A stretch of DNA of 64,000 bases from Parasedimentitalea psychrophila. GTDB lineage: Bacteria; Pseudomonadota; Alphaproteobacteria; Rhodobacterales; Rhodobacteraceae. The notes beneath the pieces were generated by a model. It saw only the letters and a program-made list of their open reading frames with translations. It was not told the DNA's origin and did no database searches. The translations under genes were made by a program, and so were the position numbers. Each line of letters begins with the position of its first letter. The stretch's first letter is position 1. This document shows positions 1 to 64,000 of the stretch, piece by piece. The stretch spans positions 868,001 through 932,000 of the forward strand of contig NZ_CP127247.1 of assembly GCF_030285785.1 (NCBI RefSeq). The letters are read 5' to 3'.

Positions 1-1086
1 CTTGGCCAGGTGGTGGTTGGGCAGCATCACGGCGGTACCGCCGGTCAAGTTACCGAACTCCTGGCCGTACATCGCGGTGCGTACGGCATCCACATCGGTG
101 GTCTCAGCGGCGGTTGCGGCGTTGATCCACATGTTGAAGCCAATGTAGTGAGCCTCCATCGGGTCATTGGTCACCCGCTCTTCGCCCATGGTCGCTCTCC
201 ATTTGGCGACAAAGGCTTCGTTCACCTCGGTGTCTGCCGACTGGAAGTAGTTCCAGGCTGCCAGGTGACCGATCAGGTTGGAGGTATCCAGACCCGACAG
301 CTCTTCTTCACCAACCGAGAATGCAATAACCGGAATGTCATCCGCCGAGATGCCAGCCGCGGCCAGTTCCTTGTAGAAACCGATGTTTGCGTCACCGTTG
401 ATAGTCGAGATCACGCCGACCTTTTTGCCGTCAGCGCCAAGGGCCACAACGTCTGCAACGATCTTGGACCAGTCCGAGTGGCCAAAGGGGGTGTAGTTGA
501 CGAAAATATCACTATCGGCGATGCCTTTGTTCTTTAGGTAGGCCGCAAGAATGTTGTTGGTGGTGCGGGGGTAGACATAGTCGGTGCCCAGCAGCGCGAA
601 CTTCTCGACGCCCAGCTCTTCCAGAAAGTAATCCGTGGCCGGGATCGCCTGTTGGTTTGGCGCAGCGCCGGTATAAAAGACGTTTCTGGAACTTTCTTCA
701 CCTTCGTACTGAACGGGGTAGAACAGCAAGCCGTTCAGCTCTTCGATCACTGGCAGAACCGACTTGCGGCTGACGCTGGTCCAGTTGCCAAAAATCACGT
801 CCACCTCATGCACGCTCAGCAATTCACGGGCTTTTTCAGCAAACAGCGGCCAGTCCGAGGCTGGATCGACCACCACAGCTTCCAGCTGTTTACCCAGCAG
901 GCCGCCCTTGGCATTCTGCTCGTCGATCAGCATCAGCATGGTGTCTTTTAACGTTGTCTCAGAAATCGCCATTGTGCCGGACAGTGAATGCAGAACGCCA
1001 ACTTTGATGGTGTCACCAGCCAGTGCGGCCCCGGACATGACACTCAGCGCCAGCACACTTGCAGCGGTTTTCTTTAGAAACGACAT
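1..1086 (-). CDS. urtA: Urea ABC transporter substrate-binding protein UrtA (3' end outside window)
   Basis: Periplasmic binding protein that delivers urea to the UrtBCDE importer. The reverse-strand frame is open from an ATG at 1086 to the left edge, so the C-terminus is missing. A GGAGG ribosome site lies about 8 bases upstream of the ATG. Residues 1-23 form a signal peptide (MSFLKKTAAS... ending ALA). The mature part begins DTIKVGVLHSLSGTMAISE, then DEQNAKGGLLGKQLE and an IFGNWTSVSRKSVLPV stretch, all typical of the UrtA/FmdD branch of the Leu/Ile/Val-binding family. It is divergent from the urease operon, which supports urea rather than amide or amino acid transport. The other urt genes would lie to the left. 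Confidence 0.93.
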   Translation of the reverse strand, partial: MSFLKKTAASVLALSVMSGAALAGDTIKVGVLHSLSGTMAISETTLKDTMLMLIDEQNAKGGLLGKQLEAVVVDPASDWPLFAEKARELLSVHEVDVIFGNWTSVSRKSVLPVIEELNGLLFYPVQYEGEESSRNVFYTGAAPNQQAIPATDYFLEELGVEKFALLGTDYVYPRTTNNILAAYLKNKGIADSDIFVNYTPFGHSDWSKIVADVVALGADGKKVGVISTINGDANIGFYKELAAAGISADDIPVIAFSVGEEELSGLDTSNLIGHLAAWNYFQSADTEVNEAFVAKWRATMGEERVTNDPMEAHYIGFNMWINAATAAETTDVDAVRTAMYGQEFGNLTGGTAVMLPNHHLAK

Positions 1087-1518
1087 AGTAACCCTCCAGG
1101 CAGGGTGCGCAGGAATGCTTGCCTTTTAACGGCTGCACTACTACGTCGACCCTGCAACGTTTGTTGCAAATCGTGTGGCGGCCGCATCGAGGTCCAATTC
1201 GTATGGTCGTCACACACCTAAATTTTCCTGAGATCGCAAAGTTGGTTGCCACCCAGTCGCACCAGAGGTTCTGCCTGGCAGGATGATTGGCAACCGCCGG
1301 AGCGGTAATTCAGAGGCCAAACCCTACACCTGATTAATTTGCAGGCGACTAATTGCAGCTACGCCCAATTATTAGCCATCCATTCTTTTGCAGGCCTTCA
1401 TTGCTGCCGGTTTTCTAGTTATCGCCGCTCTGCTGTGCTCAATATTCTGCCAAGCCAAGGGCATGTTGGGGAGACAGGCATCACAATTCGGCAGGACATA
1501 AGAAATGCGGCAGCAGTC
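1087..1518. promoter_or_regulatory. Divergent urt/ure control region
   Basis: This gap separates the two divergent transcripts, so it must hold both promoters. An inverted repeat TGCAAC-GTTT-GTTGCA lies at 1153-1168, close to the urtA start, and is a plausible operator. A looser GGTTGCC/GGCAACC pair is seen around 1243-1297. I see no clear NtrC or sigma-54 consensus. The reading frame of ureD is open back to 1339, but the part before about 1435 does not resemble UreD. Confidence 0.4.
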
Positions 1519-2316
1519 GTGGATCAACCGCGCGCCGTTGGGGCTGCGCGGGTTTCTTCGCAGCTGAAGACTGGCAAAACCCGCCTGGCAAACCTGCGCC
1601 AGTCGGGATCTCTTAAGTTGCTGTTTCCACGCAAAACTTCGGGCCTTGAGGCGGTGATGATCAACACTGCCGGCGGCATAACCGGCGGCGATCGATTTTC
1701 AATTGCCGCCGAAGCCGGTGACAACAGTCAGATGACGCTGACCACCCAGGCTGCTGAACGGATCTATCGCGCACAGCCCGGTCAGATCGCACGGATGGAC
1801 ACCCGCCTGCGGGTTGGCGCGCACGCCCGCCTGAACTGGATGCCGCAGGAAACCATTCTGTATAATCGCTGCGCGTTCCAGCGCCGTTTGACAGCAGATC
1901 TGGCGGAGGATGCAGAATTGCTGGTGGTCGAGCCTTTGGTATTTGGCCGCATTGCCATGGGCGAGGTCCTGAGCCAGGCTCACTTCCTTGATCGCATTGA
2001 TATTCGCCGCTGTGGGCGACGGCTCTATTATGACGCGGTCAAGCTGGACGGGGATGTTACCGCAAAGCTGGCCCGGCCAGCGGTGGCCAATGGCGCGCAG
2101 TCTATGGCCAATCTGATTTTCACCGCACCAGATGCCGAGCGTCACCTGACGTTTATCCGCGAGACCCTGCCCGATACCGGCGGCGTGTCCCTGATTGGCC
2201 CTGATCTGCTGGTGATGCGCCTGCTGGCCGAGGACAGTTTCGTGCTGCGCAAATCCCTTTTACCCATTCTTGACCGGCTGACCGACAACGGCTTGCCGCT
2301 CTGCTGGAGACTATAA
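1519..2316 (+). CDS. ureD: Urease accessory protein UreD
   Basis: UreD (UreH) is the scaffold that binds apo-urease and recruits UreF and UreG for nickel insertion in the cytoplasm. Family signatures are clear: [10 protein letters not shown] near the N-terminus, [33 protein letters not shown] and [14 protein letters not shown]. The start is uncertain. GTG at 1519 gives 265 residues and the usual [13 protein letters not shown] beginning, but has no good ribosome site. GTG at 1435 or TTG at 1339 would add 28 or 60 residues that do not look like UreD. The stop is one base before the ureA start, so it is the first gene of the urease operon. Confidence 0.9.
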
Positions 2317-2317
2317 C

Positions 2318-2620
2318 ATGAAATTGACCCCGCGTGAAAAAGACAAGCTGCTGATTGCCATGGCCGCCGAGGTTGCCCGCAAGCGGTTGGCCCGTGGCGT
2401 CAAGCTGAACTACCCCGAGGCAATTGCGCTGATCACCGACGCCGTTGTCGAAGGGGCGCGCGATGGCCGATCGGTTGCCGACATGATGGAAGCCGGGGCC
2501 GAGGTTATCACCATCGAGCAGTGCATGGATGGCATTTCGGATATGATCCCAGACGTTCAGGTCGAGGCAACCTTTCCCGACGGCACCAAGCTGGTCACCG
2601 TTCACAACCCCATTCGATAA
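2318..2620 (+). CDS. ureA: Urease gamma subunit UreA
   Basis: Smallest structural subunit of the nickel enzyme urease (urea to ammonia and carbamate). At 100 residues it has the standard length. It begins [20 protein letters not shown] and contains [10 protein letters not shown], the DGRSVADMM segment, and the [35 protein letters not shown] ending of the family. It follows ureD by one base and precedes a small membrane-protein gene that sits between it and ureB. Confidence 0.97.
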
Positions 2621-2630
2621 GGACATTGAC

Positions 2631-2801
2631 ATGAAAAATCTGACACTGCTGCCCTTGTTGGCGTTTGCCTCTCCTGCCCTGGCACATACAGGCGCGCATA
2701 TTCACCCGCATGAGGCCGCTGGCTGGTTGCCGCTGGTTCTGGGTCTGACCGCCATCGCAGGCGCATCCATTCTGGCCTATGCCCGGAGCAGCCGCAAGTG
2801 A
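2631..2801 (+). CDS. Small His-containing membrane or secreted protein inside the urease operon
   Basis: A 56-residue frame with its own ATG, 10 bases after the ureA stop. Residues 1-18 look like a signal peptide ([18 protein letters not shown]), followed by a short histidine cluster ([10 protein letters not shown], four His) and then one hydrophobic segment ([19 protein letters not shown]) with a basic tail ARSSRK. Its TGA overlaps the GTG start of ureB (GTGA), so translation of ureB probably depends on it. The topology predicts a periplasmic His patch anchored by a C-terminal helix. Nickel binding is a guess from the histidines and the context; I do not recognise a named family. Confidence 0.7.
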
Positions 2802-3115
2802 TCCCCGGAGAGCTGTTCCCCGCTGACGGCGATCTGACGCTGAATGCTGACAGGCAGGCGCGGATGCTGATGGTGGCAAACACCGGCGACCGGCCGGTGC
2901 AGGTGGGTAGCCACTACCATTTTGCCGAAGTCAATCCCTCATTGGATTTTGATCGCTATGCCAGTTTGGGTATGCGCCTAGACATTCCTGCCGGCACCGC
3001 CGTGCGGTTCGAGCCCGGTCAGCGGCGTCAGGTTATGGTCGTTCCCTATGGTGGCGCACGGCGCATTTATGGGTTCAACCAACATATCATGGGAGAGCTC
3101 AAAGATGCCCGGTAA
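2798..3115 (+). CDS. ureB: Urease beta subunit UreB
   Basis: Second structural subunit of urease, 105 residues, the usual length for a separate beta chain. It begins with GTG (read as Met) as [19 protein letters not shown] and carries the family core [45 protein letters not shown] and [10 protein letters not shown]. The GTG overlaps the TGA of the preceding small gene, and its last 11 bases overlap the ureC start, so both boundaries suggest translational coupling. Confidence 0.96.
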
Positions 3116-4814
3116 GATTTCCCGTGCCAACTATGCCGCGATGTATGGCCCAACCACTGGCGACCGCCTGCGTCTGGCGGATACCGATCTGATCATCGAA
3201 GTCGAGCGCGACCTGACCACTTACGGCGAAGAGGTCAAATTTGGCGGTGGCAAGGTGATCCGCGATGGGATGGGGCAATCGCAGGTCACACGCGCCGCTG
3301 GGGCCGTGGATACGGTCATCACCAATGCGCTGATCGTCGATCACTCGGGAATCTACAAAGCCGATGTTGCACTCAAAAGCGGGCGCATTGCCAAGATCGG
3401 CAAGGCCGGGAACCCGGACACGCAGCCCGGTGTTGATATCATCATTGGCCCTGGCACCGAGATTATCGCGGGTGAGGGCAAGATCTTGACGGCGGGTGGC
3501 TTTGACAGCCACATCCACTTTATTTGCCCGCAGCAGATCGAGGATGCGCTGCATTCAGGGTTAACCACCATGCTGGGCGGCGGCACCGGCCCGGCACATG
3601 GCACATTGGCCACCACCTGCACCCCCGGTCCCTGGCATTTGGGGCGGATGTTGCAATCAGCAGATGCCTTTCCGATGAACATGGCCTTTGCCGGCAAGGG
3701 CAACGCCAGCCTGCCGTTTGCCCTGGAAGAGCAAGTAAAAGGTGGCGCTTGTGCGCTGAAGCTGCACGAGGATTGGGGAACCACGCCAGCCACCATCGAT
3801 TGCTGCCTGAGTGTGGCCGACGCGATGGATGTACAGGTGATGATCCACACCGACACCCTGAACGAGAGCGGCTTTGTCGAGCACACCCTTGGCGCCATGA
3901 AGGGCCGCACCATTCACGCCTTTCACACCGAAGGCGCAGGCGGCGGTCATGCGCCGGACATCATCAAGATCTGCGGTGAGGAGCATGTGTTGCCCTCCTC
4001 CACCAACCCGACCCTACCTTTTACCGTCAACACTCTGGAGGAACACCTCGACATGTTGATGGTATGTCACCATCTGGACAAGTCGATCCCCGAGGATGTC
4101 GCCTTTGCCGAAAGCCGCATCCGCCGCGAGACTATTGCCGCCGAGGACATCCTGCACGACATGGGGGCGTTCTCGATCATTGCCTCGGACAGTCAGGCGA
4201 TGGGGCGTGTGGGCGAGGTGCTGATCCGCACCTGGCAGACCGCCGACAAGATGAAGAAACAGCGCGGCCGTCTGGCCGAGGAGACCGGCGAGAATGATAA
4301 CTTCCGGGTGCGTCGCTATATCGCCAAATACACCATCAACCCGGCCATCGCCCACGGCATCAGCCATGAAATCGGCAGCATCGCAGAGGGCAAGCGCGCC
4401 GATCTGGTGCTGTGGAGCCCGGCGTTCTTTGGGGTAAAGCCGGAAATGATTTTGATGTCCGGCACCATTGTCTGTGCGCAGATGGGCGACCCCAATGCCT
4501 CGATCCCGACCCCGCAGCCGGTCTATACCCGCCCGATGTTTGGCGCCTATGGCCGGTCGCTTGAAAACAGCGCCGTCACCTTTGTCTCCGAGGCGGCGCA
4601 GGCGGATGGCATCCGAGAAAAACTGGGGCTGGCCAAGCAGACCGTGGCAGTGCGCAACACCCGTAACATCGGCAAGTCAGATTTGATCCTGAATAACGCC
4701 ACGCCAGAGATGGAAGTGAACCCCGAAACCTATGAAGTGCGCGCCGATGGCGAGCTGCTGACCTGCCAGCCAGCCGAAGTGCTGCCCATGGCTCAACGCT
4801 ATTTCCTGTTCTAA
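3105..4814 (+). CDS. ureC: Urease alpha (catalytic) subunit UreC
   Basis: Catalytic subunit holding the di-nickel centre. The ATG at 3105 gives [20 protein letters not shown] and 569 residues, the normal family length; an earlier in-frame start at 3048 would lie inside ureB and is rejected. Visible active-site parts are the HIHFICPQQ metal ligands (about His136 and His138), the LKLHEDWG segment with the lysine that is carbamylated, [33 protein letters not shown] with the mobile-flap histidine, and [11 protein letters not shown] with the Asp ligand. No residue looks missing, so the enzyme should be active. Confidence 0.98.
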
Positions 4815-4888
4815 GAGGCTCAATATGCAAAGAATTCAGTATGGTATGTCCGGAATGCATGGCGGAGCTTCTGAAGCAACACTGGTGA

Positions 4889-5134
4889 ATGCTGCACGTG
4901 CTGCATACTCCTGTGGCAATCGCAGCAACAACACAGACCGTTTCTATCCGCTCCCCTTTCGCGGTACTCAAGCGCGGCCTGTCAGCCATCTTTATGGGTC
5001 TGATCAACGTGGTCGAAGCCAATCCCCGCTATCGTCAGATCCAGCAACTGCAAGCGCTGAGCGACGAGCAGTTGGTGAGAAAAGGCCTGCGTCGCGACGA
5101 CATCGTAATGCACGTGTTTGGTCACTGGATGTAA
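4889..5134 (+). CDS. DUF1127 small protein
   Basis: An 81-residue protein between ureC and ureE. The C-terminal half (NPRYRQIQQLQALSDEQLVRKGLRRDDIVMHVFG) is a typical DUF1127 (YjiS-like) module. Members of this family are small, arginine-rich and linked in some alphaproteobacteria to RNA regulation and phosphate or carbon metabolism. Its role in a urease cluster is unknown. A longer overlapping frame from 4825 in another phase has no family features and is treated as a shadow. Confidence 0.7.
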   Translation: MLHVLHTPVAIAATTQTVSIRSPFAVLKRGLSAIFMGLINVVEANPRYRQIQQLQALSDEQLVRKGLRRDDIVMHVFGHWM

Positions 5135-5156
5135 GCACCCATCAGGGTATGCTGTC

Positions 5157-5612
5157 ATGAGTGCCCCGTCGATGATCTGCCGTGCCTATCACGGCCATGC
5201 GCACAATCCGGCCCCTGTTGATCGGGTTGTGCTTGACTATGACGCCCGTTTTATGCGCCGCAAGGTGCTGACCACCGAAGGTGGCGAGCGGCTGTTGGTT
5301 GACCTGCCCCAAACCACATCGCTGAATCACCAAGGCGTGCTGCGGCTAGAAGACGGTGGTGAGATCGAGGTCATCGCGGCGGTGGAAAAGCTGTTGCAGA
5401 TTACCGGCGATGACCTGACCCGGATGGCCTGGCACATTGGCAACCGCCATACCCCCTGCCAGATCGAGCCAACCCGCCTGCTGATCCAACATGATCATGT
5501 AATCCACGACATGCTGAACCTCTTGGGCGCTACGTTGAACGAGGTAACCGAGGCCTTCACCCCCGAGGGCGGCGCCTATGGCCACGGGCGCACCCATTCC
5601 CATGCGCATTGA
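5157..5612 (+). CDS. ureE: Urease accessory protein UreE (nickel metallochaperone)
   Basis: Delivers nickel to the UreD-F-G complex. The ATG at 5157 gives MSAPSMICRAYHGHA and 151 residues. Family landmarks are RRKVLTTEGGERLLVDLPQT, the central TRMAWHIGNRHTPCQIE nickel-site segment and HDHVIHDMLNLLGA. The C-terminus ends in a short His-rich tail ([10 protein letters not shown]), a usual metal-storage extension. The final 35 bases overlap the 5' end of ureF. An upstream in-frame start at 5118 would overlap the DUF1127 gene and is less likely. Confidence 0.95.
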   Translation: MSAPSMICRAYHGHAHNPAPVDRVVLDYDARFMRRKVLTTEGGERLLVDLPQTTSLNHQGVLRLEDGGEIEVIAAVEKLLQITGDDLTRMAWHIGNRHTPCQIEPTRLLIQHDHVIHDMLNLLGATLNEVTEAFTPEGGAYGHGRTHSHAH

Positions 5613-6249
5613 TCCGAGCATCACATTGTTGCAGCAATGGCTTTCGCCTGCTTATCCAGTGGGGGCCTTTGCCTATTCCCATGGGCTGGACTCTGCGGTG
5701 GAGACTGGGGCCATTGGCTCGGTTGATGATCTGAGGCTTTGGCTAGAGGATCTGCTGACCAGCGGTGCAGGCTACAGTGATCCAATTTTGCTGATCGCAG
5801 CCTATCGCTACAGGGATGCTGAAGACTTGCAGGACATTGACCAGATGGCACGCGCCTTTGCTCCGTCAAAAGAGCGCCTGGCTGAAACAGACCTGCAAGG
5901 CGCGGCGTTTTGCCAGACAACAGCCGCAATTTCGGGCCACGAGATTGCCAACCTGACCTACCCTGTTGCACTGGGCTATGCCGCCCGACTTCATAATCTG
6001 CCGCTAGACGTAACGGTGCATATGTATCTGCATGCTTTTGCGTCTAACCTTGTGGCCGCGGCACAGCGGTTGATGCCGGTTGGTCAGGTCGAGGGCCAGC
6101 GTCTGCTATCCGCTTTGGCCCCGCTGATCGCCAAGGCGGCGCAGGACGCCCAGACAGCTGAGATAAACGACCTGAGTGGCTGTTGCTTTCTGGCCGATAT
6201 TTCATCCATGCAACACGAAACCCAATACTCAAGGATGTTCCGCTCATGA
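5578..6249 (+). CDS. ureF: Urease accessory protein UreF
   Basis: Part of the UreD-F-G complex that gates GTP-dependent nickel insertion. Helical protein with family motifs [22 protein letters not shown] at the N-terminus, [17 protein letters not shown], and [20 protein letters not shown]. With ATG 5578 it has 223 residues and a GAGGGCGG sequence upstream; ATG 5602 (MRIDPSIT, 215 residues) is an alternative that fits family length slightly better. The stop TGA overlaps the ureG ATG. Confidence 0.94.
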
Positions 6250-6866
6250 GCACTTTTAACGGCCCTTTGCGGATTGGTATCGGCGGCCCGGTCGGAGCTG
6301 GCAAGACCACCCTGACCGCTGCCCTGGCACGGATCTTGTCTAAGACCCACTCGATCGGTGTCATCACCAACGACATCTACACGCAAGAGGACGCCGAGGC
6401 CTTGATGCGCATGCAGATCTTGCCGCAGGATCGGGTGATTGGTGTTGAAACTGGCGGCTGTCCCCATACCGCAATCCGGGAAGACGCCTCGATCAACCTC
6501 GCGGCCATTGCCGAGTTGCAAAGCAGGCACCCCGATATCGAGATCGTCCTGATCGAAAGCGGCGGCGACAATCTGTCTGCAACCTTCAGCCCGGAACTGG
6601 CGGATGTGACCATCTACGTTATCGATGTTGCCGCTGGCGAGGAAATCCCCCGCAAAGGTGGGCCGGCCATCACCAGATCGGATATTTTGGTCATCAACAA
6701 AACGGATCTGGCCCCTTATGTTGGCGCCTCGCTAGAAGTCATGGATCGGGATGCAAGGCGCATGCGTGGCGACGGGCCATTTTTCTTTGCCAGCCTGAAA
6801 CACAACCAAGGGGTCTCGGACATCATAACCCAACTTGCCGAGATTGGCGGGTTTTCCTTCGGCTAG
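6246..6866 (+). CDS. ureG: Urease accessory GTPase UreG
   Basis: SIMIBI-class GTPase that powers nickel delivery. The ATG at 6246 (ATGA overlap with ureF) gives [22 protein letters not shown] and 206 residues. The P-loop [18 protein letters not shown], the [14 protein letters not shown] metal-binding Cys-Pro-His motif, IESGGDNL and the [10 protein letters not shown] guanine-specificity motif are intact. It is the last urease gene; IS debris begins within about 110 bases after it. Confidence 0.97.
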
Positions 6867-7248
6867 AGCAGGCCATAAAATGGTGGTGTCATGTGTGGAC
6901 ATATATGGACCCTGCGTTATTGCAACAGTCGGTGCTGTCAGACCAATTCGAACTGGTCTCTGCAAGGGGCTCTGTTGAAGTTCGTCCCTGATCCCGGACA
7001 CTGGGGTACTTTACCCCTGTCCATGAAAGGGGCACCAAATGGGTCAACAGCGACGGAAATATACGGACGATTATAAGGCTGCGGCAGTTGAACGACTTTA
7101 TGAGCCGGGTGCGACGCAGGGTAGCGTGTCGAGCGAGCTTACCCGGATTGTCCAATTGATGTACTTTCTCTCCGGCGCTTGGTGCAGTTTTAGTCCGGCG
7201 TTGGGCCAAGTCCCAGTGGTTGTCGCACCGAAATCTCAGTCCAAGTGA
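6867..7248 (+). pseudogene. Truncated reading frame and IS3-type orfA fragment
   Basis: Two broken pieces follow ureG. From ATG 6905 a short frame (MDPALLQQSVLSDQFELVS...) has coding-like composition but stops after about 28 codons, near what looks like an IS end (a TGAAGTTCGTCCCTGATCCC stretch at about 6973). From ATG 7039 a frame reads MGQQRRKYTDDYKAAAVERL then GATQGSVSSEL, the helix-turn-helix start of an IS3-family OrfA. It loses this identity near 7143 and runs into unrelated sequence. Neither piece can make a functional protein. Confidence 0.55.
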
Positions 7249-7570
7249 GACATAGAACCTTCACCGCCCAGCTAAGAGATGCCGCCCTGAAAGACTAATC
7301 CATGATGGACGTATGTATACGTCCACACATGACAGTGCCCTCCCGACCAGGATGTGACAGCCAGCAAGCCATTAGAAAAATGGTGTTTCACGAAAGCAAT
7401 TTATATTGATCTAAATCACGATCCAGACTTACGCCATCCCGCCGCTCGGGCCTCAGTCTCGGAACAAAACCACCGCTCGCCTTTGGCTTCATTGATCCTT
7501 GTCCGCTCGTACTGAGCCTCCCCCAAAAAAAGTGGTCCGCGCCTATGGTTAGGAAACCGGAGGACCATAG
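7249..7570. other. Intergenic remnant with FNR-like box and palindrome
   Basis: No gene is visible. A palindrome GGACGTAT-GT-ATACGTCC lies at 7307-7324. A near-consensus FNR/FnrL site, TTGAT-CTAA-ATCAC, lies at 7406-7419 (one base from TTGAT-N4-ATCAA). From about 7516 the sequence looks like the left end of an IS3 element (TGAGCCTCCCCC then AAAAAAAGTGGTCC). The FNR-like box may be the control site of a gene lost when the IS elements arrived. Confidence 0.35.
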
Positions 7571-7787
7571 ATGGCGATCAAGAGACCCAAGCCCGAAGAG
7601 ATTGTCGTGAAGTTACGGCAGGTTGAAGTCCTGATGGGGCAAGGTATGCCCCGGATTGACGCAATCAGACAGATCAGTGTGACTGAACAAACCTATTACC
7701 GCTGGAAGAAGAAATACGGCGGAATGGACCTGTCACGGTATTGTTCCGCCCCTTTGAGAGCATATTCTGCCCCAAAGGAGATACACC

Positions 7788-8063
7788 ATGGCACCACGAC
7801 CATCCGAAGAATTCAAACGCGACGCAGTGCGGATCGCACTGACCAGCGGGCTGACCCGCCGACAGGTGTCCTCCGATCTTGGGGTTGGTATGTCCACCCT
7901 GTGCAAGTGGATCAGAACCTATCGTGACGCGGACGTTGTTTCGAAAGAGGATCAGGAACTGGCCAATGAGAACGAGCGCCTTCGCCGGGAAAACCGCCTT
8001 CTACGTGAGGAGAGGGAGCTGCTAAAAAAAGCAACAATCTTCTTTGCGGACCAAAGCAAATGA
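7788..8063 (+). CDS. IS3-family transposase OrfA
   Basis: DNA-binding half of the IS3 transposase, 91 residues: a helix-turn-helix (MAPRPSEEFKRDAVRIA ... RRQVSSDLGVGMSTLCKW) followed by a leucine zipper (ENERLRRENRLLREERELLKKA). A run of seven A then G at 8024-8031 sits just before the orfB overlap, in the right phase for programmed -1 frameshifting into orfB; the -1 frame is open from there to the orfB ATG at 8060. The stop TGA overlaps that ATG. Confidence 0.85.
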   Translation: MAPRPSEEFKRDAVRIALTSGLTRRQVSSDLGVGMSTLCKWIRTYRDADVVSKEDQELANENERLRRENRLLREERELLKKATIFFADQSK

Positions 8064-8917
8064 GGTTTTCATTTGTTGAAAAGCACCGCAATAGCATTCC
8101 CACAGAGCGACTTTGCCGGATTGTGGATGTCACCCCACGTGGCTACCGAGCCTGACGCAAACGCCCTGCCTGCCAGCGTCAACGTGGGGATATGGTTCTG
8201 TTGGCCCACATCCGGGAGCAGCACCGCCTGAGTTTGCAGAGCTACGGCCGACCGAGAATGGTCGAAGAACTGAAAGAGCTTGGTCTGGATATTGGTCACC
8301 GCCGTGTCGGCCGATTGATGCGCCAGAACGGCATATCTGTTGTCAGAACCCGTAAGTACAAGGCCACAACGGACAGCAATCACAAGTTCAACATCACGCC
8401 AAACCTGCTGAACCGGAACTTCTCAGCAGATCGACCCAATCAAAAATGGGTTGTTGATATCAGCTACATCTGGACCCGCGAGGGCTGGCTCTATCTGGCC
8501 GTGGTTCTGGACCTGTACTCCAGGCGCGTGGTCGGTTGGGCTGTCAGCAACCGGATGAAGCGCGATCTGGCCATACGGGCGCTGAACATGGCCATAACCC
8601 TGCGCAGGCCGCCCAAAGGATGCATCCATCATTCTGATAGGGGCAGCCAATATTGCTCGCAGGATTACCAGAAAATCCTGCGCCGGTATGGCTTCAAGGT
8701 ATCCATGAGCGGCAAGGGTAATTGCTATGATAACGCCGCAATGGAAACCTTCTTCAAAACCATCAAAGCGGAATTGATCTGGCGGCACTCTTGGCAAACC
8801 CGCAGGGCTGCTGAGATCGCCATCTTCGAGTACATTAATGGGTTCTATAATCCCCGCCGGAGACACTCGGCATTAGGCTGGAAAAGTCCCTTGGCTTTTG
8901 AAAAGATCGCCGCCTAA
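8060..8917 (+). pseudogene. IS3-family transposase OrfB with in-frame TGA
   Basis: Catalytic DDE half of the transposase. From ATG 8060 the frame reads MRFSFVEKHRNSIPTERLCR... and is identical in style to full-length relatives, but codon 32 is TGA (8153-8155), where family members commonly have Trp (RAW-RKRP context). After it the frame stays open: HTH_21-type segment, then the rve core with catalytic Asp in VVDISYIW, Asp in HHSDRGSQYC and Glu in AMETFFKTIKAE, ending KSPLAFEKIAA. Restart at ATG 8192 would give a 241-residue product lacking the N-terminus. One nonsense change probably inactivates this copy. Confidence 0.75.
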
Positions 8918-9018
8918 ATGAGCACAAGGGGCGGAACGAAAGCGGGACAGGTCCAGAATGGGCACGGAACAACTCAAGGAACTGAAGCGTCTTCAGAAAG
9001 AGAACGAGCGCCTTCGGC

Positions 9019-9850
9019 GGGTAGTGTCGCAAACTTTTGGACCCCTGTTGCACTTCTCGACAGTGGCATTCATTGGGCAGTGTTTCGACATCTCATTCAA
9101 GGTTTAAGCGATTGATCAGTTTCAAAGGCGCGCACTATCCGAAATCTGTGATTCTATACGCCGTCTATTTCTATGTTCGGTTTGCGGTATCGTATCGCGA
9201 CCTCGAAGAGATCATGGCCGAACGCGGCGTCGCAGTGGATCACGCAACGCTCAATCGTTGGGCCGAAAAATACGCGGGTGCAATCGCCAATGAGGCTCAT
9301 CGTCGGAAGGCGCCGACCGGTCGATCTTGGCGGATGGACGAGACCTACGTGAAGGTCAAAGGGCGCTGGACATATCTCTATCGGGCGATAGACAAATGCG
9401 GAAAAACCCTTGATTTCATGCTGTCCGAACGACGTGATGAAGTGGCGGCGACCGCATTTTTCACCAAAGTGATCGCCAGCAACGGTTGGCCAGACAAAGT
9501 CGTCATCGACAAGAGCGGATCAAACGCCGCAGGTCTGTTCAACATGAATTGCCTGCTGGTGATGCATAACTGGTGTTGGTTGATCGACGTCCTGCAGGTG
9601 AAATATCTCAATAACATCATCGAACAGGATCACCGTTTCATAAAGAATATCACCCGCCCCATGCAGACCTTCAAATCGTTCAATTCAGCCGCCGCCACTC
9701 TGGCGGGCATCGAAGTCGCTCACATGATCCGCAAAGGACAATTCAACCGACCAGGGAAGTCCGGCTTCGAGCAGTTCGCAGAATTCGCTGGATAATTGTG
9801 TCCGACTGAAGCCCCCAACTCAATTCATGCTGGAATTTGCGACACTACCC
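9019..9850 (+). mobile_element. IS6-family insertion sequence
   Basis: An 832-bp element with perfect 15-bp terminal inverted repeats beginning GGGTAGTGTCGCAAA (9019-9033 and 9836-9850), typical of alphaproteobacterial IS6-type elements. No matching 8-bp target duplication is present (left flank CCTTCGGC, right flank CTCTGTCG). The two sides therefore come from different places, as expected after IS6 replicative transposition with deletion or inversion. Its left end truncates an IS3 orfA and its right end truncates a 489-bp repeat. Confidence 0.85.
9037..9795 (+). CDS. IS6-family transposase
   Basis: DDE transposase of about 240-252 residues. Family blocks are FKGAHYPKSVILYAVYFYVRF, the HTH segment SYRDLEEIMAERGVAVDHATLNRW, catalytic Asp in SWRMDETYVKVKGRW, YRAIDKCGKTLDF, the second Asp in KVVIDKSGSNAAG, the QVKYLNNIIEQDHRFIK segment with the catalytic Glu, and LAGIEVAHMIRKGQF. 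The true start is probably downstream of 9037 (near the FKRLISFKG segment), as the first 25 residues are not IS6-like. No internal stop, so it may be active. Confidence 0.85.
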   Translation: MDPCCTSRQWHSLGSVSTSHSRFKRLISFKGAHYPKSVILYAVYFYVRFAVSYRDLEEIMAERGVAVDHATLNRWAEKYAGAIANEAHRRKAPTGRSWRMDETYVKVKGRWTYLYRAIDKCGKTLDFMLSERRDEVAATAFFTKVIASNGWPDKVVIDKSGSNAAGLFNMNCLLVMHNWCWLIDVLQVKYLNNIIEQDHRFIKNITRPMQTFKSFNSAAATLAGIEVAHMIRKGQFNRPGKSGFEQFAEFAG

Positions 9851-10338
9851 CTCTGTCGTGATCCCGGATAGGTCTCATCAGTCAAAAGGTTCACAAGAAC
9901 CTACCTGCGGGGTTGGATCTCATGCAGGTGATCTCTCCAAGACTAGGCCATACAGGTAAGATCTCTGGTCAGTGTCCTAGTAGGGGATTGAGATCTACCT
10001 ACAGGGGAATAGGTATAAGTAATGGATGAAAGGAGGAGAATAGAGGAGAAGAAGTCCTAATAGTTTCCCCTAATAGAGGTCCTAAGAGGATCACCTACTA
10101 GGACCCCCAACAGAAAACCCCTCCACCAGAAGATCATTGTTTCAGTCATTAGTTTCAAAGGTTTAGCATGGAAGAGATCAAGGACCCGCGGCACTCCCGC
10201 CCCCTCGATGTTCACAGGTGGTCTGACCATCCAGAAGTGGTCGAGTTCGTTGACAGGATCTGGGATGAGTACCTACCCAAGGAAATGGTTGGAAAACCTG
10301 GGCCAAAACCCAAGATGGCCTTTCGGAAGCAGCTTAGG
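9850..10338. repeat. Left copy of 489-bp inverted repeat
   Basis: Pairs with 14595-15083 in inverse orientation; the compared bases differ at only two positions (C/T in a CAGT[C/T]ATTAG segment and A/G in AAGG[A/G]CCC). It contains a roughly 318-bp untranslated leader and the first 57 codons of the gene starting at ATG 10168. The outer edge coincides exactly with the end of the IS6 element, so the original repeat may have been longer. The inner edge is a sharp breakpoint in the coding sequence. Confidence 0.9.
9976..10102. promoter_or_regulatory. Cluster of CCTA-N-TAGG-like units in leader (left copy)
   Basis: Six short related palindromic units occur in about 125 bases: CCTAGTAGG (9976), CCTACAGG (9998), CCTAATAG (10056), CCTAATAGAGG (10069), CCTAAGAGG (10081) and CCTACTAGG (10094). 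Between them is a purine-only stretch around 10025-10053. The same cluster exists at 14831-14957 in the other repeat. Spacing and number suggest a binding array or replication-type iterons rather than a simple promoter; no function is known to me. Confidence 0.4.
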
Positions 10339-10548
10339 ATGCTCAGTGCTTGCTCGATAATACAGGAATGCCGCCGTAGAGGGCGCAAGTATCTTGATGC
10401 CGATGTCGCATGGCGTTTGGGTAAAAACAGCACAAATGGACACTCAAACGCGTCGCGGCAAACCATCAGGCGGCATAGTGGCTGGGGCCGTTATATGATT
10501 GAACTAGGTCAAATAGAGATCGGGTTGCGCTTTGACGACATTATCTGA
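10168..10548 (+). pseudogene. Chimeric frame: 5' end of the polymerase-like gene fused to unrelated sequence
   Basis: Codons 1-57 (MEEIKDPRHSRPLDVHRW... KMAFRKQLR) are the same as the start of the interrupted gene at 14765. After base 10338 the sequence diverges and encodes 69 residues I do not recognise (ECRRRGRKYLDADVAWRLG... IGLRFDDII). Its stop lies 17 bases inside the next gene, so translation of this frame could feed the OST-HTH gene. The fused product is unlikely to have the original activity. Confidence 0.5.
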
Positions 10549-11401
10549 CGACGCACAGCAGACGCTTCAACGTGAAGTCCAGCGATTGCTGGGTCGATGT
10601 TTGCTGCGACTGCAACAATACGAGCGCCTGATCAAGGCGATGATGGCACATCACGAAATCTCGGGGCCAGTTCATGCCTTAGAGGCGGTTCAGGCCGCGA
10701 AAATAGACAACACCGCCGGTAAGACGCTCGGCACCTTGGTTGGCGACCTCCTTGGATCGTATGTTGTTCCCGTCGAGATCGATCCTCCGGGAAAGGTGAC
10801 GACCAGTTCTCCCGAGGACGTCCCTTCGTTCGCCATGAAGATGCAACTGAGCTTACCGAATGCGGATTTCACCCGGGTGAAAAGGGACCTAAAAGAACTG
10901 GTGCTCTTGCGGAACAACTTGGTTCACCACTTCATCGACCAGCACGACCTCTGGAGCTTGGACGGATGCCGTAGCGCGCACGATGCATTGGTCCTCGCCT
11001 ACAACCGCATCGACATACATTTCGAAGAACTCCGTGGATGGGCTGAAGACATGGAAAAAAGTCGGCGGTTTCTCGCATCGGTCATCCAGTCTGACATGTT
11101 CCGAGAGCAGGTGGTCAACGGCATTGCCACGGATAGCACCGTGACTTGGCCTGCCGCAGGCGTAGTGAGCGCCTTGCGAGAAGCAGCCGGTGAGTTGGCT
11201 GTTGATGGATGGGCATCCGTCGCGGAGGCAAGCAGGTGGATTACCGAGCGGTATTCCGACTATCTACCCGTGAAGTATGGGTGCAGCAGTTGGCGGCAGG
11301 TCGTACACGAGTCGCGTATCTTCGAGCTTCGGTACTTCGAGTTGGATGGAAAGCGCTCCGCGCGGTATCGGGAAAAATTGAACTCCGCGAACACATGCTG
11401 A
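10532..11401 (+). CDS. OST-HTH/LOTUS domain protein
   Basis: A 289-residue protein if TTG 10532 is the start (MTTLSDDAQQTLQREVQRLLGRCLLRLQQYERLIKAM). The N-terminal two thirds is helical and resembles the uncharacterised part of bacterial OST-HTH proteins. The C-terminus (about 225-280) is an OST-HTH/LOTUS module: DGWASVAEASRWITERY, LPVKYGCSSWRQVVHESRIFELRYFE. LOTUS domains bind RNA, notably G-rich or G4 RNA in eukaryotes, and in bacteria are often fused to NYN nucleases; no nuclease is visible here. It lies inside the inverted-repeat segment as cargo. Confidence 0.75.
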   Translation: MTTLSDDAQQTLQREVQRLLGRCLLRLQQYERLIKAMMAHHEISGPVHALEAVQAAKIDNTAGKTLGTLVGDLLGSYVVPVEIDPPGKVTTSSPEDVPSFAMKMQLSLPNADFTRVKRDLKELVLLRNNLVHHFIDQHDLWSLDGCRSAHDALVLAYNRIDIHFEELRGWAEDMEKSRRFLASVIQSDMFREQVVNGIATDSTVTWPAAGVVSALREAAGELAVDGWASVAEASRWITERYSDYLPVKYGCSSWRQVVHESRIFELRYFELDGKRSARYREKLNSANTC

Positions 11402-11453
11402 ATTACGCTTGCAGCGCAGGTTTTTCCGGTCAGCAGAGATGCCCACCTTGGAC

Positions 11454-11533
11454 CTAATCTGTTTTACTTTTAGCCGCATGCCTCTCCAACCGATCCAGAT
11501 ATCCCTGACATCGCTCCCTGTGCCTGCTTGGCT
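11454..11533 (-). pseudogene. C-terminal fragment of a second copy of the polymerase-like gene
   Basis: On the minus strand this stretch reads RHRERCQGYLDRLERHAAK and then a stop, closely matching the C-terminus of the gene ending at 12126 (RHEERCQGYLDRLERHAVRF). The DNA match is strong over about 55 bases (11474-11530 against 12148-12205) and then ends abruptly at the secreted-protein gene. It is a relic of a paralogous, slightly diverged copy in tandem orientation. Confidence 0.7.
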
Positions 11534-11552
11534 AGAGGATTCTGAGCTAAAT

Positions 11553-11972
11553 CTACTGACGGCAGATTATCGTACCAGAAAGTATTTCTTCCTCAGGATT
11601 AAAGCCCTCGATCAAAACAGTAGTTTTGATGGAGACTTGGCGATTTCCACTTGGAAAAGTGAAACCCGGGACCACTACTTCTATGTCATTGACGAATTTG
11701 CCTGATTTTATGGTTTCAGTCCCAACAAGCAGGGAAATTTTCTCCGTCGAGCCCGTTTTAGTGACAACTTGCCGATCCAGTTCAACAACTATTGGCTCAC
11801 CAATGGCCGTATCAAGAAGAGTTAGCGTTGCACCTGTCGAGCCTTCCTGGAAATCCACAGATAGCGGCGGCAAATAAAGGTGGTAAAGTTGGATCATGCA
11901 GTTCTTCGCAAGTGCTTCACCGCTCACTGTCAACGAGATCACAAGACCTATAGCCATCGCACAAAAACGCAA
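11553..11972 (-). CDS. Hypothetical secreted protein
   Basis: A 139-residue protein with a signal peptide (MRFCAMAIGLVISLTVSGEALA, cleavage before KNC). The mature part is beta-rich (VDFQEGSTGATLTLLDTAIGEPIVVELDRQVV, IEVVVPGFTFPSGNRQVSIKTTVLIEGF) and keeps two Cys, one just after the cleavage site and one at the C-terminus (IICRQ), which could form a disulfide. I do not recognise the family. It sits between two C-terminal ends of the polymerase-like gene, so it is probably cargo of the same element; it is somewhat less GC-rich than core genes. Confidence 0.5.
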   Translation of the reverse strand: MRFCAMAIGLVISLTVSGEALAKNCMIQLYHLYLPPLSVDFQEGSTGATLTLLDTAIGEPIVVELDRQVVTKTGSTEKISLLVGTETIKSGKFVNDIEVVVPGFTFPSGNRQVSIKTTVLIEGFNPEEEILSGTIICRQ

Positions 11973-12125
11973 ACTCTCGTCTCCTTTACTGGAAGTTTGT
12001 GCCTCTTATTTCAGAGCAACAAAACCTAGTGGGATCAATGCCCCTCTTAACATCAGAGGATGCCTTGTTTTCCTTATAGTTCAAAGGCCCTATTGTCCGG
12101 TTCACCAACATTCATGCCCCCATGT

Positions 12126-13302
12126 CTATTCGCTAATGAACCTAACCGCATGCCTTTCCAACCGATCCAGATACCCCTGACACCTTTCCTCATGCCTGCT
12201 CCTGATGTGATCCAAAACCTGCTGGTCGGAAACCTCTGAGTACTCGGGCATGTCTGGCAGTTTGATTGATGTGGGCAGGGGCCCGCCAGTGATTGCCTCC
12301 GATGCCTCTGCCATAACAGCCCGCATCTCTGCTACTTTCGAGTAGTCAATGATGTAGCTGTCATGGACAGAAAGGATCAGTATGCCTTGCTCAGTGAAGT
12401 GGCGGTGAATGTAGGCGGTGATCTTGCTGTCCACACGCATGAGCTCGACCCCTTTGTCGCTGAACAGGTAGTCAGTCAGTTTGGGGTTCCGAGTCAGAAA
12501 ACCGTCCAGCAGTCGATCCAACCATTCGTTCGTCATATGCGTACCGGTTTGACCTCCAGAGAAGCTCTCTCGAAAGGCCCTGTATGCTGACGATTTATCC
12601 TTTGCGTTGATCGCAATAAGCGCTAGTCGTTTGACAAGCATGCGAACCGAACTTTGCGGGTATCCTGGAATCTTTATCTGCGAGCAGTCATACGGGTCCC
12701 CGACCAAATCCTCACCCAGCTCAGCATAAATCAGGTTGATGTGCAGGCCCTGAAAGTCGACCTCAACCGTTGGTGTATCGTTGATGAAGATCTTAGCACG
12801 CCAATCGCCGTCAACTTGCTGCCACCAAGCACCATAGAACCGACCATTTAGCTCCCAGCTGCTACGGCTGAAAATACGCCTGATCCTGATGTCATTCCCG
12901 TCGATGCGGACATTACGTGTCTTGGCGATGTCCTCGATCACAATGCAGGGGTCTTCGAGGGATGGAATGTCGATGAAGGAGGAGGCAATCAGCTTGTTGT
13001 AGGCAAGTACTTCCTCCCTCATGTGCTCGATCTCAGGGGTGTCCTCGTACTCAATCAGTTTGAAGTTTTTGTTCTTCAGAACAATGACTTCTTCACCTTC
13101 TGCCCGGCCAACATCTTCACGCTCGAACTTTGCCTGAGCAAACCAATCCTGCAGTATGTCGGCAGCACGAATTCTTGTCGTCCGGTTGCTCTTTGAGCCT
13201 GGAGCTGTGTAGCTGGCAAAAGCCATGTCGATCACTTCAGCATCATACAGGGCGTGGATGATGGGCACCAACTTCTTGGACAGGTGCAGTGCGTTATACC
13301 GG
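12126..13302 (-). pseudogene. Polymerase-like protein of the repeat element, C-terminal part (split by IS)
   Basis: About 390 residues, in frame with the N-terminal part once the IS at 13303-14498 is removed (join NAWKTGSR-YNALHLS). It contains FYGAWWQQVDGDWR, then VEVDFQGLHINLIYAELG (Asp in a DxSxLH-like setting), GDPYD, a basic helix VRMLVKRLALIAINAKDKSSAYRAF, and near the C-terminus GILILSVHDSYIID. The order Asp motif, Arg/Lys helix, HDS motif resembles motifs A, B and C of family-A DNA polymerases and single-subunit RNA polymerases (HDE/HDSF). This is inference from motifs only. No signal or membrane segment. Confidence 0.55.
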
Positions 13303-13341
13303 GGTAATCCCCCCATTTTTAACAGGGGGCGGTCGTAGAAT

Positions 13342-14168
13342 TTACGCGGCCATTTTCAGTTTCATTGCGGGTGTGATGCCGCCGAGGCCCATATTCGGGC
13401 GGTCATTATTGTAAGTCCATAGCCATTGTGTGGCAAAGTCCTGTGCCTCCTCTATGTTTTCGATGATATGTTGGTCCAACCATTCATGCCTGACGGTGCG
13501 ATTATAGCGCTCGATGTAAGCGTTCTGCTGCGGCTTTCCGGGTTGAATGTACTGGATGATAATACCTTGTTTCTCAGCCCATTCCAGCAGCTTACCACTG
13601 ATGTACTCCGGCCCATTATCGACCCGAATGGTTCCTGGTTTCCCACGCCATTCAATGATCCGATTAAGGCTGCGAATAACCCGTTCGGCTGGCAAAGAAA
13701 AATCGACCTCGATGCCCAAACCCTCGCGGTTAAAATCATCCAGCACGTTCAAGAGCCGAAACGCCCGACCATCCCCGAGGCGATCCGCCATGAAGTCCAT
13801 CGACCAGGTCATGTTCGGGCGTCCGGCACTGCCAGCGCATCGGGTTTGTCCCGCTTTAACCGTTTCCGAGGTTTGATCCGCAAGTTCAGTTCCAGTTCGC
13901 AGTAAATCCGGTAAACCCTTTTGTGGTTCCACGAATGACCTTGCACGTTACGTAGATGCAGGAAACATAGCCCAAACCCCCAAGTCTTCCGTGCGGCCGT
14001 CAGCCCAACCAGCAGATCGGCAATCTCTTCGTTCTCATCGCTCAAGAGCGGGCTGTAACGATAGCACGTCTCACTGACATCAAACGTGCGGCAGGCCAGC
14101 GCAATGCTGATACCGTGGCGCGCCACCGCTTTCTCGGCCAGACCCCGTCGTAAGGCTGGCCGGATCAC
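13342..14168 (-). pseudogene. IS407-type transposase OrfB with frameshift
   Basis: The first part (IRPALRRGLAEKAVARHGISIALACRTF...) runs from GTG 14168 and the second ([33 protein letters not shown]... to KLKMAA) lies in another frame. They should join at ...ALAVPDA-PNMTW around 13822, where the sequence GACGCCCGAAC appears to have lost one C. Catalytic residues are otherwise present: Asp in TWSMDFM, Asp in RVDNGPEY and Glu in [11 protein letters not shown]. This copy is therefore probably inactive unless the shift is suppressed or is a sequencing error. Confidence 0.75.
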
Positions 14169-14446
14169 TTTTTTCCCAGGGCTTCCTTCAGTAATTCTGC
14201 TTGCATGCTCATCTCGGCATACATCTTTTTCAGCCGCCGGTTCTCGTCTTCAAGCGCCTTCATTTGGCTGATCATCGACGCGTCCATACCACCGTATTTT
14301 GATCGCCATTTGTAGAACGACGCGTTGCTCATCCCGTGCTCGCGGCACAGCTCCGTTACAGGCACACCGCCTTCGGCTTGGCGTAGGATCGCAAGAATTT
14401 GGGGTTCGCTATATCTCGTCATCTTCATCAAAATCTCCTCATGCAT
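14165..14446 (-). CDS. IS407-type transposase OrfA
   Basis: A 93-residue DNA-binding subunit, or 86 residues from the second Met (MKMTRYSEPQILAILRQAEGGVPVTELCREHGMSNASFYKWRSKYGGM) followed by a zipper (KALEDENRRLKKMYAEMSMQAELLKEALGKK). The end of the gene has an A6G run (GGAAAAAAGTGA) in the correct phase for -1 frameshifting into orfB, as is usual for IS3-family elements. Confidence 0.85.
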   Translation of the reverse strand: MHEEILMKMTRYSEPQILAILRQAEGGVPVTELCREHGMSNASFYKWRSKYGGMDASMISQMKALEDENRRLKKMYAEMSMQAELLKEALGKK

Positions 14447-14498
14447 TCTGCCGAGAAAATTCTACTTCCACATCCCCTTAGTTTCGGGGGGGATTACC

Positions 14499-14765
14499 CC
14501 GGGAGCCCGTTTTCCAAGCGTTGACCGACAAGGACACCCCGATGCTTAGCTCAGGATCCTCCAGCCAAGCCACATACAGGTCCAAGACCAACACCCTAAG
14601 CTGCTTCCGAAAGGCCATCTTGGGTTTTGGCCCAGGTTTTCCAACCATTTCCTTGGGTAGGTACTCATCCCAGATCCTGTCAACGAACTCGACCACTTCT
14701 GGATGGTCAGACCACCTGTGAACATCGAGGGGGCGGGAGTGCCGCGGGCCCTTGATCTCTTCCAT
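14499..14765 (-). pseudogene. Polymerase-like protein of the repeat element, N-terminal part
   Basis: The first 89 codons of the interrupted gene: MEEIKGPRHSRPLDVHRWSD, VEFVDRIWDEYLPKEMVGK, then the basic PGPKPKMAFRKQLRVLVLDLYVAWLEDPELSIGVSLS. With the C-terminal part the intact protein would be about 481 residues. The frame runs 8 codons into the IS before stopping. Its 5' leader and codons 1-57 are duplicated in inverse orientation at the left end of the element. I do not recognise the N-terminal domain. Confidence 0.55.
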
Positions 14766-15083
14766 GCTAAACCTTTGAAACTAATAACTGAAACAATGAT
14801 CTTCTGGTGGAGGGGTTTTCTGTTGGGGGTCCTAGTAGGTGATCCTCTTAGGACCTCTATTAGGGGAAACTATTAGGACTTCTTCTCCTCTATTCTCCTC
14901 CTTTCATCCATTACTTATACCTATTCCCCTGTAGGTAGATCTCAATCCCCTACTAGGACACTGACCAGAGATCTTACCTGTATGGCCTAGTCTTGGAGAG
15001 ATCACCTGCATGAGATCCAACCCCGCAGGTAGGTTCTTGTGAACCTTTTGACTGATGAGACCTATCCGGGATCACGACAGAGG
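14595..15083. repeat. Right copy of 489-bp inverted repeat
   Basis: Mirror partner of 9850-10338 (position x pairs with 24933 minus x). This copy is the native one: its inner end continues uninterrupted into the coding sequence. Its outer end continues toward the tRNA-Gln gene without an IS boundary. It includes the CCTA/TAGG cluster at 14831-14957. The 4.26 kb between the repeats could be inverted by homologous recombination. Confidence 0.9.
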
Positions 15084-15218
15084 TAGGAGAGGCCCAAGAG
15101 CCCCGCTGAGAGCCGCTGTAATCACCGAATTACACCACACTGGCGCAGGGGCATTACTGGGGGCATTCTGAGCCAGTCAGGGCCAGAACCTAGGTCGCTA
15201 TTCTATGTAAGGAAGTAC

Positions 15219-15293
15219 TGGCTGGGGTGGTAGGATTCGAACCTACGATCTTCAGTACCAAAAACTGTTGCCTTACCACTTGGCCACACCCCA
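15219..15293 (-). tRNA. tRNA-Gln (UUG anticodon)
   Basis: Read on the minus strand the sequence starts TGGGGTGTGGCCAAGTGGTA and ends CACCCCAGCCA. Acceptor stem TGGGGTG pairs with CACCCCA; the D arm is GCCAAGTGGTAAGGC; the anticodon arm is CAGT-TTTTGGT-ACTG with anticodon TTG; the T arm is GTAGG-TTCGAAT-CCTAC. CCA is encoded. It lies 135 bases outside the right inverted repeat, so it may mark the island edge. The gap 15084-15218 shows no gene. Confidence 0.96.
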
Positions 15294-16499
15294 TCAGTGA
15301 GCGGCTGTCTAATGTCACTTTCGAGCGCGCGCAAGAGGGAGAAGGCAAAAAAGCAGTTCTTTTTTCCTTTTTCTTTCGCAGCCCCAAACAAACGATTGGC
15401 TGCCAAAACGCGGTTGCGAAAAGGCGGGTGTCACGACCTCTGAACCTCTCTCGATACACGCCTCTCCAATCGTGCGCGCACCGGGCTTCAGAGCCGTTAT
15501 TTTCCTGCCCCAAAATGGATCTGCCACAGTTCTTCGCCGTTCCTTTGACAGCATATCCGGCCACAAAGGAGGGGAGCATTGGATAAATGCGGACGGAGAG
15601 ATGTCGCAGGGTTTCGCTGCGGGTTGATGATGCCACCACCCTCCGACTGCACCGATCTGCGCTGCAAATCGGACCACCCGAGGGCCCACGTCCGGCGCGG
15701 AGCATTTGGGAGAGCTGCGCTGATGAAACCTCTCTACCCAGTGCCCTGATCAATCGACCTGCGCGGCGCGATTGTCGCGCCGCGCCAGAGCCTCAGGCAG
15801 AGCCGCGAATCGCCCCATCCGAACTGATCTTGGGCCTATGAAATTCCGGCCGCGCCTGGCGGTCAGAAACAGGCCTGATATCGCCCGTTCCGCCGACGCC
15901 CTGCTCAATGAAACCAGTGTTCCAAGAAATCCAACCGTCATAACCTGCTGGAACATAACACCCGGCTTGCTCGCAGCGCCGGAAATCACCACCTCAGCGG
16001 GGGAATGCGGGGGAATACAGTCCGGGACTTCTGGATGAATGGGTGCTCCCGTCAGATGTGCTGTCATCGCCATACACCAGACTTGAGGGAACGCATGTCG
16101 AAAGCACTGGAAGAAGCGCCATCAACGCACCGGTTCGAATTACATTTAATCTATATTTCAAATGCTTACCTCCCACATAACGAGGCAACTCTATTCGGGC
16201 ATGTTGCCTGATAAACCGCATTCCTGCAAATAGTCCGCGAAATCGCTTCCGCAACACACGGTCCACCGGAGCCCCCATTTCAAGTACACTGTGCGCCAGC
16301 GCTCCCGAAAATATCCGGTCCAGTCGCCAACCTCTGGATGCGAGCGGACCACATGCGGCGGCGGCAAATGTTCGAAAATGCAACTTACATCCTGAAACGC
16401 CGCAACATTTGGATCCGCCACCAGAAAAACAGGCCGGTGGCTGCTCTGTCCTGCAGGTTTCCACGGCGGGGATTGTGTTGATCCATCATCCGCAAACCT
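15294..16499. other. Gene-poor, decayed stretch
   Basis: About 1.2 kb without a gene I can support. Open frames exist on both strands (for example minus 15750-16073, 107 codons, and minus 16191-16421, 76 codons with YFRERWRTVYLKWGLRWT) but none has a family motif, good ribosome site or consistent codon use. The stretch just after the tRNA contains long T runs (15356-15374) that might be part of a terminator. The region looks like the remains of deleted genes next to the island. Confidence 0.4.
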
Positions 16500-16515
16500 T
16501 TGAGGAGCTGGCCCA

Positions 16516-17110
16516 GTGCTTGAGCGTTTTCACAAAAGCGGTGTGGGTTTCAGCATCTTCATTCTGGATGCCTGTCGCAACAATCCATTTCTGACCGATG
16601 AGAGCGAACAGGGCCGTGGCCTGGCCTCGATGGAGAGTGATGCCGGTGAAACGCTGATTGGCCTTGCCACCCAGGCGGGTGAGGTCGCCTATGACGGGAC
16701 CGGCCCCAACAGCCCCTATACCGGGGCGCTGATCACGAGATTGCCAAGCCCGCAATCTGGTGACCAAGCTGGAGCAATCCGATCAGTCCGTACGCGGCAT
16801 CGTCCTTGCAAATTTTTCGGTGCCGGAAGAGCGTCGCTCAATCCATGAATTGCCAGCGGTGGTGACCCCCTGTGACATCGTTGCCGGTGATCCGGATGAC
16901 CCGCGTCGCATTACCGATGGGGTGCCCTGGGGCCTGGTAAACATGCGCCAAGGCCTGCAGGAATGCTCTGCCGCCCTGACGTCGGACGGCAAGCGGCCGC
17001 GGCAAAAGGAAGAGGCCGAACAAAGGCTGGAGGCCCTCGGGCTTGAAAACGAGGCGCTATCAAAGGCCCGCACCCGGGCGCTGGACTGGCTGCGCCTGAA
17101 TGGAGGATGA
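16516..17110 (+). pseudogene. Caspase-like (peptidase C14) protein remnant
   Basis: The first frame contains the caspase-fold C-terminal half: FSIFILDACRNNPF, with the catalytic-Cys motif DACR, then GRGLASMESDAGETLIGLATQAGEVAYDGTGPNSPYTGALITR, as in bacterial caspase-family (metacaspase-like) proteins. The upstream half with the catalytic His (GHG motif) is absent. After about 16740 the coding signal continues in another frame (ARNLVTKLEQSDQSVRGIVLANFSVPEERR...) to 17110, so there is a frameshift or internal deletion. It cannot make a complete protease. Confidence 0.6.
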
Positions 17111-17237
17111 TGTTGCTTTTCCCGGCAGGTCCAAAGTGGCGGCGCGGTCCTTTGATATGCGCCCTGAGAATAGGGTCCGATCCGAAACCATGGGCCTATG
17201 TCACGCCAGATCGATAATCCCATCTGACTGGCGCAAA

Positions 17238-18122
17238 CTACGTGAGCAACCAATCCCTAAGAAGAGCGGCATGGCGGGAAAGTGCGCCGCCACCAGGTTG
17301 CAGGAAAAAATAACGTTGCAAACCTCGAACATCCCGTAAGGTATCGCAATATTGCAGGCCAAGAACCCGCACAATTTCGTCGCTGGCAGGTGAGCGCGCC
17401 AGTGCCAGCCCCTGTTTCTGCGCCGCAAGGGCCAACGCAAAAGGCGTCGAATCTGTCATCCGAAAATCCAGTGCGCGCAAATCGAGGTTCGGACAGGACG
17501 ACAAGACCTGGTGCCAACCGGATCGGTGCGCTGTGACTTCGAACAAAGCATGGCTCGCAAGATCCCCAGGCGTATTTATCGACCTTGCGACATCAGGAGC
17601 AGCAACGACTTTCAGGGTCTCGTGGAGAAATGGCTCAGCCGTATCGGCAAAATCAGTCACTGAACCAAAGGCGATTTGCAGATCCGGCTCGCGGCCTGGC
17701 AGGATCGTGCGGAAATCGGCAAGGGTCTCTCCACAGATGACGTTGACGCGCAAACGTGGATGAGCCGCTTCAAATGCGGCCAGTCGCGCGGGAAGCCAAC
17801 TCATCGCCAAAAGGGTGACCGCCTGCAGGGTAATTACTGTCTGCCCCATCCCTCCGAACAAGGAAGCTGCGGTGGTTTCCACTGAGGCCAGCGCGTGCTG
17901 AACAACCGGAAGAAATGCAGCACCTGCAGCGGTCAGGATGACCCGCTGCGGCGCGCGCTTAAACAACTGGCGGCCAAGATGTTCCTCTAAGGCCCGAATT
18001 TGCTGACTGACCGCAGGGGCGCTCATATTCAGGATCTCAGCGGCCCGTGCAAAACTCTGGGCCCGCGCCGCAGCTTCAAAAACGCGGAGCCAATTGAGGG
18101 ACGGGATTCGGGTCTGTGCCAT
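17238..18122 (-). CDS. LysR-family transcriptional regulator (GcvA-like)
   Basis: A 294-residue LysR protein. The N-terminal winged helix is clear: PSLNWLRVFEAAARAQSFARAAEILNMSAPAVSQQIRALEEHLGRQLFKR. The rest is a periplasmic-binding-protein-like effector domain (TLQAVTLLAMSWLPARLAAFEAAHPRLRVNV). The LNWLRVFEAAAR start is typical of the GcvA/AmpR branch. It is divergent from the PhyH dioxygenase gene, with a 120-base gap between the two starts, so it is the likely regulator of that downstream catabolic set; the effector is unknown. Confidence 0.92.
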   Translation of the reverse strand: MAQTRIPSLNWLRVFEAAARAQSFARAAEILNMSAPAVSQQIRALEEHLGRQLFKRAPQRVILTAAGAAFLPVVQHALASVETTAASLFGGMGQTVITLQAVTLLAMSWLPARLAAFEAAHPRLRVNVICGETLADFRTILPGREPDLQIAFGSVTDFADTAEPFLHETLKVVAAPDVARSINTPGDLASHALFEVTAHRSGWHQVLSSCPNLDLRALDFRMTDSTPFALALAAQKQGLALARSPASDEIVRVLGLQYCDTLRDVRGLQRYFFLQPGGGALSRHAALLRDWLLT

Positions 18123-18242
18123 TCGGCTAGATTAAGTTCAACTTACCCTCAGTCGCAAGAAGTCTTTCTGGCTCAAAAGGGCCGTTTCACATCACAGTGA
18201 AAGCAGGTGAACACCCACTTGGGACAGTGCAAGGACCCCAAA

Positions 18243-19139
18243 ATGCCAAAAGACAATACTATGACCGCATCCGGCAGCTTGACTGCCACGCAGCTTGAAC
18301 AATACCAAAAAGACGGGTTTGTCAGCGGCGTTAGAGTGTTTGACAGCCAGACCGTTTCTGAACTGCGCAGCGCCATTGAGACGCTGGAGGCCACGCATAG
18401 CGGCGGCGCCGACGGCAGCAGTCTTGCCCAGTATTTTCGTGTCAACGGCCATATCGTGATCCCGTTGTTGGCCAAACTGGCCGCCACTACGGCCATTCTG
18501 GATGCCGCGCAATCCGTCCTGGGCGACAACCTGCTGGCCTGGTCGGTTGAATTATTCATCAAGGAACCCGGGTCGGACAAAACCGTGTCCTGGCATCAGG
18601 ACATCACTTACTGGGGCATGGGAGAGACCAATGACGAGGTCACCGCCTGGGTCGCGTTGAGCGATGTTTCCGTCGAAGCCGGCTGCATGCGCTTTATCCC
18701 CGGCAGCCACACCAACGGCATCGTTGGCCACACCGATACTTTCAGCGCCAGTAATCTGTTGTCGCGGGGGCAGGAAATTGATGGCATCGACGAATCCAAT
18801 GCCCGCCACGGTCCGCTGCGACCAGGAGAAATGTCACTGCATCACGGCCGGTGTTTCCACGCGTCAGGACCAAACCAGTCTACCGACCGGCGGATTGGGC
18901 TGGCCATTCGCTATGTGACGCCAGAGGTGCGGGATGGCCTGCCCGGGCGGGACTACGCGATGTTGGTCCGCGGCGTTGACGAGCTGCAGGGATGGATAAA
19001 CATCGCTGGCCCTCAGGGCTTGTTCACCGCGCCGGACCTGGCACTTTATCAGCAGATTCTGCGTGACCAGGAAGCAAATTTGTCAGAGGGTGCCGAACAG
19101 AATGTAGCACTATACGACACCGGGAGAATCAATACATGA
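18243..19139 (+). CDS. PhyH-family Fe(II)/2-oxoglutarate dioxygenase (PhnY-like)
   Basis: A 298-residue enzyme from ATG 18243, which has AAGGA upstream. The iron-binding HxD is in VSWHQDITYWG (His118, Asp120); the distal His is in the LHHGRCFHASGPN segment (about 200-206); the Arg in TDRRIGLAIRYV would hold 2-oxoglutarate. GDNLLAWSVELFIKEPGSDK and AGCMRFIPGSH are usual PhyH landmarks. Its stop overlaps the start of an HD-domain gene by four bases, the same pairing as PhnY/PhnZ, in which PhnY hydroxylates the alpha carbon of 2-aminoethylphosphonate. The actual substrate is not known; other hydroxylations are possible. Confidence 0.88.
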   Translation: MPKDNTMTASGSLTATQLEQYQKDGFVSGVRVFDSQTVSELRSAIETLEATHSGGADGSSLAQYFRVNGHIVIPLLAKLAATTAILDAAQSVLGDNLLAWSVELFIKEPGSDKTVSWHQDITYWGMGETNDEVTAWVALSDVSVEAGCMRFIPGSHTNGIVGHTDTFSASNLLSRGQEIDGIDESNARHGPLRPGEMSLHHGRCFHASGPNQSTDRRIGLAIRYVTPEVRDGLPGRDYAMLVRGVDELQGWINIAGPQGLFTAPDLALYQQILRDQEANLSEGAEQNVALYDTGRINT

Positions 19140-19756
19140 ACGTCAAGGTCATCGAGGACAACAAGGTACAAAAGGTCTCGTTCACCCAGATGAAGGACGG
19201 CACCAAGGATGAGTTCCTGATGCTGCACGAGCTGGAAAAACCCTATCTGGGCCTGACCGCCATGCGCATCATGGATGAGCTGCGCCGCCAGGGCGAAGTC
19301 ACGCTTGAGGGCTATCAGATCACCCGGCTGCAACATGGGCTGCAATCGGCCACCCGAGCCGAGGCGGATGGAGCCGATATCGACTGGATCGTCGGGGCGC
19401 TGCTGCATGATATCGGTGACGGGCTGGCGCCGCAGAACCACGATCGGTTTTCAGCCGAGGTGATCCGTCCTTTTGTCCGTTGGGAAGTGTCCTGGGTGGT
19501 TGAGCATCATGGGTTGTTTCAGATGCTGTATTTCGCCCGACATTACGGCTGGGACGAAAACGCCCGCGATCGCTATAAGGATCACATCTGTTTCGACACC
19601 TGCGCCGCCTTTTGCGAACGCTGGGACCAATCCTCGTTTGACCCGGAATATCCCACCAAGACGCTGGAGCATTTCGAGCCGATGCTGAGCGAAGTATTCG
19701 CGCGCAAAGCCTACGACCCGGCGGTTATCCAAGAGGGTGTCTCAATCGGCCTGTAA
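19136..19756 (+). CDS. HD-domain protein, PhnZ/TmpB-like oxygenase candidate
   Basis: A 206-residue HD-fold protein. Likely metal ligands are His67 (RLQHGLQSAT), His91-Asp92 (GALLHDIGDG), the histidines in PQNHDRF and VVEHHGLFQ, and a later Asp in CERWDQSSFD. The layout, with a YPTKTLEHFEPML ending, recalls PhnZ and TmpB, mixed-valent di-iron oxygenases that cleave alpha-hydroxyphosphonates to phosphate and an acid. Ordinary HD phosphohydrolase activity cannot be excluded. It is translationally coupled to the dioxygenase gene upstream (ATGA overlap). Confidence 0.8.
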   Translation: MNVKVIEDNKVQKVSFTQMKDGTKDEFLMLHELEKPYLGLTAMRIMDELRRQGEVTLEGYQITRLQHGLQSATRAEADGADIDWIVGALLHDIGDGLAPQNHDRFSAEVIRPFVRWEVSWVVEHHGLFQMLYFARHYGWDENARDRYKDHICFDTCAAFCERWDQSSFDPEYPTKTLEHFEPMLSEVFARKAYDPAVIQEGVSIGL

Positions 19757-19770
19757 TTCAGTTTAACACT

Positions 19771-19799
19771 CAGCTTGCGAGAGCAACTTTCGCAAGCTG
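19771..19799 (+). terminator. Hairpin after the HD-domain gene
   Basis: A perfect 10-bp stem CAGCTTGCGA / TCGCAAGCTG with a 9-base loop begins 14 bases after the stop codon. No T run follows, so it may slow or stabilise 3' ends rather than terminate fully. The rest of the gap to 20092 has a second small hairpin (GTAAGC-TCCTTCG-GCTTAC near 19901-19919) and a TATAAT sequence at 19966-19971 that could serve the Rieske gene. Confidence 0.45.
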
Positions 19800-20092
19800 A
19801 AATGCAGGATCTGCCGACCCTAAGCGCACCCATGAGCTTTAGGTTCACCAAGAAACACATCGGCATGTTTCCAGCAGCCGATGGTGCCAGGTCGCGGGGG
19901 TAAGCTCCTTCGGCTTACGGGCTCTTCACAAGCGCCCCATCGACGTCAACCGCGGGTTGGATCCTATAATAATGAGAGTTCCCTGGGAAAATATCGGTCA
20001 ACATGTCGCCTTGAGAAAAGCCAGGTCGCGAAACAATCGGACAATGGCGCCAGCAGTTTTTTACACTGCGGCAACTGGAACGAGGAACTCTG

Positions 20093-21247
20093 ATGTCTGT
20101 CACCGATCTGTCCGCCGTGCGCACGCCCATTGATCAGGCCCGGGGGCTGCCCAATGCCCATTATATCGATGACACCGTTTTTGCCGAAGAAAAGCAGGCT
20201 CTGCTGTATGGGCAATGGGCTGGGCTGGCCGTGGCGGCGGATGTGCCTGAACCCGGCGATGCAGTGCCAATTGAGTTTCTGGACATCCCACTGCTGCTGA
20301 TCCGCGATCGCCATGGCGTGGTGCGGGTGTTCCAAAACACCTGCCGTCACCGTGGAATGATTCTGGTCGATGCGCCTCGCAAAATAGAGGGTGCAATTCG
20401 CTGCCCCTATCACAGCTGGTGTTATGCCACTGATGGCAAGCTTGTCAGCACACCGCATGTGGGTGGCCCGGGCATCAACACCCACGATGGCATCGACCGG
20501 GATCTACTGGGTCTAATCGAAGTCCGCAGCCATATCTGGCGCGACGTCGTTTGGATCAACCTCTCAGGCGAGGCCGAGGCGTTTGAGCAGGCCATGGGTG
20601 AGGTCATCGCCCGTTGGGCAGAATTTGATACTGCGCTGTATCACGGCGGAGCCGACAGCCGGTTCCAGTTGGATCTGAACTGCAACTGGAAACTGGCGGT
20701 CGAGAATTACTGCGAAAGCTACCACCTGCCCTGGGTCCACCCCGGGCTGAACAGTTACTCCCGGCTGGAGGATCACTACCATATCGAACAGCCCGGTGCG
20801 TTTTCCGGTCAGGGCACTTGGGTCTATCGCCAGCTCAAAAACAGTGACGGCACGGTGTTTGCTGATTTTGACGGGCTGAGCGATAAATGGGACCAGGCGG
20901 CAGAATATATCGCCGTCTACCCCAATGTGCTGCTTGGGGTGCACCGAGACCATGCCTTTGTGATCCTTTTGCACCCCCAGGGGCAGGCCAGGACGCGCGA
21001 ATATATCCATATCTACTACGCAGGCACCGACACTGACGCCACTCTGCGCCAGCGCAATACCGAACAGTGGAAAGAGGTGTTTGCCGAAGACGTCTTTGTC
21101 GTTGAAGGCATGCAGCGCGGACGCAATGCACCGGGCTTTGACGGCGGTCGGTTCTCTCCGGTCATGGATGGGCCAACGCATTTGTTTCACGATTGGGTCG
21201 CCGCAAAGGTGCAAGCGCATCGCGCGCCGTCAAAGACCGTCGACTGA
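20093..21247 (+). CDS. Rieske non-heme iron oxygenase, alpha subunit
   Basis: A 384-residue terminal oxygenase. The Rieske [2Fe-2S] ligands are Cys84/His86 (NTCRHRG) and Cys104/His107 (CPYHSWCY). The catalytic domain shows LNCNWKLAVENYCESYHLPWVHPGLN with the iron His pair. GAGGAA precedes the ATG. The class resembles those acting on quaternary or N-methylated amines (GbcA, stachydrine or carnitine oxygenases) and on small aromatic acids. No reductase or ferredoxin gene is adjacent, so electrons must come from elsewhere. Position after the PhyH/HD pair suggests a role in the same substrate route, but a 336-base gap separates them. Confidence 0.88.
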   Translation: MSVTDLSAVRTPIDQARGLPNAHYIDDTVFAEEKQALLYGQWAGLAVAADVPEPGDAVPIEFLDIPLLLIRDRHGVVRVFQNTCRHRGMILVDAPRKIEGAIRCPYHSWCYATDGKLVSTPHVGGPGINTHDGIDRDLLGLIEVRSHIWRDVVWINLSGEAEAFEQAMGEVIARWAEFDTALYHGGADSRFQLDLNCNWKLAVENYCESYHLPWVHPGLNSYSRLEDHYHIEQPGAFSGQGTWVYRQLKNSDGTVFADFDGLSDKWDQAAEYIAVYPNVLLGVHRDHAFVILLHPQGQARTREYIHIYYAGTDTDATLRQRNTEQWKEVFAEDVFVVEGMQRGRNAPGFDGGRFSPVMDGPTHLFHDWVAAKVQAHRAPSKTVD

Positions 21248-21385
21248 CCCCACTGAAGACCCGGCTACTGGCTGCACATGCGGCCGGGGCCACCGCCGCA
21301 GTCCAGAATGCTACGGGGGCCGGCCGGTATATGCAGCGAGATGGCAGAGCAAGGCGGGCCTGATGTCAGCGCCTTCGCGGTGCCA

Positions 21386-22699
21386 TTACTGCGGCTCTTG
21401 AATGTCGAGCCCATAAGATTTGCTGCAGGCGACAAGAGCGCTGTAAACATCCGCATATGCCGGATGCTCTGATCCAAGGTTTCGCAATTGCCAGTAGTCA
21501 TCCTTCAGATCGTAAAACTCGGTGGTGCCATCCTCATATCGGACCAATCGAAAGTCGCCCTTGCGAACCGAGACGTCATTGTGATGAAATGTAGGGACCA
21601 CCCGATCTGGATTTGTTTGCCCCTGAACTTGCGGGCGCAGGGACCGGCCGAGGCAATTGTCGAGCGGCGGCAGGTCCGCGTAATCTAACACTGTCGGCCC
21701 AACATCAATGAGCGCAACAGGATCCTGTACCTCCCGCGGCGATGTCTGGGCTGGATCATAAATGATGAACGGAACCCCCGCGACCTGTTCCCAAAGCGTT
21801 GTTTTTTTGAAATTGTCTCTGTTTCCCAGATGGAATCCATGATCCGAGAGTAGAATAACAATCGTGTTCTCGGCATGTTTGGACGCCTTCAGGGCCTCCA
21901 TAATGCGCCCAAAGTGATAGTCACCATGACTAAGGGCAGAGAAATAGTTTCGAACACTCATTTTCCACCATTTTTCCGGTTTATCGGCAATATTTGGCGG
22001 GTAGTTCAGTTTAGAATAAGGTGTTTCGTCGAAGCCATTCTCCCATTCCTCGGGTTTCTTGAAGTTCCGAACATTATACATTTCCTTGAAACGAGCTGGC
22101 GTATAATGGGGGCCGTGGGGGCTATAAAATCCAATTTCCCGGTAGAACGGTTCGCTCCGGTCGTAGTCTTCAATAAACTTAATGGCGGAATCGGCAGACT
22201 GGTGGTCATAATACATTGCGTCGTCTTTTTCGTCCGGCGTTCCAAAGCCACGCCTGTGGCCGCCAAATTTATCCTTTTCCACATCGTCTGGTAAATTCAT
22301 GTCACTTCTGAAACGTTTTTGCTCGTCTGAATAAATCACCCGGTGATATCGCCTGCGCAGTGGCCGGTAGTAGTGATGCACTTTTCCGCCTGATGAACAG
22401 AAATAACCATTTTGCTTCAACTGACAGGACCACATGTCTGCGGCGGAAATGCTCTCAAATACATCGTCCTTGTTTTCAAAGACGCCCAATTGGTGCGGTG
22501 TTCTACCAGACATAAAGCTCGCCCGCGAAGGGCCACAAATCGGCGATTGGCAATAGGCGGATTGAAATATGGTCGACTCTTGACAGAATTTTTCTAAATT
22601 CGGAAGGACCAGAGGTTCGTTGAAGACATCCTTGTATTTATAAAAAGGAACAGAGTCATCAAAACTGAATACAATAATATTTTTCCTACCGGTATTCAT
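21386..22699 (-). CDS. Type I sulfatase (formylglycine-dependent)
   Basis: A 437-residue alkaline-phosphatase-superfamily sulfatase. The modification motif is CGPSR within SPICGPSRASFMSGRT (Cys becoming formylglycine). Metal-site segments are FSFDDSVPF near the N-terminus and LLSDHGFHLGNRDNFKKTTLWEQ. YSPHGPHYTPARF and GKVHHYY are common to iduronate-type sulfatases. No signal peptide. Base composition is clearly more AT-rich than the neighbours, especially at its 5' end, a sign of recent transfer. Substrate unknown; phosphonate monoester hydrolase activity occurs in the same superfamily. Confidence 0.88.
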   Translation of the reverse strand: MNTGRKNIIVFSFDDSVPFYKYKDVFNEPLVLPNLEKFCQESTIFQSAYCQSPICGPSRASFMSGRTPHQLGVFENKDDVFESISAADMWSCQLKQNGYFCSSGGKVHHYYRPLRRRYHRVIYSDEQKRFRSDMNLPDDVEKDKFGGHRRGFGTPDEKDDAMYYDHQSADSAIKFIEDYDRSEPFYREIGFYSPHGPHYTPARFKEMYNVRNFKKPEEWENGFDETPYSKLNYPPNIADKPEKWWKMSVRNYFSALSHGDYHFGRIMEALKASKHAENTIVILLSDHGFHLGNRDNFKKTTLWEQVAGVPFIIYDPAQTSPREVQDPVALIDVGPTVLDYADLPPLDNCLGRSLRPQVQGQTNPDRVVPTFHHNDVSVRKGDFRLVRYEDGTTEFYDLKDDYWQLRNLGSEHPAYADVYSALVACSKSYGLDIQEPQ

Positions 22700-22934
22700 A
22701 TTTTCAAATAATCCTTTGGGTTAGCCCCAGCCCCTGGCATGGGATTGGCACAAAGTAGAATATTTCCGCGTATACGCATATGCATGACTTGTTTCACACA
22801 AGCCCCCCCAAGTGAAGCGCCCTGAAACCCTCTGACATGCCCCAGGTGGTAGTGGCCTTTGGGTCAGGGGCTCGGGGGAGCCGGGCCAGCGGTCATCGCC
22901 CAGCCCCGAAGACTGTCCCCGAGAGGGCCGCAGC

Positions 22935-24164
22935 TTAGTCGCGGGCCATCATGCGCGCCATTGGGGCCACCGTGAGACCTTGAACAAGGATCGAGAAGAT
23001 CACCACCATATAGGTGACGCTCAGGATCATTGGTTTCCATTCACTGTCGGGCAGCGCCAGCGCCAGCGCGATCGAGATGCCGCCTTTGAGGCCGCCCCAG
23101 GTCATCAGGGGAATGATATCGCCCTTGATGACGCCGGGGCCATTCAGCATGATATTGGGAACTGCAACCGCCGCCAGACGCCCGAACAGGGCAAGTGCAA
23201 TGGCATAGACACCCTGCAAAAGGTAGTCATCCGTGATCGCGAAAATCTCGAACCCAATCATCACAAAGAGGATCGCGTTGAGGATTTCGTCGATCAGCTT
23301 CCAAAAGGCATCGACATATCCCCGGGTTTCCTCGCTCATGCCGTCGCGCATGCCCACATGGCCAATGAACAGGCCGGCAACTACAGCCATAATCGGAGCC
23401 GAAATGTGCAGGTAGATCGACAGGATGTACCCGCCAAAGGCCAGCGCCAGGGTGATCAGCACTTCCAGAGCATAATCGTCAATCCGCTTCATGATCTGGA
23501 AAGTGCCCCAGCCAAGGGCCGCCCCCATGGCAGCGCCGCCCAGCGCCTCGCGGACAAACAGGATGGCCCCATCAGAGACCTCCGTGGCATGGTCGCCAAC
23601 AGCCGGGAACGCCATTGCCACCAGCACCAGGTAGATCACATAGGCCACACCGTCGTTGAACAGACTCTCTCCGGCGATCTTGGTTTCAAGTGATTTGCGC
23701 AAATTGGCCTCGCGCAGGACACCAAGCACCGCAACCGGATCAGTGGGAGAAATCAGCGCGCCAAAGACCAGCGCCACCAGCAGCGGCATGCCGGTGATCC
23801 ACGAAAACCCAAATCCAACGATGGCGGTCGACAGCACAACGCCAAGCGTGGCCATCAGAAAAACCACACCCGCCTGGCTGCGCAGCTCGCTGATGGACAC
23901 ATGCAGTGCACCGGCAAAGAGCAACAGGCCCAGCATGCCTTCAAGCAGCGCTTCGGAGAATTCGAACTCGCCGACAATTTTGCGTACTTCATCGCCGATT
24001 TGCATCGAGGGAAACAAGATGTCGAAGCCCAGAATGCCCAGAGAGGCAAACAGGGCAACAACCAATATGCCAATCGCCTGAGGCAGTCTCAGGAAATGGT
24101 AGTTGAGGACACCAAAAAGCGCAGCGAGGACGATCAATGTTGAAGCAATTTGCAGCAGGTCCAT
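22935..24164 (-). CDS. Na+/H+ antiporter, CPA1 family
   Basis: A 409-residue integral membrane protein with about 12 helices, starting MDLLQIASTLIVLAALFGVLNYHFLRLPQAIGILVVALFA. CPA1 landmarks are GALISPTDPVAVLGVLREA and KIAGESLFNDGVAYVIYLVLV (the conserved Asn-Asp), LHISAPIMAVVAGLFIGH, and TWGGLKGGISIALALALP. It exchanges sodium for protons to control pH and salt, fitting a marine organism. It stands alone, with no subunit genes beside it. Confidence 0.93.
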   Translation of the reverse strand: MDLLQIASTLIVLAALFGVLNYHFLRLPQAIGILVVALFASLGILGFDILFPSMQIGDEVRKIVGEFEFSEALLEGMLGLLLFAGALHVSISELRSQAGVVFLMATLGVVLSTAIVGFGFSWITGMPLLVALVFGALISPTDPVAVLGVLREANLRKSLETKIAGESLFNDGVAYVIYLVLVAMAFPAVGDHATEVSDGAILFVREALGGAAMGAALGWGTFQIMKRIDDYALEVLITLALAFGGYILSIYLHISAPIMAVVAGLFIGHVGMRDGMSEETRGYVDAFWKLIDEILNAILFVMIGFEIFAITDDYLLQGVYAIALALFGRLAAVAVPNIMLNGPGVIKGDIIPLMTWGGLKGGISIALALALPDSEWKPMILSVTYMVVIFSILVQGLTVAPMARMMARD

Positions 24165-24238
24165 CGTGGCTTCCTTGTTGAGTTGGCCACTAAGGCCCGT
24201 GTTCAGACATTGATCGCCCCAACGGTGATCTTACCGCA

Positions 24239-24667
24239 TCAGGCGATCGAAACCAGCTCGAGCTCGAACGTCAGGTCCTTGCCGGCCAGCGCATGGTTGG
24301 CATCCAGCGTCACTGTCGCCTCGTCCACCTCGACCACTGTCACCGGCAACGCGTGGCCTTCGGGTGATTGCATCTGCAGCTGAGTGCCAATCTCCAGCGG
24401 GATGTCATCCGGGATCCCTTCGCGCGGGATGGATTGACGGGCGTCCGGGTTGATCGGGCCATAGGCCTTGGCACAGGGGATTTGGATGGTCTTTTTCTCA
24501 CCAACAGTCATTCCCGACATTTCAGTGTCCATGCCTTCGATCACCTGACCAGTACCCACGGTGAACTCCAGCGGATCACGGCCGTCTGAACTGTCGAACA
24601 CGCTGCCGTCCAGCAGGGTTCCGGTGTAATGGATGCGAACGGTGTCGCCATTTTTGACCACGGTCAT
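24239..24667 (-). CDS. FKBP-type peptidyl-prolyl isomerase, SlyD-like
   Basis: A 142-residue protein with the FKBP fold: VKNGDTVRIHYTGTLLDGSVFDSS, PLEFTVGTGQVIEGMDTEMSGMTVGEKKTIQIP, YGPINPDARQSIPREGIP, and an inserted IF-type domain (IPLEIGTQLQMQSPEGHALPVTVVEVDEATVTLDANHALAGKDLTFELELVSI) with the NHALAGK motif of SlyD/FkpB proteins. It lacks the His-rich metal tail of E. coli SlyD. Cytoplasmic; no signal peptide. Confidence 0.93.
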   Translation of the reverse strand: MTVVKNGDTVRIHYTGTLLDGSVFDSSDGRDPLEFTVGTGQVIEGMDTEMSGMTVGEKKTIQIPCAKAYGPINPDARQSIPREGIPDDIPLEIGTQLQMQSPEGHALPVTVVEVDEATVTLDANHALAGKDLTFELELVSIA

Positions 24668-24823
24668 TGGGGGTCCAATCTGTCAGGAATTTCAAACCGC
24701 ATCAAACTATACAGTGACCCCAAAATGTAAAGCCGGACCGAACCCACCCCATTTGTATGCCATACAATATCCGGCTTCCCCCCTGCATAACCCTGTGCCA
24801 CTGTTTCGGTGAGGGAGAACCGC

Positions 24824-25510
24824 ATGCCGATCACCACCTGTATTTTCGACGCCTATGGCACTCTGTTTGACGTCGCCGCTGCGGCCCGGCAGGCAGCCGC
24901 CGAACCGGAGTTTCCACAATTGCAGGAGACCTGGGTCGAGCTGGCAAATCACTGGCGCCTAAAGCAGCTACAATACACTTGGCTGCGCGCCATCACCGTG
25001 GCCCATGCTGATTTCTGGGAGGTCACTCAGAACGGCTTGGATTGGGCGCTTGAAGCGATGGCGCTGAACGGAGACCCAAGGCTGCGTCAACGACTGCTGG
25101 ACCTCTACTGGCAGCTACAGGCCTACCCCGAGGTCCCCGCCATGCTGCGCGCCTTGAAAGCAGCCGGGCTAAATACCGCCATTCTCTCCAACGGGTCACC
25201 CGACATGCTGGACGCAGCGGTACAATCGGCGGGTCTGGGCGATGTTCTGGATGATGTGCTTTCAGTGGAGAGTGTCGGCGTGTTCAAACCAGATGCACGG
25301 GTCTATGATTTGGTTGGCACCAGGTTCAACTGCCACCGCAACGAGGTGCTGTTTGTCTCCTCTAACGGTTGGGACGCGGCTGGGGCGGCCGGCTATGGCT
25401 TTACCACCGCCTGGGTCAATCGCGCAGGCGAACCCATGGACCGTCTTCCCTGGACCCCACAGCATGTGCTGTCTGACCTGACCTCTATCCCCGATCTCAC
25501 AGCCAATTGA
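24824..25510 (+). CDS. (S)-2-haloacid dehalogenase (HAD type II)
   Basis: A 228-residue HAD hydrolase. The ATG at 24824 follows GAGGGAGAA; a GTG 15 bases earlier is less likely. Motif I is TTCIFDAYGTLFD with the nucleophile Asp9; motif II is AILSNGSPDML; the VGVFKPDARVY Lys and VLFVSSNGWDAAGAAGYGF (SSNxxDxxGA) segments are specific to L-2-haloacid dehalogenases. It would remove halogen from small 2-halo acids such as those from marine algae. Confidence 0.92.
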   Translation: MPITTCIFDAYGTLFDVAAAARQAAAEPEFPQLQETWVELANHWRLKQLQYTWLRAITVAHADFWEVTQNGLDWALEAMALNGDPRLRQRLLDLYWQLQAYPEVPAMLRALKAAGLNTAILSNGSPDMLDAAVQSAGLGDVLDDVLSVESVGVFKPDARVYDLVGTRFNCHRNEVLFVSSNGWDAAGAAGYGFTTAWVNRAGEPMDRLPWTPQHVLSDLTSIPDLTAN

Positions 25511-25544
25511 CGACCAAGACCCCAACAACAGGACACAGCACCAC

Positions 25545-26519
25545 ATGACTTCATTGGCCATGATCAATGCCGCCGCCAAGCGGCTAAAAGGGCACGCGCG
25601 GGTGACACCGCTCCTGTCTTCGCCGTTTCTGGACGACCTCGCCAAACGTCGCATTCTGGTGAAAGCTGAGTGTCTGCAGCACACCGGATCCTTCAAGTTC
25701 CGCGGTGGCTGGTCGGCCCTGTCAGCCCTGGACAAAAGCGCACGCGCAAAAGGCGTGATCGCCTACTCCAGTGGCAATCACGCTCAGGGTGTCGCCCATG
25801 CCGCCACCCTGCATGGCGTGCCTTCGGTGATCGTGATGCCATCGGATGCGCCACAGCTGAAAATCGAAAACACCCGCGCATTGGGCGCCGAGGTCATACT
25901 ATATGACCGCGCCAGCGAGGACCGCGATGCCATTGGCCTTGCCCTCGCTTCTGAACGCGACCTGACCCTGATCAAACCCTTTGACGAACCACAGGTGATC
26001 GCCGGTCAGGGCACAGTCGGGCTGGAGATTGCCGCGCAAGCCGCAGAGCTTGGCGTCACGTCTGGCGAGGTATTGGTCAACTGCGGCGGCGGCGGTCTGA
26101 CCTCTGGCATCGCGCTGGCGCTAGAGGCCCAGGCCCCACAGATGCAGGTCCGCACCTGCGAGCCTGACGGCTTTGACGATGCTGCACGCTCGCTGATCTC
26201 AGGCAACATCGAACGCAACAGCCGCAGTTCGGGGTCAATTTGCGATGCGATCCTGACCCCGTCGCCGGGGGAAATCACCTTCCCGATCATGAAACGTCTC
26301 TGCGGTGGCGGCCTTGTGGTCAGCGAAGACGAGGCGCTGCACGCGATGGCACTGGCCTTTTTGCGGCTGAAGATTGTGCTGGAACCCGGCGGTGCGATTT
26401 CACTGGCCGCCGCTTTGTTCCATGGCGATGAGCTGACCAGCGAGGTGGCAATCGTCGTCGCCACCGGCGGCAATGTCGATCCCGTCATCTTCACCGAGGC
26501 CCTGCGACGTTTCACCTGA
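25545..26519 (+). CDS. PLP-dependent threonine/serine dehydratase
   Basis: A 324-residue fold-type II PLP enzyme without the regulatory ACT domain. The cofactor lysine is Lys51 in HTGSFKFRGG; the phosphate-binding loop is VNCGGGGLTSGIALAL; GVIAYSSGNHAQGVAHAA is the substrate loop. This is the size of catabolic threonine dehydratase or serine racemase-type proteins (about 310-330). Deamination of L-threonine to 2-oxobutyrate is most likely. It is 34 bases downstream of the haloacid dehalogenase gene, probably co-transcribed. Confidence 0.92.
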   Translation: MTSLAMINAAAKRLKGHARVTPLLSSPFLDDLAKRRILVKAECLQHTGSFKFRGGWSALSALDKSARAKGVIAYSSGNHAQGVAHAATLHGVPSVIVMPSDAPQLKIENTRALGAEVILYDRASEDRDAIGLALASERDLTLIKPFDEPQVIAGQGTVGLEIAAQAAELGVTSGEVLVNCGGGGLTSGIALALEAQAPQMQVRTCEPDGFDDAARSLISGNIERNSRSSGSICDAILTPSPGEITFPIMKRLCGGGLVVSEDEALHAMALAFLRLKIVLEPGGAISLAAALFHGDELTSEVAIVVATGGNVDPVIFTEALRRFT

Positions 26520-26603
26520 CTGCGCTTTGATCCCTGGGGGCGCCCTTTACCCCTGCGCCCCTTCCCGTCTACAGAGGCGCAAACCCAGCGTGAAAGGCAG
26601 ACT

Positions 26604-27395
26604 ATGCAAGTTGCAGATCTAGGAGATGTTCAGCTGCACTATCGGATCGACGGCGATCCGGATGGCGCTCCGGTGGTATTTGCCAACTCGCTGGGCACGG
26701 ACCTGCGGCTCTGGGATGCGGTTCTGCCGCATCTGCCGACCGGGTTGAAACTGATCCGCTATGACCTGCGCGGCCATGGGCTGTCCTCAATCCCGCTTGC
26801 ACCCTACTCTATGGGGGCGCTGATCCGCGATGCCGAGCGGTTGCTGGACCTGCTGGAGGTCCGCGACTGCGTCTTTGTCGGGCTGTCGATCGGCGGCATG
26901 ATTGCCCAGGGGTTGGCGGTCAAGCGGCTGGATCAGATCCGCGGGCTGGTGCTGTCCAACACCGCAGCCAAGATCGGCACCGCCGCCATGTGGCGGCAAC
27001 GCATTGATGCTGTGAACACTGCGGGGCTCGAAACCCTCGCCGATGCGGTGATGGAGCGGTGGTTCTCGCGCGGCTTCCGCGCCACGCCCGAGATTGCTTT
27101 GTGGCGGAGCATGTTGCTGCAGCAATCACCCGTGGGTTACGCGGGTTGTTGCGCGGCCATTGCCGGGACCGATTTCTACACCCCAACCAGCGGATTGCGA
27201 TTGCCCACCCTGGGCATCGCGGGTTCTGAGGACGGCGCCACACCAGCCGATCTGGTACGTGAAACCATTGACCTGATCCCGGGATCCTCGTTTTCACTGA
27301 TGCGTAAGGCGGGCCATCTGCCCTGCGTCGAACAACCAGAGGCCTACGCCAGCGTCCTCAGCAGCTTCCTGCGGAGGATCGGACACTATGGCTGA
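26604..27395 (+). CDS. pcaD: 3-oxoadipate enol-lactonase
   Basis: A 263-residue alpha/beta hydrolase. It reads ADLGDVQLHYRIDGDPDGAPVVFANSLGTDLRLWDAVLPHL, typical of PcaD, with the nucleophile Ser in VGLSIGGMIAQGLA, Asp in IAGSEDGATPADLV and His in RKAGHLPCVEQPEAY. It would convert 3-oxoadipate enol-lactone to 3-oxoadipate in the protocatechuate branch. No other pca genes are present in this window. The end overlaps the next hydrolase gene by 8 bases. Confidence 0.85.
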   Translation: MQVADLGDVQLHYRIDGDPDGAPVVFANSLGTDLRLWDAVLPHLPTGLKLIRYDLRGHGLSSIPLAPYSMGALIRDAERLLDLLEVRDCVFVGLSIGGMIAQGLAVKRLDQIRGLVLSNTAAKIGTAAMWRQRIDAVNTAGLETLADAVMERWFSRGFRATPEIALWRSMLLQQSPVGYAGCCAAIAGTDFYTPTSGLRLPTLGIAGSEDGATPADLVRETIDLIPGSSFSLMRKAGHLPCVEQPEAYASVLSSFLRRIGHYG

Positions 27396-28098
27396 ACTGC
27401 TTCTTATTCACGGCTCATGCCACGGCGCCTGGTGCTGGCGCGACCTGATCCCGGTGTTGCAGGCACAGGGCCACACCGCGCGCGCCATCGACCTGCCCGG
27501 CCACGGCGACAGCCGTGATCTCGCCTCGGTGACGCTGGAGCAGACGGCGGATGCAATACTGGCGGCCACAACCCCGGACACCATCGTGCTGGGCCATTCC
27601 TGGGGCGGTTACCCGATTTCAGCCGCCGCCGAGAAACAACCCGATGCCATGCGCGGACTTATCTATCTTTGTGCCTATGTGCCGGTGTCTGGTCTGTCGA
27701 TCGCAGACATGCGCCGCAAAGGCCCACGCCAGACATTGACCGACGCTATCATCAAAGACCCCAGTGGCAGCAGCTATCAATTTGATCCGGACCGCGCCCC
27801 AGAGCTGTTTTATCACGACTGCCCACGCGACACGGAGGACTATGCACTATCCAACATATGCCCTCAGCCGATCCAGCCACAGGATACCCCGCTGGTGGTT
27901 ACCGACCGCTGGCGCAATATGCCCAAGGCCTATATCCGCTGCACAAATGATCGGGTTATCCCCCCCGAGTATCAGGCCGAGATGGTGGCCGACTGGCCGC
28001 GCGCCCGGGTCCATGACATGGCGGTCTCCCATTCGCCTTTCTTTGCCGACCCCAGCGGTTTGGCTGATGTGATCACCCAGGTCGCAAAGGACATGTGA
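27388..28098 (+). CDS. Alpha/beta hydrolase (salicylate-esterase-like fold)
   Basis: A 236-residue hydrolase of the hydroxynitrile lyase/methyl-ester esterase group: LLLIHGSCHGAWCWRDLIPVLQAQGHTARAIDLPGHGDS at the N-terminus, nucleophile Ser in LGHSWGGYPIS, and catalytic His in HDMAVSHSPFF. The YIRCTNDRVIPPEYQ segment carries the Asp. The 8-base overlap with pcaD suggests one transcript. The substrate cannot be read from the sequence. Confidence 0.88.
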   Translation: MAELLLIHGSCHGAWCWRDLIPVLQAQGHTARAIDLPGHGDSRDLASVTLEQTADAILAATTPDTIVLGHSWGGYPISAAAEKQPDAMRGLIYLCAYVPVSGLSIADMRRKGPRQTLTDAIIKDPSGSSYQFDPDRAPELFYHDCPRDTEDYALSNICPQPIQPQDTPLVVTDRWRNMPKAYIRCTNDRVIPPEYQAEMVADWPRARVHDMAVSHSPFFADPSGLADVITQVAKDM

Positions 28099-28193
28099 TG
28101 GCCGCGCTGGCTACCAAAAACCAACTGTACAGCGACCTGTTGCCTGCCAAATTCGCCGACGTTGCGGCACTTTGGCACCATCAACACCCCTGA
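28098..28193 (+). CDS. Possible 31-residue peptide
   Basis: An ATG overlaps the TGA of the hydrolase gene (TGATG) and opens a frame of 31 codons, MAALATKNQLYSDLLPAKF then ADVAALWHHQHP. The junction is the same type as real coupled genes here, but the peptide matches nothing I know and could be a truncated remnant. Confidence 0.2.
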   Translation: MAALATKNQLYSDLLPAKFADVAALWHHQHP

Positions 28194-28255
28194 CAGCTTT
28201 CCCTTTTATCACCCCGCCGCTAGGCTCCGGCGGTGCAACTTGAGATCCATTGCTG

Positions 28256-29455
28256 ATGCGCTTACCGATCCTTTTCATTCTGACCACCGTGATGATCGAC
28301 GCCATGGGCATTGGTCTGATCATGCCGATCATGCCGACACTGATTGTCGAGGTTCAGGACGGCAGCCTGGCTGACGCGGCGCTCTGGGGCGGCATCCTCG
28401 CCACCGCCTTTGCGGTGATGCAATTCCTGTTCAGCCCGGTGCTTGGCGGTCTGTCAGATGCTTATGGCCGCCGGCCGGTGCTGCTGCTGTCGCTGTTTAT
28501 CATGGTGCTGGACTATCTGGTGATGGCGCTGGCAGGATCGCTCTGGCTGCTGCTGCTGGGGCGGCTGGTCGGGGGCGTCACCGCCGCAACCCATGGCACC
28601 GCAGGCGCCTATATGGCGGATATCTCCAAGTCGACCGAAAAGGCCGCAAATTTCGGCCTCCTCGGGGCGGCCTTTGGCGTTGGTTTCATTCTCGGCCCAC
28701 TGATCGGCGGGCTGCTCGGAGAGCTGGGCACAAGGGCACCATTCTATGCAGCGGCCTTGCTGTCGGCGATGAACTTCGTGCTGGGCTGGTGTGTGATGAA
28801 AGAGACCGTCACCGACAAGACACGCCGCAGCTTTGACTGGCGCCGGGCGCATCCCTTTGGCGCCTTTCGCACCATGGCCCGCATACCCGGCATTCAGCGA
28901 TTGCTGTGGGTGTATTTCCTCTACTCGGTGGCGATCTATGTCTACCCGGCCATCTGGGCCTATTTCACCAAGGAACGCTTTGACTGGTCCCCCCAGACAA
29001 TTGGTATTTCGCTGGCGGTCTTTGGGCTGACGATGGCGCTGGTTCAGGGCGGTGCCCTGCGCCATGTGGTCCGAAGGTTTGGTGAACGCAACACGGTGAT
29101 CTATGGCCAGATTTTCGACTTCGTCGGCTTCTCCCTGCTGGCCTTTATCACCAGCGGCACCCTGGCCCTGATCCTGACGCCGGTGGCCGCATTGGGCGGG
29201 GTGGTAACACCGGCGCTGCAGGCCATCATGTCGAAATCGGTGGCCGACAATCAACAGGGCGAGCTACAGGGGGTGATGACCTCGGTTCAGGCCCTGTCGA
29301 TGATCATTTCACCGCTGCTCATGGCCTCGGTCTTTGCCCAGTTCAGCCGCGATGATGCGCCCCTTTACCTTCCCGGCGCCCCGTTCCTGGTCGCACTGGC
29401 GCTGATGTTCATCGGGCTGGTGATTTTCTTACGCACCCGGCACTCCGTAACGTAA
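28256..29455 (+). CDS. MFS drug exporter, TetA/DHA1-like
   Basis: A 399-residue 12-helix major facilitator protein starting [30 protein letters not shown]. Motif A is [21 protein letters not shown] between helices 2 and 3, and motif C-like [25 protein letters not shown] in helix 5, both typical of drug:H+ antiporters of the TCR/Tet group. No tetR is adjacent, so it is more likely a general efflux pump than a dedicated tetracycline determinant. Confidence 0.88.
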
Positions 29456-29538
29456 TAACGACCCATGGGTGACGGTTTTCACCTTGCGGCAACAGATGCC
29501 GCAGGTCACCGTGGCGTCAACAAAACGAGGGAGTTTCC

Positions 29539-30630
29539 ATGCAAACCATAAAGGCAGCAGTCTGCCACGCGTTTGGCGCACCATTGGTCATCGAGGATGT
29601 GCTGCTGGCAGATCCCGGCATGGGCGAGGTCGAGGTGACGCTTGAGGCGGTCGCGATCTGTCACAGCGATATCTCATATGCCGAGGGCGCCTGGGGTGGC
29701 CACCTGCCGGCGGTCTACGGTCACGAAGCCGCCGGGGTAATCACCGGGTTGGGAGCGGGCGTTTCCGGCTTCGCCCAGGGAGACTCGGTGATCGTGACTC
29801 TCATCCGCGCCTGTGGCAATTGCCCAAGCTGCGCCGGTGGTCGGCCGACAATCTGCGAAACGCGCTATGACAGTGTAAACGGGCCGCTGAAGACCGCCGA
29901 TGGCAGCCCACTGGATCAGGCCATGGCCTGCGGCGCCTTTGCCGAAAAAGTGGTGGTGGATCAGCGCCAGATCGTCAAAATCCCCGATAGCATTGGCAAA
30001 GATGTCGCCTCGCTGGTGTCTTGCGGCGTGATCACCGGTGTCGGTGCGGTTGTCAATGCAGCCCAGCTGCGCGCCGGTCAGGATGTGGTGGTGATCGGAG
30101 CTGGTGGCGTTGGTCTCAACGCCATTCAGGGCGCCCGCATTGCCGGCGCCCGCCGTATTATCGCGGTGGATATGAGCGAAGAGAAGCTCGAAATCGCCAA
30201 AGAATTTGGCGCCACCCACGGCGTTCTGGCCACGCTCGATAAACCCTGGAAGGCGGCCAACAAGGCCCTTGGCCGACGGGGAGCGGATGCGGTGCTGATC
30301 ACCGTCGGCGCCATTGCAGCCTATGAACAGGCCCCACGCTATCTGGCCCCCGGAGGCAAGGCGATCATGATTGGCATGCCGCATTCTGGCGCTATGGCCA
30401 GTTACGAACCGGTGATGCTGGCCGCCACTGGCCAGGGTCTGATCGGTTCGAAAATGGGCGATGTGGTGATCCAGCGTGACATTCCCTGGATGATTGATCT
30501 GTACAGCCAGGGTCGGCTGAAACTGGACGAGCTGATCTCGGGCCGTTGGAGCCTGGATCAGATCAACGAGGCCATTGCCGATACCAAAACCGGCAGCGCC
30601 AAGCGCAATGTGATCCTGTTCAAGCGGTGA
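29539..30630 (+). CDS. Zn-dependent alcohol dehydrogenase (class III-like MDR)
   Basis: A 363-residue medium-chain dehydrogenase. Catalytic zinc ligands are in VAICHSDIS and YGHEAAG, with Cys in VSCGVITGVGAVVNAA. The structural-zinc loop has four Cys (RACGNCPSCAGGRPTIC). NAD-binding Rossmann motif GAGGVGLNAIQGA. The layout is that of the class III/AdhC-like group. AGGGAG precedes the ATG. Its neighbour downstream is an enolase-superfamily enzyme, so oxidation of a sugar-acid or polyol-type substrate is possible. Confidence 0.9.
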   Translation: MQTIKAAVCHAFGAPLVIEDVLLADPGMGEVEVTLEAVAICHSDISYAEGAWGGHLPAVYGHEAAGVITGLGAGVSGFAQGDSVIVTLIRACGNCPSCAGGRPTICETRYDSVNGPLKTADGSPLDQAMACGAFAEKVVVDQRQIVKIPDSIGKDVASLVSCGVITGVGAVVNAAQLRAGQDVVVIGAGGVGLNAIQGARIAGARRIIAVDMSEEKLEIAKEFGATHGVLATLDKPWKAANKALGRRGADAVLITVGAIAAYEQAPRYLAPGGKAIMIGMPHSGAMASYEPVMLAATGQGLIGSKMGDVVIQRDIPWMIDLYSQGRLKLDELISGRWSLDQINEAIADTKTGSAKRNVILFKR

Positions 30631-30642
30631 ACCTGTCGCTGT

Positions 30643-30706
30643 CGTAGGGTGCGTGCTTGCACGCACCTTCCGCCCCAACGGTGCGTGCAAGCACGCACCC
30701 TACACA
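30643..30706. repeat. REP-like palindromic repeat pair
   Basis: GTAGGGTGCGTGCTTGCACGCACC and its reverse complement lie 14 bases apart, each itself containing the palindrome GGTGCGTGC-TT-GCACGCACC style core. The pair can fold into a long hairpin between the dehydrogenase and MR/MLE genes. A single copy of the same unit lies at 59239-59263. Intergenic, dispersed and palindromic, it is a REP-type element. Confidence 0.75.
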
Positions 30707-30721
30707 AACAAGAGATCGCCC

Positions 30722-31960
30722 ATGAAACTGCAAGACCTCGAGGTGATCGTCACCGCCCCCCCGGCCCCCGGCTGGGGCGGGCGCTATTGGATTCTCGTCA
30801 AACTGACCACCGACAGCGGCATCACCGGCTGGGGGGAATGTTATGCGGCCTCGGTCGGGCCAGAGGCGATGACCCATGTTATTCGCGATGTATTTGAACG
30901 CCATATGGCGGATGAAAACCCCGAGAACATCGAACTGATGTTCCGCCGCGCCTATTCCTCCGGCTTTACTCAGCGACCAGACCTGACGGTCATGGGGGCC
31001 TTCTCCGGGCTCGAAATCGCCTGCTGGGATATTCTGGGCAAAGACCGTGACCGGCCAGTTCACGCCTTGATCGGCGGCCGGATGAATGACCGCATTCGCG
31101 CCTATACCTATCTCTATCCGCTGCCCCAGCACGATACCGACAGCTTCTGGGCCTCGCCTGACATGGCCGCCGAGAGCGCTGCTCAGATGGTCAGCCAGGG
31201 CTACACAGCCGTCAAATTCGACCCCGCAGGCCCCTATACGCTGCGCGGCGGCCACATGCCGGCAATGAATGATATTTCAACATCCGTGGCGTTTTGCCAG
31301 GCAATCCGCGAGGCGGTGGGGGACAAGGCCGACCTACTGTTTGGCACCCACGGACAATTCACCACCGCCGGCGCCATTCGCCTGGGGCAAGCCCTGGAAC
31401 CCTATTCACCCCTTTGGTTCGAAGAGCCAACACCGCCGGACAATGCCGCCGAGATGGCCAAAGTTGCGCAGGCCGTGCGCATTCCCGTCGCCACCGGTGA
31501 ACGGCTGACAACAAAAGCCGAGTTTGCCGCCGTTTTGCAATCCGGTGCCGCCACCATCCTGCAACCCGCCCTGGGCCGGGCCGGTGGCATTTGGGAAGTC
31601 AAGAAAATCGCCGCAATAGCCGAGGTCTACAACGCGCAGATGGCCCCGCATCTTTACGCCGGCCCCATCGAGTGGGCCGCCAATATCCAGCTTGCCGCCT
31701 CGATCCCCAACATTCTGATGGCCGAGTCCATCGAGACGCCGTTTCATGATGCATTGATCAAGGGAACACTCCGGGTTGAGGATGGTTTTGTCAGCCCCCC
31801 CACGACAGCCGGTCTTGGTATTGAGGTGGACGAGGCCCTGGCTCGTGCTCACCCCTTCACCGGCGACGACCTACACCTCAACATGCGCGAAGCCCCTTGC
31901 GATTATGTAACCCCAAACTGCTTTGCCGGAGGGTCACCGTCGCTGAAGATGCCCGAGTAG
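30722..31960 (+). CDS. Mandelate racemase/muconate lactonizing enzyme family protein
   Basis: A 412-residue enolase-superfamily protein from ATG 30722. Capping domain KLQDLEVIVTAPPAPGWGGRYWILVKLTTDSGITGWGE; barrel motifs YTAVKFDPAGPY (second-strand Lys), LLFGTHGQFTTAGAIRL and WFEEPTPPDN and ATGERLTTKAEF (metal ligands), and MAPHLYAGPIEW with the catalytic His. This pattern fits acid-sugar dehydratases or cycloisomerases of the MR subgroup. The exact sugar acid is not deducible. It follows the alcohol dehydrogenase gene beyond a REP-like hairpin. Confidence 0.85.
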   Translation: MKLQDLEVIVTAPPAPGWGGRYWILVKLTTDSGITGWGECYAASVGPEAMTHVIRDVFERHMADENPENIELMFRRAYSSGFTQRPDLTVMGAFSGLEIACWDILGKDRDRPVHALIGGRMNDRIRAYTYLYPLPQHDTDSFWASPDMAAESAAQMVSQGYTAVKFDPAGPYTLRGGHMPAMNDISTSVAFCQAIREAVGDKADLLFGTHGQFTTAGAIRLGQALEPYSPLWFEEPTPPDNAAEMAKVAQAVRIPVATGERLTTKAEFAAVLQSGAATILQPALGRAGGIWEVKKIAAIAEVYNAQMAPHLYAGPIEWAANIQLAASIPNILMAESIETPFHDALIKGTLRVEDGFVSPPTTAGLGIEVDEALARAHPFTGDDLHLNMREAPCDYVTPNCFAGGSPSLKMPE

Positions 31961-32037
31961 TACCCGTGGCAGAGTTTTGGATCAAACAAACCCCCGCCGT
32001 TTGGCACTGGTCAGGCCTGCCTGACGCGCCTCCTCGA

Positions 32038-35000
32038 TCAGTTTGACACGTATCCGGCGACGACCTGTAACAGCTTAAAGGCGGTCGCCGCGTCATTTTC
32101 AACCACGGCAAAAAACTCTTCTTCACCGATACGAAGGCAGGTCAGATCGGTTTTTGCAATCATGCTAAGGGACCGCGGCTCCTTGCGTATCAACCCCAAT
32201 TCGCCCACCAGCCGGCCGGGTCCCACACTGGCGATCAGCCGGTCGTCCTGCCCGCCGATGGGCAAGTACAGGCCCGCCTCTCCCTCGAGGATCATATAGG
32301 CGCCATCACTGGCGTCATCGTCTTTCAGAAACACCACCTCGCCGGCAGCAGCCTGATACCAGCGCGCACCAAAGGCCAGCAGCCGCAATTGACGCCGGTT
32401 CAACCCCGAGAACAGTTCAGTCTGTTCCAGCGCCCTGAGTTTGCGCGCCAGGTCCGCACTGGCGGCGCCATCTTCGACGGCCACCTTCTGCGCCTCGTCA
32501 CTGACCAGTCGCCCCTGCCGCAGCTCGTAATAGACGTCAAACACCTCCGGGCTCTCAAAGCTGTCGCTTAGGTAAATCACGGTGGTGTCTGGCAGCAATT
32601 TACGCAGGTTCTTATGCACCGAGATGCGGGTTTCCAAATCATAGCTGGACATTGCACTGTCCATGATCAGGATATCGGGCCGTTTGATCGTGGCGCGGGA
32701 AAAGGCCAGTGGTTCAGCAAAACTGGCCGCCAGCCCCTGGCCGCCCAGGGCGATCGGCAATTCAAAAATCAACTCGACCACCAAATCGCGCACCCCATTT
32801 TGCACCAGCAATTCGGAGACCAGTTTGCGAAGCTCATCCCCCTTGCCGCCAGCCAGGTCTGAAATCTTACCAAACAGAGCGTTTTCCAGAACCGTCAATC
32901 CCGGCGCAAAGCTATCAATATCCAGCGGCACGAACAGATCCCCCAGGGTGGCCATCAACCGGGTCGAGTGGCTTTGCCTGAAGGCCAGAATACGGTTCTG
33001 CATGTCCTCACTAAAGGCCGGGCCAATTTGTTCCGCCGAGATCCGGAATGGCACGATCAACAGTTGCGCCAGTTCCTTGTGATCCAAAGCGCTAGCCCCC
33101 TTGGAGCGGGTCTTTTCAACCAGCGAAAGCGCCACCTCATAGGCTGAAGGCTCTAGCCCCAGCTTGCGAAACAAAGGGTGGTCGGTGCCATCGTGCCCAA
33201 AAATCTGCCGCAGCATATCCACCACGTCCTGGGTCAGGGCCACCAGGTCTTCGTCTAGTTTCAGCTCTTTGATGAGGTCGAGAAACTCTGTCTGTTTCGC
33301 CAAAACCGTTTCGGTGATTGGCGCATGTGGGGTCGCATACAAAAGATTCTCCGCCACAGGCAGCGCTGGGTTATAGTGATCCGGGTTCAGAAAAAATGCA
33401 TGCTGGCGCAATCCTGCGTCGCGCACCGCTTGCTGAACCTGCCCCCTCAACTGCACCAGATGGGCGCCGAGAATGGGGTGGGTTTTGGGGTCAAACCGCT
33501 GCTCCATTCCACGCCGGAACAGGGCGGTGTCCGAGCCAATGCCTTCGACCAATTGCAGCCACCAATCGCGCAATTCGGCCTCACTCGAAAACCCGGCCAC
33601 CGACGGATCAAGCCAGCGGGCATCCTGCGGGTCGGGGCTGTTCCCGGCCTTCAGCGCCTTTTCAAACTGATCGCTGTCGTCGGCAACCCCGGTGGGGCGT
33701 CGCCGCATCGGCATCATGACATTGTCGCCAAACGATCCCTGAAACAGCACTGGGCGCGATGTCGCATGACCAACCCGCGTCGCAATCACCGCCTGATGCA
33801 GCTTGGTCAGATCATGTCCCGCAACAGAAACGCTGCCCGCCGAGGGCAGCAACTCGCGGGTCAAAAGCTCGGCCATGGCGCGACGGTCTTCCTCTGATGG
33901 CGCCGCGATTCCAACCACCTTGCCAGCCGGCAGGCGGGCGCTGAGATCCTCCAGCACCAGATTACCATCGGCATCCCGGACGTTGACATTGGTCAGAACC
34001 ACATCCCCTTTAAGGTGAACCAAATCCTCGGGTTCCCCTTCCATCAATGTCTCATCAATCATCCCCGAAGGCGCAAACCGTTCCATAATCACCTCCCAGC
34101 GCAGCCCCATATCCTGGGTCTGGTTGTAATAGGCCAATAGCTCTTTCCACGGCGACGCAAGGTCCTTGTAGGCCGCCAAGGCTGCCACCAGGGCGCCCAG
34201 TGAGACCGAGCCTTGCAGCACCAGGTAGCCGCCGATCGCATAGAATAGAAACGGTGTCAGCTGGGTGATGAAGTTGTTGATAAACTTCATAAAGAACTTT
34301 TTCTGGTAGATCTCGAGGCGAATGTCATACAACCGGCCCAAGCGGGTGGTGATAACCGCCATGCGATAGCGCCAGCCGCCGTTGATCCGCAACGTCGAGG
34401 CGCCGACGGCACTCTCTCCGATCTCGGCGGCCAAGGCGCGAACCTGCTTGATACGCTTCTTGTTCAACAGGTTGATGCGCCGCTGCAGCACTGGAATCAA
34501 CCAGCCCTGCAAGGGGATCAGGGCGACGGCGGCAGCGCCAAACCAGACATTTTGCAGAAACAGGAACGACAGGATGGTGATCATTTGCCCGGCTTGCAAC
34601 ACAGGCTGGCTGATCGCGTCGCCCATCAGGCCGCCCATCGGCTCGCTTTCAGCGGTGATCATCGACACCAGTTCGCCCTGACTGACCCGCTCAAAGTAGG
34701 GCTGTGGAAAACGCAGGACCCGAGCGATCAACTGATAGCGAAACCGACGCAACATGCGCTCGGCCAATATCCCCTTCAGGGTGTTGATACGCATTTTCAT
34801 CAAGCCATGCGCCGTCACCGCCAGCAGGAATCCCGAGCACAGCAACCATAAGAATGTCAGCTGATCCACCGGGCGGCCCAGCACATCAATGGTGGAGCTT
34901 TGCGCGCCGATGGCGTCGTTGATTATCCGCTTGGGCAATTCAAGCGTCAGGTACAGCAGCGGGAACAGAGTGGTGGTGATCAGCAGCAGAACCAACTGAT

Positions 35001-35088
35001 CACGTTTCGAGTACTTCCAGATAAAACGGAAAAGAGAGCGTTCGATGGAAGGCCTCCAACATGACAAGGGCAAATCAGTACATCTCAA
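32038..35088 (-). CDS. ABC-exporter-like protein with degenerate ATPase and cyclic-nucleotide-binding domain
   Basis: A 1,016-residue protein. Residues about 15-330 are an ABC exporter membrane domain (RSLFRFIWKYSKRDQ, LPKRIINDAI, FERVSQGELVSMITAES). The nucleotide-binding domain is abnormal. At the Walker A position (about 391) it reads VVGIAAPSEEDRRA, with no GxxGxGKS/T. A roughly 300-residue insert follows. The Walker B position (about 805) is DILIMDSAMSSYD, with Ser where the catalytic Glu should be. Residues about 890-1010 are a CNB fold (LFSGLNRRQLRLLAFGARWYQAAAGEVVFLKDD, GELGLIRKEPRSLSM). It probably cannot hydrolyse ATP normally. The start is unclear. Confidence 0.85.
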   Translation of the reverse strand: MRCTDLPLSCWRPSIERSLFRFIWKYSKRDQLVLLLITTTLFPLLYLTLELPKRIINDAIGAQSSTIDVLGRPVDQLTFLWLLCSGFLLAVTAHGLMKMRINTLKGILAERMLRRFRYQLIARVLRFPQPYFERVSQGELVSMITAESEPMGGLMGDAISQPVLQAGQMITILSFLFLQNVWFGAAAVALIPLQGWLIPVLQRRINLLNKKRIKQVRALAAEIGESAVGASTLRINGGWRYRMAVITTRLGRLYDIRLEIYQKKFFMKFINNFITQLTPFLFYAIGGYLVLQGSVSLGALVAALAAYKDLASPWKELLAYYNQTQDMGLRWEVIMERFAPSGMIDETLMEGEPEDLVHLKGDVVLTNVNVRDADGNLVLEDLSARLPAGKVVGIAAPSEEDRRAMAELLTRELLPSAGSVSVAGHDLTKLHQAVIATRVGHATSRPVLFQGSFGDNVMMPMRRRPTGVADDSDQFEKALKAGNSPDPQDARWLDPSVAGFSSEAELRDWWLQLVEGIGSDTALFRRGMEQRFDPKTHPILGAHLVQLRGQVQQAVRDAGLRQHAFFLNPDHYNPALPVAENLLYATPHAPITETVLAKQTEFLDLIKELKLDEDLVALTQDVVDMLRQIFGHDGTDHPLFRKLGLEPSAYEVALSLVEKTRSKGASALDHKELAQLLIVPFRISAEQIGPAFSEDMQNRILAFRQSHSTRLMATLGDLFVPLDIDSFAPGLTVLENALFGKISDLAGGKGDELRKLVSELLVQNGVRDLVVELIFELPIALGGQGLAASFAEPLAFSRATIKRPDILIMDSAMSSYDLETRISVHKNLRKLLPDTTVIYLSDSFESPEVFDVYYELRQGRLVSDEAQKVAVEDGAASADLARKLRALEQTELFSGLNRRQLRLLAFGARWYQAAAGEVVFLKDDDASDGAYMILEGEAGLYLPIGGQDDRLIASVGPGRLVGELGLIRKEPRSLSMIAKTDLTCLRIGEEEFFAVVENDAATAFKLLQVVAGYVSN

Positions 35089-35224
35089 TGCCTAGCGCGG
35101 TTCCACTGTCGCAGGCAATGGTTTAGCGTCAGATGTCCCGTTGCGGAAGATGCTTCACTGGCGATTGCTTGCAGCGAAAAAATCCGTAAGCTTATCCTAC
35201 GCGTGATTATCAGGAGTTGCTGCC

Positions 35225-35617
35225 TTGCCGGATTATGTCGGATCTGTTTTGCTGCTGCTGGGCCTGCTGCAGGTCAAGCACATGTTTGCTGATTTCTATT
35301 TGCAAACACCCAAAATGCTATGCGGGCGCGGCGAGTATTTCCACATGGGGCGGGCGCAGCACGCCGGCGTGCATATTTTGGGGTCGATATTGGTTTTTCT
35401 GGTGTTCCAGACACCGCTGTCGTTCATTCTTATAATTTGCGCGGTGGAGTGGATTGTTCATTTCAACATCGATTACTGCAAAGCAAGCTATTCCGACTCT
35501 AAGCAACTGTTGCCGAATATGGCGGGGTTCTGGCGCGCAATGGGGACCGATCAGGCGCTGCATCACTTCACCTATCTGGCCATGGTATGGGCCTGGGTGG
35601 AATACGCTGCATCGTGA
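35225..35617 (+). CDS. DUF3307 family membrane protein
   Basis: A 130-residue protein from TTG 35225 with AGGAG 9 bases upstream. It reads LPDYVGSVLLLLGLLQVKHMFADFYLQTPKM and has about three or four hydrophobic segments with conserved His/Asp (KHMFADF, HMGRAQHAGVHI, HFNIDYCKA, DQALHHFTYLAMVW), the DUF3307 pattern. Inner-membrane; function unknown. It is divergent from the ABC-like gene. An overlapping frame from 35217 in another phase is a shadow. Confidence 0.75.
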   Translation: MPDYVGSVLLLLGLLQVKHMFADFYLQTPKMLCGRGEYFHMGRAQHAGVHILGSILVFLVFQTPLSFILIICAVEWIVHFNIDYCKASYSDSKQLLPNMAGFWRAMGTDQALHHFTYLAMVWAWVEYAAS

Positions 35618-35923
35618 CCGCCGAGGTCTTTTGAAAGGGTACTGACAAAAGGCACTGGCACACTGGCACTGGCCCAAACCCCGGGATATTTTTGGCCAGA
35701 TGAAACTGGATCAGCCGCTGGCAGGCAGCGGATTGCCTTGCCTTGAAGAACGCCTGCTGATGCGGGCTCAGGCGGCGCAGAATGGGGTCAGCCTGTCGCC
35801 ATAAGATCTGAAATTTTCGCGGATCATCCTAAATTTGATCACAGGCCCGGTAATTTGGCAACACGCCCGCCAATCAGGACTACCTTACCGTTAGCAGTAC
35901 TGATCACGCAAGGGATGCCAGCC

Positions 35924-38900
35924 ATGACCCAGCAGACAGATGATTTCTATCAGTATCACCTAAATGACCGATACGATCTGACCAAGGGCCGGGTCTTTCT
36001 GACTGGCACCCAGGCGCTGGCGCGGATCATGCTGGATCAGGCGCGACGTGATCAGCAGGCCGGCCTGAACACCGCGGGTTTTGTGTCGGGCTATCGCGGC
36101 TCACCACTGGGCGGGGTGGATCTGGAGCTGTGGCGTTCGGCGGATCGGATGCGAGACAATGGCATCCGCTTTCTGCCGGCGGTCAATGAAGATCTGGCCG
36201 CAACTGCGGTATTGGGCGCCCAACAGGCGGTGCTGGACCCCCAATGCCAGGTCGAGGGCGTGTTCTCCATGTGGTACGGTAAGGGCCCCGGGGTCGACCG
36301 CTCTGGGGATGCCTTGAAACATGGCAACGCCTATGGGTCCTCCCCCAAGGGCGGCGTGCTGGTGGTCGCGGGCGATGATCATGGCTGCGTCAGCTCGTCG
36401 ATGCCGCATCAGTCCGACGCCGCCTTTCTGGCCTGGTTCATGCCGGTTCTGAACCCCGCGTCAGTGAGCGAGTTCCTGAGTTTTGGCGAGTACGGCTTTG
36501 CCTTGTCGCGCTACTCCGGCAGCTGGGTCGGGTTCAAGGCGATATCGGAAACCGTGGAAAGTGGCCGCTCGGTCGAGTTGAAACCAGGTCGGAATTTTGT
36601 GCTGCCTGAACGGCAGCCCTACCCCGGCGGGCTGCATGTGCGCCGCGCCGATTTGCCCAGCCCCGAGATCGAGATACGGATCCGCGCCAAACTGAAAGCC
36701 GTGCGCGCCTTTGCCGAGGCCAACCCGATCGATCATCGCATTTATGATCTGCCCGATGCCAGTTTTGGCTTTGTCACCACCGGCAAAGGTCACCTTGATC
36801 TGATGGAAGCGCTACGGCTGCTGGGGCTGGACCAAGTGGCCTGTCGCCGGTTGGGCATCGATATTTACAAGGTTGGAATGGTCTGGCCACTGGCCCGCCG
36901 CAATGCCCTGCGGTTTGTCCACGGCAAGAAAGAAGTGCTGGTGGTCGAGGAAAAGCGCGGCATTATTGAGAGCCAATTCAAAGAATATTTCTATGACTGG
37001 CCCGGCAACAAGCCGGACAAGATGGTCGGCAAATACGACAGCCACGGCGCGCCGCTGATCCCCTGGACCGGAGAGTTAAGCCCGCTGCAACTGGTGCCAA
37101 TCATAGCGCGGCGGCTTGATCCGTTTTTCCCGGACGAAGGATTTAACGCCAGGGCGCGGGCCTTGACGGAGAGCCCGCCCGTTGTGCTGGACATCCCAGG
37201 GGCCACACGCAGCCCCTATTTCTGCTCGGGCTGCCCGCATAACACATCAACCAAACTGCCCGAAGGCAGCACCGCCAATTCGGGCATTGGCTGCCATGTG
37301 ATGGCCAGCTGGATGGACCGCGAGACCGCTGGATATGCGCAAATGGGCGGCGAAGGTGTGACTTGGGTTGCGGCGTCGCTGTTCAACGGCGGCAAACATG
37401 TGTTTCAGAATCTCGGCGAAGGCACCTGGTACCATTCCGGCTCCCTAGCGATCCGTCAGGCGGTGGCGGCGCAGACCAATATCACTTACAAGATCCTCTA
37501 TAATGATGCCGTTGCCATGACCGGAGGGCAGCCGGTGGATGGCCCGATCAGCGTCACTGGAATTGCCCAGGCCTGCCGGGCTGAGGGGGTGCAGCGCATT
37601 GCACTGGTGTCTGATGACATCGACAAGTTCAATCGCTCGGGCTTTCCCAACGGCACCACATTTCACCACCGGGCGGATCTGGACAGGGTCCAGCGCGAGC
37701 TGCGCAAGATCGCCGGTGTTTCGGTGCTGATCTACCAACAGACCTGCGCCGCCGAAAAGCGCCGCCGCCGCAAACGCGGCACTCTGGATGACCCCAAACG
37801 GTTTGTTGTCATCAATGATCTGGTCTGCGAGGGATGCGGCGATTGCTCGGTTGAATCGAACTGCCTGAGCGTTGAGCCAAAAGAGACCGTATTTGGCCGC
37901 AAACGTAAAATCAACCTGTCCAGCTGCAACAAGGATTTCACCTGCCTGAACGGGTTCTGTCCCAGCTTTGTCACCGTCGAGGGTGGCAGCCGCCGTCAGA
38001 AACAAACCCCAGGTCTGGATGCGGCGCAACTGGTGGCCTCCCTGCCCACCCCGGATTTTGCCGCACTCGACCAGCCGTATAATTTGCTGGTCACCGGCGT
38101 TGGTGGCACCGGTGTGGTGACCGTTGGCGCATTGGTCACCATGGCGGCCCATCTTGAGGGCAAGGGCGCGAGTGTGTTGGATTTCACCGGATTTGCGCAG
38201 AAATTCGGAACCGTCCTCAGCTATGTTCGGCTGTCGGCCAGCCCGGACGACGTGAACCAGGTGCGCATTGATATGGGTGCCGCGGATGCGGTGATTGGCT
38301 GCGATATCGTGGTCAGTTCAGCCCCCAAGGCATCGGCACATTACCGGCCCAGCACCCGCATAGTCCTCAACCGCGCGGAAATGCCCACCGGTGATCTGGT
38401 GCTGCGACGCGATGCTGATCTTATGGCAGGATCGCGTGAGCAAGCGATTGCAGATGTGGTCGGCACCAAAAACCTGAGCGCCATCAATGCCAATGAGATC
38501 GCCGAGGCAATGCTCGGCGATTCAGTCCTCGCCAATATGATCCTGCTTGGGTTTGGTTGGCAAAAAGGCCTGCTGCCGGTCTCGGCCGCGGCGCTGGACC
38601 GGGCCATTGAGCTCAACGCGGTGGCTGTTGAGAAAAACCGTCTCGCACTGGCCATTGGACGCGCAATCGCCGTCGACCCGGGGCTGCTAAAAGACTGGTA
38701 CAACGCGCCACCAGACAGACAGGAAACGCTGGACGATGTCATTGCGCGGCGGGCCAGTTTTCTCACCGGATATCAAGATGTCGCCTATGCCAGGCGATAT
38801 ACCGACGCCCTAACCCATTTCCGCAACGCACTGCCCGCGAACATGGCCGAAGACCTGATCCTTGCAGCGGCGAAATCGCTGTTCAAACTGATGGCCTATA

Positions 38901-39346
38901 AGGACGAATACGAAGTGGCGCGACTCTTGACCAGTGCGGGTTTCAAACATCAGATCGAAGCTGAGTTTGAGGGCGATTTTTCAGTTCATCACCACCTCGC
39001 GCCGCCGCTGTTGAGCAATAGGAAAGACGCCCGGGGCCGCCCGGTGAAACGCGCCTTTGGCTCCCGGTTGCGGCCTTTACTGGACCTTTTGGCCAAGGGC
39101 AAATTTCTACGCGGCAGTCGTTTCAACATTTTTGGATATCACGCCGAGGCCCGGCTGCACCGCGATCTATTGGCCTGGTACGAGGGCGCCCTGAAGCAGG
39201 TTGAACAGCGATATTGCGTGGATCATCATGACCGCTGGCTTGCCATCCTGACCGCCCCAATGGAGATCCGTGGCTACGGCCCCGTCCGCCAGCAGGCCGC
39301 CGACAGGGTGAAATCTGAAACCACCGCTAACCTTGCGGCTCTTTAG
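35924..39346 (+). CDS. Indolepyruvate ferredoxin oxidoreductase, fused alpha-beta-gamma type
   Basis: A 1,140-residue thiamine-diphosphate enzyme that oxidatively decarboxylates aryl pyruvates to acyl-CoA. From ATG 35924 it reads MTQQTDDFYQYHLNDRYDLTKGRVFLTGTQALARIML. The N-terminal pyrimidine-binding domain has GFVSGYRGSPLGGVDLEL. The TPP part has YFCSGCPHNTSTKLPEGS and NDAVAMTGGQPV. Iron-sulfur Cys lie in CEGCGDCSVESNC and CNKDFTCLNGFCPSF. The gamma domain begins NLLVTGVGGTGVVTVGAL. The fused form is common in alphaproteobacteria for aromatic and branched amino acid breakdown. Its stop overlaps that of a convergent tetR gene. Confidence 0.93.
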   Translation: MTQQTDDFYQYHLNDRYDLTKGRVFLTGTQALARIMLDQARRDQQAGLNTAGFVSGYRGSPLGGVDLELWRSADRMRDNGIRFLPAVNEDLAATAVLGAQQAVLDPQCQVEGVFSMWYGKGPGVDRSGDALKHGNAYGSSPKGGVLVVAGDDHGCVSSSMPHQSDAAFLAWFMPVLNPASVSEFLSFGEYGFALSRYSGSWVGFKAISETVESGRSVELKPGRNFVLPERQPYPGGLHVRRADLPSPEIEIRIRAKLKAVRAFAEANPIDHRIYDLPDASFGFVTTGKGHLDLMEALRLLGLDQVACRRLGIDIYKVGMVWPLARRNALRFVHGKKEVLVVEEKRGIIESQFKEYFYDWPGNKPDKMVGKYDSHGAPLIPWTGELSPLQLVPIIARRLDPFFPDEGFNARARALTESPPVVLDIPGATRSPYFCSGCPHNTSTKLPEGSTANSGIGCHVMASWMDRETAGYAQMGGEGVTWVAASLFNGGKHVFQNLGEGTWYHSGSLAIRQAVAAQTNITYKILYNDAVAMTGGQPVDGPISVTGIAQACRAEGVQRIALVSDDIDKFNRSGFPNGTTFHHRADLDRVQRELRKIAGVSVLIYQQTCAAEKRRRRKRGTLDDPKRFVVINDLVCEGCGDCSVESNCLSVEPKETVFGRKRKINLSSCNKDFTCLNGFCPSFVTVEGGSRRQKQTPGLDAAQLVASLPTPDFAALDQPYNLLVTGVGGTGVVTVGALVTMAAHLEGKGASVLDFTGFAQKFGTVLSYVRLSASPDDVNQVRIDMGAADAVIGCDIVVSSAPKASAHYRPSTRIVLNRAEMPTGDLVLRRDADLMAGSREQAIADVVGTKNLSAINANEIAEAMLGDSVLANMILLGFGWQKGLLPVSAAALDRAIELNAVAVEKNRLALAIGRAIAVDPGLLKDWYNAPPDRQETLDDVIARRASFLTGYQDVAYARRYTDALTHFRNALPANMAEDLILAAAKSLFKLMAYKDEYEVARLLTSAGFKHQIEAEFEGDFSVHHHLAPPLLSNRKDARGRPVKRAFGSRLRPLLDLLAKGKFLRGSRFNIFGYHAEARLHRDLLAWYEGALKQVEQRYCVDHHDRWLAILTAPMEIRGYGPVRQQAADRVKSETTANLAAL

Positions 39347-40008
39347 GAGGTCCAGAACTGGAGGGAATAGGCGGTAAAGTCTTCCAGTTCTCCGGGGCGC
39401 GGTTCGCAGCCGGTGAACACTTTCAGATATTCGGGCGTCATCATAAGCCGATAGGCGCCCGTTTCGTTCAACCCGGCCATATCATAACCCAACTGCATGT
39501 AATAAAGCGCCTTGGCACGGGCCAGCGCCTCAACCTCTGGAAACTCATATCGCTGAAACATCTGCGTCAGCGCCTCAACCCGGCGGGTATCAGATTGATC
39601 CAGCAGATGCCGCACAGGCCCGGATCGGCGCGCCCAGTCACGCACCGCAAAATCTAAGGATGTGTTGAATAAGTCGGGGTTGGCAGTACAGCGCCAGACA
39701 TTCAGGACTGCCGCCGTTATTGTCTCGGCAGCGACTGTCGCCTGGCCAACCAACCCCGCAGTGTTGGTCTGTTCCCAGGTTTTCAGCAGAGCATCCAGAA
39801 GATCCTGACGCGATTTGAAGTACCAGTAGAAGGACGACCGCGAAACCGCCATCCTCTCAGCCAGTGCCAGCACTTTGACCTGTTCAACCCCATCCGAAAT
39901 CAGCACGTCCATCGCCACATTCAGCCAATCATCGCGGGTCACTCGGACATTGCCGATCAAAGGCTCGGCCTTGGGATCGTCACGTCGCAGGATCGGTTTC
40001 TGGGTCAT
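39343..40008 (-). CDS. TetR/AcrR-family regulator
   Basis: A 221-residue regulator with the TetR helix-turn-helix at about residues 25-70 (RDDWLNVAMDVLISDGVEQVKVLALAERMAVSRSSFYWYFKSRQDLLDALL) and a helical ligand domain. The two stop codons of this gene and the oxidoreductase gene overlap on opposite strands (4 bases), so no terminator separates them. It may control its convergent neighbour or the GST gene; nothing in the sequence decides this. Confidence 0.9.
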   Translation of the reverse strand: MTQKPILRRDDPKAEPLIGNVRVTRDDWLNVAMDVLISDGVEQVKVLALAERMAVSRSSFYWYFKSRQDLLDALLKTWEQTNTAGLVGQATVAAETITAAVLNVWRCTANPDLFNTSLDFAVRDWARRSGPVRHLLDQSDTRRVEALTQMFQRYEFPEVEALARAKALYYMQLGYDMAGLNETGAYRLMMTPEYLKVFTGCEPRPGELEDFTAYSLQFWTS

Positions 40009-40077
40009 CTGTTTCCCTCGGCATCGTGGCGTCTCAAACTGTCAAACACCGTTACAGGGGCGCTGTCTATTGCTTAT

Positions 40078-40707
40078 TCACAACTGTGCACTCGGGCGCT
40101 GTTTAATGCCAGCATGCCAGGCCAAAGTGGCTTCGTTCGCAGCCGGAATACGCATTTTTACCACCCGGGCAAACTCAACAAACACAAAGGTACTGATATC
40201 CGCCAGGGTGAATTTATGGGTGGCCAGATAGGGGCTGACCTGCAGGCGTTGTTCCAGAAGTTCAAAGAACTTTTCGGTCCGCTCCAGACCGCGCGAAACC
40301 AGTTCCGGAATTTGGCCATAGTCTGATGGGCCGGGGATGGCACGGTCGGCGAAAAACGGATTGCCATTGCGCAAGGCTTCGGCAATCGGCACGCCGCCCT
40401 GCTGCTCGGCAATGGCGTTCCACATCAGCACCAGCCCCTTTTCCTCAGCCGTTTCCCCCATTAGCGGCGGCTCGGGGTGGGTTGCCTCCAGATAGGCGGC
40501 AATGCCAAGGTTTTCTGTCAACGCGGTGCCCGCGTCGGTGATCAGAACCGGCACCGTAGCCTGAGGGTTGACGGCTTTGAACGCCTCACCCAACTGTTCC
40601 CCCTTGGCAATCGAGATATTGTGGCATTCCAGGGTCAGCCCCTTTTCCGCAATAAACATCCGCGCTCGGCGGGGATTGGGGGCGGTCGGGCAATCGTAAA
40701 AGATCAT
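40078..40707 (-). CDS. Glutathione S-transferase
   Basis: A 209-residue cytosolic GST. The thioredoxin-like N-domain begins MIFYDCPTAPNPRRARMFIAEKGLTLE and contains the cis-Pro segment ATVPVLITDAGTALTENLGIAAYLE (glutathione site). The C-terminal helical domain has the N-capping motif KFTLADISTFVFVEFAR. The CPTAPNPRRAR start is of the beta/theta-like bacterial type. It lies 69 bases downstream of the tetR start, the two transcribed in the same direction. Confidence 0.9.
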   Translation of the reverse strand: MIFYDCPTAPNPRRARMFIAEKGLTLECHNISIAKGEQLGEAFKAVNPQATVPVLITDAGTALTENLGIAAYLEATHPEPPLMGETAEEKGLVLMWNAIAEQQGGVPIAEALRNGNPFFADRAIPGPSDYGQIPELVSRGLERTEKFFELLEQRLQVSPYLATHKFTLADISTFVFVEFARVVKMRIPAANEATLAWHAGIKQRPSAQL

Positions 40708-40940
40708 GGATCATTCCTGTCACAGGCGCGTTTTACGCAGCCTAGACGGCATATGGGCTGCCCGGCAACCTCAGAAACAATCCGCGGGTGTTGGGATTAG
40801 ATTTCTAATTCGCGTCATGCTGAAAGGCATCAAATAGTATCACGCTCCAGCTTCTGCAGACCTGGACGGACAGCTCGTCACACCAGAGGCTCCCGCGGCC
40901 ACGCGGTGCATCGGCGAATACCGATGAACCTTGCGGTCTT

Positions 40941-40975
40941 GGGCCCGGCACCGCGCTTCGCGCGGTGCCGGGCCC
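40941..40975. terminator. Strong GC-rich hairpin
   Basis: A perfect 16-bp stem GGGCCCGGCACCGCGC with a TTC loop and its complement. It lies between the methyltransferase gene end and the GST gene start, both on the minus strand, with no T run on either side. A partly matching stretch (GCGCGGTGCC-nn-GCCCAAC, then CGGGAG-AGCC) occurs at 49071-49139, so it may be a member of a dispersed repeat family that also acts as a terminator or mRNA-stabilising structure. Confidence 0.5.
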
Positions 40976-41025
40976 AACGGGAGGAGAGCCTCTGTCAAGA
41001 GGCCGAGGACGGGCGGGAGATCTGG

Positions 41026-41529
41026 TTAGCCTAATGCGCCGCCCTGACGGTAGATAAAGCAACGCCCCTCGACGGCCCCTGCGGGTAGGCTCATCTCTGA
41101 CAGGTTTTCAAAATACATCCGGTCAGACGACACCATCAACCCTCCCGGTGCCAACAGTGGCTCAATCAGCGGCGAGACAAATCGCGCGAACACATCGTTC
41201 TTTTCGCGGTTATGGCCACCCAGATCCGCATGAACCAAACTGGCGGTGGGGCCAAACCGCTCCAGAGATGCGGGCAGGGTTTGACGCACATCCCCCAGAA
41301 TAACCCGGTCCTCGGGCGGGGTACTGTCCGGATGCGAGGCGACCGCGCGCTCAAAAACATAAATGTCACGCCGTTCGACATAATGGCGCATGTGGTGATA
41401 GGTTCGGCCATTGCCCAATCCCAGCTCAAACACCGGGCCCTCCATCGCCGCAGTATGCGCAATCGCAAAATCCAGGCAAGCCCGCTGGGACACCATTCGG
41501 TCGATAAACAAATCAAGACGGGACAACAT
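41026..41529 (-). CDS. Small class I SAM-dependent methyltransferase-like protein
   Basis: A 167-residue protein from ATG 41529, which follows AAGGAGA. It reads MLSRLDLFIDRMVSQRACLDFA, then the motif I segment PVFELGLGNGRTYHHMR, an acidic turn DIYVFERAVASHP, ILGDVRQTLP, VHADLGGHN and GGLMVSSDRMYF. It is a shortened Rossmann methyltransferase. A paralogue with the same GLGNGRTY motif ends the glycan cluster (57957-58433). Substrate unknown; polyol or sugar-linked targets are a guess from the paralogue context. Confidence 0.75.
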   Translation of the reverse strand: MLSRLDLFIDRMVSQRACLDFAIAHTAAMEGPVFELGLGNGRTYHHMRHYVERRDIYVFERAVASHPDSTPPEDRVILGDVRQTLPASLERFGPTASLVHADLGGHNREKNDVFARFVSPLIEPLLAPGGLMVSSDRMYFENLSEMSLPAGAVEGRCFIYRQGGALG

Positions 41530-41760
41530 AAGTAATCTCCTTTTTGCCCGACAATCCACTTCGGGCATTTGCCGTCCCGTGTGGCAGAGAATGCAGCAAA
41601 TGTGTAGCGGCACGGAATTCAACCTGCCCTCTCGTAGTAACCTGTGGTTTTACTGTGTCTCGACAATGATTTCCGTCTTTCCATAGCACAGCATCTGGTA
41701 ATTGGGTTTGACTAGACAGGTCCGGTCACGCGATGGTGTCAGAAAATAAGGGAGAGAAAA

Positions 41761-41796
41761 ATGACAGCGGCTCCAAAGCTGGTTGGGTGGACCTGA
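41761..41796 (+). CDS. 11-codon upstream leader frame
   Basis: After AGGGAGAG, an ATG opens MTAAPKLVGWT and a TGA that directly abuts the ATG of the ABC ATPase gene, in the same frame. It could be a leader peptide giving translational coupling, or the remnant of a longer N-terminus cut by a nonsense change. The ATPase itself begins normally after it. Confidence 0.3.
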   Translation: MTAAPKLVGWT

Positions 41797-43569
41797 ATGC
41801 GGCCTTTGCTGTCGGTGGACAATCTTAGCATTGCATTTGGAAATGGCACTCCGGTGGTCCGCAATGTCAGTTTTGAGGTAAAACCCGGCGAGACACTGGC
41901 GCTTGTCGGCGAAAGTGGCTCTGGCAAAACAGTGACCTGCCGATCGGTGCTGCGGATCCTGCCACGGGCAGCGCGGCTCCACTCGGGCACCATCATGCTG
42001 AACGGCAGTGGCGGCCCCCAGGAGCTGACAGCTCTGAGCGAGCGGCAAATGCGAAATGTCCGCGGCAATGCGATCTCGATGATTTTTCAGGAGCCGATGC
42101 ATTCGCTGTCACCGCTGCACCGGATCGGCAATCAGGTTTCCGAAGTGCTGTGGCTGCATGGGCGCATGCGCGAAGCGGCCGCCCGTAAAATTGTGCTGGA
42201 ATGTTTTGAGCGGGTTGGGTTCCCCGACCCTGAACGCGCCTACCGGTCCTATCCGTTTGAGCTGTCCGGCGGCATGCGCCAGCGGGCGATGATTGCAATG
42301 GCGATGGTCGCCAAACCCGACCTGCTGATTGCCGATGAGCCGACCACGGCTCTGGACGTCACCACCCAGGCGCAGGTTCTGGGACTGATGAAAGAGCTGC
42401 AGCGCGATACCGGCATGGCGATGATCCTGGTCACCCATGATCTGGGCGTGGTGGCCAATATGGCCGAACAAGTGGTGGTCATGCACAAGGGGGGGGTGAT
42501 GGAATCCGGCCCCGCCGAGCCGCTGCTGCGCGCGCCAGCCCATGCCTATACCCAGCAACTGTTCGATGCTGCGCCGGCCATTCCCGCGCAACCGAAAATG
42601 GCGCCGGAACTGCCTCAGGATGATTTGATCCTGCAACTGAAATCGGTCTCCAAGACCTATACGATGCGGGCCGGCAAGTCGTGGCAGGCAGAGTCCGAGA
42701 TCCAGGCCTGCCGGGGCGTCGACTTTGCCTTGCAACGTGGCAAGACGCTTGCCATCGTTGGCGAAAGTGGCTCGGGCAAGACCACAGCCGCACGCATTGC
42801 CCTGGGGGCGGAATTGCCCGACAAGGGCGGCGAGGTGCTGTTTCGCGCCACCGCGCAATCCCAAGCCATCGCCGTGCACCAGTTGTCACGCGCCGCCCGC
42901 ACCGCGTTCCAGCGCGAGGCACAGATGGTGTTTCAAGACCCCTATTCGTCACTATCGCCGCGGATGCGCATTCTGGATGCGCTGTGCGAGCCGCTCGAAA
43001 TCCACGGTATTGGCTCCAAGTCTGAACGGCGCGAGCGGGCCGAACAGATGTTGCGCCTTGTTGGTCTGGGGCCAGATATGCTGCTGCGCTATCCTCATGC
43101 CTTCTCCGGCGGCCAGCGCCAGCGCCTGTCGATTGCCCGCGCCCTGATGCTGGGTCCGTCGCTGCTGGTCTGTGACGAGCCGACCTCGGCGCTGGATGTT
43201 TCGGTGCAAGAGCAAATTCTGCGGCTGCTGGAAGAGATCCAGGAACGCGAGACCCTGTCCTATCTGTTCATCAGTCATGACCTTGCCGTGGTCGCCCGAA
43301 TTGCCGACGAAGTGGCAGTGATGCGCGGCGGTCTAGTGGTTGAACAGGCCCCACCGGGCACCCTGTTTCACAACCCAAAACACCCCTACACCAAGGCATT
43401 GATAGCAGCCCAGCCGGAGCCGGATATCGACCGGCCGATTGATCTGAAACTGGTCGCATCTGGCGCCGGTTCACCGGACTGCTGGCCCGAGAATTTTCGT
43501 TTTTCCGACTCCATGATACCGTCACTGGTGCAAGTGGAACCAGGACATAAGGTACGTTGCCATGTTTAA
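41797..43569 (+). CDS. Oligopeptide-type ABC transporter, double ATP-binding protein
   Basis: A 590-residue protein with two complete ATPase domains, as in YejF and GsiA. Domain 1: Walker A GESGSGKT near residue 38, signature [15 protein letters not shown], Walker [13 protein letters not shown]. Domain 2: Walker [17 protein letters not shown] near residue 323, signature [15 protein letters not shown], Walker [15 protein letters not shown]. Both keep the oligopeptide-specific C-terminal segment ([24 protein letters not shown]). It is the first of five overlapping genes and powers import of peptides or related compounds. Confidence 0.95.
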
Positions 43570-45481
43570 GATACCCAAATTCATATTTGCAGCTTCCATG
43601 ACGGTGTTTTTGTCACCGCTCGCCGCACTGGCCTCTCCGCCGGTGCAGGAAAGCGACTTCTGGCGCGCCGAGGTTGAAGCTGGCAATTTGCCCCCTGCCG
43701 CCGAACGCATTCCCGATGTCCCCCTGCAGGTGGATCTGGCGTCCCGTGGACGCACAGCCGGGGTGCAGGGCGGCACTTTGAACACCATGATCACCCGGTC
43801 CAAGGATATCCGGCAGATGGTGGTCTACGGCTACACCCGGTTGATCGGCTATGACGCGGACTATGAACTGCGCCCCGATCTGCTGATGTCATTTGAAAAC
43901 CAGGACAACCGCCGTTTCATCCTGAACCTGCGGCCCGGGCACCGGTGGTCAAATGGCGATCCCTTTACCTCGGATGATTTTGAATACTGGTGGAAAGATG
44001 TCGCCAACAACGAATTGCTCAACCCAACCGGCCCGCCCGACTTTCTGCGTGTCGAAGGGGAGCTGCCGGTCGTCAGCTTTCCAGATCCGCAAACCGTCAT
44101 CTATGAGTGGACAAAACCGAACCCCAATTTCCTGCAAAGTCTGGCCCAGGCGCGGCCTCCGTTTATTTTTCGTCCGGCAGAATTCCTGAAGAAATACCAC
44201 ATCAAATATGCCGACCCCGATGAGCTCGCCTTTGAAGTCAATGACGCCCGTGTCAAAAGCTGGGCGGCGCTGCACAACAAACGCGACAACATGTACAAGT
44301 TCGACAACCACGAACTGCCAACCCTGCAGCCCTGGATCAATGCAACCTCGGGCAAAAAGATCCGCCATTTGTTTGTGCGCAATCCCTACTACCACCGCAT
44401 CGACGAGAACGGCGTACAATTGCCCTATATCGACGTCGTCGAAATGGAGATCGTCTCGGGGGGGCTGGTGGCCGCAAAATCCAATGCCGGCGAGGCCGAT
44501 CTGCAGGCGCGCGGGCTGGGCTTTCGCGATATTGCAATCCTGCGCAAGGGCGAGGCCGATGGCAGCAATTATGAAACCTATCTCTGGGGCACCGGCACCG
44601 CCTCGCAGATCGCCATTTATCCAAACCTGAACGTCAACGACGACACCTGGCGTAACGTCCTGCGAGACGTACGGGTGCGCCGTGCCCTGTCGCTGGCGAT
44701 CAACCGCGACTCGATCAACAAGGCGCTGTATTTCAAGCTTGCCAAACCCGGTGCTATGACCGTGCTGGAACCCAGCCCGTTTTTTGATCCCGAGCTGCGC
44801 CGGGCCTGGGCCGATTGGGACCCGGATCAGGCCAATGAACTGCTGGACGCTGCCGGCCTGGACCAAAAGGACCGCTATGGCATCCGCAAACTGCCTGATG
44901 GGCGTCCGATGGAACTGGTGATTGAGACCGCAGGTGAACGCCAGGAGGTCGAAAACGCCTTGCAGATCATCACCGATGACTGGCGCGAAATCGGCGTCAA
45001 ACTGATCATGCGGCCATTGGATCGCGACATCCTGCGCAACCGGGTGTTTTCCGGCACCTCCATGGCCTCGGTCTGGTATGGCTGGGATAACGGATTGCCG
45101 CGCCCCTATACCTCGCCCGCCTATCTGGCACCGACCGATCAGGTGTTTCTGGCCTGGCCCAAATGGGGCCAGTTCCACCAGACCGGTGGCGAGGCCGGCG
45201 AGGCCCCCGACCTCCCAGAAGCACAGCGCCTGATGCAGCTGGTGAAAAACTGGGAGGTGGCCACCTCAGATGCGGAACGCACTGCCGCCTGGACTGAAAT
45301 GCTGAAAATTCACGCCGATCAGGTCTATGGCATCGGCATTCTGGCCGGCGCCCCACAGCCGGTGGTGGTCAACAAATCCCTGCGCAATGTTCCGGTCAAG
45401 GGCATCTGGGCCTGGGATCCCGGAGCCCACTTTGGCATCCACCGCCCCGACGAGTTCTTTTTTGAGGGTGGTGACGGCTGA
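43562..45481 (+). CDS. ABC transporter substrate-binding protein, family 5
   Basis: A 639-residue periplasmic protein with a signal peptide ([24 protein letters not shown]). SBP_bac_5 landmarks: GTLNTMITRSKDIRQMVVYGYTRLIGYD, LRPGHRWSNGDPFTSDDFEYWWKDV, DVRVRRALSLAINRDSINKALYF, DPDQANELLDAAGLD, and VVNKSLRNVPVKGIWAWDPG. The length and the FTSDDFEYWW block suit the large YejA/AppA-like type. Overlaps the ATPase gene by 8 bases and the permease gene by one base. Confidence 0.94.
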   Translation: MFKIPKFIFAASMTVFLSPLAALASPPVQESDFWRAEVEAGNLPPAAERIPDVPLQVDLASRGRTAGVQGGTLNTMITRSKDIRQMVVYGYTRLIGYDADYELRPDLLMSFENQDNRRFILNLRPGHRWSNGDPFTSDDFEYWWKDVANNELLNPTGPPDFLRVEGELPVVSFPDPQTVIYEWTKPNPNFLQSLAQARPPFIFRPAEFLKKYHIKYADPDELAFEVNDARVKSWAALHNKRDNMYKFDNHELPTLQPWINATSGKKIRHLFVRNPYYHRIDENGVQLPYIDVVEMEIVSGGLVAAKSNAGEADLQARGLGFRDIAILRKGEADGSNYETYLWGTGTASQIAIYPNLNVNDDTWRNVLRDVRVRRALSLAINRDSINKALYFKLAKPGAMTVLEPSPFFDPELRRAWADWDPDQANELLDAAGLDQKDRYGIRKLPDGRPMELVIETAGERQEVENALQIITDDWREIGVKLIMRPLDRDILRNRVFSGTSMASVWYGWDNGLPRPYTSPAYLAPTDQVFLAWPKWGQFHQTGGEAGEAPDLPEAQRLMQLVKNWEVATSDAERTAAWTEMLKIHADQVYGIGILAGAPQPVVVNKSLRNVPVKGIWAWDPGAHFGIHRPDEFFFEGGDG

Positions 45482-46509
45482 TGGAGATCCTGCGCTACGC
45501 GGTCTATCGATTTGGCACCATGTTGCTGACCTTGCTGGTGGTTTCGGTGATGGTGTTTGCCATCATCAACCTGCCGCCGGGTGATTATCTCAGCAACCAG
45601 ATCGCCGAGCTGCGCGCCACCGGGCAATCCGCTGGCGTTGCCAAAGCCGAGTTCCTGCGCAGCGAATACTCGCTCGACCGGCCTCTGTACCAACAATATC
45701 TGATCTGGGTTGGCTTCATGCCCGGCCCACACGGGTTTTACGGTCTGATACAGGGCAATTACGGCTGGTCGTTTGAGTTTGACCAGCCGGTGGCCGAGAT
45801 CGTCGGCGACACCCTCTGGCTGACCGTGTTGGTCAATCTTGCAGCGGTACTGTTTGTCTATCTGGTGGCCTTGCCGCTGGGGGTGATCGCCGCCGCAAAG
45901 TCGCGCACCTGGATCGACTACACCTCGGCCTTTGTCGGCTATCTGGGACTGGCCACGCCCAACTTTCTGCTGGCGCTGATCCTGTTCTACTATGGCCACA
46001 AGTATTTCGACCTGCCAATTGGCGGGCTTATGGACCCGGTCTATGAAGGCGAGCCTATGTCCTGGGACAAGGTCAAGTCGATCCTTATCCACCTGATCGT
46101 GCCAACCTTTGTGATCGGCACATCCGGCGCGGCGGCAATGATGCAGCGGCTGCGCGCCAACCTGCTGGACGAGTTGGGCAAACCCTATGTGGAGACCGCC
46201 GTCGCCAAGGGCATGGCCCCGGCCCGCATGCTGACCAAATACCCACTGCGCATGGCCTTTAACCCCTTTGTCGCCGACATCGGCAACCTGCTGCCCTCGA
46301 TGGTCTCGGGGTCGGTTCTGGTCTCGGTGGTGCTGGGGTTGCAAACCATCGGTCCCACCCTGTTGACCGCGCTGAAAACCCAGGATCTGTTCCTGTCGGC
46401 CTTTGTTTTGATGTTCGTGGCGCTGCTGACGCTCATTGGCACTATGGTGTCCGATGTTCTGTTGGTTCTGCTGGACCCCCGCATTCGATACGAGGGGCGT
46501 GAAACATGA
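45481..46509 (+). CDS. ABC transporter permease (YejB/DppB-like)
   Basis: A 342-residue inner-membrane permease with about six helices. MEILRYAVYRFGTMLLTLLVVSVMVFAIINLPPGDYLSNQIAEL is the typical DppB-type start. The LTVLVNLAAVLFVYLVALPLGVIAAAKSRTWID segment leads into the permease core, and the EAA loop is seen in ETAVAKGMAPARMLTKYPLRMAFNPFVADIG. It pairs with the next permease through a 4-base ATGA overlap. Confidence 0.94.
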   Translation: MEILRYAVYRFGTMLLTLLVVSVMVFAIINLPPGDYLSNQIAELRATGQSAGVAKAEFLRSEYSLDRPLYQQYLIWVGFMPGPHGFYGLIQGNYGWSFEFDQPVAEIVGDTLWLTVLVNLAAVLFVYLVALPLGVIAAAKSRTWIDYTSAFVGYLGLATPNFLLALILFYYGHKYFDLPIGGLMDPVYEGEPMSWDKVKSILIHLIVPTFVIGTSGAAAMMQRLRANLLDELGKPYVETAVAKGMAPARMLTKYPLRMAFNPFVADIGNLLPSMVSGSVLVSVVLGLQTIGPTLLTALKTQDLFLSAFVLMFVALLTLIGTMVSDVLLVLLDPRIRYEGRET

Positions 46510-47660
46510 CCCAGTTGCCCGACGGACGTTATGTCAACGACGCGCCCTTTGACGCCCAGGCCTCTTTGCAGCAACTTGAAAGACGGGATCTGGATGCCGC
46601 CAACTGGGTGCTGATCTGGCGCCAGTTCAAGACCCACAAACTGGGGCTGATCTCGGGTGTGTTCCTGCTGATCAGCTATCTGATGCTGCCCTTTGCCGGC
46701 TTTATCGCCCCCTATACCCCAAACGAGCGTCACCCCGATCACCTCTATTCGCCGCCGCAATCGGTCAACTGGTACCATGAGGGCGCCTTCATTGGCCCCT
46801 ATGTCTACCCGATGACATCCGAGGCGAACCTAGAGACGTTCCAATGGGAATTTGTCGCCGATACTGACAATCCTGCGCCGCTTGAATTTTTCTGCTCCGG
46901 CGAAGAATATAAGCTGTCCGGTCTGATCCCAACCAAGACCCACCTGTTCTGTGCCCCCGGCGAGGCCACAGTGTTCCTCTGGGGTTCGGACCGGTTGGGT
47001 CGTGATGTGTTCAGCCGCATCCTTTACGGCGCACAGCTGTCGCTGACGGTGGGCATCATCGGCATCACCGTATCGTTCCTGCTGGGCATCACCTTCGGCT
47101 CGATCGCCGGTTACTTCGGTGGTCGTATCGACTGGTGCATCAACCGGGTGATTGAGATCCTGCGGTCGCTGCCAGAACTGCCGCTCTGGCTGGCGCTGTC
47201 GGCTGCGGTGCCCTCAAACTGGGGCCCGGTGGCAGTGTTCTTCATCATCTCTGTGATCCTTGGCATCCTGGACTGGCCCGGCCTGGCCCGATCGGTGCGG
47301 GCCAAGTTCCTGAGCTTACGCGAAGAGGAATACGTCCGCGCCGCCGAAATGATGGGGGCCAGCCCCGGCCGGGTGATCCGCAAACACATGTTGCCCAACT
47401 TCATGTCGCACCTGATCGCCTCGGCCACCCTGTCGATCCCGGCGATGATCCTGGGCGAAACCGCGCTGTCGTTCCTGGGCCTTGGCCTGCGCGCACCGGC
47501 GGTCAGTTGGGGGGTGATGCTGAACGACGCCCAGAACCTCGCCTCGATTGAGATCTACCCCTGGACGGCCATCCCAATGTTGCCGATCATCATTGTGGTG
47601 CTGGCCTTCAACTTCCTTGGCGATGGGCTGCGCGACAGCCTTGACCCCTACCACCATTGA
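46506..47660 (+). CDS. ABC transporter permease (YejE/DppC-like)
   Basis: A 384-residue permease. Residues about 40-65 form the first helix (HKLGLISGVFLLISYLMLPFAGFIAPYTP), followed by a long periplasmic insert characteristic of YejE-type proteins, then GSDRLGRDVFSRILYGAQLSLTVGIIGITVSFLLG and the EAA loop EEYVRAAEMMGASPGRVIRKHMLPN, and the ETALSFLGLGLRAPAVSWGVMLNDAQN block. The stop overlaps the TTG start of the CoA-transferase gene. Confidence 0.94.
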   Translation: MTQLPDGRYVNDAPFDAQASLQQLERRDLDAANWVLIWRQFKTHKLGLISGVFLLISYLMLPFAGFIAPYTPNERHPDHLYSPPQSVNWYHEGAFIGPYVYPMTSEANLETFQWEFVADTDNPAPLEFFCSGEEYKLSGLIPTKTHLFCAPGEATVFLWGSDRLGRDVFSRILYGAQLSLTVGIIGITVSFLLGITFGSIAGYFGGRIDWCINRVIEILRSLPELPLWLALSAAVPSNWGPVAVFFIISVILGILDWPGLARSVRAKFLSLREEEYVRAAEMMGASPGRVIRKHMLPNFMSHLIASATLSIPAMILGETALSFLGLGLRAPAVSWGVMLNDAQNLASIEIYPWTAIPMLPIIIVVLAFNFLGDGLRDSLDPYHH

Positions 47661-49003
47661 CCCTGTTTCGCACCCTTCCAGATCCCGCCACTTATCGGGT
47701 AACAGGCTCCGGACAGCGCCCCAGCGCCTATGCCGTCACCGAACTGGCCGTGGCCTCTCTGGCGGCGGTGGGGACAGAACTGGCGGCGCTGATACAGGCT
47801 CTGAACCTCTCGGCTGACCGCGGTGAGATCACCGTGGACCAACGCCTGTGCTCGCTTTGGTATGGCTACAGCTTTCGTCCCTCCGGCTGGCATATGCCCA
47901 GCCTGTGGGATGCAATTGCCGGAGTGTATGAAACTGCGGATGGATGGATTCGCCTGCATACCAACCTGCCCCACCACCGCGCCGCAGCGCTGCGGGTGTT
48001 AGACTGTGCCAACACCCGCGAGGCCGTGGCCGACGCGGTGATTAAATGGTCCGGCAACGCACTGGAAAGCGCCATTGTGAACAGCGGGGGTGTGGCCGCA
48101 GCCCTGCGCTCGCGCTCCGACTGGCTAGCGCATCCTCAAGGCGCTGCCGTGGCTTCCGAGCAGCTGATCGACTGGATCGCCGCCCGCCCCGTCACCCTGC
48201 GGAATCGCCCGCAGGCCAGCCTTGCCCGCCCCCTGGCAGGGCTGCGCGTTCTCGATCTGACCCGGGTATTGGCAGGTCCAATCGCCACCCGCACCCTGGC
48301 CGGATTTGGCGCCGAGGTTCTGCGCATTGATCCCCCGGGGTGGGACGAACCCGGAGTGATCCCCGACATCTCTCTGGGCAAACGCTGCGCCTATCTCGAC
48401 CTGCACAGCCCGGAGGGCCAGGACCGGTTCGAGTCGCTGCTCGCCAAGGCGGATGTACTGATACATGGCTACCGCCCCGGCGCCCTTGACAGGCTTGGTT
48501 ATGGCCCGGATTTTCGCAAACAACTGGCCCCTAATCTGATTGAGGTCACCCTGAATGCCTACGGCTGGACCGGCCCCTGGGCCGGGCGGCGCGGCTTTGA
48601 CAGTCTGGTGCAGATGAGCTGCGGCATCGCCGATACCGGCCGCGCCTGGGCCGGGACCCGTCAGCCAACCCCACTGCCGGTACAGGCCCTCGACCACGCC
48701 ACCGGCTATCTGATGGCCGCCGCCGTCCTCTCGGCGCTGACGGCTGCAGTCACCGACAAGTCCGTCCCCCAGGCACGCCTTTCACTGGCCCGCACTGCGG
48801 CAATGCTCGACGGGCTGGAAAAAACCGCTTCTGGCCCGGACATAGCGACAGCCACAAACGCAGACTACTCCAGCACAACCGAGCACAGCGGTTGGGGCCC
48901 AGGTCAGCGTCTGGCACCACCATTGCAGCTGTCATCAACCTCGATGAACTGGGATCACCCGGCTAGCCAATGCGGCAGCGCCCACGCGGTTTGGCAAGAG
49001 TAG
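47657..49003 (+). CDS. CaiB/BaiF family (family III) CoA-transferase
   Basis: A 448-residue protein starting at TTG 47657, which overlaps the permease stop (TTGA). The family III core runs from about residue 190: ARPLAGLRVLDLTRVLAGPIATRTLAGFGAEVLRIDPPGWDEPG, LDLHSPEGQDRFESLLAKADVLIHGYRPGALDRLGYGP, and VTLNAYGWTGPWAGRRGFDSLVQMSCGI. The Asp that carries the CoA ester in this family should lie in the later GIADTG-type region. Its first 190 residues resemble a second, shorter copy of the fold. It would move CoA between organic acids, perhaps activating the imported substrate. Confidence 0.87.
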   Translation: MTLFRTLPDPATYRVTGSGQRPSAYAVTELAVASLAAVGTELAALIQALNLSADRGEITVDQRLCSLWYGYSFRPSGWHMPSLWDAIAGVYETADGWIRLHTNLPHHRAAALRVLDCANTREAVADAVIKWSGNALESAIVNSGGVAAALRSRSDWLAHPQGAAVASEQLIDWIAARPVTLRNRPQASLARPLAGLRVLDLTRVLAGPIATRTLAGFGAEVLRIDPPGWDEPGVIPDISLGKRCAYLDLHSPEGQDRFESLLAKADVLIHGYRPGALDRLGYGPDFRKQLAPNLIEVTLNAYGWTGPWAGRRGFDSLVQMSCGIADTGRAWAGTRQPTPLPVQALDHATGYLMAAAVLSALTAAVTDKSVPQARLSLARTAAMLDGLEKTASGPDIATATNADYSSTTEHSGWGPGQRLAPPLQLSSTSMNWDHPASQCGSAHAVWQE

Positions 49004-49014
49004 CAACCACCACC

Positions 49015-49058
49015 CGGAAAATTCGAATTTTCCGACCAAAAATCTTACAAGATTTTTT
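49015..49058. terminator. Bidirectional terminator-like palindromes
   Basis: A perfect 20-bp palindrome, CGGAAAATTCGAATTTTCCG (49015-49034), is followed at once by AAAAATCTT-AC-AAGATTTTT (49038-49057). They lie between two convergent genes, and the second stem is bounded by A and T runs, as expected for an intrinsic terminator working in both directions. Confidence 0.6.
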
Positions 49059-49150
49059 CACCGAGCCTTGGCGCGGTGCCACGCCCAACCCCAAGCCAGC
49101 CGCGTCAGCGGGTCTGCGCGGGGACGGGAGAGCCCCGCCTCCGTTAAAAT

Positions 49151-51481
49151 CTAGCGGTCGTCACCGCCACCATTGTCCTCCAGCACATCCTCGTCAATCG
49201 CCGCTTGCGCCGCCGCGGCGACCGCTTGCCGTTGCTGCGGGCTCAGATCTTCACTGCGTCCCTCAGCCAATCGCACAGTCACTTCGCGATGCGCGAAACG
49301 GATGCCCTCCCGTTCAAACAACTGGCGGATTTCCTCGTAGACCTTCTTTCTCACCAACCATTGATCGCCCGGTTTGGTCATGAATTTGACCCGGATAATC
49401 ATCGCCGAATCCTGCATCTCGATGACGCCCTGAGATTTCAGCGGCTGGATGAAATTGTCGCCGATCACCGGATCATTCAGCAGTTCCTGACCCAGCGTCT
49501 TGATCATCTTGCGCACCTTTTCCACATCGGTGTCATAGGTCACCCGCAAAGGCAGCTTCATGATCACCCAATCGCGCGAATAGTTGGTGAGCACCCGGAT
49601 CTCGCCAAATGGGATGGTCTGCAGCGCGCCTAAGTGGTGGCGCAGCTGGAACGACCGCACCGAGATCTTCTCGACGGTTCCTTTAACATCGCCAATATCG
49701 ATGTATTCCCCTTTGCGAAACGCATCATCCACCAGGAAAAACGCCCCCGAAAAAATGTCGCGCACCAGTGTTTGTGAGCCAAACCCAATCGCCAGACCAA
49801 CAACACCAGCGCCGGCAAACAATGGGCTGACATTGATCCCCAGTTCCAGCAGCACAATCAAACCAATCGACACCACAACCACCGCCAGGATACCGCCACG
49901 AAACAGTGGCAACAGCGTCGCCAACCGGCTGGCCCCATTGGCGCCGCCCTCGTCCCCCAACTCACCTTCGTCAATATCACCGGTTTCTTCGGCGATTTTG
50001 CTGTCGATCCAAATCCGAAACAGGTGGTAGACAATATAGCCAATGAACAGGATCGACGTCACGTCGATTGCCCGCTCCGAGGCCACACTGCCCATCCACT
50101 TGGCATCCGGGTTCCAGATTACGATCAGCGAATACGCCCCGACTACAAAGGCCAAAACCCCCGCGACCCGGCGGGCCAGATCCTCAAACGTGACAATGGG
50201 CTGCTGATCCTGCAAAGACCGCTGCGGTTCCCCATCCGGCGCCGTCGCCAAATCAGCTTCGCTCGTCTCCTCATTCAGCAGCAGCACCCGGCGCGAGCGA
50301 TCAAAGAAACGCTCGATGACAAAGTTAATGACCCCGTAAACAATCAGGATTGACGTCAGGGTGATGTAGGTTCCTGCCATCAGCGGAATTGACGCCTCCC
50401 GCTCCAACACCAGATCGAAGGCCAGTTTAAGCCAGCCAAACACCATATAGGTCATGATCACAGGCACCCAGAATGTGCTCAGGCCCTGCACCATCCAGCT
50501 ACACTCATACCGGCTTCGCCCGCCCCGAATGGCATTGCCGATAGCGCCTGCGTTAAAGATCACCATCGCCAGATTTCCAACCGTGCCCGCCAACGTCAGC
50601 ACGCCGTGAACCATGGCATAGACATTGTAGTTCAGGCCAAAATCGCCAATCCAGGTGGCAAACAATATCGAGGAAATATCATAGGTCGCCAGCAAAGAAG
50701 CCCAGAGATAGAGCCGCTTAGCATCGCGATCCGAAAAACTCGGAATACGGTACTGGCTGAGAAAGGGTGACAGCACCATACGCCAAAGGTCCGAAACCGT
50801 GCGGGCTAGGAAAAAGGCTGTGAAGACCGCTGTAACAGTGAATTTGACCGAACTATCTTCGGCTGGGCCAAAAATCAGATAACCAGCCAGACCCGCAAAG
50901 ATCATCGCAAATACCGTGGCGCCAATGCCCATAAAGAAGCGGAACACCAAAAACGGCATTTTCTCGCGATAGCCCTCGGGTGCGGATTTTATCCGTGCGA
51001 CCACCAGCCGTTTGGCAATGCGTTTGCCGTAGATCTCTATCGACAGCCAACGGCCAATCAACAACAACAAGACATTCCAGCCCAGGATCTCCAGATAGGT
51101 CTGAATACGTCCATCAGGACTGGTCTGGCGCAGGATGTACTTCACTTCGAACACCGAATAGGGCAAGGCCGCCAACCGGCTGCGCAGCTCCTGGCGGAAT
51201 TTATCCACTTCGGATTGCGCCTTCATCAGCGCCGACGGCCCCCCCATCGGATCGGCTGCCCCCTCGGGCGGTTCTGCATCAGCAGCCTCGCTGATCAGCT
51301 GACCCCGACCATTCAGCACGATGACGCCAACACCGCTGTCAGCGGCCTGTTCAATGGCTTGCGCCAGCGCCTCTGCGCCCACCCCATCGTCGCTCTGCGC
51401 CGCCAGCGGAGAGGCCAGAGGAGCCGCCAGCATCAGCGCCAGCAAGCCGCTCAACAGAAATCGAAAAAACGGATGCGTCAT
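49151..51481 (-). CDS. Large MscS-family mechanosensitive channel
   Basis: A 776-residue inner-membrane channel that opens on membrane tension to release solutes. Signal peptide MTHPFFRFLLSGLLALMLAAPLASPLAA, a periplasmic/coiled segment (ALMKAQSEVDKFRQELRSRL), then many helices. The MscS core is near 545-700: GVVGLAIGFGSQTLVRDIFSGAFFLVDDAFRKGEYIDIGDVKGTVEKISVRSFQLRHH (pore helix and beta domain), and IPFGEIRVLTNYSRDWVIMKLPLRV. The N-terminal extension resembles YbiO/MscK-type proteins. Acidic, Gln-rich C-tail. Confidence 0.93.
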   Translation of the reverse strand: MTHPFFRFLLSGLLALMLAAPLASPLAAQSDDGVGAEALAQAIEQAADSGVGVIVLNGRGQLISEAADAEPPEGAADPMGGPSALMKAQSEVDKFRQELRSRLAALPYSVFEVKYILRQTSPDGRIQTYLEILGWNVLLLLIGRWLSIEIYGKRIAKRLVVARIKSAPEGYREKMPFLVFRFFMGIGATVFAMIFAGLAGYLIFGPAEDSSVKFTVTAVFTAFFLARTVSDLWRMVLSPFLSQYRIPSFSDRDAKRLYLWASLLATYDISSILFATWIGDFGLNYNVYAMVHGVLTLAGTVGNLAMVIFNAGAIGNAIRGGRSRYECSWMVQGLSTFWVPVIMTYMVFGWLKLAFDLVLEREASIPLMAGTYITLTSILIVYGVINFVIERFFDRSRRVLLLNEETSEADLATAPDGEPQRSLQDQQPIVTFEDLARRVAGVLAFVVGAYSLIVIWNPDAKWMGSVASERAIDVTSILFIGYIVYHLFRIWIDSKIAEETGDIDEGELGDEGGANGASRLATLLPLFRGGILAVVVVSIGLIVLLELGINVSPLFAGAGVVGLAIGFGSQTLVRDIFSGAFFLVDDAFRKGEYIDIGDVKGTVEKISVRSFQLRHHLGALQTIPFGEIRVLTNYSRDWVIMKLPLRVTYDTDVEKVRKMIKTLGQELLNDPVIGDNFIQPLKSQGVIEMQDSAMIIRVKFMTKPGDQWLVRKKVYEEIRQLFEREGIRFAHREVTVRLAEGRSEDLSPQQRQAVAAAAQAAIDEDVLEDNGGGDDR

Positions 51482-51929
51482 GGGGAAATGGATCCTTGGG
51501 TGATTTGCGCAAAATTAGCCCAGCCCAAGCCAGAGCGCAAACCCCATCACCACACAGAGTTTTGCGCCCAGGTGAACCTCGGCCGATTGCATGTTATTTT
51601 CACGCAGGCTATACACTTCCTGTTCGCTATGCTCCGTGACCGGACACCTGCCTGCAAACAGTTTGGCAGCCGGAAAGCCCACGGAGAAACGCGGAAAAAA
51701 ACATGGACCGTGCCGGATCCAATTTTTGGAGCTGGCTGCGCAACCTGAGGCGAGCGATGGCCGAGCAGATAGGAATTTTCCCGACACCTCTAGTGGTGCC
51801 GTTTTTGTCGGTGTATCGACTTATGCGATCTCTCTATGTGCGCCCATTCCAAATGTTGCAATTGACGTCGCCCGATACCGCCTGCCCCGCCGCTTCCCGC
51901 TTCTTCGCCCCATTCGCTCAGGCTCATTC
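51482..51929. other. Divergent intergenic region upstream of the glycan cluster
   Basis: About 450 bases between the mscS-like and first glycosyltransferase genes. The glycosyltransferase frame is open back to 51591, but that extension lacks conserved features and no strong ribosome site is seen before ATG 51930. Promoters for both directions should be here; I see no clear operator or terminator. Confidence 0.3.
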
Positions 51930-53156
51930 ATGACAGTCCACACCATCTCCAACACCAAAGCGGGCGATAAGCCACGCGCGCCGCGGGTGATGCTCTACAG
52001 CCATGACACCTTTGGCCTTGGCCATCTGCGCCGGTCGCGTGCATTGGCCGGTGCCATTACCGCGGCCGACCCCACCGCCTCGGCTCTCATTCTGACCGGC
52101 TCACCCGTCGCTGGCCGGTTTGCCTTTCCCAGCCGGGTGGACCATGTGCGGCTGCCCGGCGTCATCAAACGTTCGGACGGATCTTATGCCTCGCGCACCA
52201 TGGGGATGAGCATTGATGAGACCACCAGTCTGCGGGCCGGGTTGATCCGCTCAACCGCCGAGCAATACAATCCCGATGTGCTGATTGTCGACAAAGAGCC
52301 CACCGGTTTTCACGGCGAGCTGCTGCCAACGCTGGACCTGTTGAAATCCCGCGGCAAGGCGCGGCTGGTGCTGGGACTGCGGGACGTGCTGGACGAGCCC
52401 GAGGTGCTGGCGGCCGAATGGCAGCGCAAAGGCGCTATCCCAGCCACCGAAAACTTCTATGATGAACTCTGGGTCTATGGGCTGCGCACAATCTACGACC
52501 CGACCGCCGGGCTTGAGCTGAGCCCCGCAGTGCAGGCCCGCACCCATTGGACCGGCTATCTGCGCCGCGACCTCGGCTCTGTCGGAGACGCCCCCAAGCC
52601 GCCTTATGTGCTGATCACCCCCGGCGGCGGCGGCGACGGCGCTGCAATGGTCGATCTTGTGCTGGCAGCCTATGAACGCGACCCGGATCTCAACCCGCGC
52701 GCCATTCTGGTCTATGGGCCGTTTTTGTCCGGCGACACCCGGGTCGCCTTTGAAACCCGTGTCGAGCAACTGAACGGCAGGGTCACCACCGTCGGCTTTG
52801 AATCCGAGATTGAAACCCTGTTTGCCGGCGCTCAGGGCGTGGTCTGCATGGGCGGCTATAATACCTTCTGCGAAGTTCTGTCGTTTGACAAACCGGCGGT
52901 GATCGTGCCCCGCACCACCCCTCGTCTGGAGCAGTGGATCCGCGCCAGCCGGGCTGAGCAGCTGGGCCTGATCACCATGCTGGACGAAAACCGCGACGGC
53001 ATGACGCCCGAGACCATGATCCGCGCGATCCGCTCACTGACACAGCAAAAACCACCCTCAACGGCCTTTCCTGCGGGCCTGCTGGACGGGCTCGACTACG
53101 TCACAGACCGGGTGGCCAAGCTGCTGAGCGGTGCCGCCATTGAGGCCGCCGAATGA
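51930..53156 (+). CDS. Glycosyltransferase, MurG/GT28-like
   Basis: A 408-residue GT-B enzyme. N-domain: VMLYSHDTFGLGHLRRSRALAGAITAAD, with the glycine turn typical of MurG-like acceptors; later LIVDKEPTGFHGELLPTLDLL. C-domain: YVLITPGGGGDGAAM, then VVCMGGYNTFCEVLSFDKPAVIVPRTTPRLEQWIRASRAEQLGL, the nucleotide-sugar binding block of the GT28 C-domain. No membrane segment. It begins a run of seven genes joined by 4-base overlaps. Confidence 0.87.
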   Translation: MTVHTISNTKAGDKPRAPRVMLYSHDTFGLGHLRRSRALAGAITAADPTASALILTGSPVAGRFAFPSRVDHVRLPGVIKRSDGSYASRTMGMSIDETTSLRAGLIRSTAEQYNPDVLIVDKEPTGFHGELLPTLDLLKSRGKARLVLGLRDVLDEPEVLAAEWQRKGAIPATENFYDELWVYGLRTIYDPTAGLELSPAVQARTHWTGYLRRDLGSVGDAPKPPYVLITPGGGGDGAAMVDLVLAAYERDPDLNPRAILVYGPFLSGDTRVAFETRVEQLNGRVTTVGFESEIETLFAGAQGVVCMGGYNTFCEVLSFDKPAVIVPRTTPRLEQWIRASRAEQLGLITMLDENRDGMTPETMIRAIRSLTQQKPPSTAFPAGLLDGLDYVTDRVAKLLSGAAIEAAE

Positions 53157-54397
53157 CCGAGACCTCGCCGCCGCTGGCGATTTTGGTCAAGGGTTGGCCA
53201 CGATTGTCCGAGACCTTTATTGCCCAGGAACTGGTGGCGCTTGAGGCGGCAGGGCATGGCTTTGAGATCTGGTCGCTCAGGCACCCCACCGACGTCAAGC
53301 GCCATCCTCTGCATGATCAATTGCAGGCGACAGTGAAATACCTGCCGGAATACCTGTATCAGGAGCCCGAGCGGGTTTGGCAGGCGCGGGCCATTGCTCA
53401 GTCTCTGCCGGGCTACCCCGAGGCTTACCGGGTTTGGCGCGCCGATCTGAAACGCGACCCCTCGCACAACCGCATCCGTCGGTTTGGTCAGGCCTGCGTG
53501 CTGGCCGCTGAAATGCCCGATGCGGTGCTGGGGCTCTATGCTCACTTTCTGCACACGCCCTCCTCGGTTGCACGCTACGGCGCGATCATGCGCGGGCTAC
53601 CGTGGAGCTTTTCCGCCCATGCCAAAGACATCTGGACCTCGCCCGACTGGGAGATTTCCGAGAAACTGTCCAGCGCCCATCACGGGGCGACCTTTGGCGC
53701 CACCTGCACCGGCTTTGGCGCCAAGCATTTGCAACAGATGTCAGATGATCCCGCCCGGATCGACTTGATCTACCACGGGCTCGACCTCAGCCGCTTTCCG
53801 GTTGCACCGGACCGGGTCTGGCGTCAGGCCACTGATCCGCTGCATCTGATGTCCGTCGGACGGCTGGTGGAGAAAAAGGGTTTTGACAACCTGATCGCGG
53901 CGCTGGCGCTGCTGCCTGCGGATCTTGACTGGCACTGGACGCAGATCGGTGGCGGCACCCTGCAAGCCAGGCTGACCGCGATGGCCAAGGACGCAGGCAT
54001 TGATCATCGCATCACCTGGCGCGGCGCTTGCGATCAGCCCGAGGTCATCGCTGCCATGCGCGCCGCCGATCTGTTTGTGCTGCCCAGCCGCATTGCCGCC
54101 GACGGCGACCGGGACGGGCTGCCCAATGTGCTGATGGAGGCCGCCTCGCAGCGGCTGCCAATCCTCTCCACCGCTGTGTCGGCGATCCCCGAGTTCATCA
54201 CCAGCGGCACCCATGGTCTGCTGGCGGATGATGCGCCACAGGCTCTGGCCGGGGCCATCCTGCAAATGGCCAACCATCCGGGGCAATCTGGCGACATGGC
54301 CGAGGCAGCGCTGGCGCGACTGAAATCCGACTTTGGCATGCCCCCAGGTATCGCGCGACTGTCGCAGCGCCTGACCACGATGCTGGCGGGTAAATGA
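53153..54397 (+). CDS. Glycosyltransferase family 4
   Basis: A 414-residue GT-B enzyme. The N-terminus LAILVKGWPRLSETFIAQELVALEAAGHGFEIWSLRHP is the pattern of exopolysaccharide GT4 enzymes. The retaining GT4 donor site is HLMSVGRLVEKKGFDNLIAAL and the E-x7-E-type region DGDRDGLPNVLMEAASQRLPILSTAVSAIPEFI. Start and stop overlap both neighbours by four bases. It probably adds a hexose to a lipid-linked or sugar acceptor. Confidence 0.9.
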   Translation: MTETSPPLAILVKGWPRLSETFIAQELVALEAAGHGFEIWSLRHPTDVKRHPLHDQLQATVKYLPEYLYQEPERVWQARAIAQSLPGYPEAYRVWRADLKRDPSHNRIRRFGQACVLAAEMPDAVLGLYAHFLHTPSSVARYGAIMRGLPWSFSAHAKDIWTSPDWEISEKLSSAHHGATFGATCTGFGAKHLQQMSDDPARIDLIYHGLDLSRFPVAPDRVWRQATDPLHLMSVGRLVEKKGFDNLIAALALLPADLDWHWTQIGGGTLQARLTAMAKDAGIDHRITWRGACDQPEVIAAMRAADLFVLPSRIAADGDRDGLPNVLMEAASQRLPILSTAVSAIPEFITSGTHGLLADDAPQALAGAILQMANHPGQSGDMAEAALARLKSDFGMPPGIARLSQRLTTMLAGK

Positions 54398-55482
54398 AAC
54401 CGGGTCAGGGCAAACGGGTTGCCTTTTACGCGCCGATGAAGTCGCCGCATCACCCGGTGCCGTCGGGGGATCGTGAAATGGCCCGCAACCTGATCGCGGT
54501 GATTGGTGCGGGTGGCGCCGATGTGGATCTGGTCTCCGAGCAAAAGATCTATGACAAACATGGCGACGGCGATGTGCAGCAGGATCTGCGCGCCCAGGCC
54601 CAAGGTGAGGCGGCGCGGCTGATCCGCGACATGCCCCATGCTGATCTCTGGGTCACCTATCACAATTATTACAAAGCCCCGGATCTGATTGGCCCCATCG
54701 TGGCGCGCGCCCGCGCCATTCCCTATGTGCAAATCGAATCCACCCGCGCCAGCAGCCGCCTGACCGGCGCCTGGGCCGATTTTGCCCAGTCCGCCCATGA
54801 CGCCTGTGATGCGGCGGATGTGATCTTTTACCTGACCGCCAACGACCTGATTACGCTAAAGCGCGAGCGCTATGGCCAACAGACCCTGGTCCACCTGCCG
54901 CCTTTCTTACCCGCCGCGACCCTGCCCCGGCCGTCCTCCCTGAAGGGTCCAATGCTGACCGCTGGCATGATGCGCGCGGGCGACAAGCTGGCCTCATATC
55001 GCATCATCGCCGAAACCTTGTCGCATCTGTCCGGCGACTGGCAGCTGGATATTGCCGGCGATGGCCCGGCACGCGCCGAAGTCGAGACATTGATGGCCCC
55101 GTTTGGCCCGCGCGTCACTTTTCTGGGTCAACTGGACCGCACCCAACTGGCCAGGGCCTATGGGCAGGCCAGCCTGTTCTTCTGGCCCGGTGTGAACGAG
55201 GCCTTCGGCATGGTCTATCTTGAGGCGCAGAGCCACGGGCTGCCGGTGGTGGCGCAGAATCGCCCCGGCCTTCGCGATGTCTTGGCAGTCGGGCAATATC
55301 CAGCGCCCGAGCTGGGCCCCCAGGCGCTGGCCGCTCAGATCTCGCAGCTTCTGGGCAATCCTGATCTACGCGCCAAGCAGGGTGCCGACGCGCAGGCCTT
55401 CATTGCCGCGACCCATCTTGCACCTGCCGCCACCCAACGGTTCTGGCGCGCCGTGACCCCCTTACTGGAGATCTCCACATGA
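54394..55482 (+). CDS. Glycosyltransferase family 4
   Basis: A 362-residue GT-B enzyme. It starts RVAFYAPMKSPHHPVPSGDREMARNLIAVIGAGGADVDLVSE; the SPHHPVPSGDR loop is the likely acceptor/donor glycine-rich turn. The C-domain has GPMLTAGMMRAGDKLASYRIIAETL, WQLDIAGDGPARAEVE, VTFLGQLDR and the catalytic-region GVNEAFGMVYLEAQSHGLPVVAQNRPG (ExFGMxxLEA), typical of GT4. Coupled to both neighbours. Confidence 0.9.
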   Translation: MKPGQGKRVAFYAPMKSPHHPVPSGDREMARNLIAVIGAGGADVDLVSEQKIYDKHGDGDVQQDLRAQAQGEAARLIRDMPHADLWVTYHNYYKAPDLIGPIVARARAIPYVQIESTRASSRLTGAWADFAQSAHDACDAADVIFYLTANDLITLKRERYGQQTLVHLPPFLPAATLPRPSSLKGPMLTAGMMRAGDKLASYRIIAETLSHLSGDWQLDIAGDGPARAEVETLMAPFGPRVTFLGQLDRTQLARAYGQASLFFWPGVNEAFGMVYLEAQSHGLPVVAQNRPGLRDVLAVGQYPAPELGPQALAAQISQLLGNPDLRAKQGADAQAFIAATHLAPAATQRFWRAVTPLLEIST

Positions 55483-56069
55483 TCCGTCTTGCTCTGCTGC
55501 GCCATGGCCACACCCATTGGAACCGCGCCGGCCGCATCCAGGGCCGCAGCGACATCCCCCTGGACGATGGCGCCCGCGCGGATCTGGCAGGTTTCGCGCT
55601 GCCCGCCCCTTGGGATCAGGCCGACCTGTGGTCCAGCCCACTGAAACGCGCCACCGAGACCGCGCAGATCGTTGCCAACCGAGACCCCCAAACAGCCCCT
55701 GAACTGACCGAGATGTTCTGGGGCGATTGGGAGGGCAAGCATGGCCTGGACCTAAAGGCTGACCCCAACAGCGGCTTTCGCGATATTGAAAGCTGGGGCT
55801 GGGACTATCAGCCCCCCGGTGGCGAGACCCCGGCGCAGGTCTGGGCCCGAATTGAACCCTGGCTGAAAACCTTGCAGAAAGACACTGTTGCGGTCTGCCA
55901 TATCGGCATCATGCGGATGATCCTTGCCCGCGCCTATGATTGGGATTTTGACGGTCCGGTGCCGTTCCGCATCAAACGCAACCGGCTGTTTGTGGTTGAA
56001 ATCGACGGCGACCGGCTGACCCCTCAGCCAGATCCCGTCCGGCTTGCCAAACGCACCGGCGCCGCATGA
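55479..56069 (+). CDS. Histidine phosphatase (phosphoglycerate mutase-like)
   Basis: A 196-residue member of the histidine phosphatase superfamily. The catalytic motif is LALLRHGHTHWNRAGRIQGRSDIPL (RHG), with SSPLKRATETAQI, acid region EMFWGDWEGKHG and second catalytic His in VAVCHIGIMRMIL. In relatives this fold dephosphorylates small metabolites such as sugar phosphates. Its place between glycosyltransferases suggests it removes phosphate from a sugar or polyol phosphate in the pathway. ATGA overlap at both ends. Confidence 0.9.
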   Translation: MIRLALLRHGHTHWNRAGRIQGRSDIPLDDGARADLAGFALPAPWDQADLWSSPLKRATETAQIVANRDPQTAPELTEMFWGDWEGKHGLDLKADPNSGFRDIESWGWDYQPPGGETPAQVWARIEPWLKTLQKDTVAVCHIGIMRMILARAYDWDFDGPVPFRIKRNRLFVVEIDGDRLTPQPDPVRLAKRTGAA

Positions 56070-57199
56070 AAGTCCTGATCGCAGTCACTCACCTGCTGGG
56101 AACCGGTCATCTGAGCCGGGCGCTCACCCTGGGTCGCGCCTTTAGCGCTGCCGGTCATCAGGTCTGTGTTGCCTCGGGCGGCTTTGCCGCACCGCAACTG
56201 AACGCTGATGGCGTTGATCTGCTGCAACTGCCACCGCTGCGCTCGGACGGGGTGGATTTCACCCGGCTGCTCACCGCCACCGGCGACGTTGCGGGTGCTG
56301 AATATTATAGTCAGCGACAGGCCGCACTTTGCGCCGCGCTGACCGATCTTGGCCCAGATATCCTGATTACCGAACTCTACCCCTTTGGCCGCCGCAGCCT
56401 GGCAGCGGAATTCCAAGCCCTGCTCACTGCGGCCCAGATATTGCCGCAACGCCCGGTGGTTCTAGCCTCGATCCGTGACATCCTTGCGCCCCCGTCGAAA
56501 CCAAAGAAGGCCAGTCAGGCAGATTCCATGATCGCCGCGTATTACGACGCGGTGCTGGTGCATTCCGACCCCACAGCCACCCGGCTTGAGGTGAGCTGGC
56601 CGGTCTCAGAGATGCTGGCCGGCAAGCTGCGCTATACCGGCTATGTGGCCCCACCCGCGCCAATCGCGCATCCTCAGCGCGCGGGTCACGGCGAAGTGCT
56701 CGTCAGTGCCGGTGGCGGCAGCGTCGGCGATGCGCTGTTTGAAACCGCCCTTCTTGCTGCCGCGCAGATGCCGGATACCCAGTGGCGACTGCTGGTTGGC
56801 GGCACTGATGCAGCCCAGCGGATCGAGCATTTTCAGGCCATAAGCTCCCCCGCCATCATTGAGCCCACCCGCCCAGATTTCCGCCAGATGCTGCCACTTG
56901 CCACCGCCTCGGTCAGCATGTGTGGCTACAACACCGCGCTGGACCTGCTGCAATGTGGCACGCCTTCGGTGCTGATCCCCTTTGACGCTGGCAACGAGGT
57001 CGAACAAGGCTTGCGCGCCAACAGTCTTGCACCGCTGGACGGGATCGAAGTTGTAACCAGTGCCACCCTGACCTCTGAGAGCCTGCGCACTGCTGTTCTC
57101 AGTGCAATGGCCGCGCCGCGCCGCGCCACCGATGGGCTGCTGTTCGACGGCGCCTCCCACACGGTTGCGATTGCCGTGGAAATGGCCAGGCAACGATGA
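56066..57199 (+). CDS. Glycosyltransferase, MurG/GT28-like
   Basis: A 377-residue GT-B enzyme. N-domain MKVLIAVTHLLGTGHLSRALTLGRAFSAAGHQVCVASGG, again the GxGHLSRAL turn, and PDILITELYPFGRRSLAAEF. C-domain EVLVSAGGGSVGDALFETALLAA, then ASVSMCGYNTALDLLQCGTPSVLIPFDAGNEVEQGLRANSL. It is clearly related to the first glycosyltransferase of the cluster and may work on the neighbouring sugar residue. Confidence 0.87.
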   Translation: MKVLIAVTHLLGTGHLSRALTLGRAFSAAGHQVCVASGGFAAPQLNADGVDLLQLPPLRSDGVDFTRLLTATGDVAGAEYYSQRQAALCAALTDLGPDILITELYPFGRRSLAAEFQALLTAAQILPQRPVVLASIRDILAPPSKPKKASQADSMIAAYYDAVLVHSDPTATRLEVSWPVSEMLAGKLRYTGYVAPPAPIAHPQRAGHGEVLVSAGGGSVGDALFETALLAAAQMPDTQWRLLVGGTDAAQRIEHFQAISSPAIIEPTRPDFRQMLPLATASVSMCGYNTALDLLQCGTPSVLIPFDAGNEVEQGLRANSLAPLDGIEVVTSATLTSESLRTAVLSAMAAPRRATDGLLFDGASHTVAIAVEMARQR

Positions 57200-57960
57200 T
57201 GAGCCCCGATTGGACCGCACTGGAGCAAGAACTGCAAGCCTGGCAGGATCAGGGTCTGACCCTGCCGCTGTGGTGGCGCGACGATGATGCCATTGAACCA
57301 ACGCCGCAACTAGATCGGCTCACCTCTCTGTCAGAAACGCTGAACCTTCCGGTGCACCTGGCGGTGATCCCCCGCGATGCCACACCGGCGCTGGCCAGCT
57401 ATATCGCCAGTTCCTCGCAGCTTATCCCAGTTGTGCACGGCTGGGCGCATCAGAACCATGCGCCACAGGATGAAAAGAAAGCTGAATTTGGCGCCCATCG
57501 CCCAATCGAGCAAGCGCTGGCGGATGCAGGCCGCGGTCTCGATGCCCTGCGCGATTTGCTCGGCGATGCGGTGACCCCGATGTTTGTGCCGCCGTGGAAC
57601 CGGATCACCGATGACATCACCCAAGGATTGGCAAGGCTCGGCTACACCAGCCTTTCGACCTACAAACCGCGCAGCACTGCCGAAGCGGCTGCCTATCTAG
57701 CGCAGATCAACAGCCACCTCGACCCGATCCAGTGGAAGGGCAGCCGCTCGCTGGTGCCCCCCCAGCAGTTGCTGGATCAGGTCAGCCGCCAATTGAACAG
57801 CCGCCGCCACGGCTTGGCTGACAACGCCGAGCCCTATGGCATTCTGACCCATCATCTGGTCCATGACACCGCAATCTGGGATTTCACCGAAGCCCTGATC
57901 CGCCGCCTGCTGGGTGGCCCTGCGACCCCCTGGACCCATGCACAAAGGACAACTCCATGA
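57196..57960 (+). CDS. Polysaccharide deacetylase-like protein (NodB fold)
   Basis: A 254-residue protein. The NodB-type metal motif is LPLWWRDDDAIEPTPQLDRL (Asp-Asp), the His pair is in VVHGWAHQNHAPQDEKKAEFG, and the substrate loop is MFVPPWNRITDDI. LGYTSLSTYKPR and GILTHHLVHD supply later catalytic positions. Members of this branch deacetylate sugar residues. No signal peptide, so it acts in the cytoplasm, before export. Coupled on both sides by ATGA-type overlaps. Confidence 0.82.
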   Translation: MMSPDWTALEQELQAWQDQGLTLPLWWRDDDAIEPTPQLDRLTSLSETLNLPVHLAVIPRDATPALASYIASSSQLIPVVHGWAHQNHAPQDEKKAEFGAHRPIEQALADAGRGLDALRDLLGDAVTPMFVPPWNRITDDITQGLARLGYTSLSTYKPRSTAEAAAYLAQINSHLDPIQWKGSRSLVPPQQLLDQVSRQLNSRRHGLADNAEPYGILTHHLVHDTAIWDFTEALIRRLLGGPATPWTHAQRTTP

Positions 57961-58433
57961 GCCGATTGGATTCCATGCTCCGCCGCTTTACCGCCCAACG
58001 CGATGGGCTCAACTGGGCCGCAGAGCAAATATCACCGGTGCCGGGGGACGTTCTGGACATGGGGCTGGGCAACGGCCGCACCTATGACCACCTGCGCGAG
58101 ACCCTGGCCAATCGCCGCATCTGGGTGATTGACCGGATCCTGCAATGCCACCCCTCATGTGTCCCCCCTGAGGCAGATTTCCTGCAGGGTGAGGCCGAAC
58201 CGATGATCAACCAACTGGTGCAACAGGGTCACAAAGTTGCGCTGGCCCACTATGATTTTGGCTTTGGCGTAAAGGCCGACGATGTCGCCGAGGCCGCCCG
58301 CCTGTCCCCCATCATTGCCTCGGTGATGACAGCCGGAGGCCTGATCGTATCCGGCCAACCGCTGGTTGGCTTTGAAGAACTGGCGGGTCCCAAAGGCATC
58401 GCACCGGGGCGCTATATGTTCTACCGGGCCTGA
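57957..58433 (+). CDS. Small class I SAM-dependent methyltransferase-like protein
   Basis: A 158-residue Rossmann protein: MSRLDSMLRRFTAQRDGLNWAA, motif I DVLDMGLGNGRTYDHLRE, WVIDRILQCHPSC with an acidic turn, ALAHYDFGFG and GGLIVSGQPLVG. Shares start (SRLD), GLGNGRTY and the later AxxDxG/GGLIVS blocks with the protein at 41026-41529, so the two are paralogues. Last gene of the overlapping glycan cluster; a methylation or a non-catalytic role is possible. Confidence 0.75.
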   Translation: MSRLDSMLRRFTAQRDGLNWAAEQISPVPGDVLDMGLGNGRTYDHLRETLANRRIWVIDRILQCHPSCVPPEADFLQGEAEPMINQLVQQGHKVALAHYDFGFGVKADDVAEAARLSPIIASVMTAGGLIVSGQPLVGFEELAGPKGIAPGRYMFYRA

Positions 58434-58537
58434 CCCGGGCACCGCCTGACCTTTCCCGCGACATAAAACCCTCCTACCGCTCTGAGGTCAGAGGGGTTAT
58501 ACGCCTCTCGAAACCCCATGCTGAAGGAAACCGCCCC

Positions 58538-59230
58538 ATGTCCTTTGACCGCAAGATCAAAATCGCCCCCTCCATCCTAGCCGCCGACTTTGCCAATTTT
58601 GGCGCCGAGTGTGAGGCCATCGAAGCCCAGGGCGCCGACTGGGTGCATGTGGATGTGATGGACGGGCATTTTGTGCCCAACATCACCTTTGGCCCAGCCA
58701 CCTGCGCCGCGATACGGCCGCATATCAAGGGGGTGATGGACGTACATCTGATGATCGCACCCGTCGATCCCTATATCGAGGCCTTTGCCAATGCCGGCGC
58801 CGACGTCATCACCGCCCATGTCGAGGCGGGGCCACATACCCACCGCACCCTGCAGGCTATTCGCGGTGCAGGCGCCAAGGCAGGTCTGGCCCTGAACCCC
58901 GGCACCCCGGCCTCTGAGGTGGAATACTACCTCGATATGGTGGACCTGATCTGCGTGATGACAGTCAACCCCGGCTTTGGCGGCCAGAAATTCATTCACA
59001 GCCAGATCGACAAGGTAAAGCAACTGCGGGCCTTGATCGGTGACCGTCCGATCCACATCCAGATCGATGGCGGTGTTGACCCCATCACTGCGCCGCTGGT
59101 CGCCCAAGCCGGCGCTGACGTACTGGTGGCAGGCTCCGCCGTGTTCAAAGGCGGGTCCGTCAGCAACCCAACCCCGTATGGCGACAACATCCGCACCATC
59201 CGCGCCGCGGCTGAAGGTGTCTGGGCCTAA
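58538..59230 (+). CDS. rpe: Ribulose-phosphate 3-epimerase
   Basis: A 230-residue TIM-barrel enzyme that interconverts ribulose-5-phosphate and xylulose-5-phosphate. KIAPSILAADFANFGAECEAIEAQGADWVHVDVMDGHFVPNITFGP, MDVHLMIAPVDPYIEAFANAGAD, VMTVNPGFGGQKFI and IQIDGGVDPITAPLVAQAGADVLVAGSAVF are diagnostic, with the metal His and the Asp pair present. It stands after the glycan cluster with a 104-base gap holding a CTCTGA-GG-TCAGAG stem, so it is probably a separate transcript. Confidence 0.97.
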   Translation: MSFDRKIKIAPSILAADFANFGAECEAIEAQGADWVHVDVMDGHFVPNITFGPATCAAIRPHIKGVMDVHLMIAPVDPYIEAFANAGADVITAHVEAGPHTHRTLQAIRGAGAKAGLALNPGTPASEVEYYLDMVDLICVMTVNPGFGGQKFIHSQIDKVKQLRALIGDRPIHIQIDGGVDPITAPLVAQAGADVLVAGSAVFKGGSVSNPTPYGDNIRTIRAAAEGVWA

Positions 59231-59238
59231 GCGTTCTG

Positions 59239-59263
59239 TGTAGGGTGCGTGCTTGCACGCACC
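59239..59263. repeat. REP-like palindrome, single copy
   Basis: TGTAGGGTGCGTGC-TT-GCACGCACCC: the same unit that occurs as an inverted pair at 30643-30706. It lies just downstream of rpe and could serve as a hairpin at the 3' end of its transcript. Confidence 0.7.
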
Positions 59264-59308
59264 CTTGAAACTGAAAATGGCCGCGCAAGTCTTCAGGCGC
59301 AGCCATGA

Positions 59309-59908
59309 TCATTTCACGTATTCCCCTATGCCAATGGACGAAATAAGCTCGTAATATCCAAAGATTACCATCAGGAAGAAGGCGAAGAGTATCAACTCAT
59401 GCTTGAAGTGATGAGAATGGAAGAACGATCGTTCATGATGATGAATAATGTCCATCAACTCGTCACCAAATCGGATCGACAGGAACGAGCCCAAGCCTGA
59501 CAGTACAATCACCCCCCAATAGGGGTATGGGTTGGTGAATATGGTATGCAGCAGTTCGGTTAGAACGGTGGTTTGGTAGTAGCTTGGCCAAAAAAGAAAT
59601 ATCGCTGCGTTAACACCAACAGCCACCACCCAAACCGCTATTTCAGATATCACCATGCGAATTCCGAACAGCAATCGGAGCGGCAGATCCAACAGGAAAC
59701 CTGCATCGGCTACCGGCGTACATAAAACAAAGAAACTCCACGTCAGCAGAGTCGCCACGCCACCGGTCGCAAAATCATATTGGTAACTGAGATAGCCAAA
59801 ATACCCGACCAACAGACCACATAAAAGAAAGAACTTGGTGAAAACCTGTGTGCGCGGTTTAGTTGTCATGACTTGACCCATTTGAAATTTCACCGTTGAT
59901 GTATTCAT
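59309..59908 (-). CDS. Membrane protein of unknown function
   Basis: A 199-residue protein with about five hydrophobic segments (VFTKFFLLCGLLVGYFGYLSY, VATLLTWSFFVLCTPVADAGFLLDL, MVISEIAVWVVAVGVNAAIFLFW, YPYWGVIVLSGLGSFLSI, LILFAFFLMVIFGYYELI). A hydrophilic loop rich in His (DIIHHHERSFFHSHHFKHE) precedes the last helix and could bind a metal. The sequence is more AT-rich than its neighbours. I do not recognise the family. Convergent with rpe; divergent from ynfA. Confidence 0.7.
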   Translation of the reverse strand: MNTSTVKFQMGQVMTTKPRTQVFTKFFLLCGLLVGYFGYLSYQYDFATGGVATLLTWSFFVLCTPVADAGFLLDLPLRLLFGIRMVISEIAVWVVAVGVNAAIFLFWPSYYQTTVLTELLHTIFTNPYPYWGVIVLSGLGSFLSIRFGDELMDIIHHHERSFFHSHHFKHELILFAFFLMVIFGYYELISSIGIGEYVK

Positions 59909-60038
59909 TTGCGGTCAGCTGATCCAGTAGGGATCGCAACACCCCGAGAAATTGCTCTGCAGGGCGCTCACATTGCGCCTTCGAGCTTCGGGTTTTGGTA
60001 CCGTGGTGTTGGAACGCATTTGCTGGAGGCCATAGATC

Positions 60039-60383
60039 ATGACAACACTCATATGGACCACAGGGATATATTGTCTGGCCGCAGTGGCCGAGATCGCGGG
60101 ATGTTTCGCATTCTGGATCTGGCTTCGTGCCAATGGCAGTATCCTCTGGTTGATCCCCGGCCTTGCCTGCCTTGTTCTGTTTGCGGCTTTGCTCACCCGC
60201 GCCGATGTCTCGTTTGCCGGCCGGGCCTACGCGGCTTATGGCGGTATTTACATTGGCGCCTCGCTGCTCTGGCTTTGGGGTGTCGAGGGACAGGCGCCGA
60301 CACGGTGGGACCTGACAGGCGCGGCTTTCTGCGTGTTGGGCATGGCCATCATTGTTGCCGGATCAACGGCTCAAAGCCAGTGA
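60039..60383 (+). CDS. YnfA/UPF0060 small membrane protein
   Basis: A 114-residue protein with four hydrophobic helices: [71 protein letters not shown], and [18 protein letters not shown]. These are the UPF0060 hallmarks; the family is related to small multidrug-resistance proteins. A role in efflux is inferred, not shown. Confidence 0.93.
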
Positions 60384-60428
60384 TGACCCGCCGTTCCCTG
60401 CCTGAAGACCGGATTTGGCGTTGCTGTC

Positions 60429-60842
60429 TCAGCTCCGGATCCGTTTGAATATCGCCGTCGCGGTGGCCAGCAACAGCCCATCCTCGCCGTGCAACTCCCC
60501 GTTTACATAGGCAATGCTGCGGCCGCCGCCCTTGGCCTGTGCCGTTGCTGTCACCCGCCCGGCCCGGGCCGCCGCGACATAGCTGGTGTTCAGCGATACG
60601 GTGACCACAAAGGGATGCTCGGCGCGATCGAAATAGGCCGAGGCCGTATTGCCGCAGACCACATCCAGCAGCATTGCCACAATGCCTCCGTGCAGCACCC
60701 CGATAGGGTTCAGGTGCTGCGGCTTCAGGTCCAGCGTCACCCGGCAGCTGCCATCGCGCTGGTCCATCTCAGTACAAAAGCCCACCATCGTCTGGCAGCC
60801 CGAGTTCTCAATCTGGCGAATGTGATCAGGCGGTAAGGTCAA
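60429..60842 (-). CDS. PaaI-family hotdog thioesterase
   Basis: A 137-residue protein from TTG 60842 (MTLPPDHIRQIENSGCQTMVGF); a longer frame reaches 60875 inside the upstream gene. The hotdog-fold active site is LNPIGVLHGGIVAMLLDVVCGNTASA (HGG), followed by VTVSLNTSYVAAARAGRVTATAQAKGGGRSIAYVNGEL. It would hydrolyse acyl-CoA esters. Its 5' end overlaps the 3' end of the acyl-CoA dehydrogenase gene upstream, so it is the last gene of a beta-oxidation operon. Confidence 0.87.
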   Translation of the reverse strand: MTLPPDHIRQIENSGCQTMVGFCTEMDQRDGSCRVTLDLKPQHLNPIGVLHGGIVAMLLDVVCGNTASAYFDRAEHPFVVTVSLNTSYVAAARAGRVTATAQAKGGGRSIAYVNGELHGEDGLLLATATAIFKRIRS

Positions 60843-61956
60843 TGAATGTCTCCAGATGATAATCAGCGTCGCCAAACCGATGCTCGGCCATTACGATCCG
60901 CTTGGCGATATGGGCCAGCGCGTAGTCTTGCGTCATGGCAATTCCCCCATGCAACTGAATGCTCTCTTCCGCCACCAGACGGCCCACCCGCGCCACCAGA
61001 TTGCGGGCGGCGCTGATATGCAGATCACGCAAGCGCGGCGCAGCACTCAGATGCCCGGCTGCGTTGATCACCGCCGAGCGCGCCTGCGTCAGTTCGATCA
61101 ACAAATCGGCCATGCGGTGTTGCAAAGCCTGAAACGACCCGATCGGGCGGCCAAATTGCTGCCGGGTCTGCAGATAGTCGCGGGTTAGCGCCGTGGCGGT
61201 TTCCATTGCCCCCAATGTCTCAGCCGCCAGCGCAACCGAGGCCGCAGCAGCCCGCTCGGCAATCACCGGATAACCCGCCCCAGCACCTCCCAGCCGGGCT
61301 GTCACAGGCAGGGTCACCTTGTCCAGCGCCACCTCGGCAGCGCGACCGCCAGCCAGCAAGGGATACCCTCGCATAGACAGGCCGGGGGCATCCTTTGGGA
61401 CCAAAAACAGCGAGATCCCAGCCTCATCCCTAGGCGCACCAAACTCGCGGGCCGAGGTGATCAGGTATCCAGCCGCCTCGGCATTGACCACCACCGCCTT
61501 ACACCCGTTCAGGGTCACCGCATCACCCTGCTGGCTGGCGGTGGTTTCAACATGCTGCAGATCATATCGGCTGGCAGGCTCGCCATGGGCAAAGGCCAGA
61601 TGCAGCGACCCCTCGATCACCTGTTCGACCAATTTTTGCTGATCGGCTGAGCCCAGCGCTGATATCAGACCACCGCCCAGAATGGCACTGTCCAGAAGTG
61701 GCTCAACCACACCGGCGCGGCCCAGTTCCTCGAACACCACGGCGATATCGAATCCAGCGCCGCCATAGCCGCCCTGCTCCTCGGCAAACAATGCGCCCAA
61801 AATGCCCAGATCAGCCAGTTGCGCCCAGATATCGGCGCTGAAACCAGCATCACTGTCGAGGATACCGTTGCGCATCTGGGTGGTATAGCGATCAGACAGG
61901 AACCGACGCAGGCTGTCCTGCATCATCTGCCGCTCAAGGGTCAGCTCAAAGTTCAT
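60826..61956 (-). CDS. Acyl-CoA dehydrogenase family protein (short form)
   Basis: A 376-residue flavoprotein: MNFELTLERQMMQDSLRRFLSDRYTTQMR, EEQGGYGGAGFDIAVVFEELGRAGVVEPLL, LTRDYLQTRQQFGRPIGSFQALQHRMADLLIEL and ESIQLHGGIAMTQDYALAHIAKRIVMAEHRFGD. The conserved catalytic Glu of typical ACADs is not obvious in the C-terminal part. In actinobacterial and Roseobacter relatives such proteins form heteromers with a second ACAD, like the one encoded immediately upstream here. Confidence 0.9.
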   Translation of the reverse strand: MNFELTLERQMMQDSLRRFLSDRYTTQMRNGILDSDAGFSADIWAQLADLGILGALFAEEQGGYGGAGFDIAVVFEELGRAGVVEPLLDSAILGGGLISALGSADQQKLVEQVIEGSLHLAFAHGEPASRYDLQHVETTASQQGDAVTLNGCKAVVVNAEAAGYLITSAREFGAPRDEAGISLFLVPKDAPGLSMRGYPLLAGGRAAEVALDKVTLPVTARLGGAGAGYPVIAERAAAASVALAAETLGAMETATALTRDYLQTRQQFGRPIGSFQALQHRMADLLIELTQARSAVINAAGHLSAAPRLRDLHISAARNLVARVGRLVAEESIQLHGGIAMTQDYALAHIAKRIVMAEHRFGDADYHLETFIDLTA

Positions 61957-63152
61957 CTCTCCCCTCCCAACTTTACCTTGGCAATGATATTGCGCTGGAT
62001 CTCGTTGCTGCCGCCAAAGATCGACAGTTTGCGATTGTTGAAATACTGCGCCGCCACCGCCGCAGTGCCGTCGGGGCCGATGGGTGCTTCGTTGCTGCCC
62101 AACACCGCTTCCGAAGCAAACGGCATGGCGTAGACCCCGGCAGCGCGGCGGGCGAGATCGTTGATCTCTTGCCGGATCAAAGTGCCCTTGACCTTGAGCA
62201 TCGAACTTTCAACGCCCGGCGCCTGCCCTTTGGCCGCAGCCGAGACAATCCGCAGGTTGGTGGTGGACATCGCCATCAGGTCAATCTCCACCCGCGCCAC
62301 CCGGGCGGCGAAATGCGGGTTCTCGATCAGTGGGCGACCGCGATGTTGCTGGCTGCGGGCCAACCGTTTCACCGCCGCCAATCCGGCCTGACTAAAGCCA
62401 ACACCGGCGATATTGGTGCGCTCATGGGTCAGCAGGTATTTGGCATAGGTCCAGCCTTTGTTTTCCACACCGACCAGATTTTCCACTGGCACCCGGACGT
62501 CCGAGAACCAGACCTCATTCACCTCGGCACTGCCGTCCAGCAGGATGATGGGGCGGACTTCGATGCCGGGCGTGTCCATGTCGATCAGCAGAAACGAGAT
62601 CCCGGCCTGCTGTTTGACGGTTGGATCGGTGCGCACCAGACAGAAGATCCAGTTGGCATGTTGCCCCAGCGTGGTCCAGGTTTTCTGGCCATTGACCACG
62701 TAATGGTCACCATCGCGCAGGGCCTTGGTCTTGAGCGACGCCAGATCTGAGCCAGCCCCCGGTTCCGAGTATCCCTGACACCACCAGTCCTGCCCCGACA
62801 GAATACGCGGCAGATAATGGTCTTGCTGTGCTTTAGAACCGAATTTCTGCAGCACCGGCGCCAGCATCGACAGGCCAAAAGGCACAATGCGTGGCGCATG
62901 GGCGCGGGCGCATTCCTCCTCAAAGATATGCCGCTGCACTGCGCTCCATTCACAGCCGCCAAATTCACGAGGCCAATTTGGCGCCAGCCAGCCGCGCTGA
63001 TTCAGAATGGCATGCCAGCGCTCATAGTCCTCTTTACCCAGTCCACGTCCCTCACGAACCGCGTCCGCCATCTCTGGCGGTAGCTTTTCCGCAAGGAAAA
63101 GCCGCAGCTCGGCGCGAAACGCCTGCTCTTCAACTGAGTAGTTCAAGTCCAT
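61953..63152 (-). CDS. Acyl-CoA dehydrogenase family protein (long form)
   Basis: A 399-residue flavoprotein from MDLNYSVEEQAFRAELRLFLAEKLP. FAD-binding segments WWCQGYSEPGAGSDLASLKTKA and YVVNGQKTWTTLGQHANWIFCLVRTD; C-domain RLARSQQHRGRPLIENPH, RRAAGVYAMPFASEAVLGSN and the FGGSNEIQRNIIAKVKLG ending, all typical of the FadE-like subgroup seen in steroid or branched-acid breakdown. Stop overlaps the start of the next ACAD gene, supporting a two-subunit enzyme. Confidence 0.92.
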   Translation of the reverse strand: MDLNYSVEEQAFRAELRLFLAEKLPPEMADAVREGRGLGKEDYERWHAILNQRGWLAPNWPREFGGCEWSAVQRHIFEEECARAHAPRIVPFGLSMLAPVLQKFGSKAQQDHYLPRILSGQDWWCQGYSEPGAGSDLASLKTKALRDGDHYVVNGQKTWTTLGQHANWIFCLVRTDPTVKQQAGISFLLIDMDTPGIEVRPIILLDGSAEVNEVWFSDVRVPVENLVGVENKGWTYAKYLLTHERTNIAGVGFSQAGLAAVKRLARSQQHRGRPLIENPHFAARVARVEIDLMAMSTTNLRIVSAAAKGQAPGVESSMLKVKGTLIRQEINDLARRAAGVYAMPFASEAVLGSNEAPIGPDGTAAVAAQYFNNRKLSIFGGSNEIQRNIIAKVKLGGER

Positions 63153-63188
63153 GGAAGCACTCCTTCTCACTGTCTTGCCCGGCGGCCC

Positions 63189-64000
63189 TCAATAAATCTC
63201 GAACAAGCCCGCCGCGCCCATGCCGCCGCCGATACACATGGTGACCACCCCCAGCTTGGCACCCCGTCGCTTGCCCTCGCGCAGGATATGGCCGGTCATC
63301 CGGGCCCCGGTCATGCCAAAGGGATGGCCAATGGCGATCGAGCCGCCGTTGACGTTGCATTTCGCATCATCAATGCCCAGCCGGTCGCGACAGTACAGCG
63401 CCTGTGATGCAAAGGCCTCGTTCAGCTCCCAGATATCAATATCATCGACCTTCAGCCCGTGACGCTGCAGCAGACGCGGCACCGCAAACACCGGGCCAAT
63501 GCCCATCTCGTCTGGCTCGCAGCCTGCGACACAGAAGCCCTTGAAGGCGCCCATCGGCTCAATGCCCTGCTGCTCGGCCTGTTTGCTGTCCATCAGCACC
63601 AGCGCCGCCGCACCGTCCGACAGTTGGCTGGCATTGCCGGCGGTGACAAAGCCGCCATCGCGCACCGGGTTCAACCCCTGCAGCCCTTCGATCACCGTAT
63701 TGGGGCGATTGCATTCGTCGCGGTCCACGGTGGTCTCGTGCATCGAGACCTCGCCGCTGTCCTTGTCCTTGACTGCCATGGTGGCCAACATCGGGGCGAT
63801 TTCATCGTCAAACAAACCCGCCGCCTGTGCGGCTGCAATCCTTTGCTGACTGCGCAGCGCATACTGGTCCTGCGCCTCGCGGCTGATACCATAGCGCTGT
63901 GCGACAATATCGGCGGTCTCAATCATCGCCATGTAGATGGCCGGCTTGTGCTCGGCGATCCAAGCGTCCTGCGCCGCGCGCAGCTTGGGCTGCACCATCG
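63189..64000 (-). CDS. Acetyl-CoA C-acyltransferase (thiolase), 5' end outside window
   Basis: The frame is open to the right edge, so the N-terminus with the nucleophilic Cys is missing. Visible parts are typical: MAMIETADIVAQRYGISREAQDQYALRSQQRIAAAQAAGLF, VTAGNASQLSDGAAALVLMD, IDIWELNEAFASQALY, catalytic His in VNGGSIAIGHPFGMTGARM and acid/base Cys in GVVTMCIGGGMGAAGLFE. It releases acetyl-CoA in the last beta-oxidation step and lies upstream of two acyl-CoA dehydrogenase genes in the same direction. Confidence 0.95.
   Translation of the reverse strand, partial: MVQPKLRAAQDAWIAEHKPAIYMAMIETADIVAQRYGISREAQDQYALRSQQRIAAAQAAGLFDDEIAPMLATMAVKDKDSGEVSMHETTVDRDECNRPNTVIEGLQGLNPVRDGGFVTAGNASQLSDGAAALVLMDSKQAEQQGIEPMGAFKGFCVAGCEPDEMGIGPVFAVPRLLQRHGLKVDDIDIWELNEAFASQALYCRDRLGIDDAKCNVNGGSIAIGHPFGMTGARMTGHILREGKRRGAKLGVVTMCIGGGMGAAGLFEIY

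Follow-up and report, generated by a model that had tools for sequence, protein, structure and literature searches.

The window analysed here, a stretch of 64,000 nucleotides from the Parasedimentitalea psychrophila contig NZ_CP127247.1, contains at 15219-15293, on the minus strand, a tRNA-Gln (TTG) gene that was called by ARAGORN and by the Rfam tRNA model and is the sole match of an Rfam scan of 7000-16000. This gene is an integration target: its 3'-most 17 nt (15219-15235, minus strand, read from the sequence) form the att core and the inner edge of attL, and the element tips of relatives carry either the identical 17 nt or versions with one or two changes. Further inward lie two P' arm-type repeats, AATGCCCC, at 15160-15167 and 15148-15155 (span 15148-15167, minus strand), recognised in the sequence and matched in position in relatives. 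They are followed by the right arm of a long inverted repeat (14592-15083, minus strand), whose left counterpart occupies 9850-10341 on the plus strand. Repeat comparison gave two arms of 492 nt that are 99.39% identical (3 mismatches in 492 nt), a length and identity far exceeding what chance would produce. The near-identical inverted repeats of the original prediction are real, its 489 bp and 57 codons comparing with 492 nt and 58 codons here; the 489-bp core of the repeat scored 874 versus 883 bits. Each arm is composed of a 318-bp leader and the initial 58 codons of a polymerase-like gene, with ORF starts at 10168 (plus strand) and 14765 (minus strand).

The polymerase-like gene starting in the right arm is split. 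Its 5' part (14503-14765, minus strand), defined by its ORF, by homology to relatives and by an edge read from the sequence, is separated from the rest of the gene, which carries motifs A, B and C (12126-13302, minus strand; phrog_4756 match and alignment), by an insertion at 13303-14498 on the minus strand, which we take to be of the IS3 type. Its edges, read from the sequence, are both flanked by a CCGG repeat, and its ORFs comprise an orfA (14165-14446) and an orfB region made of two overlapping ORFs (13809-14168 and 13342-13932). Beyond the gene, the stretch 11471-11528 (minus strand) is what remains of an additional 3' end of this gene, as indicated by a 58-nt direct repeat with 12143-12200 that is 84% identical and matches residues 372-392. 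Two cargo ORFs occupy the rest of the interval. The first (11553-11972, minus strand) encodes a small protein that looks secreted from a signal-like start judged by eye and has no Pfam match; the second (10532-11401, plus strand) encodes an OST-HTH/LOTUS domain, as had been predicted (PF12872, E 1.7e-06). PADLOC returned no match for either ORF. The left arm, with its 58-codon stub, starts at the next base after an element that spans 9020-9849, with ends GGTAGTGTCGCAAA and GCGACACTACC and a transposase ORF at 9037-9795 on the plus strand. This element is presumably of the IS6 type, a family name taken from the original prediction. It cuts the left end exactly, and both core and arm sites are absent on that side.

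The window copy is thus decayed, the IS3-type insertion having split the gene and the IS6-type element having removed the left core. Only attL is intact, no matching attR was found, and no integrase was found in this copy or in the upstream stretches L093 and L121. A distal copy of the core lies 25.5 kb away in the same genome (G000:C1:857676-857692), with one mismatch and with P' in place of P and no P arm, and further relics of the polymerase-like gene are present close by.

The product of the split gene matches PHROG family 4756 with E 2.5e-45 over residues 42-344, and is modelled as a compact protein with a family-A polymerase fold. The predicted structure has a pLDDT of 89.2 and the fold matches listed for it are family-A-type polymerases, with Z of at most 13.1, where according to a VIA note values up to about 13 can reflect an arrangement common in helical folds; Foldseek TM-scores against polymerases are low (0.13-0.30), and neither a B-family polymerase nor a reverse transcriptase is present among the 50 fold matches listed. 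The proteins were aligned from 58 of 80 loci, leaving out broken genes, genes cut at contig ends and, by choice, some that were full-length (L162, L167, L190, L191, L204, L206, L209, L216). Two aspartates of motifs A and C, D281 and D413, which are presumed to be catalytic, and the R...K pair of motif B are invariant in all 58; the motifs are presumably the counterparts of those in Pol I and T7 RNA polymerase. Sequence and profile searches gave no significant link to polymerases. For the window fragment, Pfam RNA_pol (PF00940) reaches 11.6 bits versus a cutoff of 22 and DNA_pol_A (PF00476) is not listed; RNA_pol is weakly matched in five of the 58 relatives (best E 0.012), with no DNA_pol_A and no reverse transcriptase family among 25 of 27 Pfam families listed. 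Searches of solved structures by sequence gave no match, and comparing profiles with a single phage RNA polymerase and with the host's PolA gave weak, motif-sized matches that are not significant. Phage relatives (154 records) are annotated as hypothetical, without a function, and in some phages are found at two places per genome; the five copies inspected are surrounded by further phage genes, and the annotation tables listed for them contain no tRNA gene. In a scan of viral contigs 19 stretches fitted a pattern, none of them a relative. A viral scan with a phage RNA polymerase gave three loci of 84-91% identity, which were not used.

The inverted-arm architecture of the window is found again in other genera, so the repeat type extends beyond one assembly, and the homologues are mobile, in agreement with the view that the region is mobile-element DNA. 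In intact relatives, the tRNA-Gln attL is followed by arc A, next by an internal att site that is complete but inverted, and then by arc C and attR. Hosts of intact islands include Ruegeria arenilitoris, Pseudohalocynthiibacter aestuariivivens and Sedimentitalea nanhaiensis. Arc A holds the polymerase-like gene and cargo between long inverted repeats (228-475 bp and 87-100% identical in 10 of 10 islands measured), and arc C the tyrosine integrase and cargo. All 14 islands compared have the polymerase-like gene and 13 have the integrase, most islands having one of each, and no other ORF family occurs in more than four. The cargo scan covered 100 of the 101 ORFs that reach 100 aa, with one L072 ORF left out and the polymerase-like and integrase genes excluded. 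The five integrases scanned all carry DUF6538 and PF00589, one of them under the PF00589 cutoff. The outer edge of the window's right arm, 15083, had been taken for the element's end; the tip is instead the 17-nt tRNA-Gln 3' end at 15219-15235, and the proposed bounds are incomplete, given that in relatives the element runs past arc A to the integrase arc and attR.

Of 23 genomes, which had been picked for carrying the element, 9 have a contig on which three or more cores strictly alternate in orientation, and the reversed control pattern was found in 0 of 23. Using a strict arm-repeat pattern, blind to GGCCCC variants and counting the site common to L255 and L256 once, the inner pair was detected at 10 of 11 internal inverted sites and the outer pair at 8 of 11, the inner pair at 8 of 9 attL sites, and the pattern in 71 of 22,000 random windows; the outer pair was missed in L250 and L253 and both pairs in L251, and a looser arm pattern was applied without a control. 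The attL and attR cores are direct repeats of the tRNA 3' end in L250-L254, L256, L259-L261, L263 and L264. Exceptions to the general scheme are L265 (genome G045), with cores in the order +,-,- rather than +,-,+, L258, for which attR was not found, and L263 and L264, in which no internal inverted site was found. In an empty-site check, 4 of 13 attR flanks aligned colinearly, for more than 150 bp and at 64-72% identity, with the sequence that follows tRNA-Gln in genomes lacking the element; three of these matches were to the single genome of L244, one of them shifted by 43 bp. Judged by sequence, namely by direct-repeat attL and attR, an integrase of their own and empty-site matches, these islands are of the tRNA-targeting, tyrosine-integrase kind. 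Inverted att sites also occur in relatives at tRNA-Thr (L210) and tRNA-Gly (L215), which have more distant integrases.

Opposite orientations of arc A are seen in two sisters, L072 and L163, joined with 100/99 support and branches of 0.019 each (L072 being placed by a C-terminal fragment), which have 1,884 bp of arc A in common, 96.2% identical and inverted relative to tRNA-Gln. The edges of the inverted segment, viewed for L163 through the longer L258, lie 3-4 bp outside the cores. This is the sole sister pair with an inversion; its partners are in different genomes and one, L072, is decayed, neither an integrase nor an intact inverted core inside the element having been found. On a tree of 33 rows from the tRNA-Gln group plus two outer rows, 20 of them with an orientation label, orientation changes five times versus a shuffled mean of 6.8, and 53 to 61 of 500 shuffles are equally low, so that orientation is not clearly scattered. 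Among nine complete islands, seven have a polymerase-like gene that begins 250-730 bp from tRNA-Gln and runs the same way, in two the gene is reversed, and the integrase arc points away from the tRNA in three and toward it in six; the combination of a polymerase-like gene toward the tRNA and an integrase away from it was seen in none of the nine. The inversion in relatives would be best explained by the tyrosine integrase of the element acting on inverted att cores, although recombination of the homologous arms might likewise produce it. The inversion proposed for the window has a counterpart in the two sisters. The window copy itself has lost its left core and arm sites, so that its one remaining route to inversion would be homologous recombination of the two arms.

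Taken together, the window probably contains the decayed arc A of an element that integrates at the 3' end of tRNA-Gln and that in most intact relatives is split by an inverted att site into arcs A and C. A tyrosine integrase would insert a circle at the 17-bp core held in common with the tRNA, yielding attL (tRNA-core-P') and attR (P-core-host DNA). Most elements also have a second complete P-core-P' site, inverted between the polymerase-like and integrase genes, which divides the element into its two arcs. The integrase may then carry out arc inversion, the polymerase-like protein may copy the excised circle, and flipping may switch the direction of the gene beside the tRNA and/or alter the mode of replication.

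The original prediction, which is partly supported, also derived the region from at least two copies of one element. The gene relic and the split gene that it described are both there, but two copies need not be assumed, since a single relative element usually has a pair of inverted arms, one of which carries only the gene stub. A related scenario, in which two separate elements inserted in opposite directions at tRNA-Gln and later deletions left inverted arms by accident, would account for the tandem copies of G444 (five alternating sites), the additional relics near the window and the irregular core order of L265. We consider it improbable, because the same order, from attL through arc A, inverted att and arc C to attR or the next copy, recurs in nine islands with differing cargo, because arms within one element are up to 100% identical whereas the window leader matches the leaders of most other elements in pieces only, and because most of the 14 islands hold a single gene of each kind. 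A transposon with terminal repeats of its own and random targets was rejected on account of the 4 of 13 attR flanks that match the DNA downstream of tRNA-Gln. Another candidate, coding sequence outside the tips, where the flanks resembled a conserved protein end in one frame, was ascribed to the conserved arm repeats and core. That tRNA-Gln primes replication or reverse copying, the tips serving as primer-binding sites instead of recombinase cores, would fit their identity with the 3' 17 nt including CCA; this idea was dropped as extremely improbable, because arm-type repeats, attR, the empty-site matches and a tyrosine integrase explain the tips, and because relatives have the 3' ends of different tRNA genes as ordinary direct repeats.

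Flipping of arc A could be a genetic switch, with no role in replication, that aligns the polymerase-like gene with tRNA-Gln transcription or turns it the other way; the short distance to the tRNA, the seven co-directional and two reversed islands and the sisters with both orientations speak for a switch. A switch would, however, work without the long matching repeats and without an integrase arc that occurs in both orientations, and we regard it as possible, if somewhat unlikely. The protein could be a repurposed palm fold without polymerase activity, perhaps a cargo protein that acts in defence or binds DNA, as the failure to match solved polymerases, the lack of any Pfam family above cutoff in the window fragment with only weak RNA_pol in relatives, the low TM-scores and the hypothetical phage relatives, in some phages at two places per genome, might suggest. 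Against this, the presumed catalytic aspartates and the motif-B pair are invariant, the gene is present in 14 of 14 islands while the cargo varies, and PADLOC gave no match for the two homologues scanned; we think such a repurposing unlikely.

These small tRNA islands pair a site-specific recombinase with a previously unrecognised polymerase-like protein in a site layout that could invert half of the element, and the yeast 2-micron plasmid relies on such a layout to amplify its copy number. If the mechanism works in bacteria, it would provide Alphaproteobacteria, many of which are marine, with a natural means of amplification or switching, and would suggest what a protein family now hypothetical in phages probably does.

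In the open literature searched (best matches, by titles and the starts of abstracts), no description of this element or polymerase was found, and several known systems resemble it in part. As outlined in PMC4383910, the Islander database collects genomic islands that tyrosine integrases have inserted at tRNA genes and which, like those described here, have a PF00589 integrase, attL and attR cores equal to the tRNA 3' end, an intact tRNA, empty-site matches and variable cargo; unlike them, the present islands contain a complete second att, inverted, amid long inverted repeats, and a family-A-type polymerase as the sole other recurrent core gene. Tycheposons, according to PMC10872708, are likewise islands located at tRNA genes that carry cargo and a tyrosine recombinase; the portions of that article at hand mention no inverted internal att, and its main text does not contain the word 'polymerase'. 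Pipolins are described in PMC7385651 as integrative bacterial elements encoding their own DNA polymerase, which is of the B family as opposed to the family-A-like fold found here. DIRS1-like retrotransposons, as presented in PMC3266345, combine a tyrosine recombinase and a polymerase with inverted repeats, a circular intermediate and no target duplication; the islands show a similar pairing, but DIRS1 uses a reverse transcriptase and RNA, whereas the islands have a family-A-like polymerase and repeats that carry arm-type att sites. The closest geometry is that of the yeast 2-micron plasmid, which forms isomers by inversion (PMC3147054, PMC7710549) and whose inverted recombinase sites, long inverted repeats, two unique arcs and element-encoded recombinase recur in relatives, not in the window copy, the circle being deduced from the integrated form. 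The islands differ from the plasmid, as the latter is described in these sources, in being bacterial, in integrating at tRNA genes and in having a polymerase-like protein of their own. By analogy, and as a doubtful proposal, they might be a bacterial counterpart in which the element's own integrase flips an arc, converting theta into double rolling-circle replication and so allowing amplification, with the family-A-type polymerase as replicase; were this true, L210 at tRNA-Thr and L215 at tRNA-Gly would point to a repeated origin of such an amplification device.

The window holds two inverted-repeat arms, at 9850-10341 and 14592-15083, of 492 nt and 99.39% identity, each made up of a leader and the 58 opening codons of the same gene. 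The original prediction of near-identical 489-bp inverted repeats was sound and, in a search with that repeat, a second genomic copy scores almost the same. It also proved right in describing an exact cut of the left end by an IS6-type element (9020-9849), whose last base directly precedes the left arm at 9850, and a gene split by an insertion, here an IS3-type element (13303-14498) that cuts the polymerase-like gene and carries CCGG at both edges, which were read by eye from the sequence. The tRNA-Gln gene, on the minus strand, spans 15219-15293, and the intervening half of the element (arc A, which bears the polymerase-like gene, here pointing away from tRNA-Gln) carries an OST-HTH gene, a gene for a secreted-looking protein and a relic of a second 3' end of the polymerase-like gene. 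The left arm, truncated by the IS6-type element, has neither att core nor arm sites. A second element end is found in the host at G000:C1:857676-857692 (L093:15179-15195 in an upstream stretch), 25.5 kb from tRNA-Gln and in direct orientation, where a copy of the tRNA-Gln tail with one mismatch and a P' arm site is followed by a small N-terminal scrap of the polymerase-like gene; its outer flank has no P arm site. A homologue search covering the window and two stretches upstream, L093 and L121, found no integrase. The window copy is a fossil of an element family and not an active member. The host genome has three more polymerase-family copies, stop-interrupted or split, one near tRNA-Asn (L090:7059-8438) and two near copies of the tRNA-Asn tail (L091:7456-8835 and L092:7468-10081).

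The large window fragment of the split gene (12126-13316) matches phrog_4756 (E 2.5e-45), a phage family without assigned function, and no Pfam family above its cutoff. Relatives occur in 14 of 101 genomes from a sample centred on the host (itself counted), in 54 of 394 genomes of its family, in 154 phage records and in 3 plasmid records; from 297 genome-contig stretches with relatives, 80 loci were kept. Eleven residues are invariant in a 58-protein alignment (E279, D281, H286, D301, Y303, R319, K323, N331, H412, D413 and S414), which we take to be motif A, the R...K of motif B and the HDS of motif C of the Pol I/T7 RNA polymerase superfamily. The AlphaFold2 model (pLDDT 89.2, pTM 0.88) gave 17 Foldseek matches at E <= 0.001 to family-A DNA polymerases (apicoplast, Bst, Aquifex, Pol theta), with TM-scores of only about 0.2-0.3. 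In VIA-align, Z reached 13.1 over 249 residues, and 11.4 over 385 residues for yeast mitochondrial RNA polymerase, middling values on which the tool's own note advises caution; Pfam RNA_pol was weakly matched by 5 of the 58 members (best E 0.012). We take the protein as a compact, deeply diverged member of the family-A fold. The phage relatives belong to large Vibrio, Aeromonas, Rheinheimera and Shewanella phages (e.g., L027:5608-6957), some of which have two such places, and in Shewanella phage KASIA the relative lies near RNA polymerase and primase genes.

An 86-bp stretch comprising the tRNA-Gln end and adjoining DNA is repeated at other places in the host genome, and relatives have it too. 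In many relatives, the inverted arms extend through the final 17 nt of tRNA-Gln (TCCTACCACCCCAGCCA or near variants), and this 17-mer sits both at tRNA-Gln and at the arc's far end, with direct-repeat pairs of the type AATGCCCC on its inner and outer sides. With a strict pattern, the inner pair was counted at 8 of 9 tRNA-side sites (attL) and the outer pair at none, with the tRNA gene itself occupying that place. Of 11 internal inverted sites, 10 had the inner pair and 8 the outer one; of 11 terminal sites, 8 had the outer pair and 4 the inner one, these four being, as we read them, starts of another copy; among random 45-bp windows of the same loci, 71 of 22,000 had a pair. At the sequence level, core and arm sites have the anatomy of a tyrosine-integrase attP. 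In locus L123 an att core (8152-8168) comes immediately after the leader and initial codons of the polymerase-like gene, as though a core had recombined with the gene start.

A 404-aa ORF beside the polymerase-like gene on a Paracoccus plasmid has homologues, roughly 43-94% identical, in many islands. DUF6538 and PF00589 were present in all five integrases scanned, L165 falling just under the PF00589 cutoff. The integrase profile matched in 41 of the 80 loci, and in 36 of the 50 of at least 9 kb, missing L140, which ends within the integrase gene. Among 14 islands the polymerase-like gene is present in all and the integrase in 13 (absent from L072), the next ORF clusters being five ORFs in two islands and four ORFs in four. 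Cargo is mixed and includes genes of metabolism as well as isolated hits to models of defence genes, for example a Pycsar cyclase and dCTPase.

When 23 genomes, picked as element carriers, were searched with the 17-mer, nine had three or more sites on a single contig that strictly alternate in orientation; a reversed control pattern matched in none. Nine islands (L250-L254, L256 and L259-L261) have cores +, -, + outward from tRNA-Gln, in the order attL, arc A (2.2-7.3 kb), inverted site, the integrase-bearing arc C (4.1-13.4 kb), then the distal site (attR) or the next copy's start; one contig (G444, L255/L256) has two complete tandem units at tRNA-Gln with five alternating cores. L265 (G045:C2:8000-27500) is irregular, with cores +, -, - and three polymerase fragments; the third core was not found in L258, and L263 (Paracoccus kondratievae) and L264 have only two direct cores. 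Inverted ends of 228-475 bp and 87-100% identity bound arc A in all ten cases measured (four at 100%), and ends of 69-318 bp and 73-100% bound arc C in 10 of 11, none being present in L260. The inner edge of the arc A repeat lies in the gene start in the window, L145 and L159, and in the gene end in L140 and L148/L066. Outside attR, DNA was colinear over more than 150 bp with element-free tRNA-Gln downstream DNA in 4 of 13 comparisons (64-72% identity), three of the four matching one genome and one of these being offset by 43 bp.

A library of 38 tRNA tails, scanned against 122 loci (some overlapping), gave ordinary direct copies for tRNA-Lys, Gly, Leu, Ala, Asn, Ser, Cys and Glu in several loci, and inverted copies in L210 (tRNA-Thr) and L215 (tRNA-Gly). 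L210:9560-12730 mirrors the tRNA-Gln islands and has a more distant integrase: perfect 262-bp inverted arms run from the tRNA-Thr 3' tail and hold the integrase's first 61 codons. In L215:4034-5403, the integrase sits between inverted arms of 71 bp, which take in 27 nt of the tRNA-Gly gene, and the polymerase gene lies outside them.

Seven of the nine islands have the polymerase directed away from tRNA-Gln and two toward it, and for the integrase the numbers are three away and six toward; none combines polymerase toward with integrase away. Islands with both genes and no inverted site (L151/L264, L172/L263 and L144/L074, the last with direct cores only) have both genes toward the tRNA, and L072, which lacks an intact inverted core and keeps inverted arms, has the polymerase away. 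The best evidence for inversion, from sequence comparison, is the sister pair of L072 and Tropicibacter L163 (support 100/99, branches 0.019 each; L072 placed by a C-terminal fragment and L163 read via the longer L258). They have 1,884 bp of arc A in common at 96.2% identity, inverted relative to tRNA-Gln. One element's match begins at position -19 from the tRNA end and the other's at 5066, starts that lie 3 and 4 bp beyond the cores; the remainder of arc A is unlike. The same inverted product could also come from homologous recombination between the arms. On the tree, orientation needs 5 changes versus a shuffled mean of 6.8, with 53 to 61 of 500 shuffles equally low, so these data neither rule out nor strongly demonstrate frequent switching across the family.

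We infer that the integrase would both make a circle and flip the arcs. A flip during fork passage, with one att site copied before the other, would let the forks chase each other, and the polymerase-like protein would act in copying the circle; more simply, inversion may switch gene direction beside the tRNA. In the titles and abstract openings listed by searches of open-access papers, no description of the element or of its polymerase was found. The sequences themselves show an island at tRNA-Gln with att anatomy, an integrase, a second site inverted within the element, long matching arms and one sister pair of opposite orientation. Integration itself is ordinary; set beside known tRNA islands, the unusual traits are the polymerase, a second att site in inverted orientation and the division into two arcs. 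The yeast 2-micron plasmid encodes Flp and has 599-bp inverted repeats that hold the Flp target sites (PMC3147054; also PMC7710549), and the chasing forks proposed here would be as described there for that plasmid (PMC3147054; also PMC7710549).
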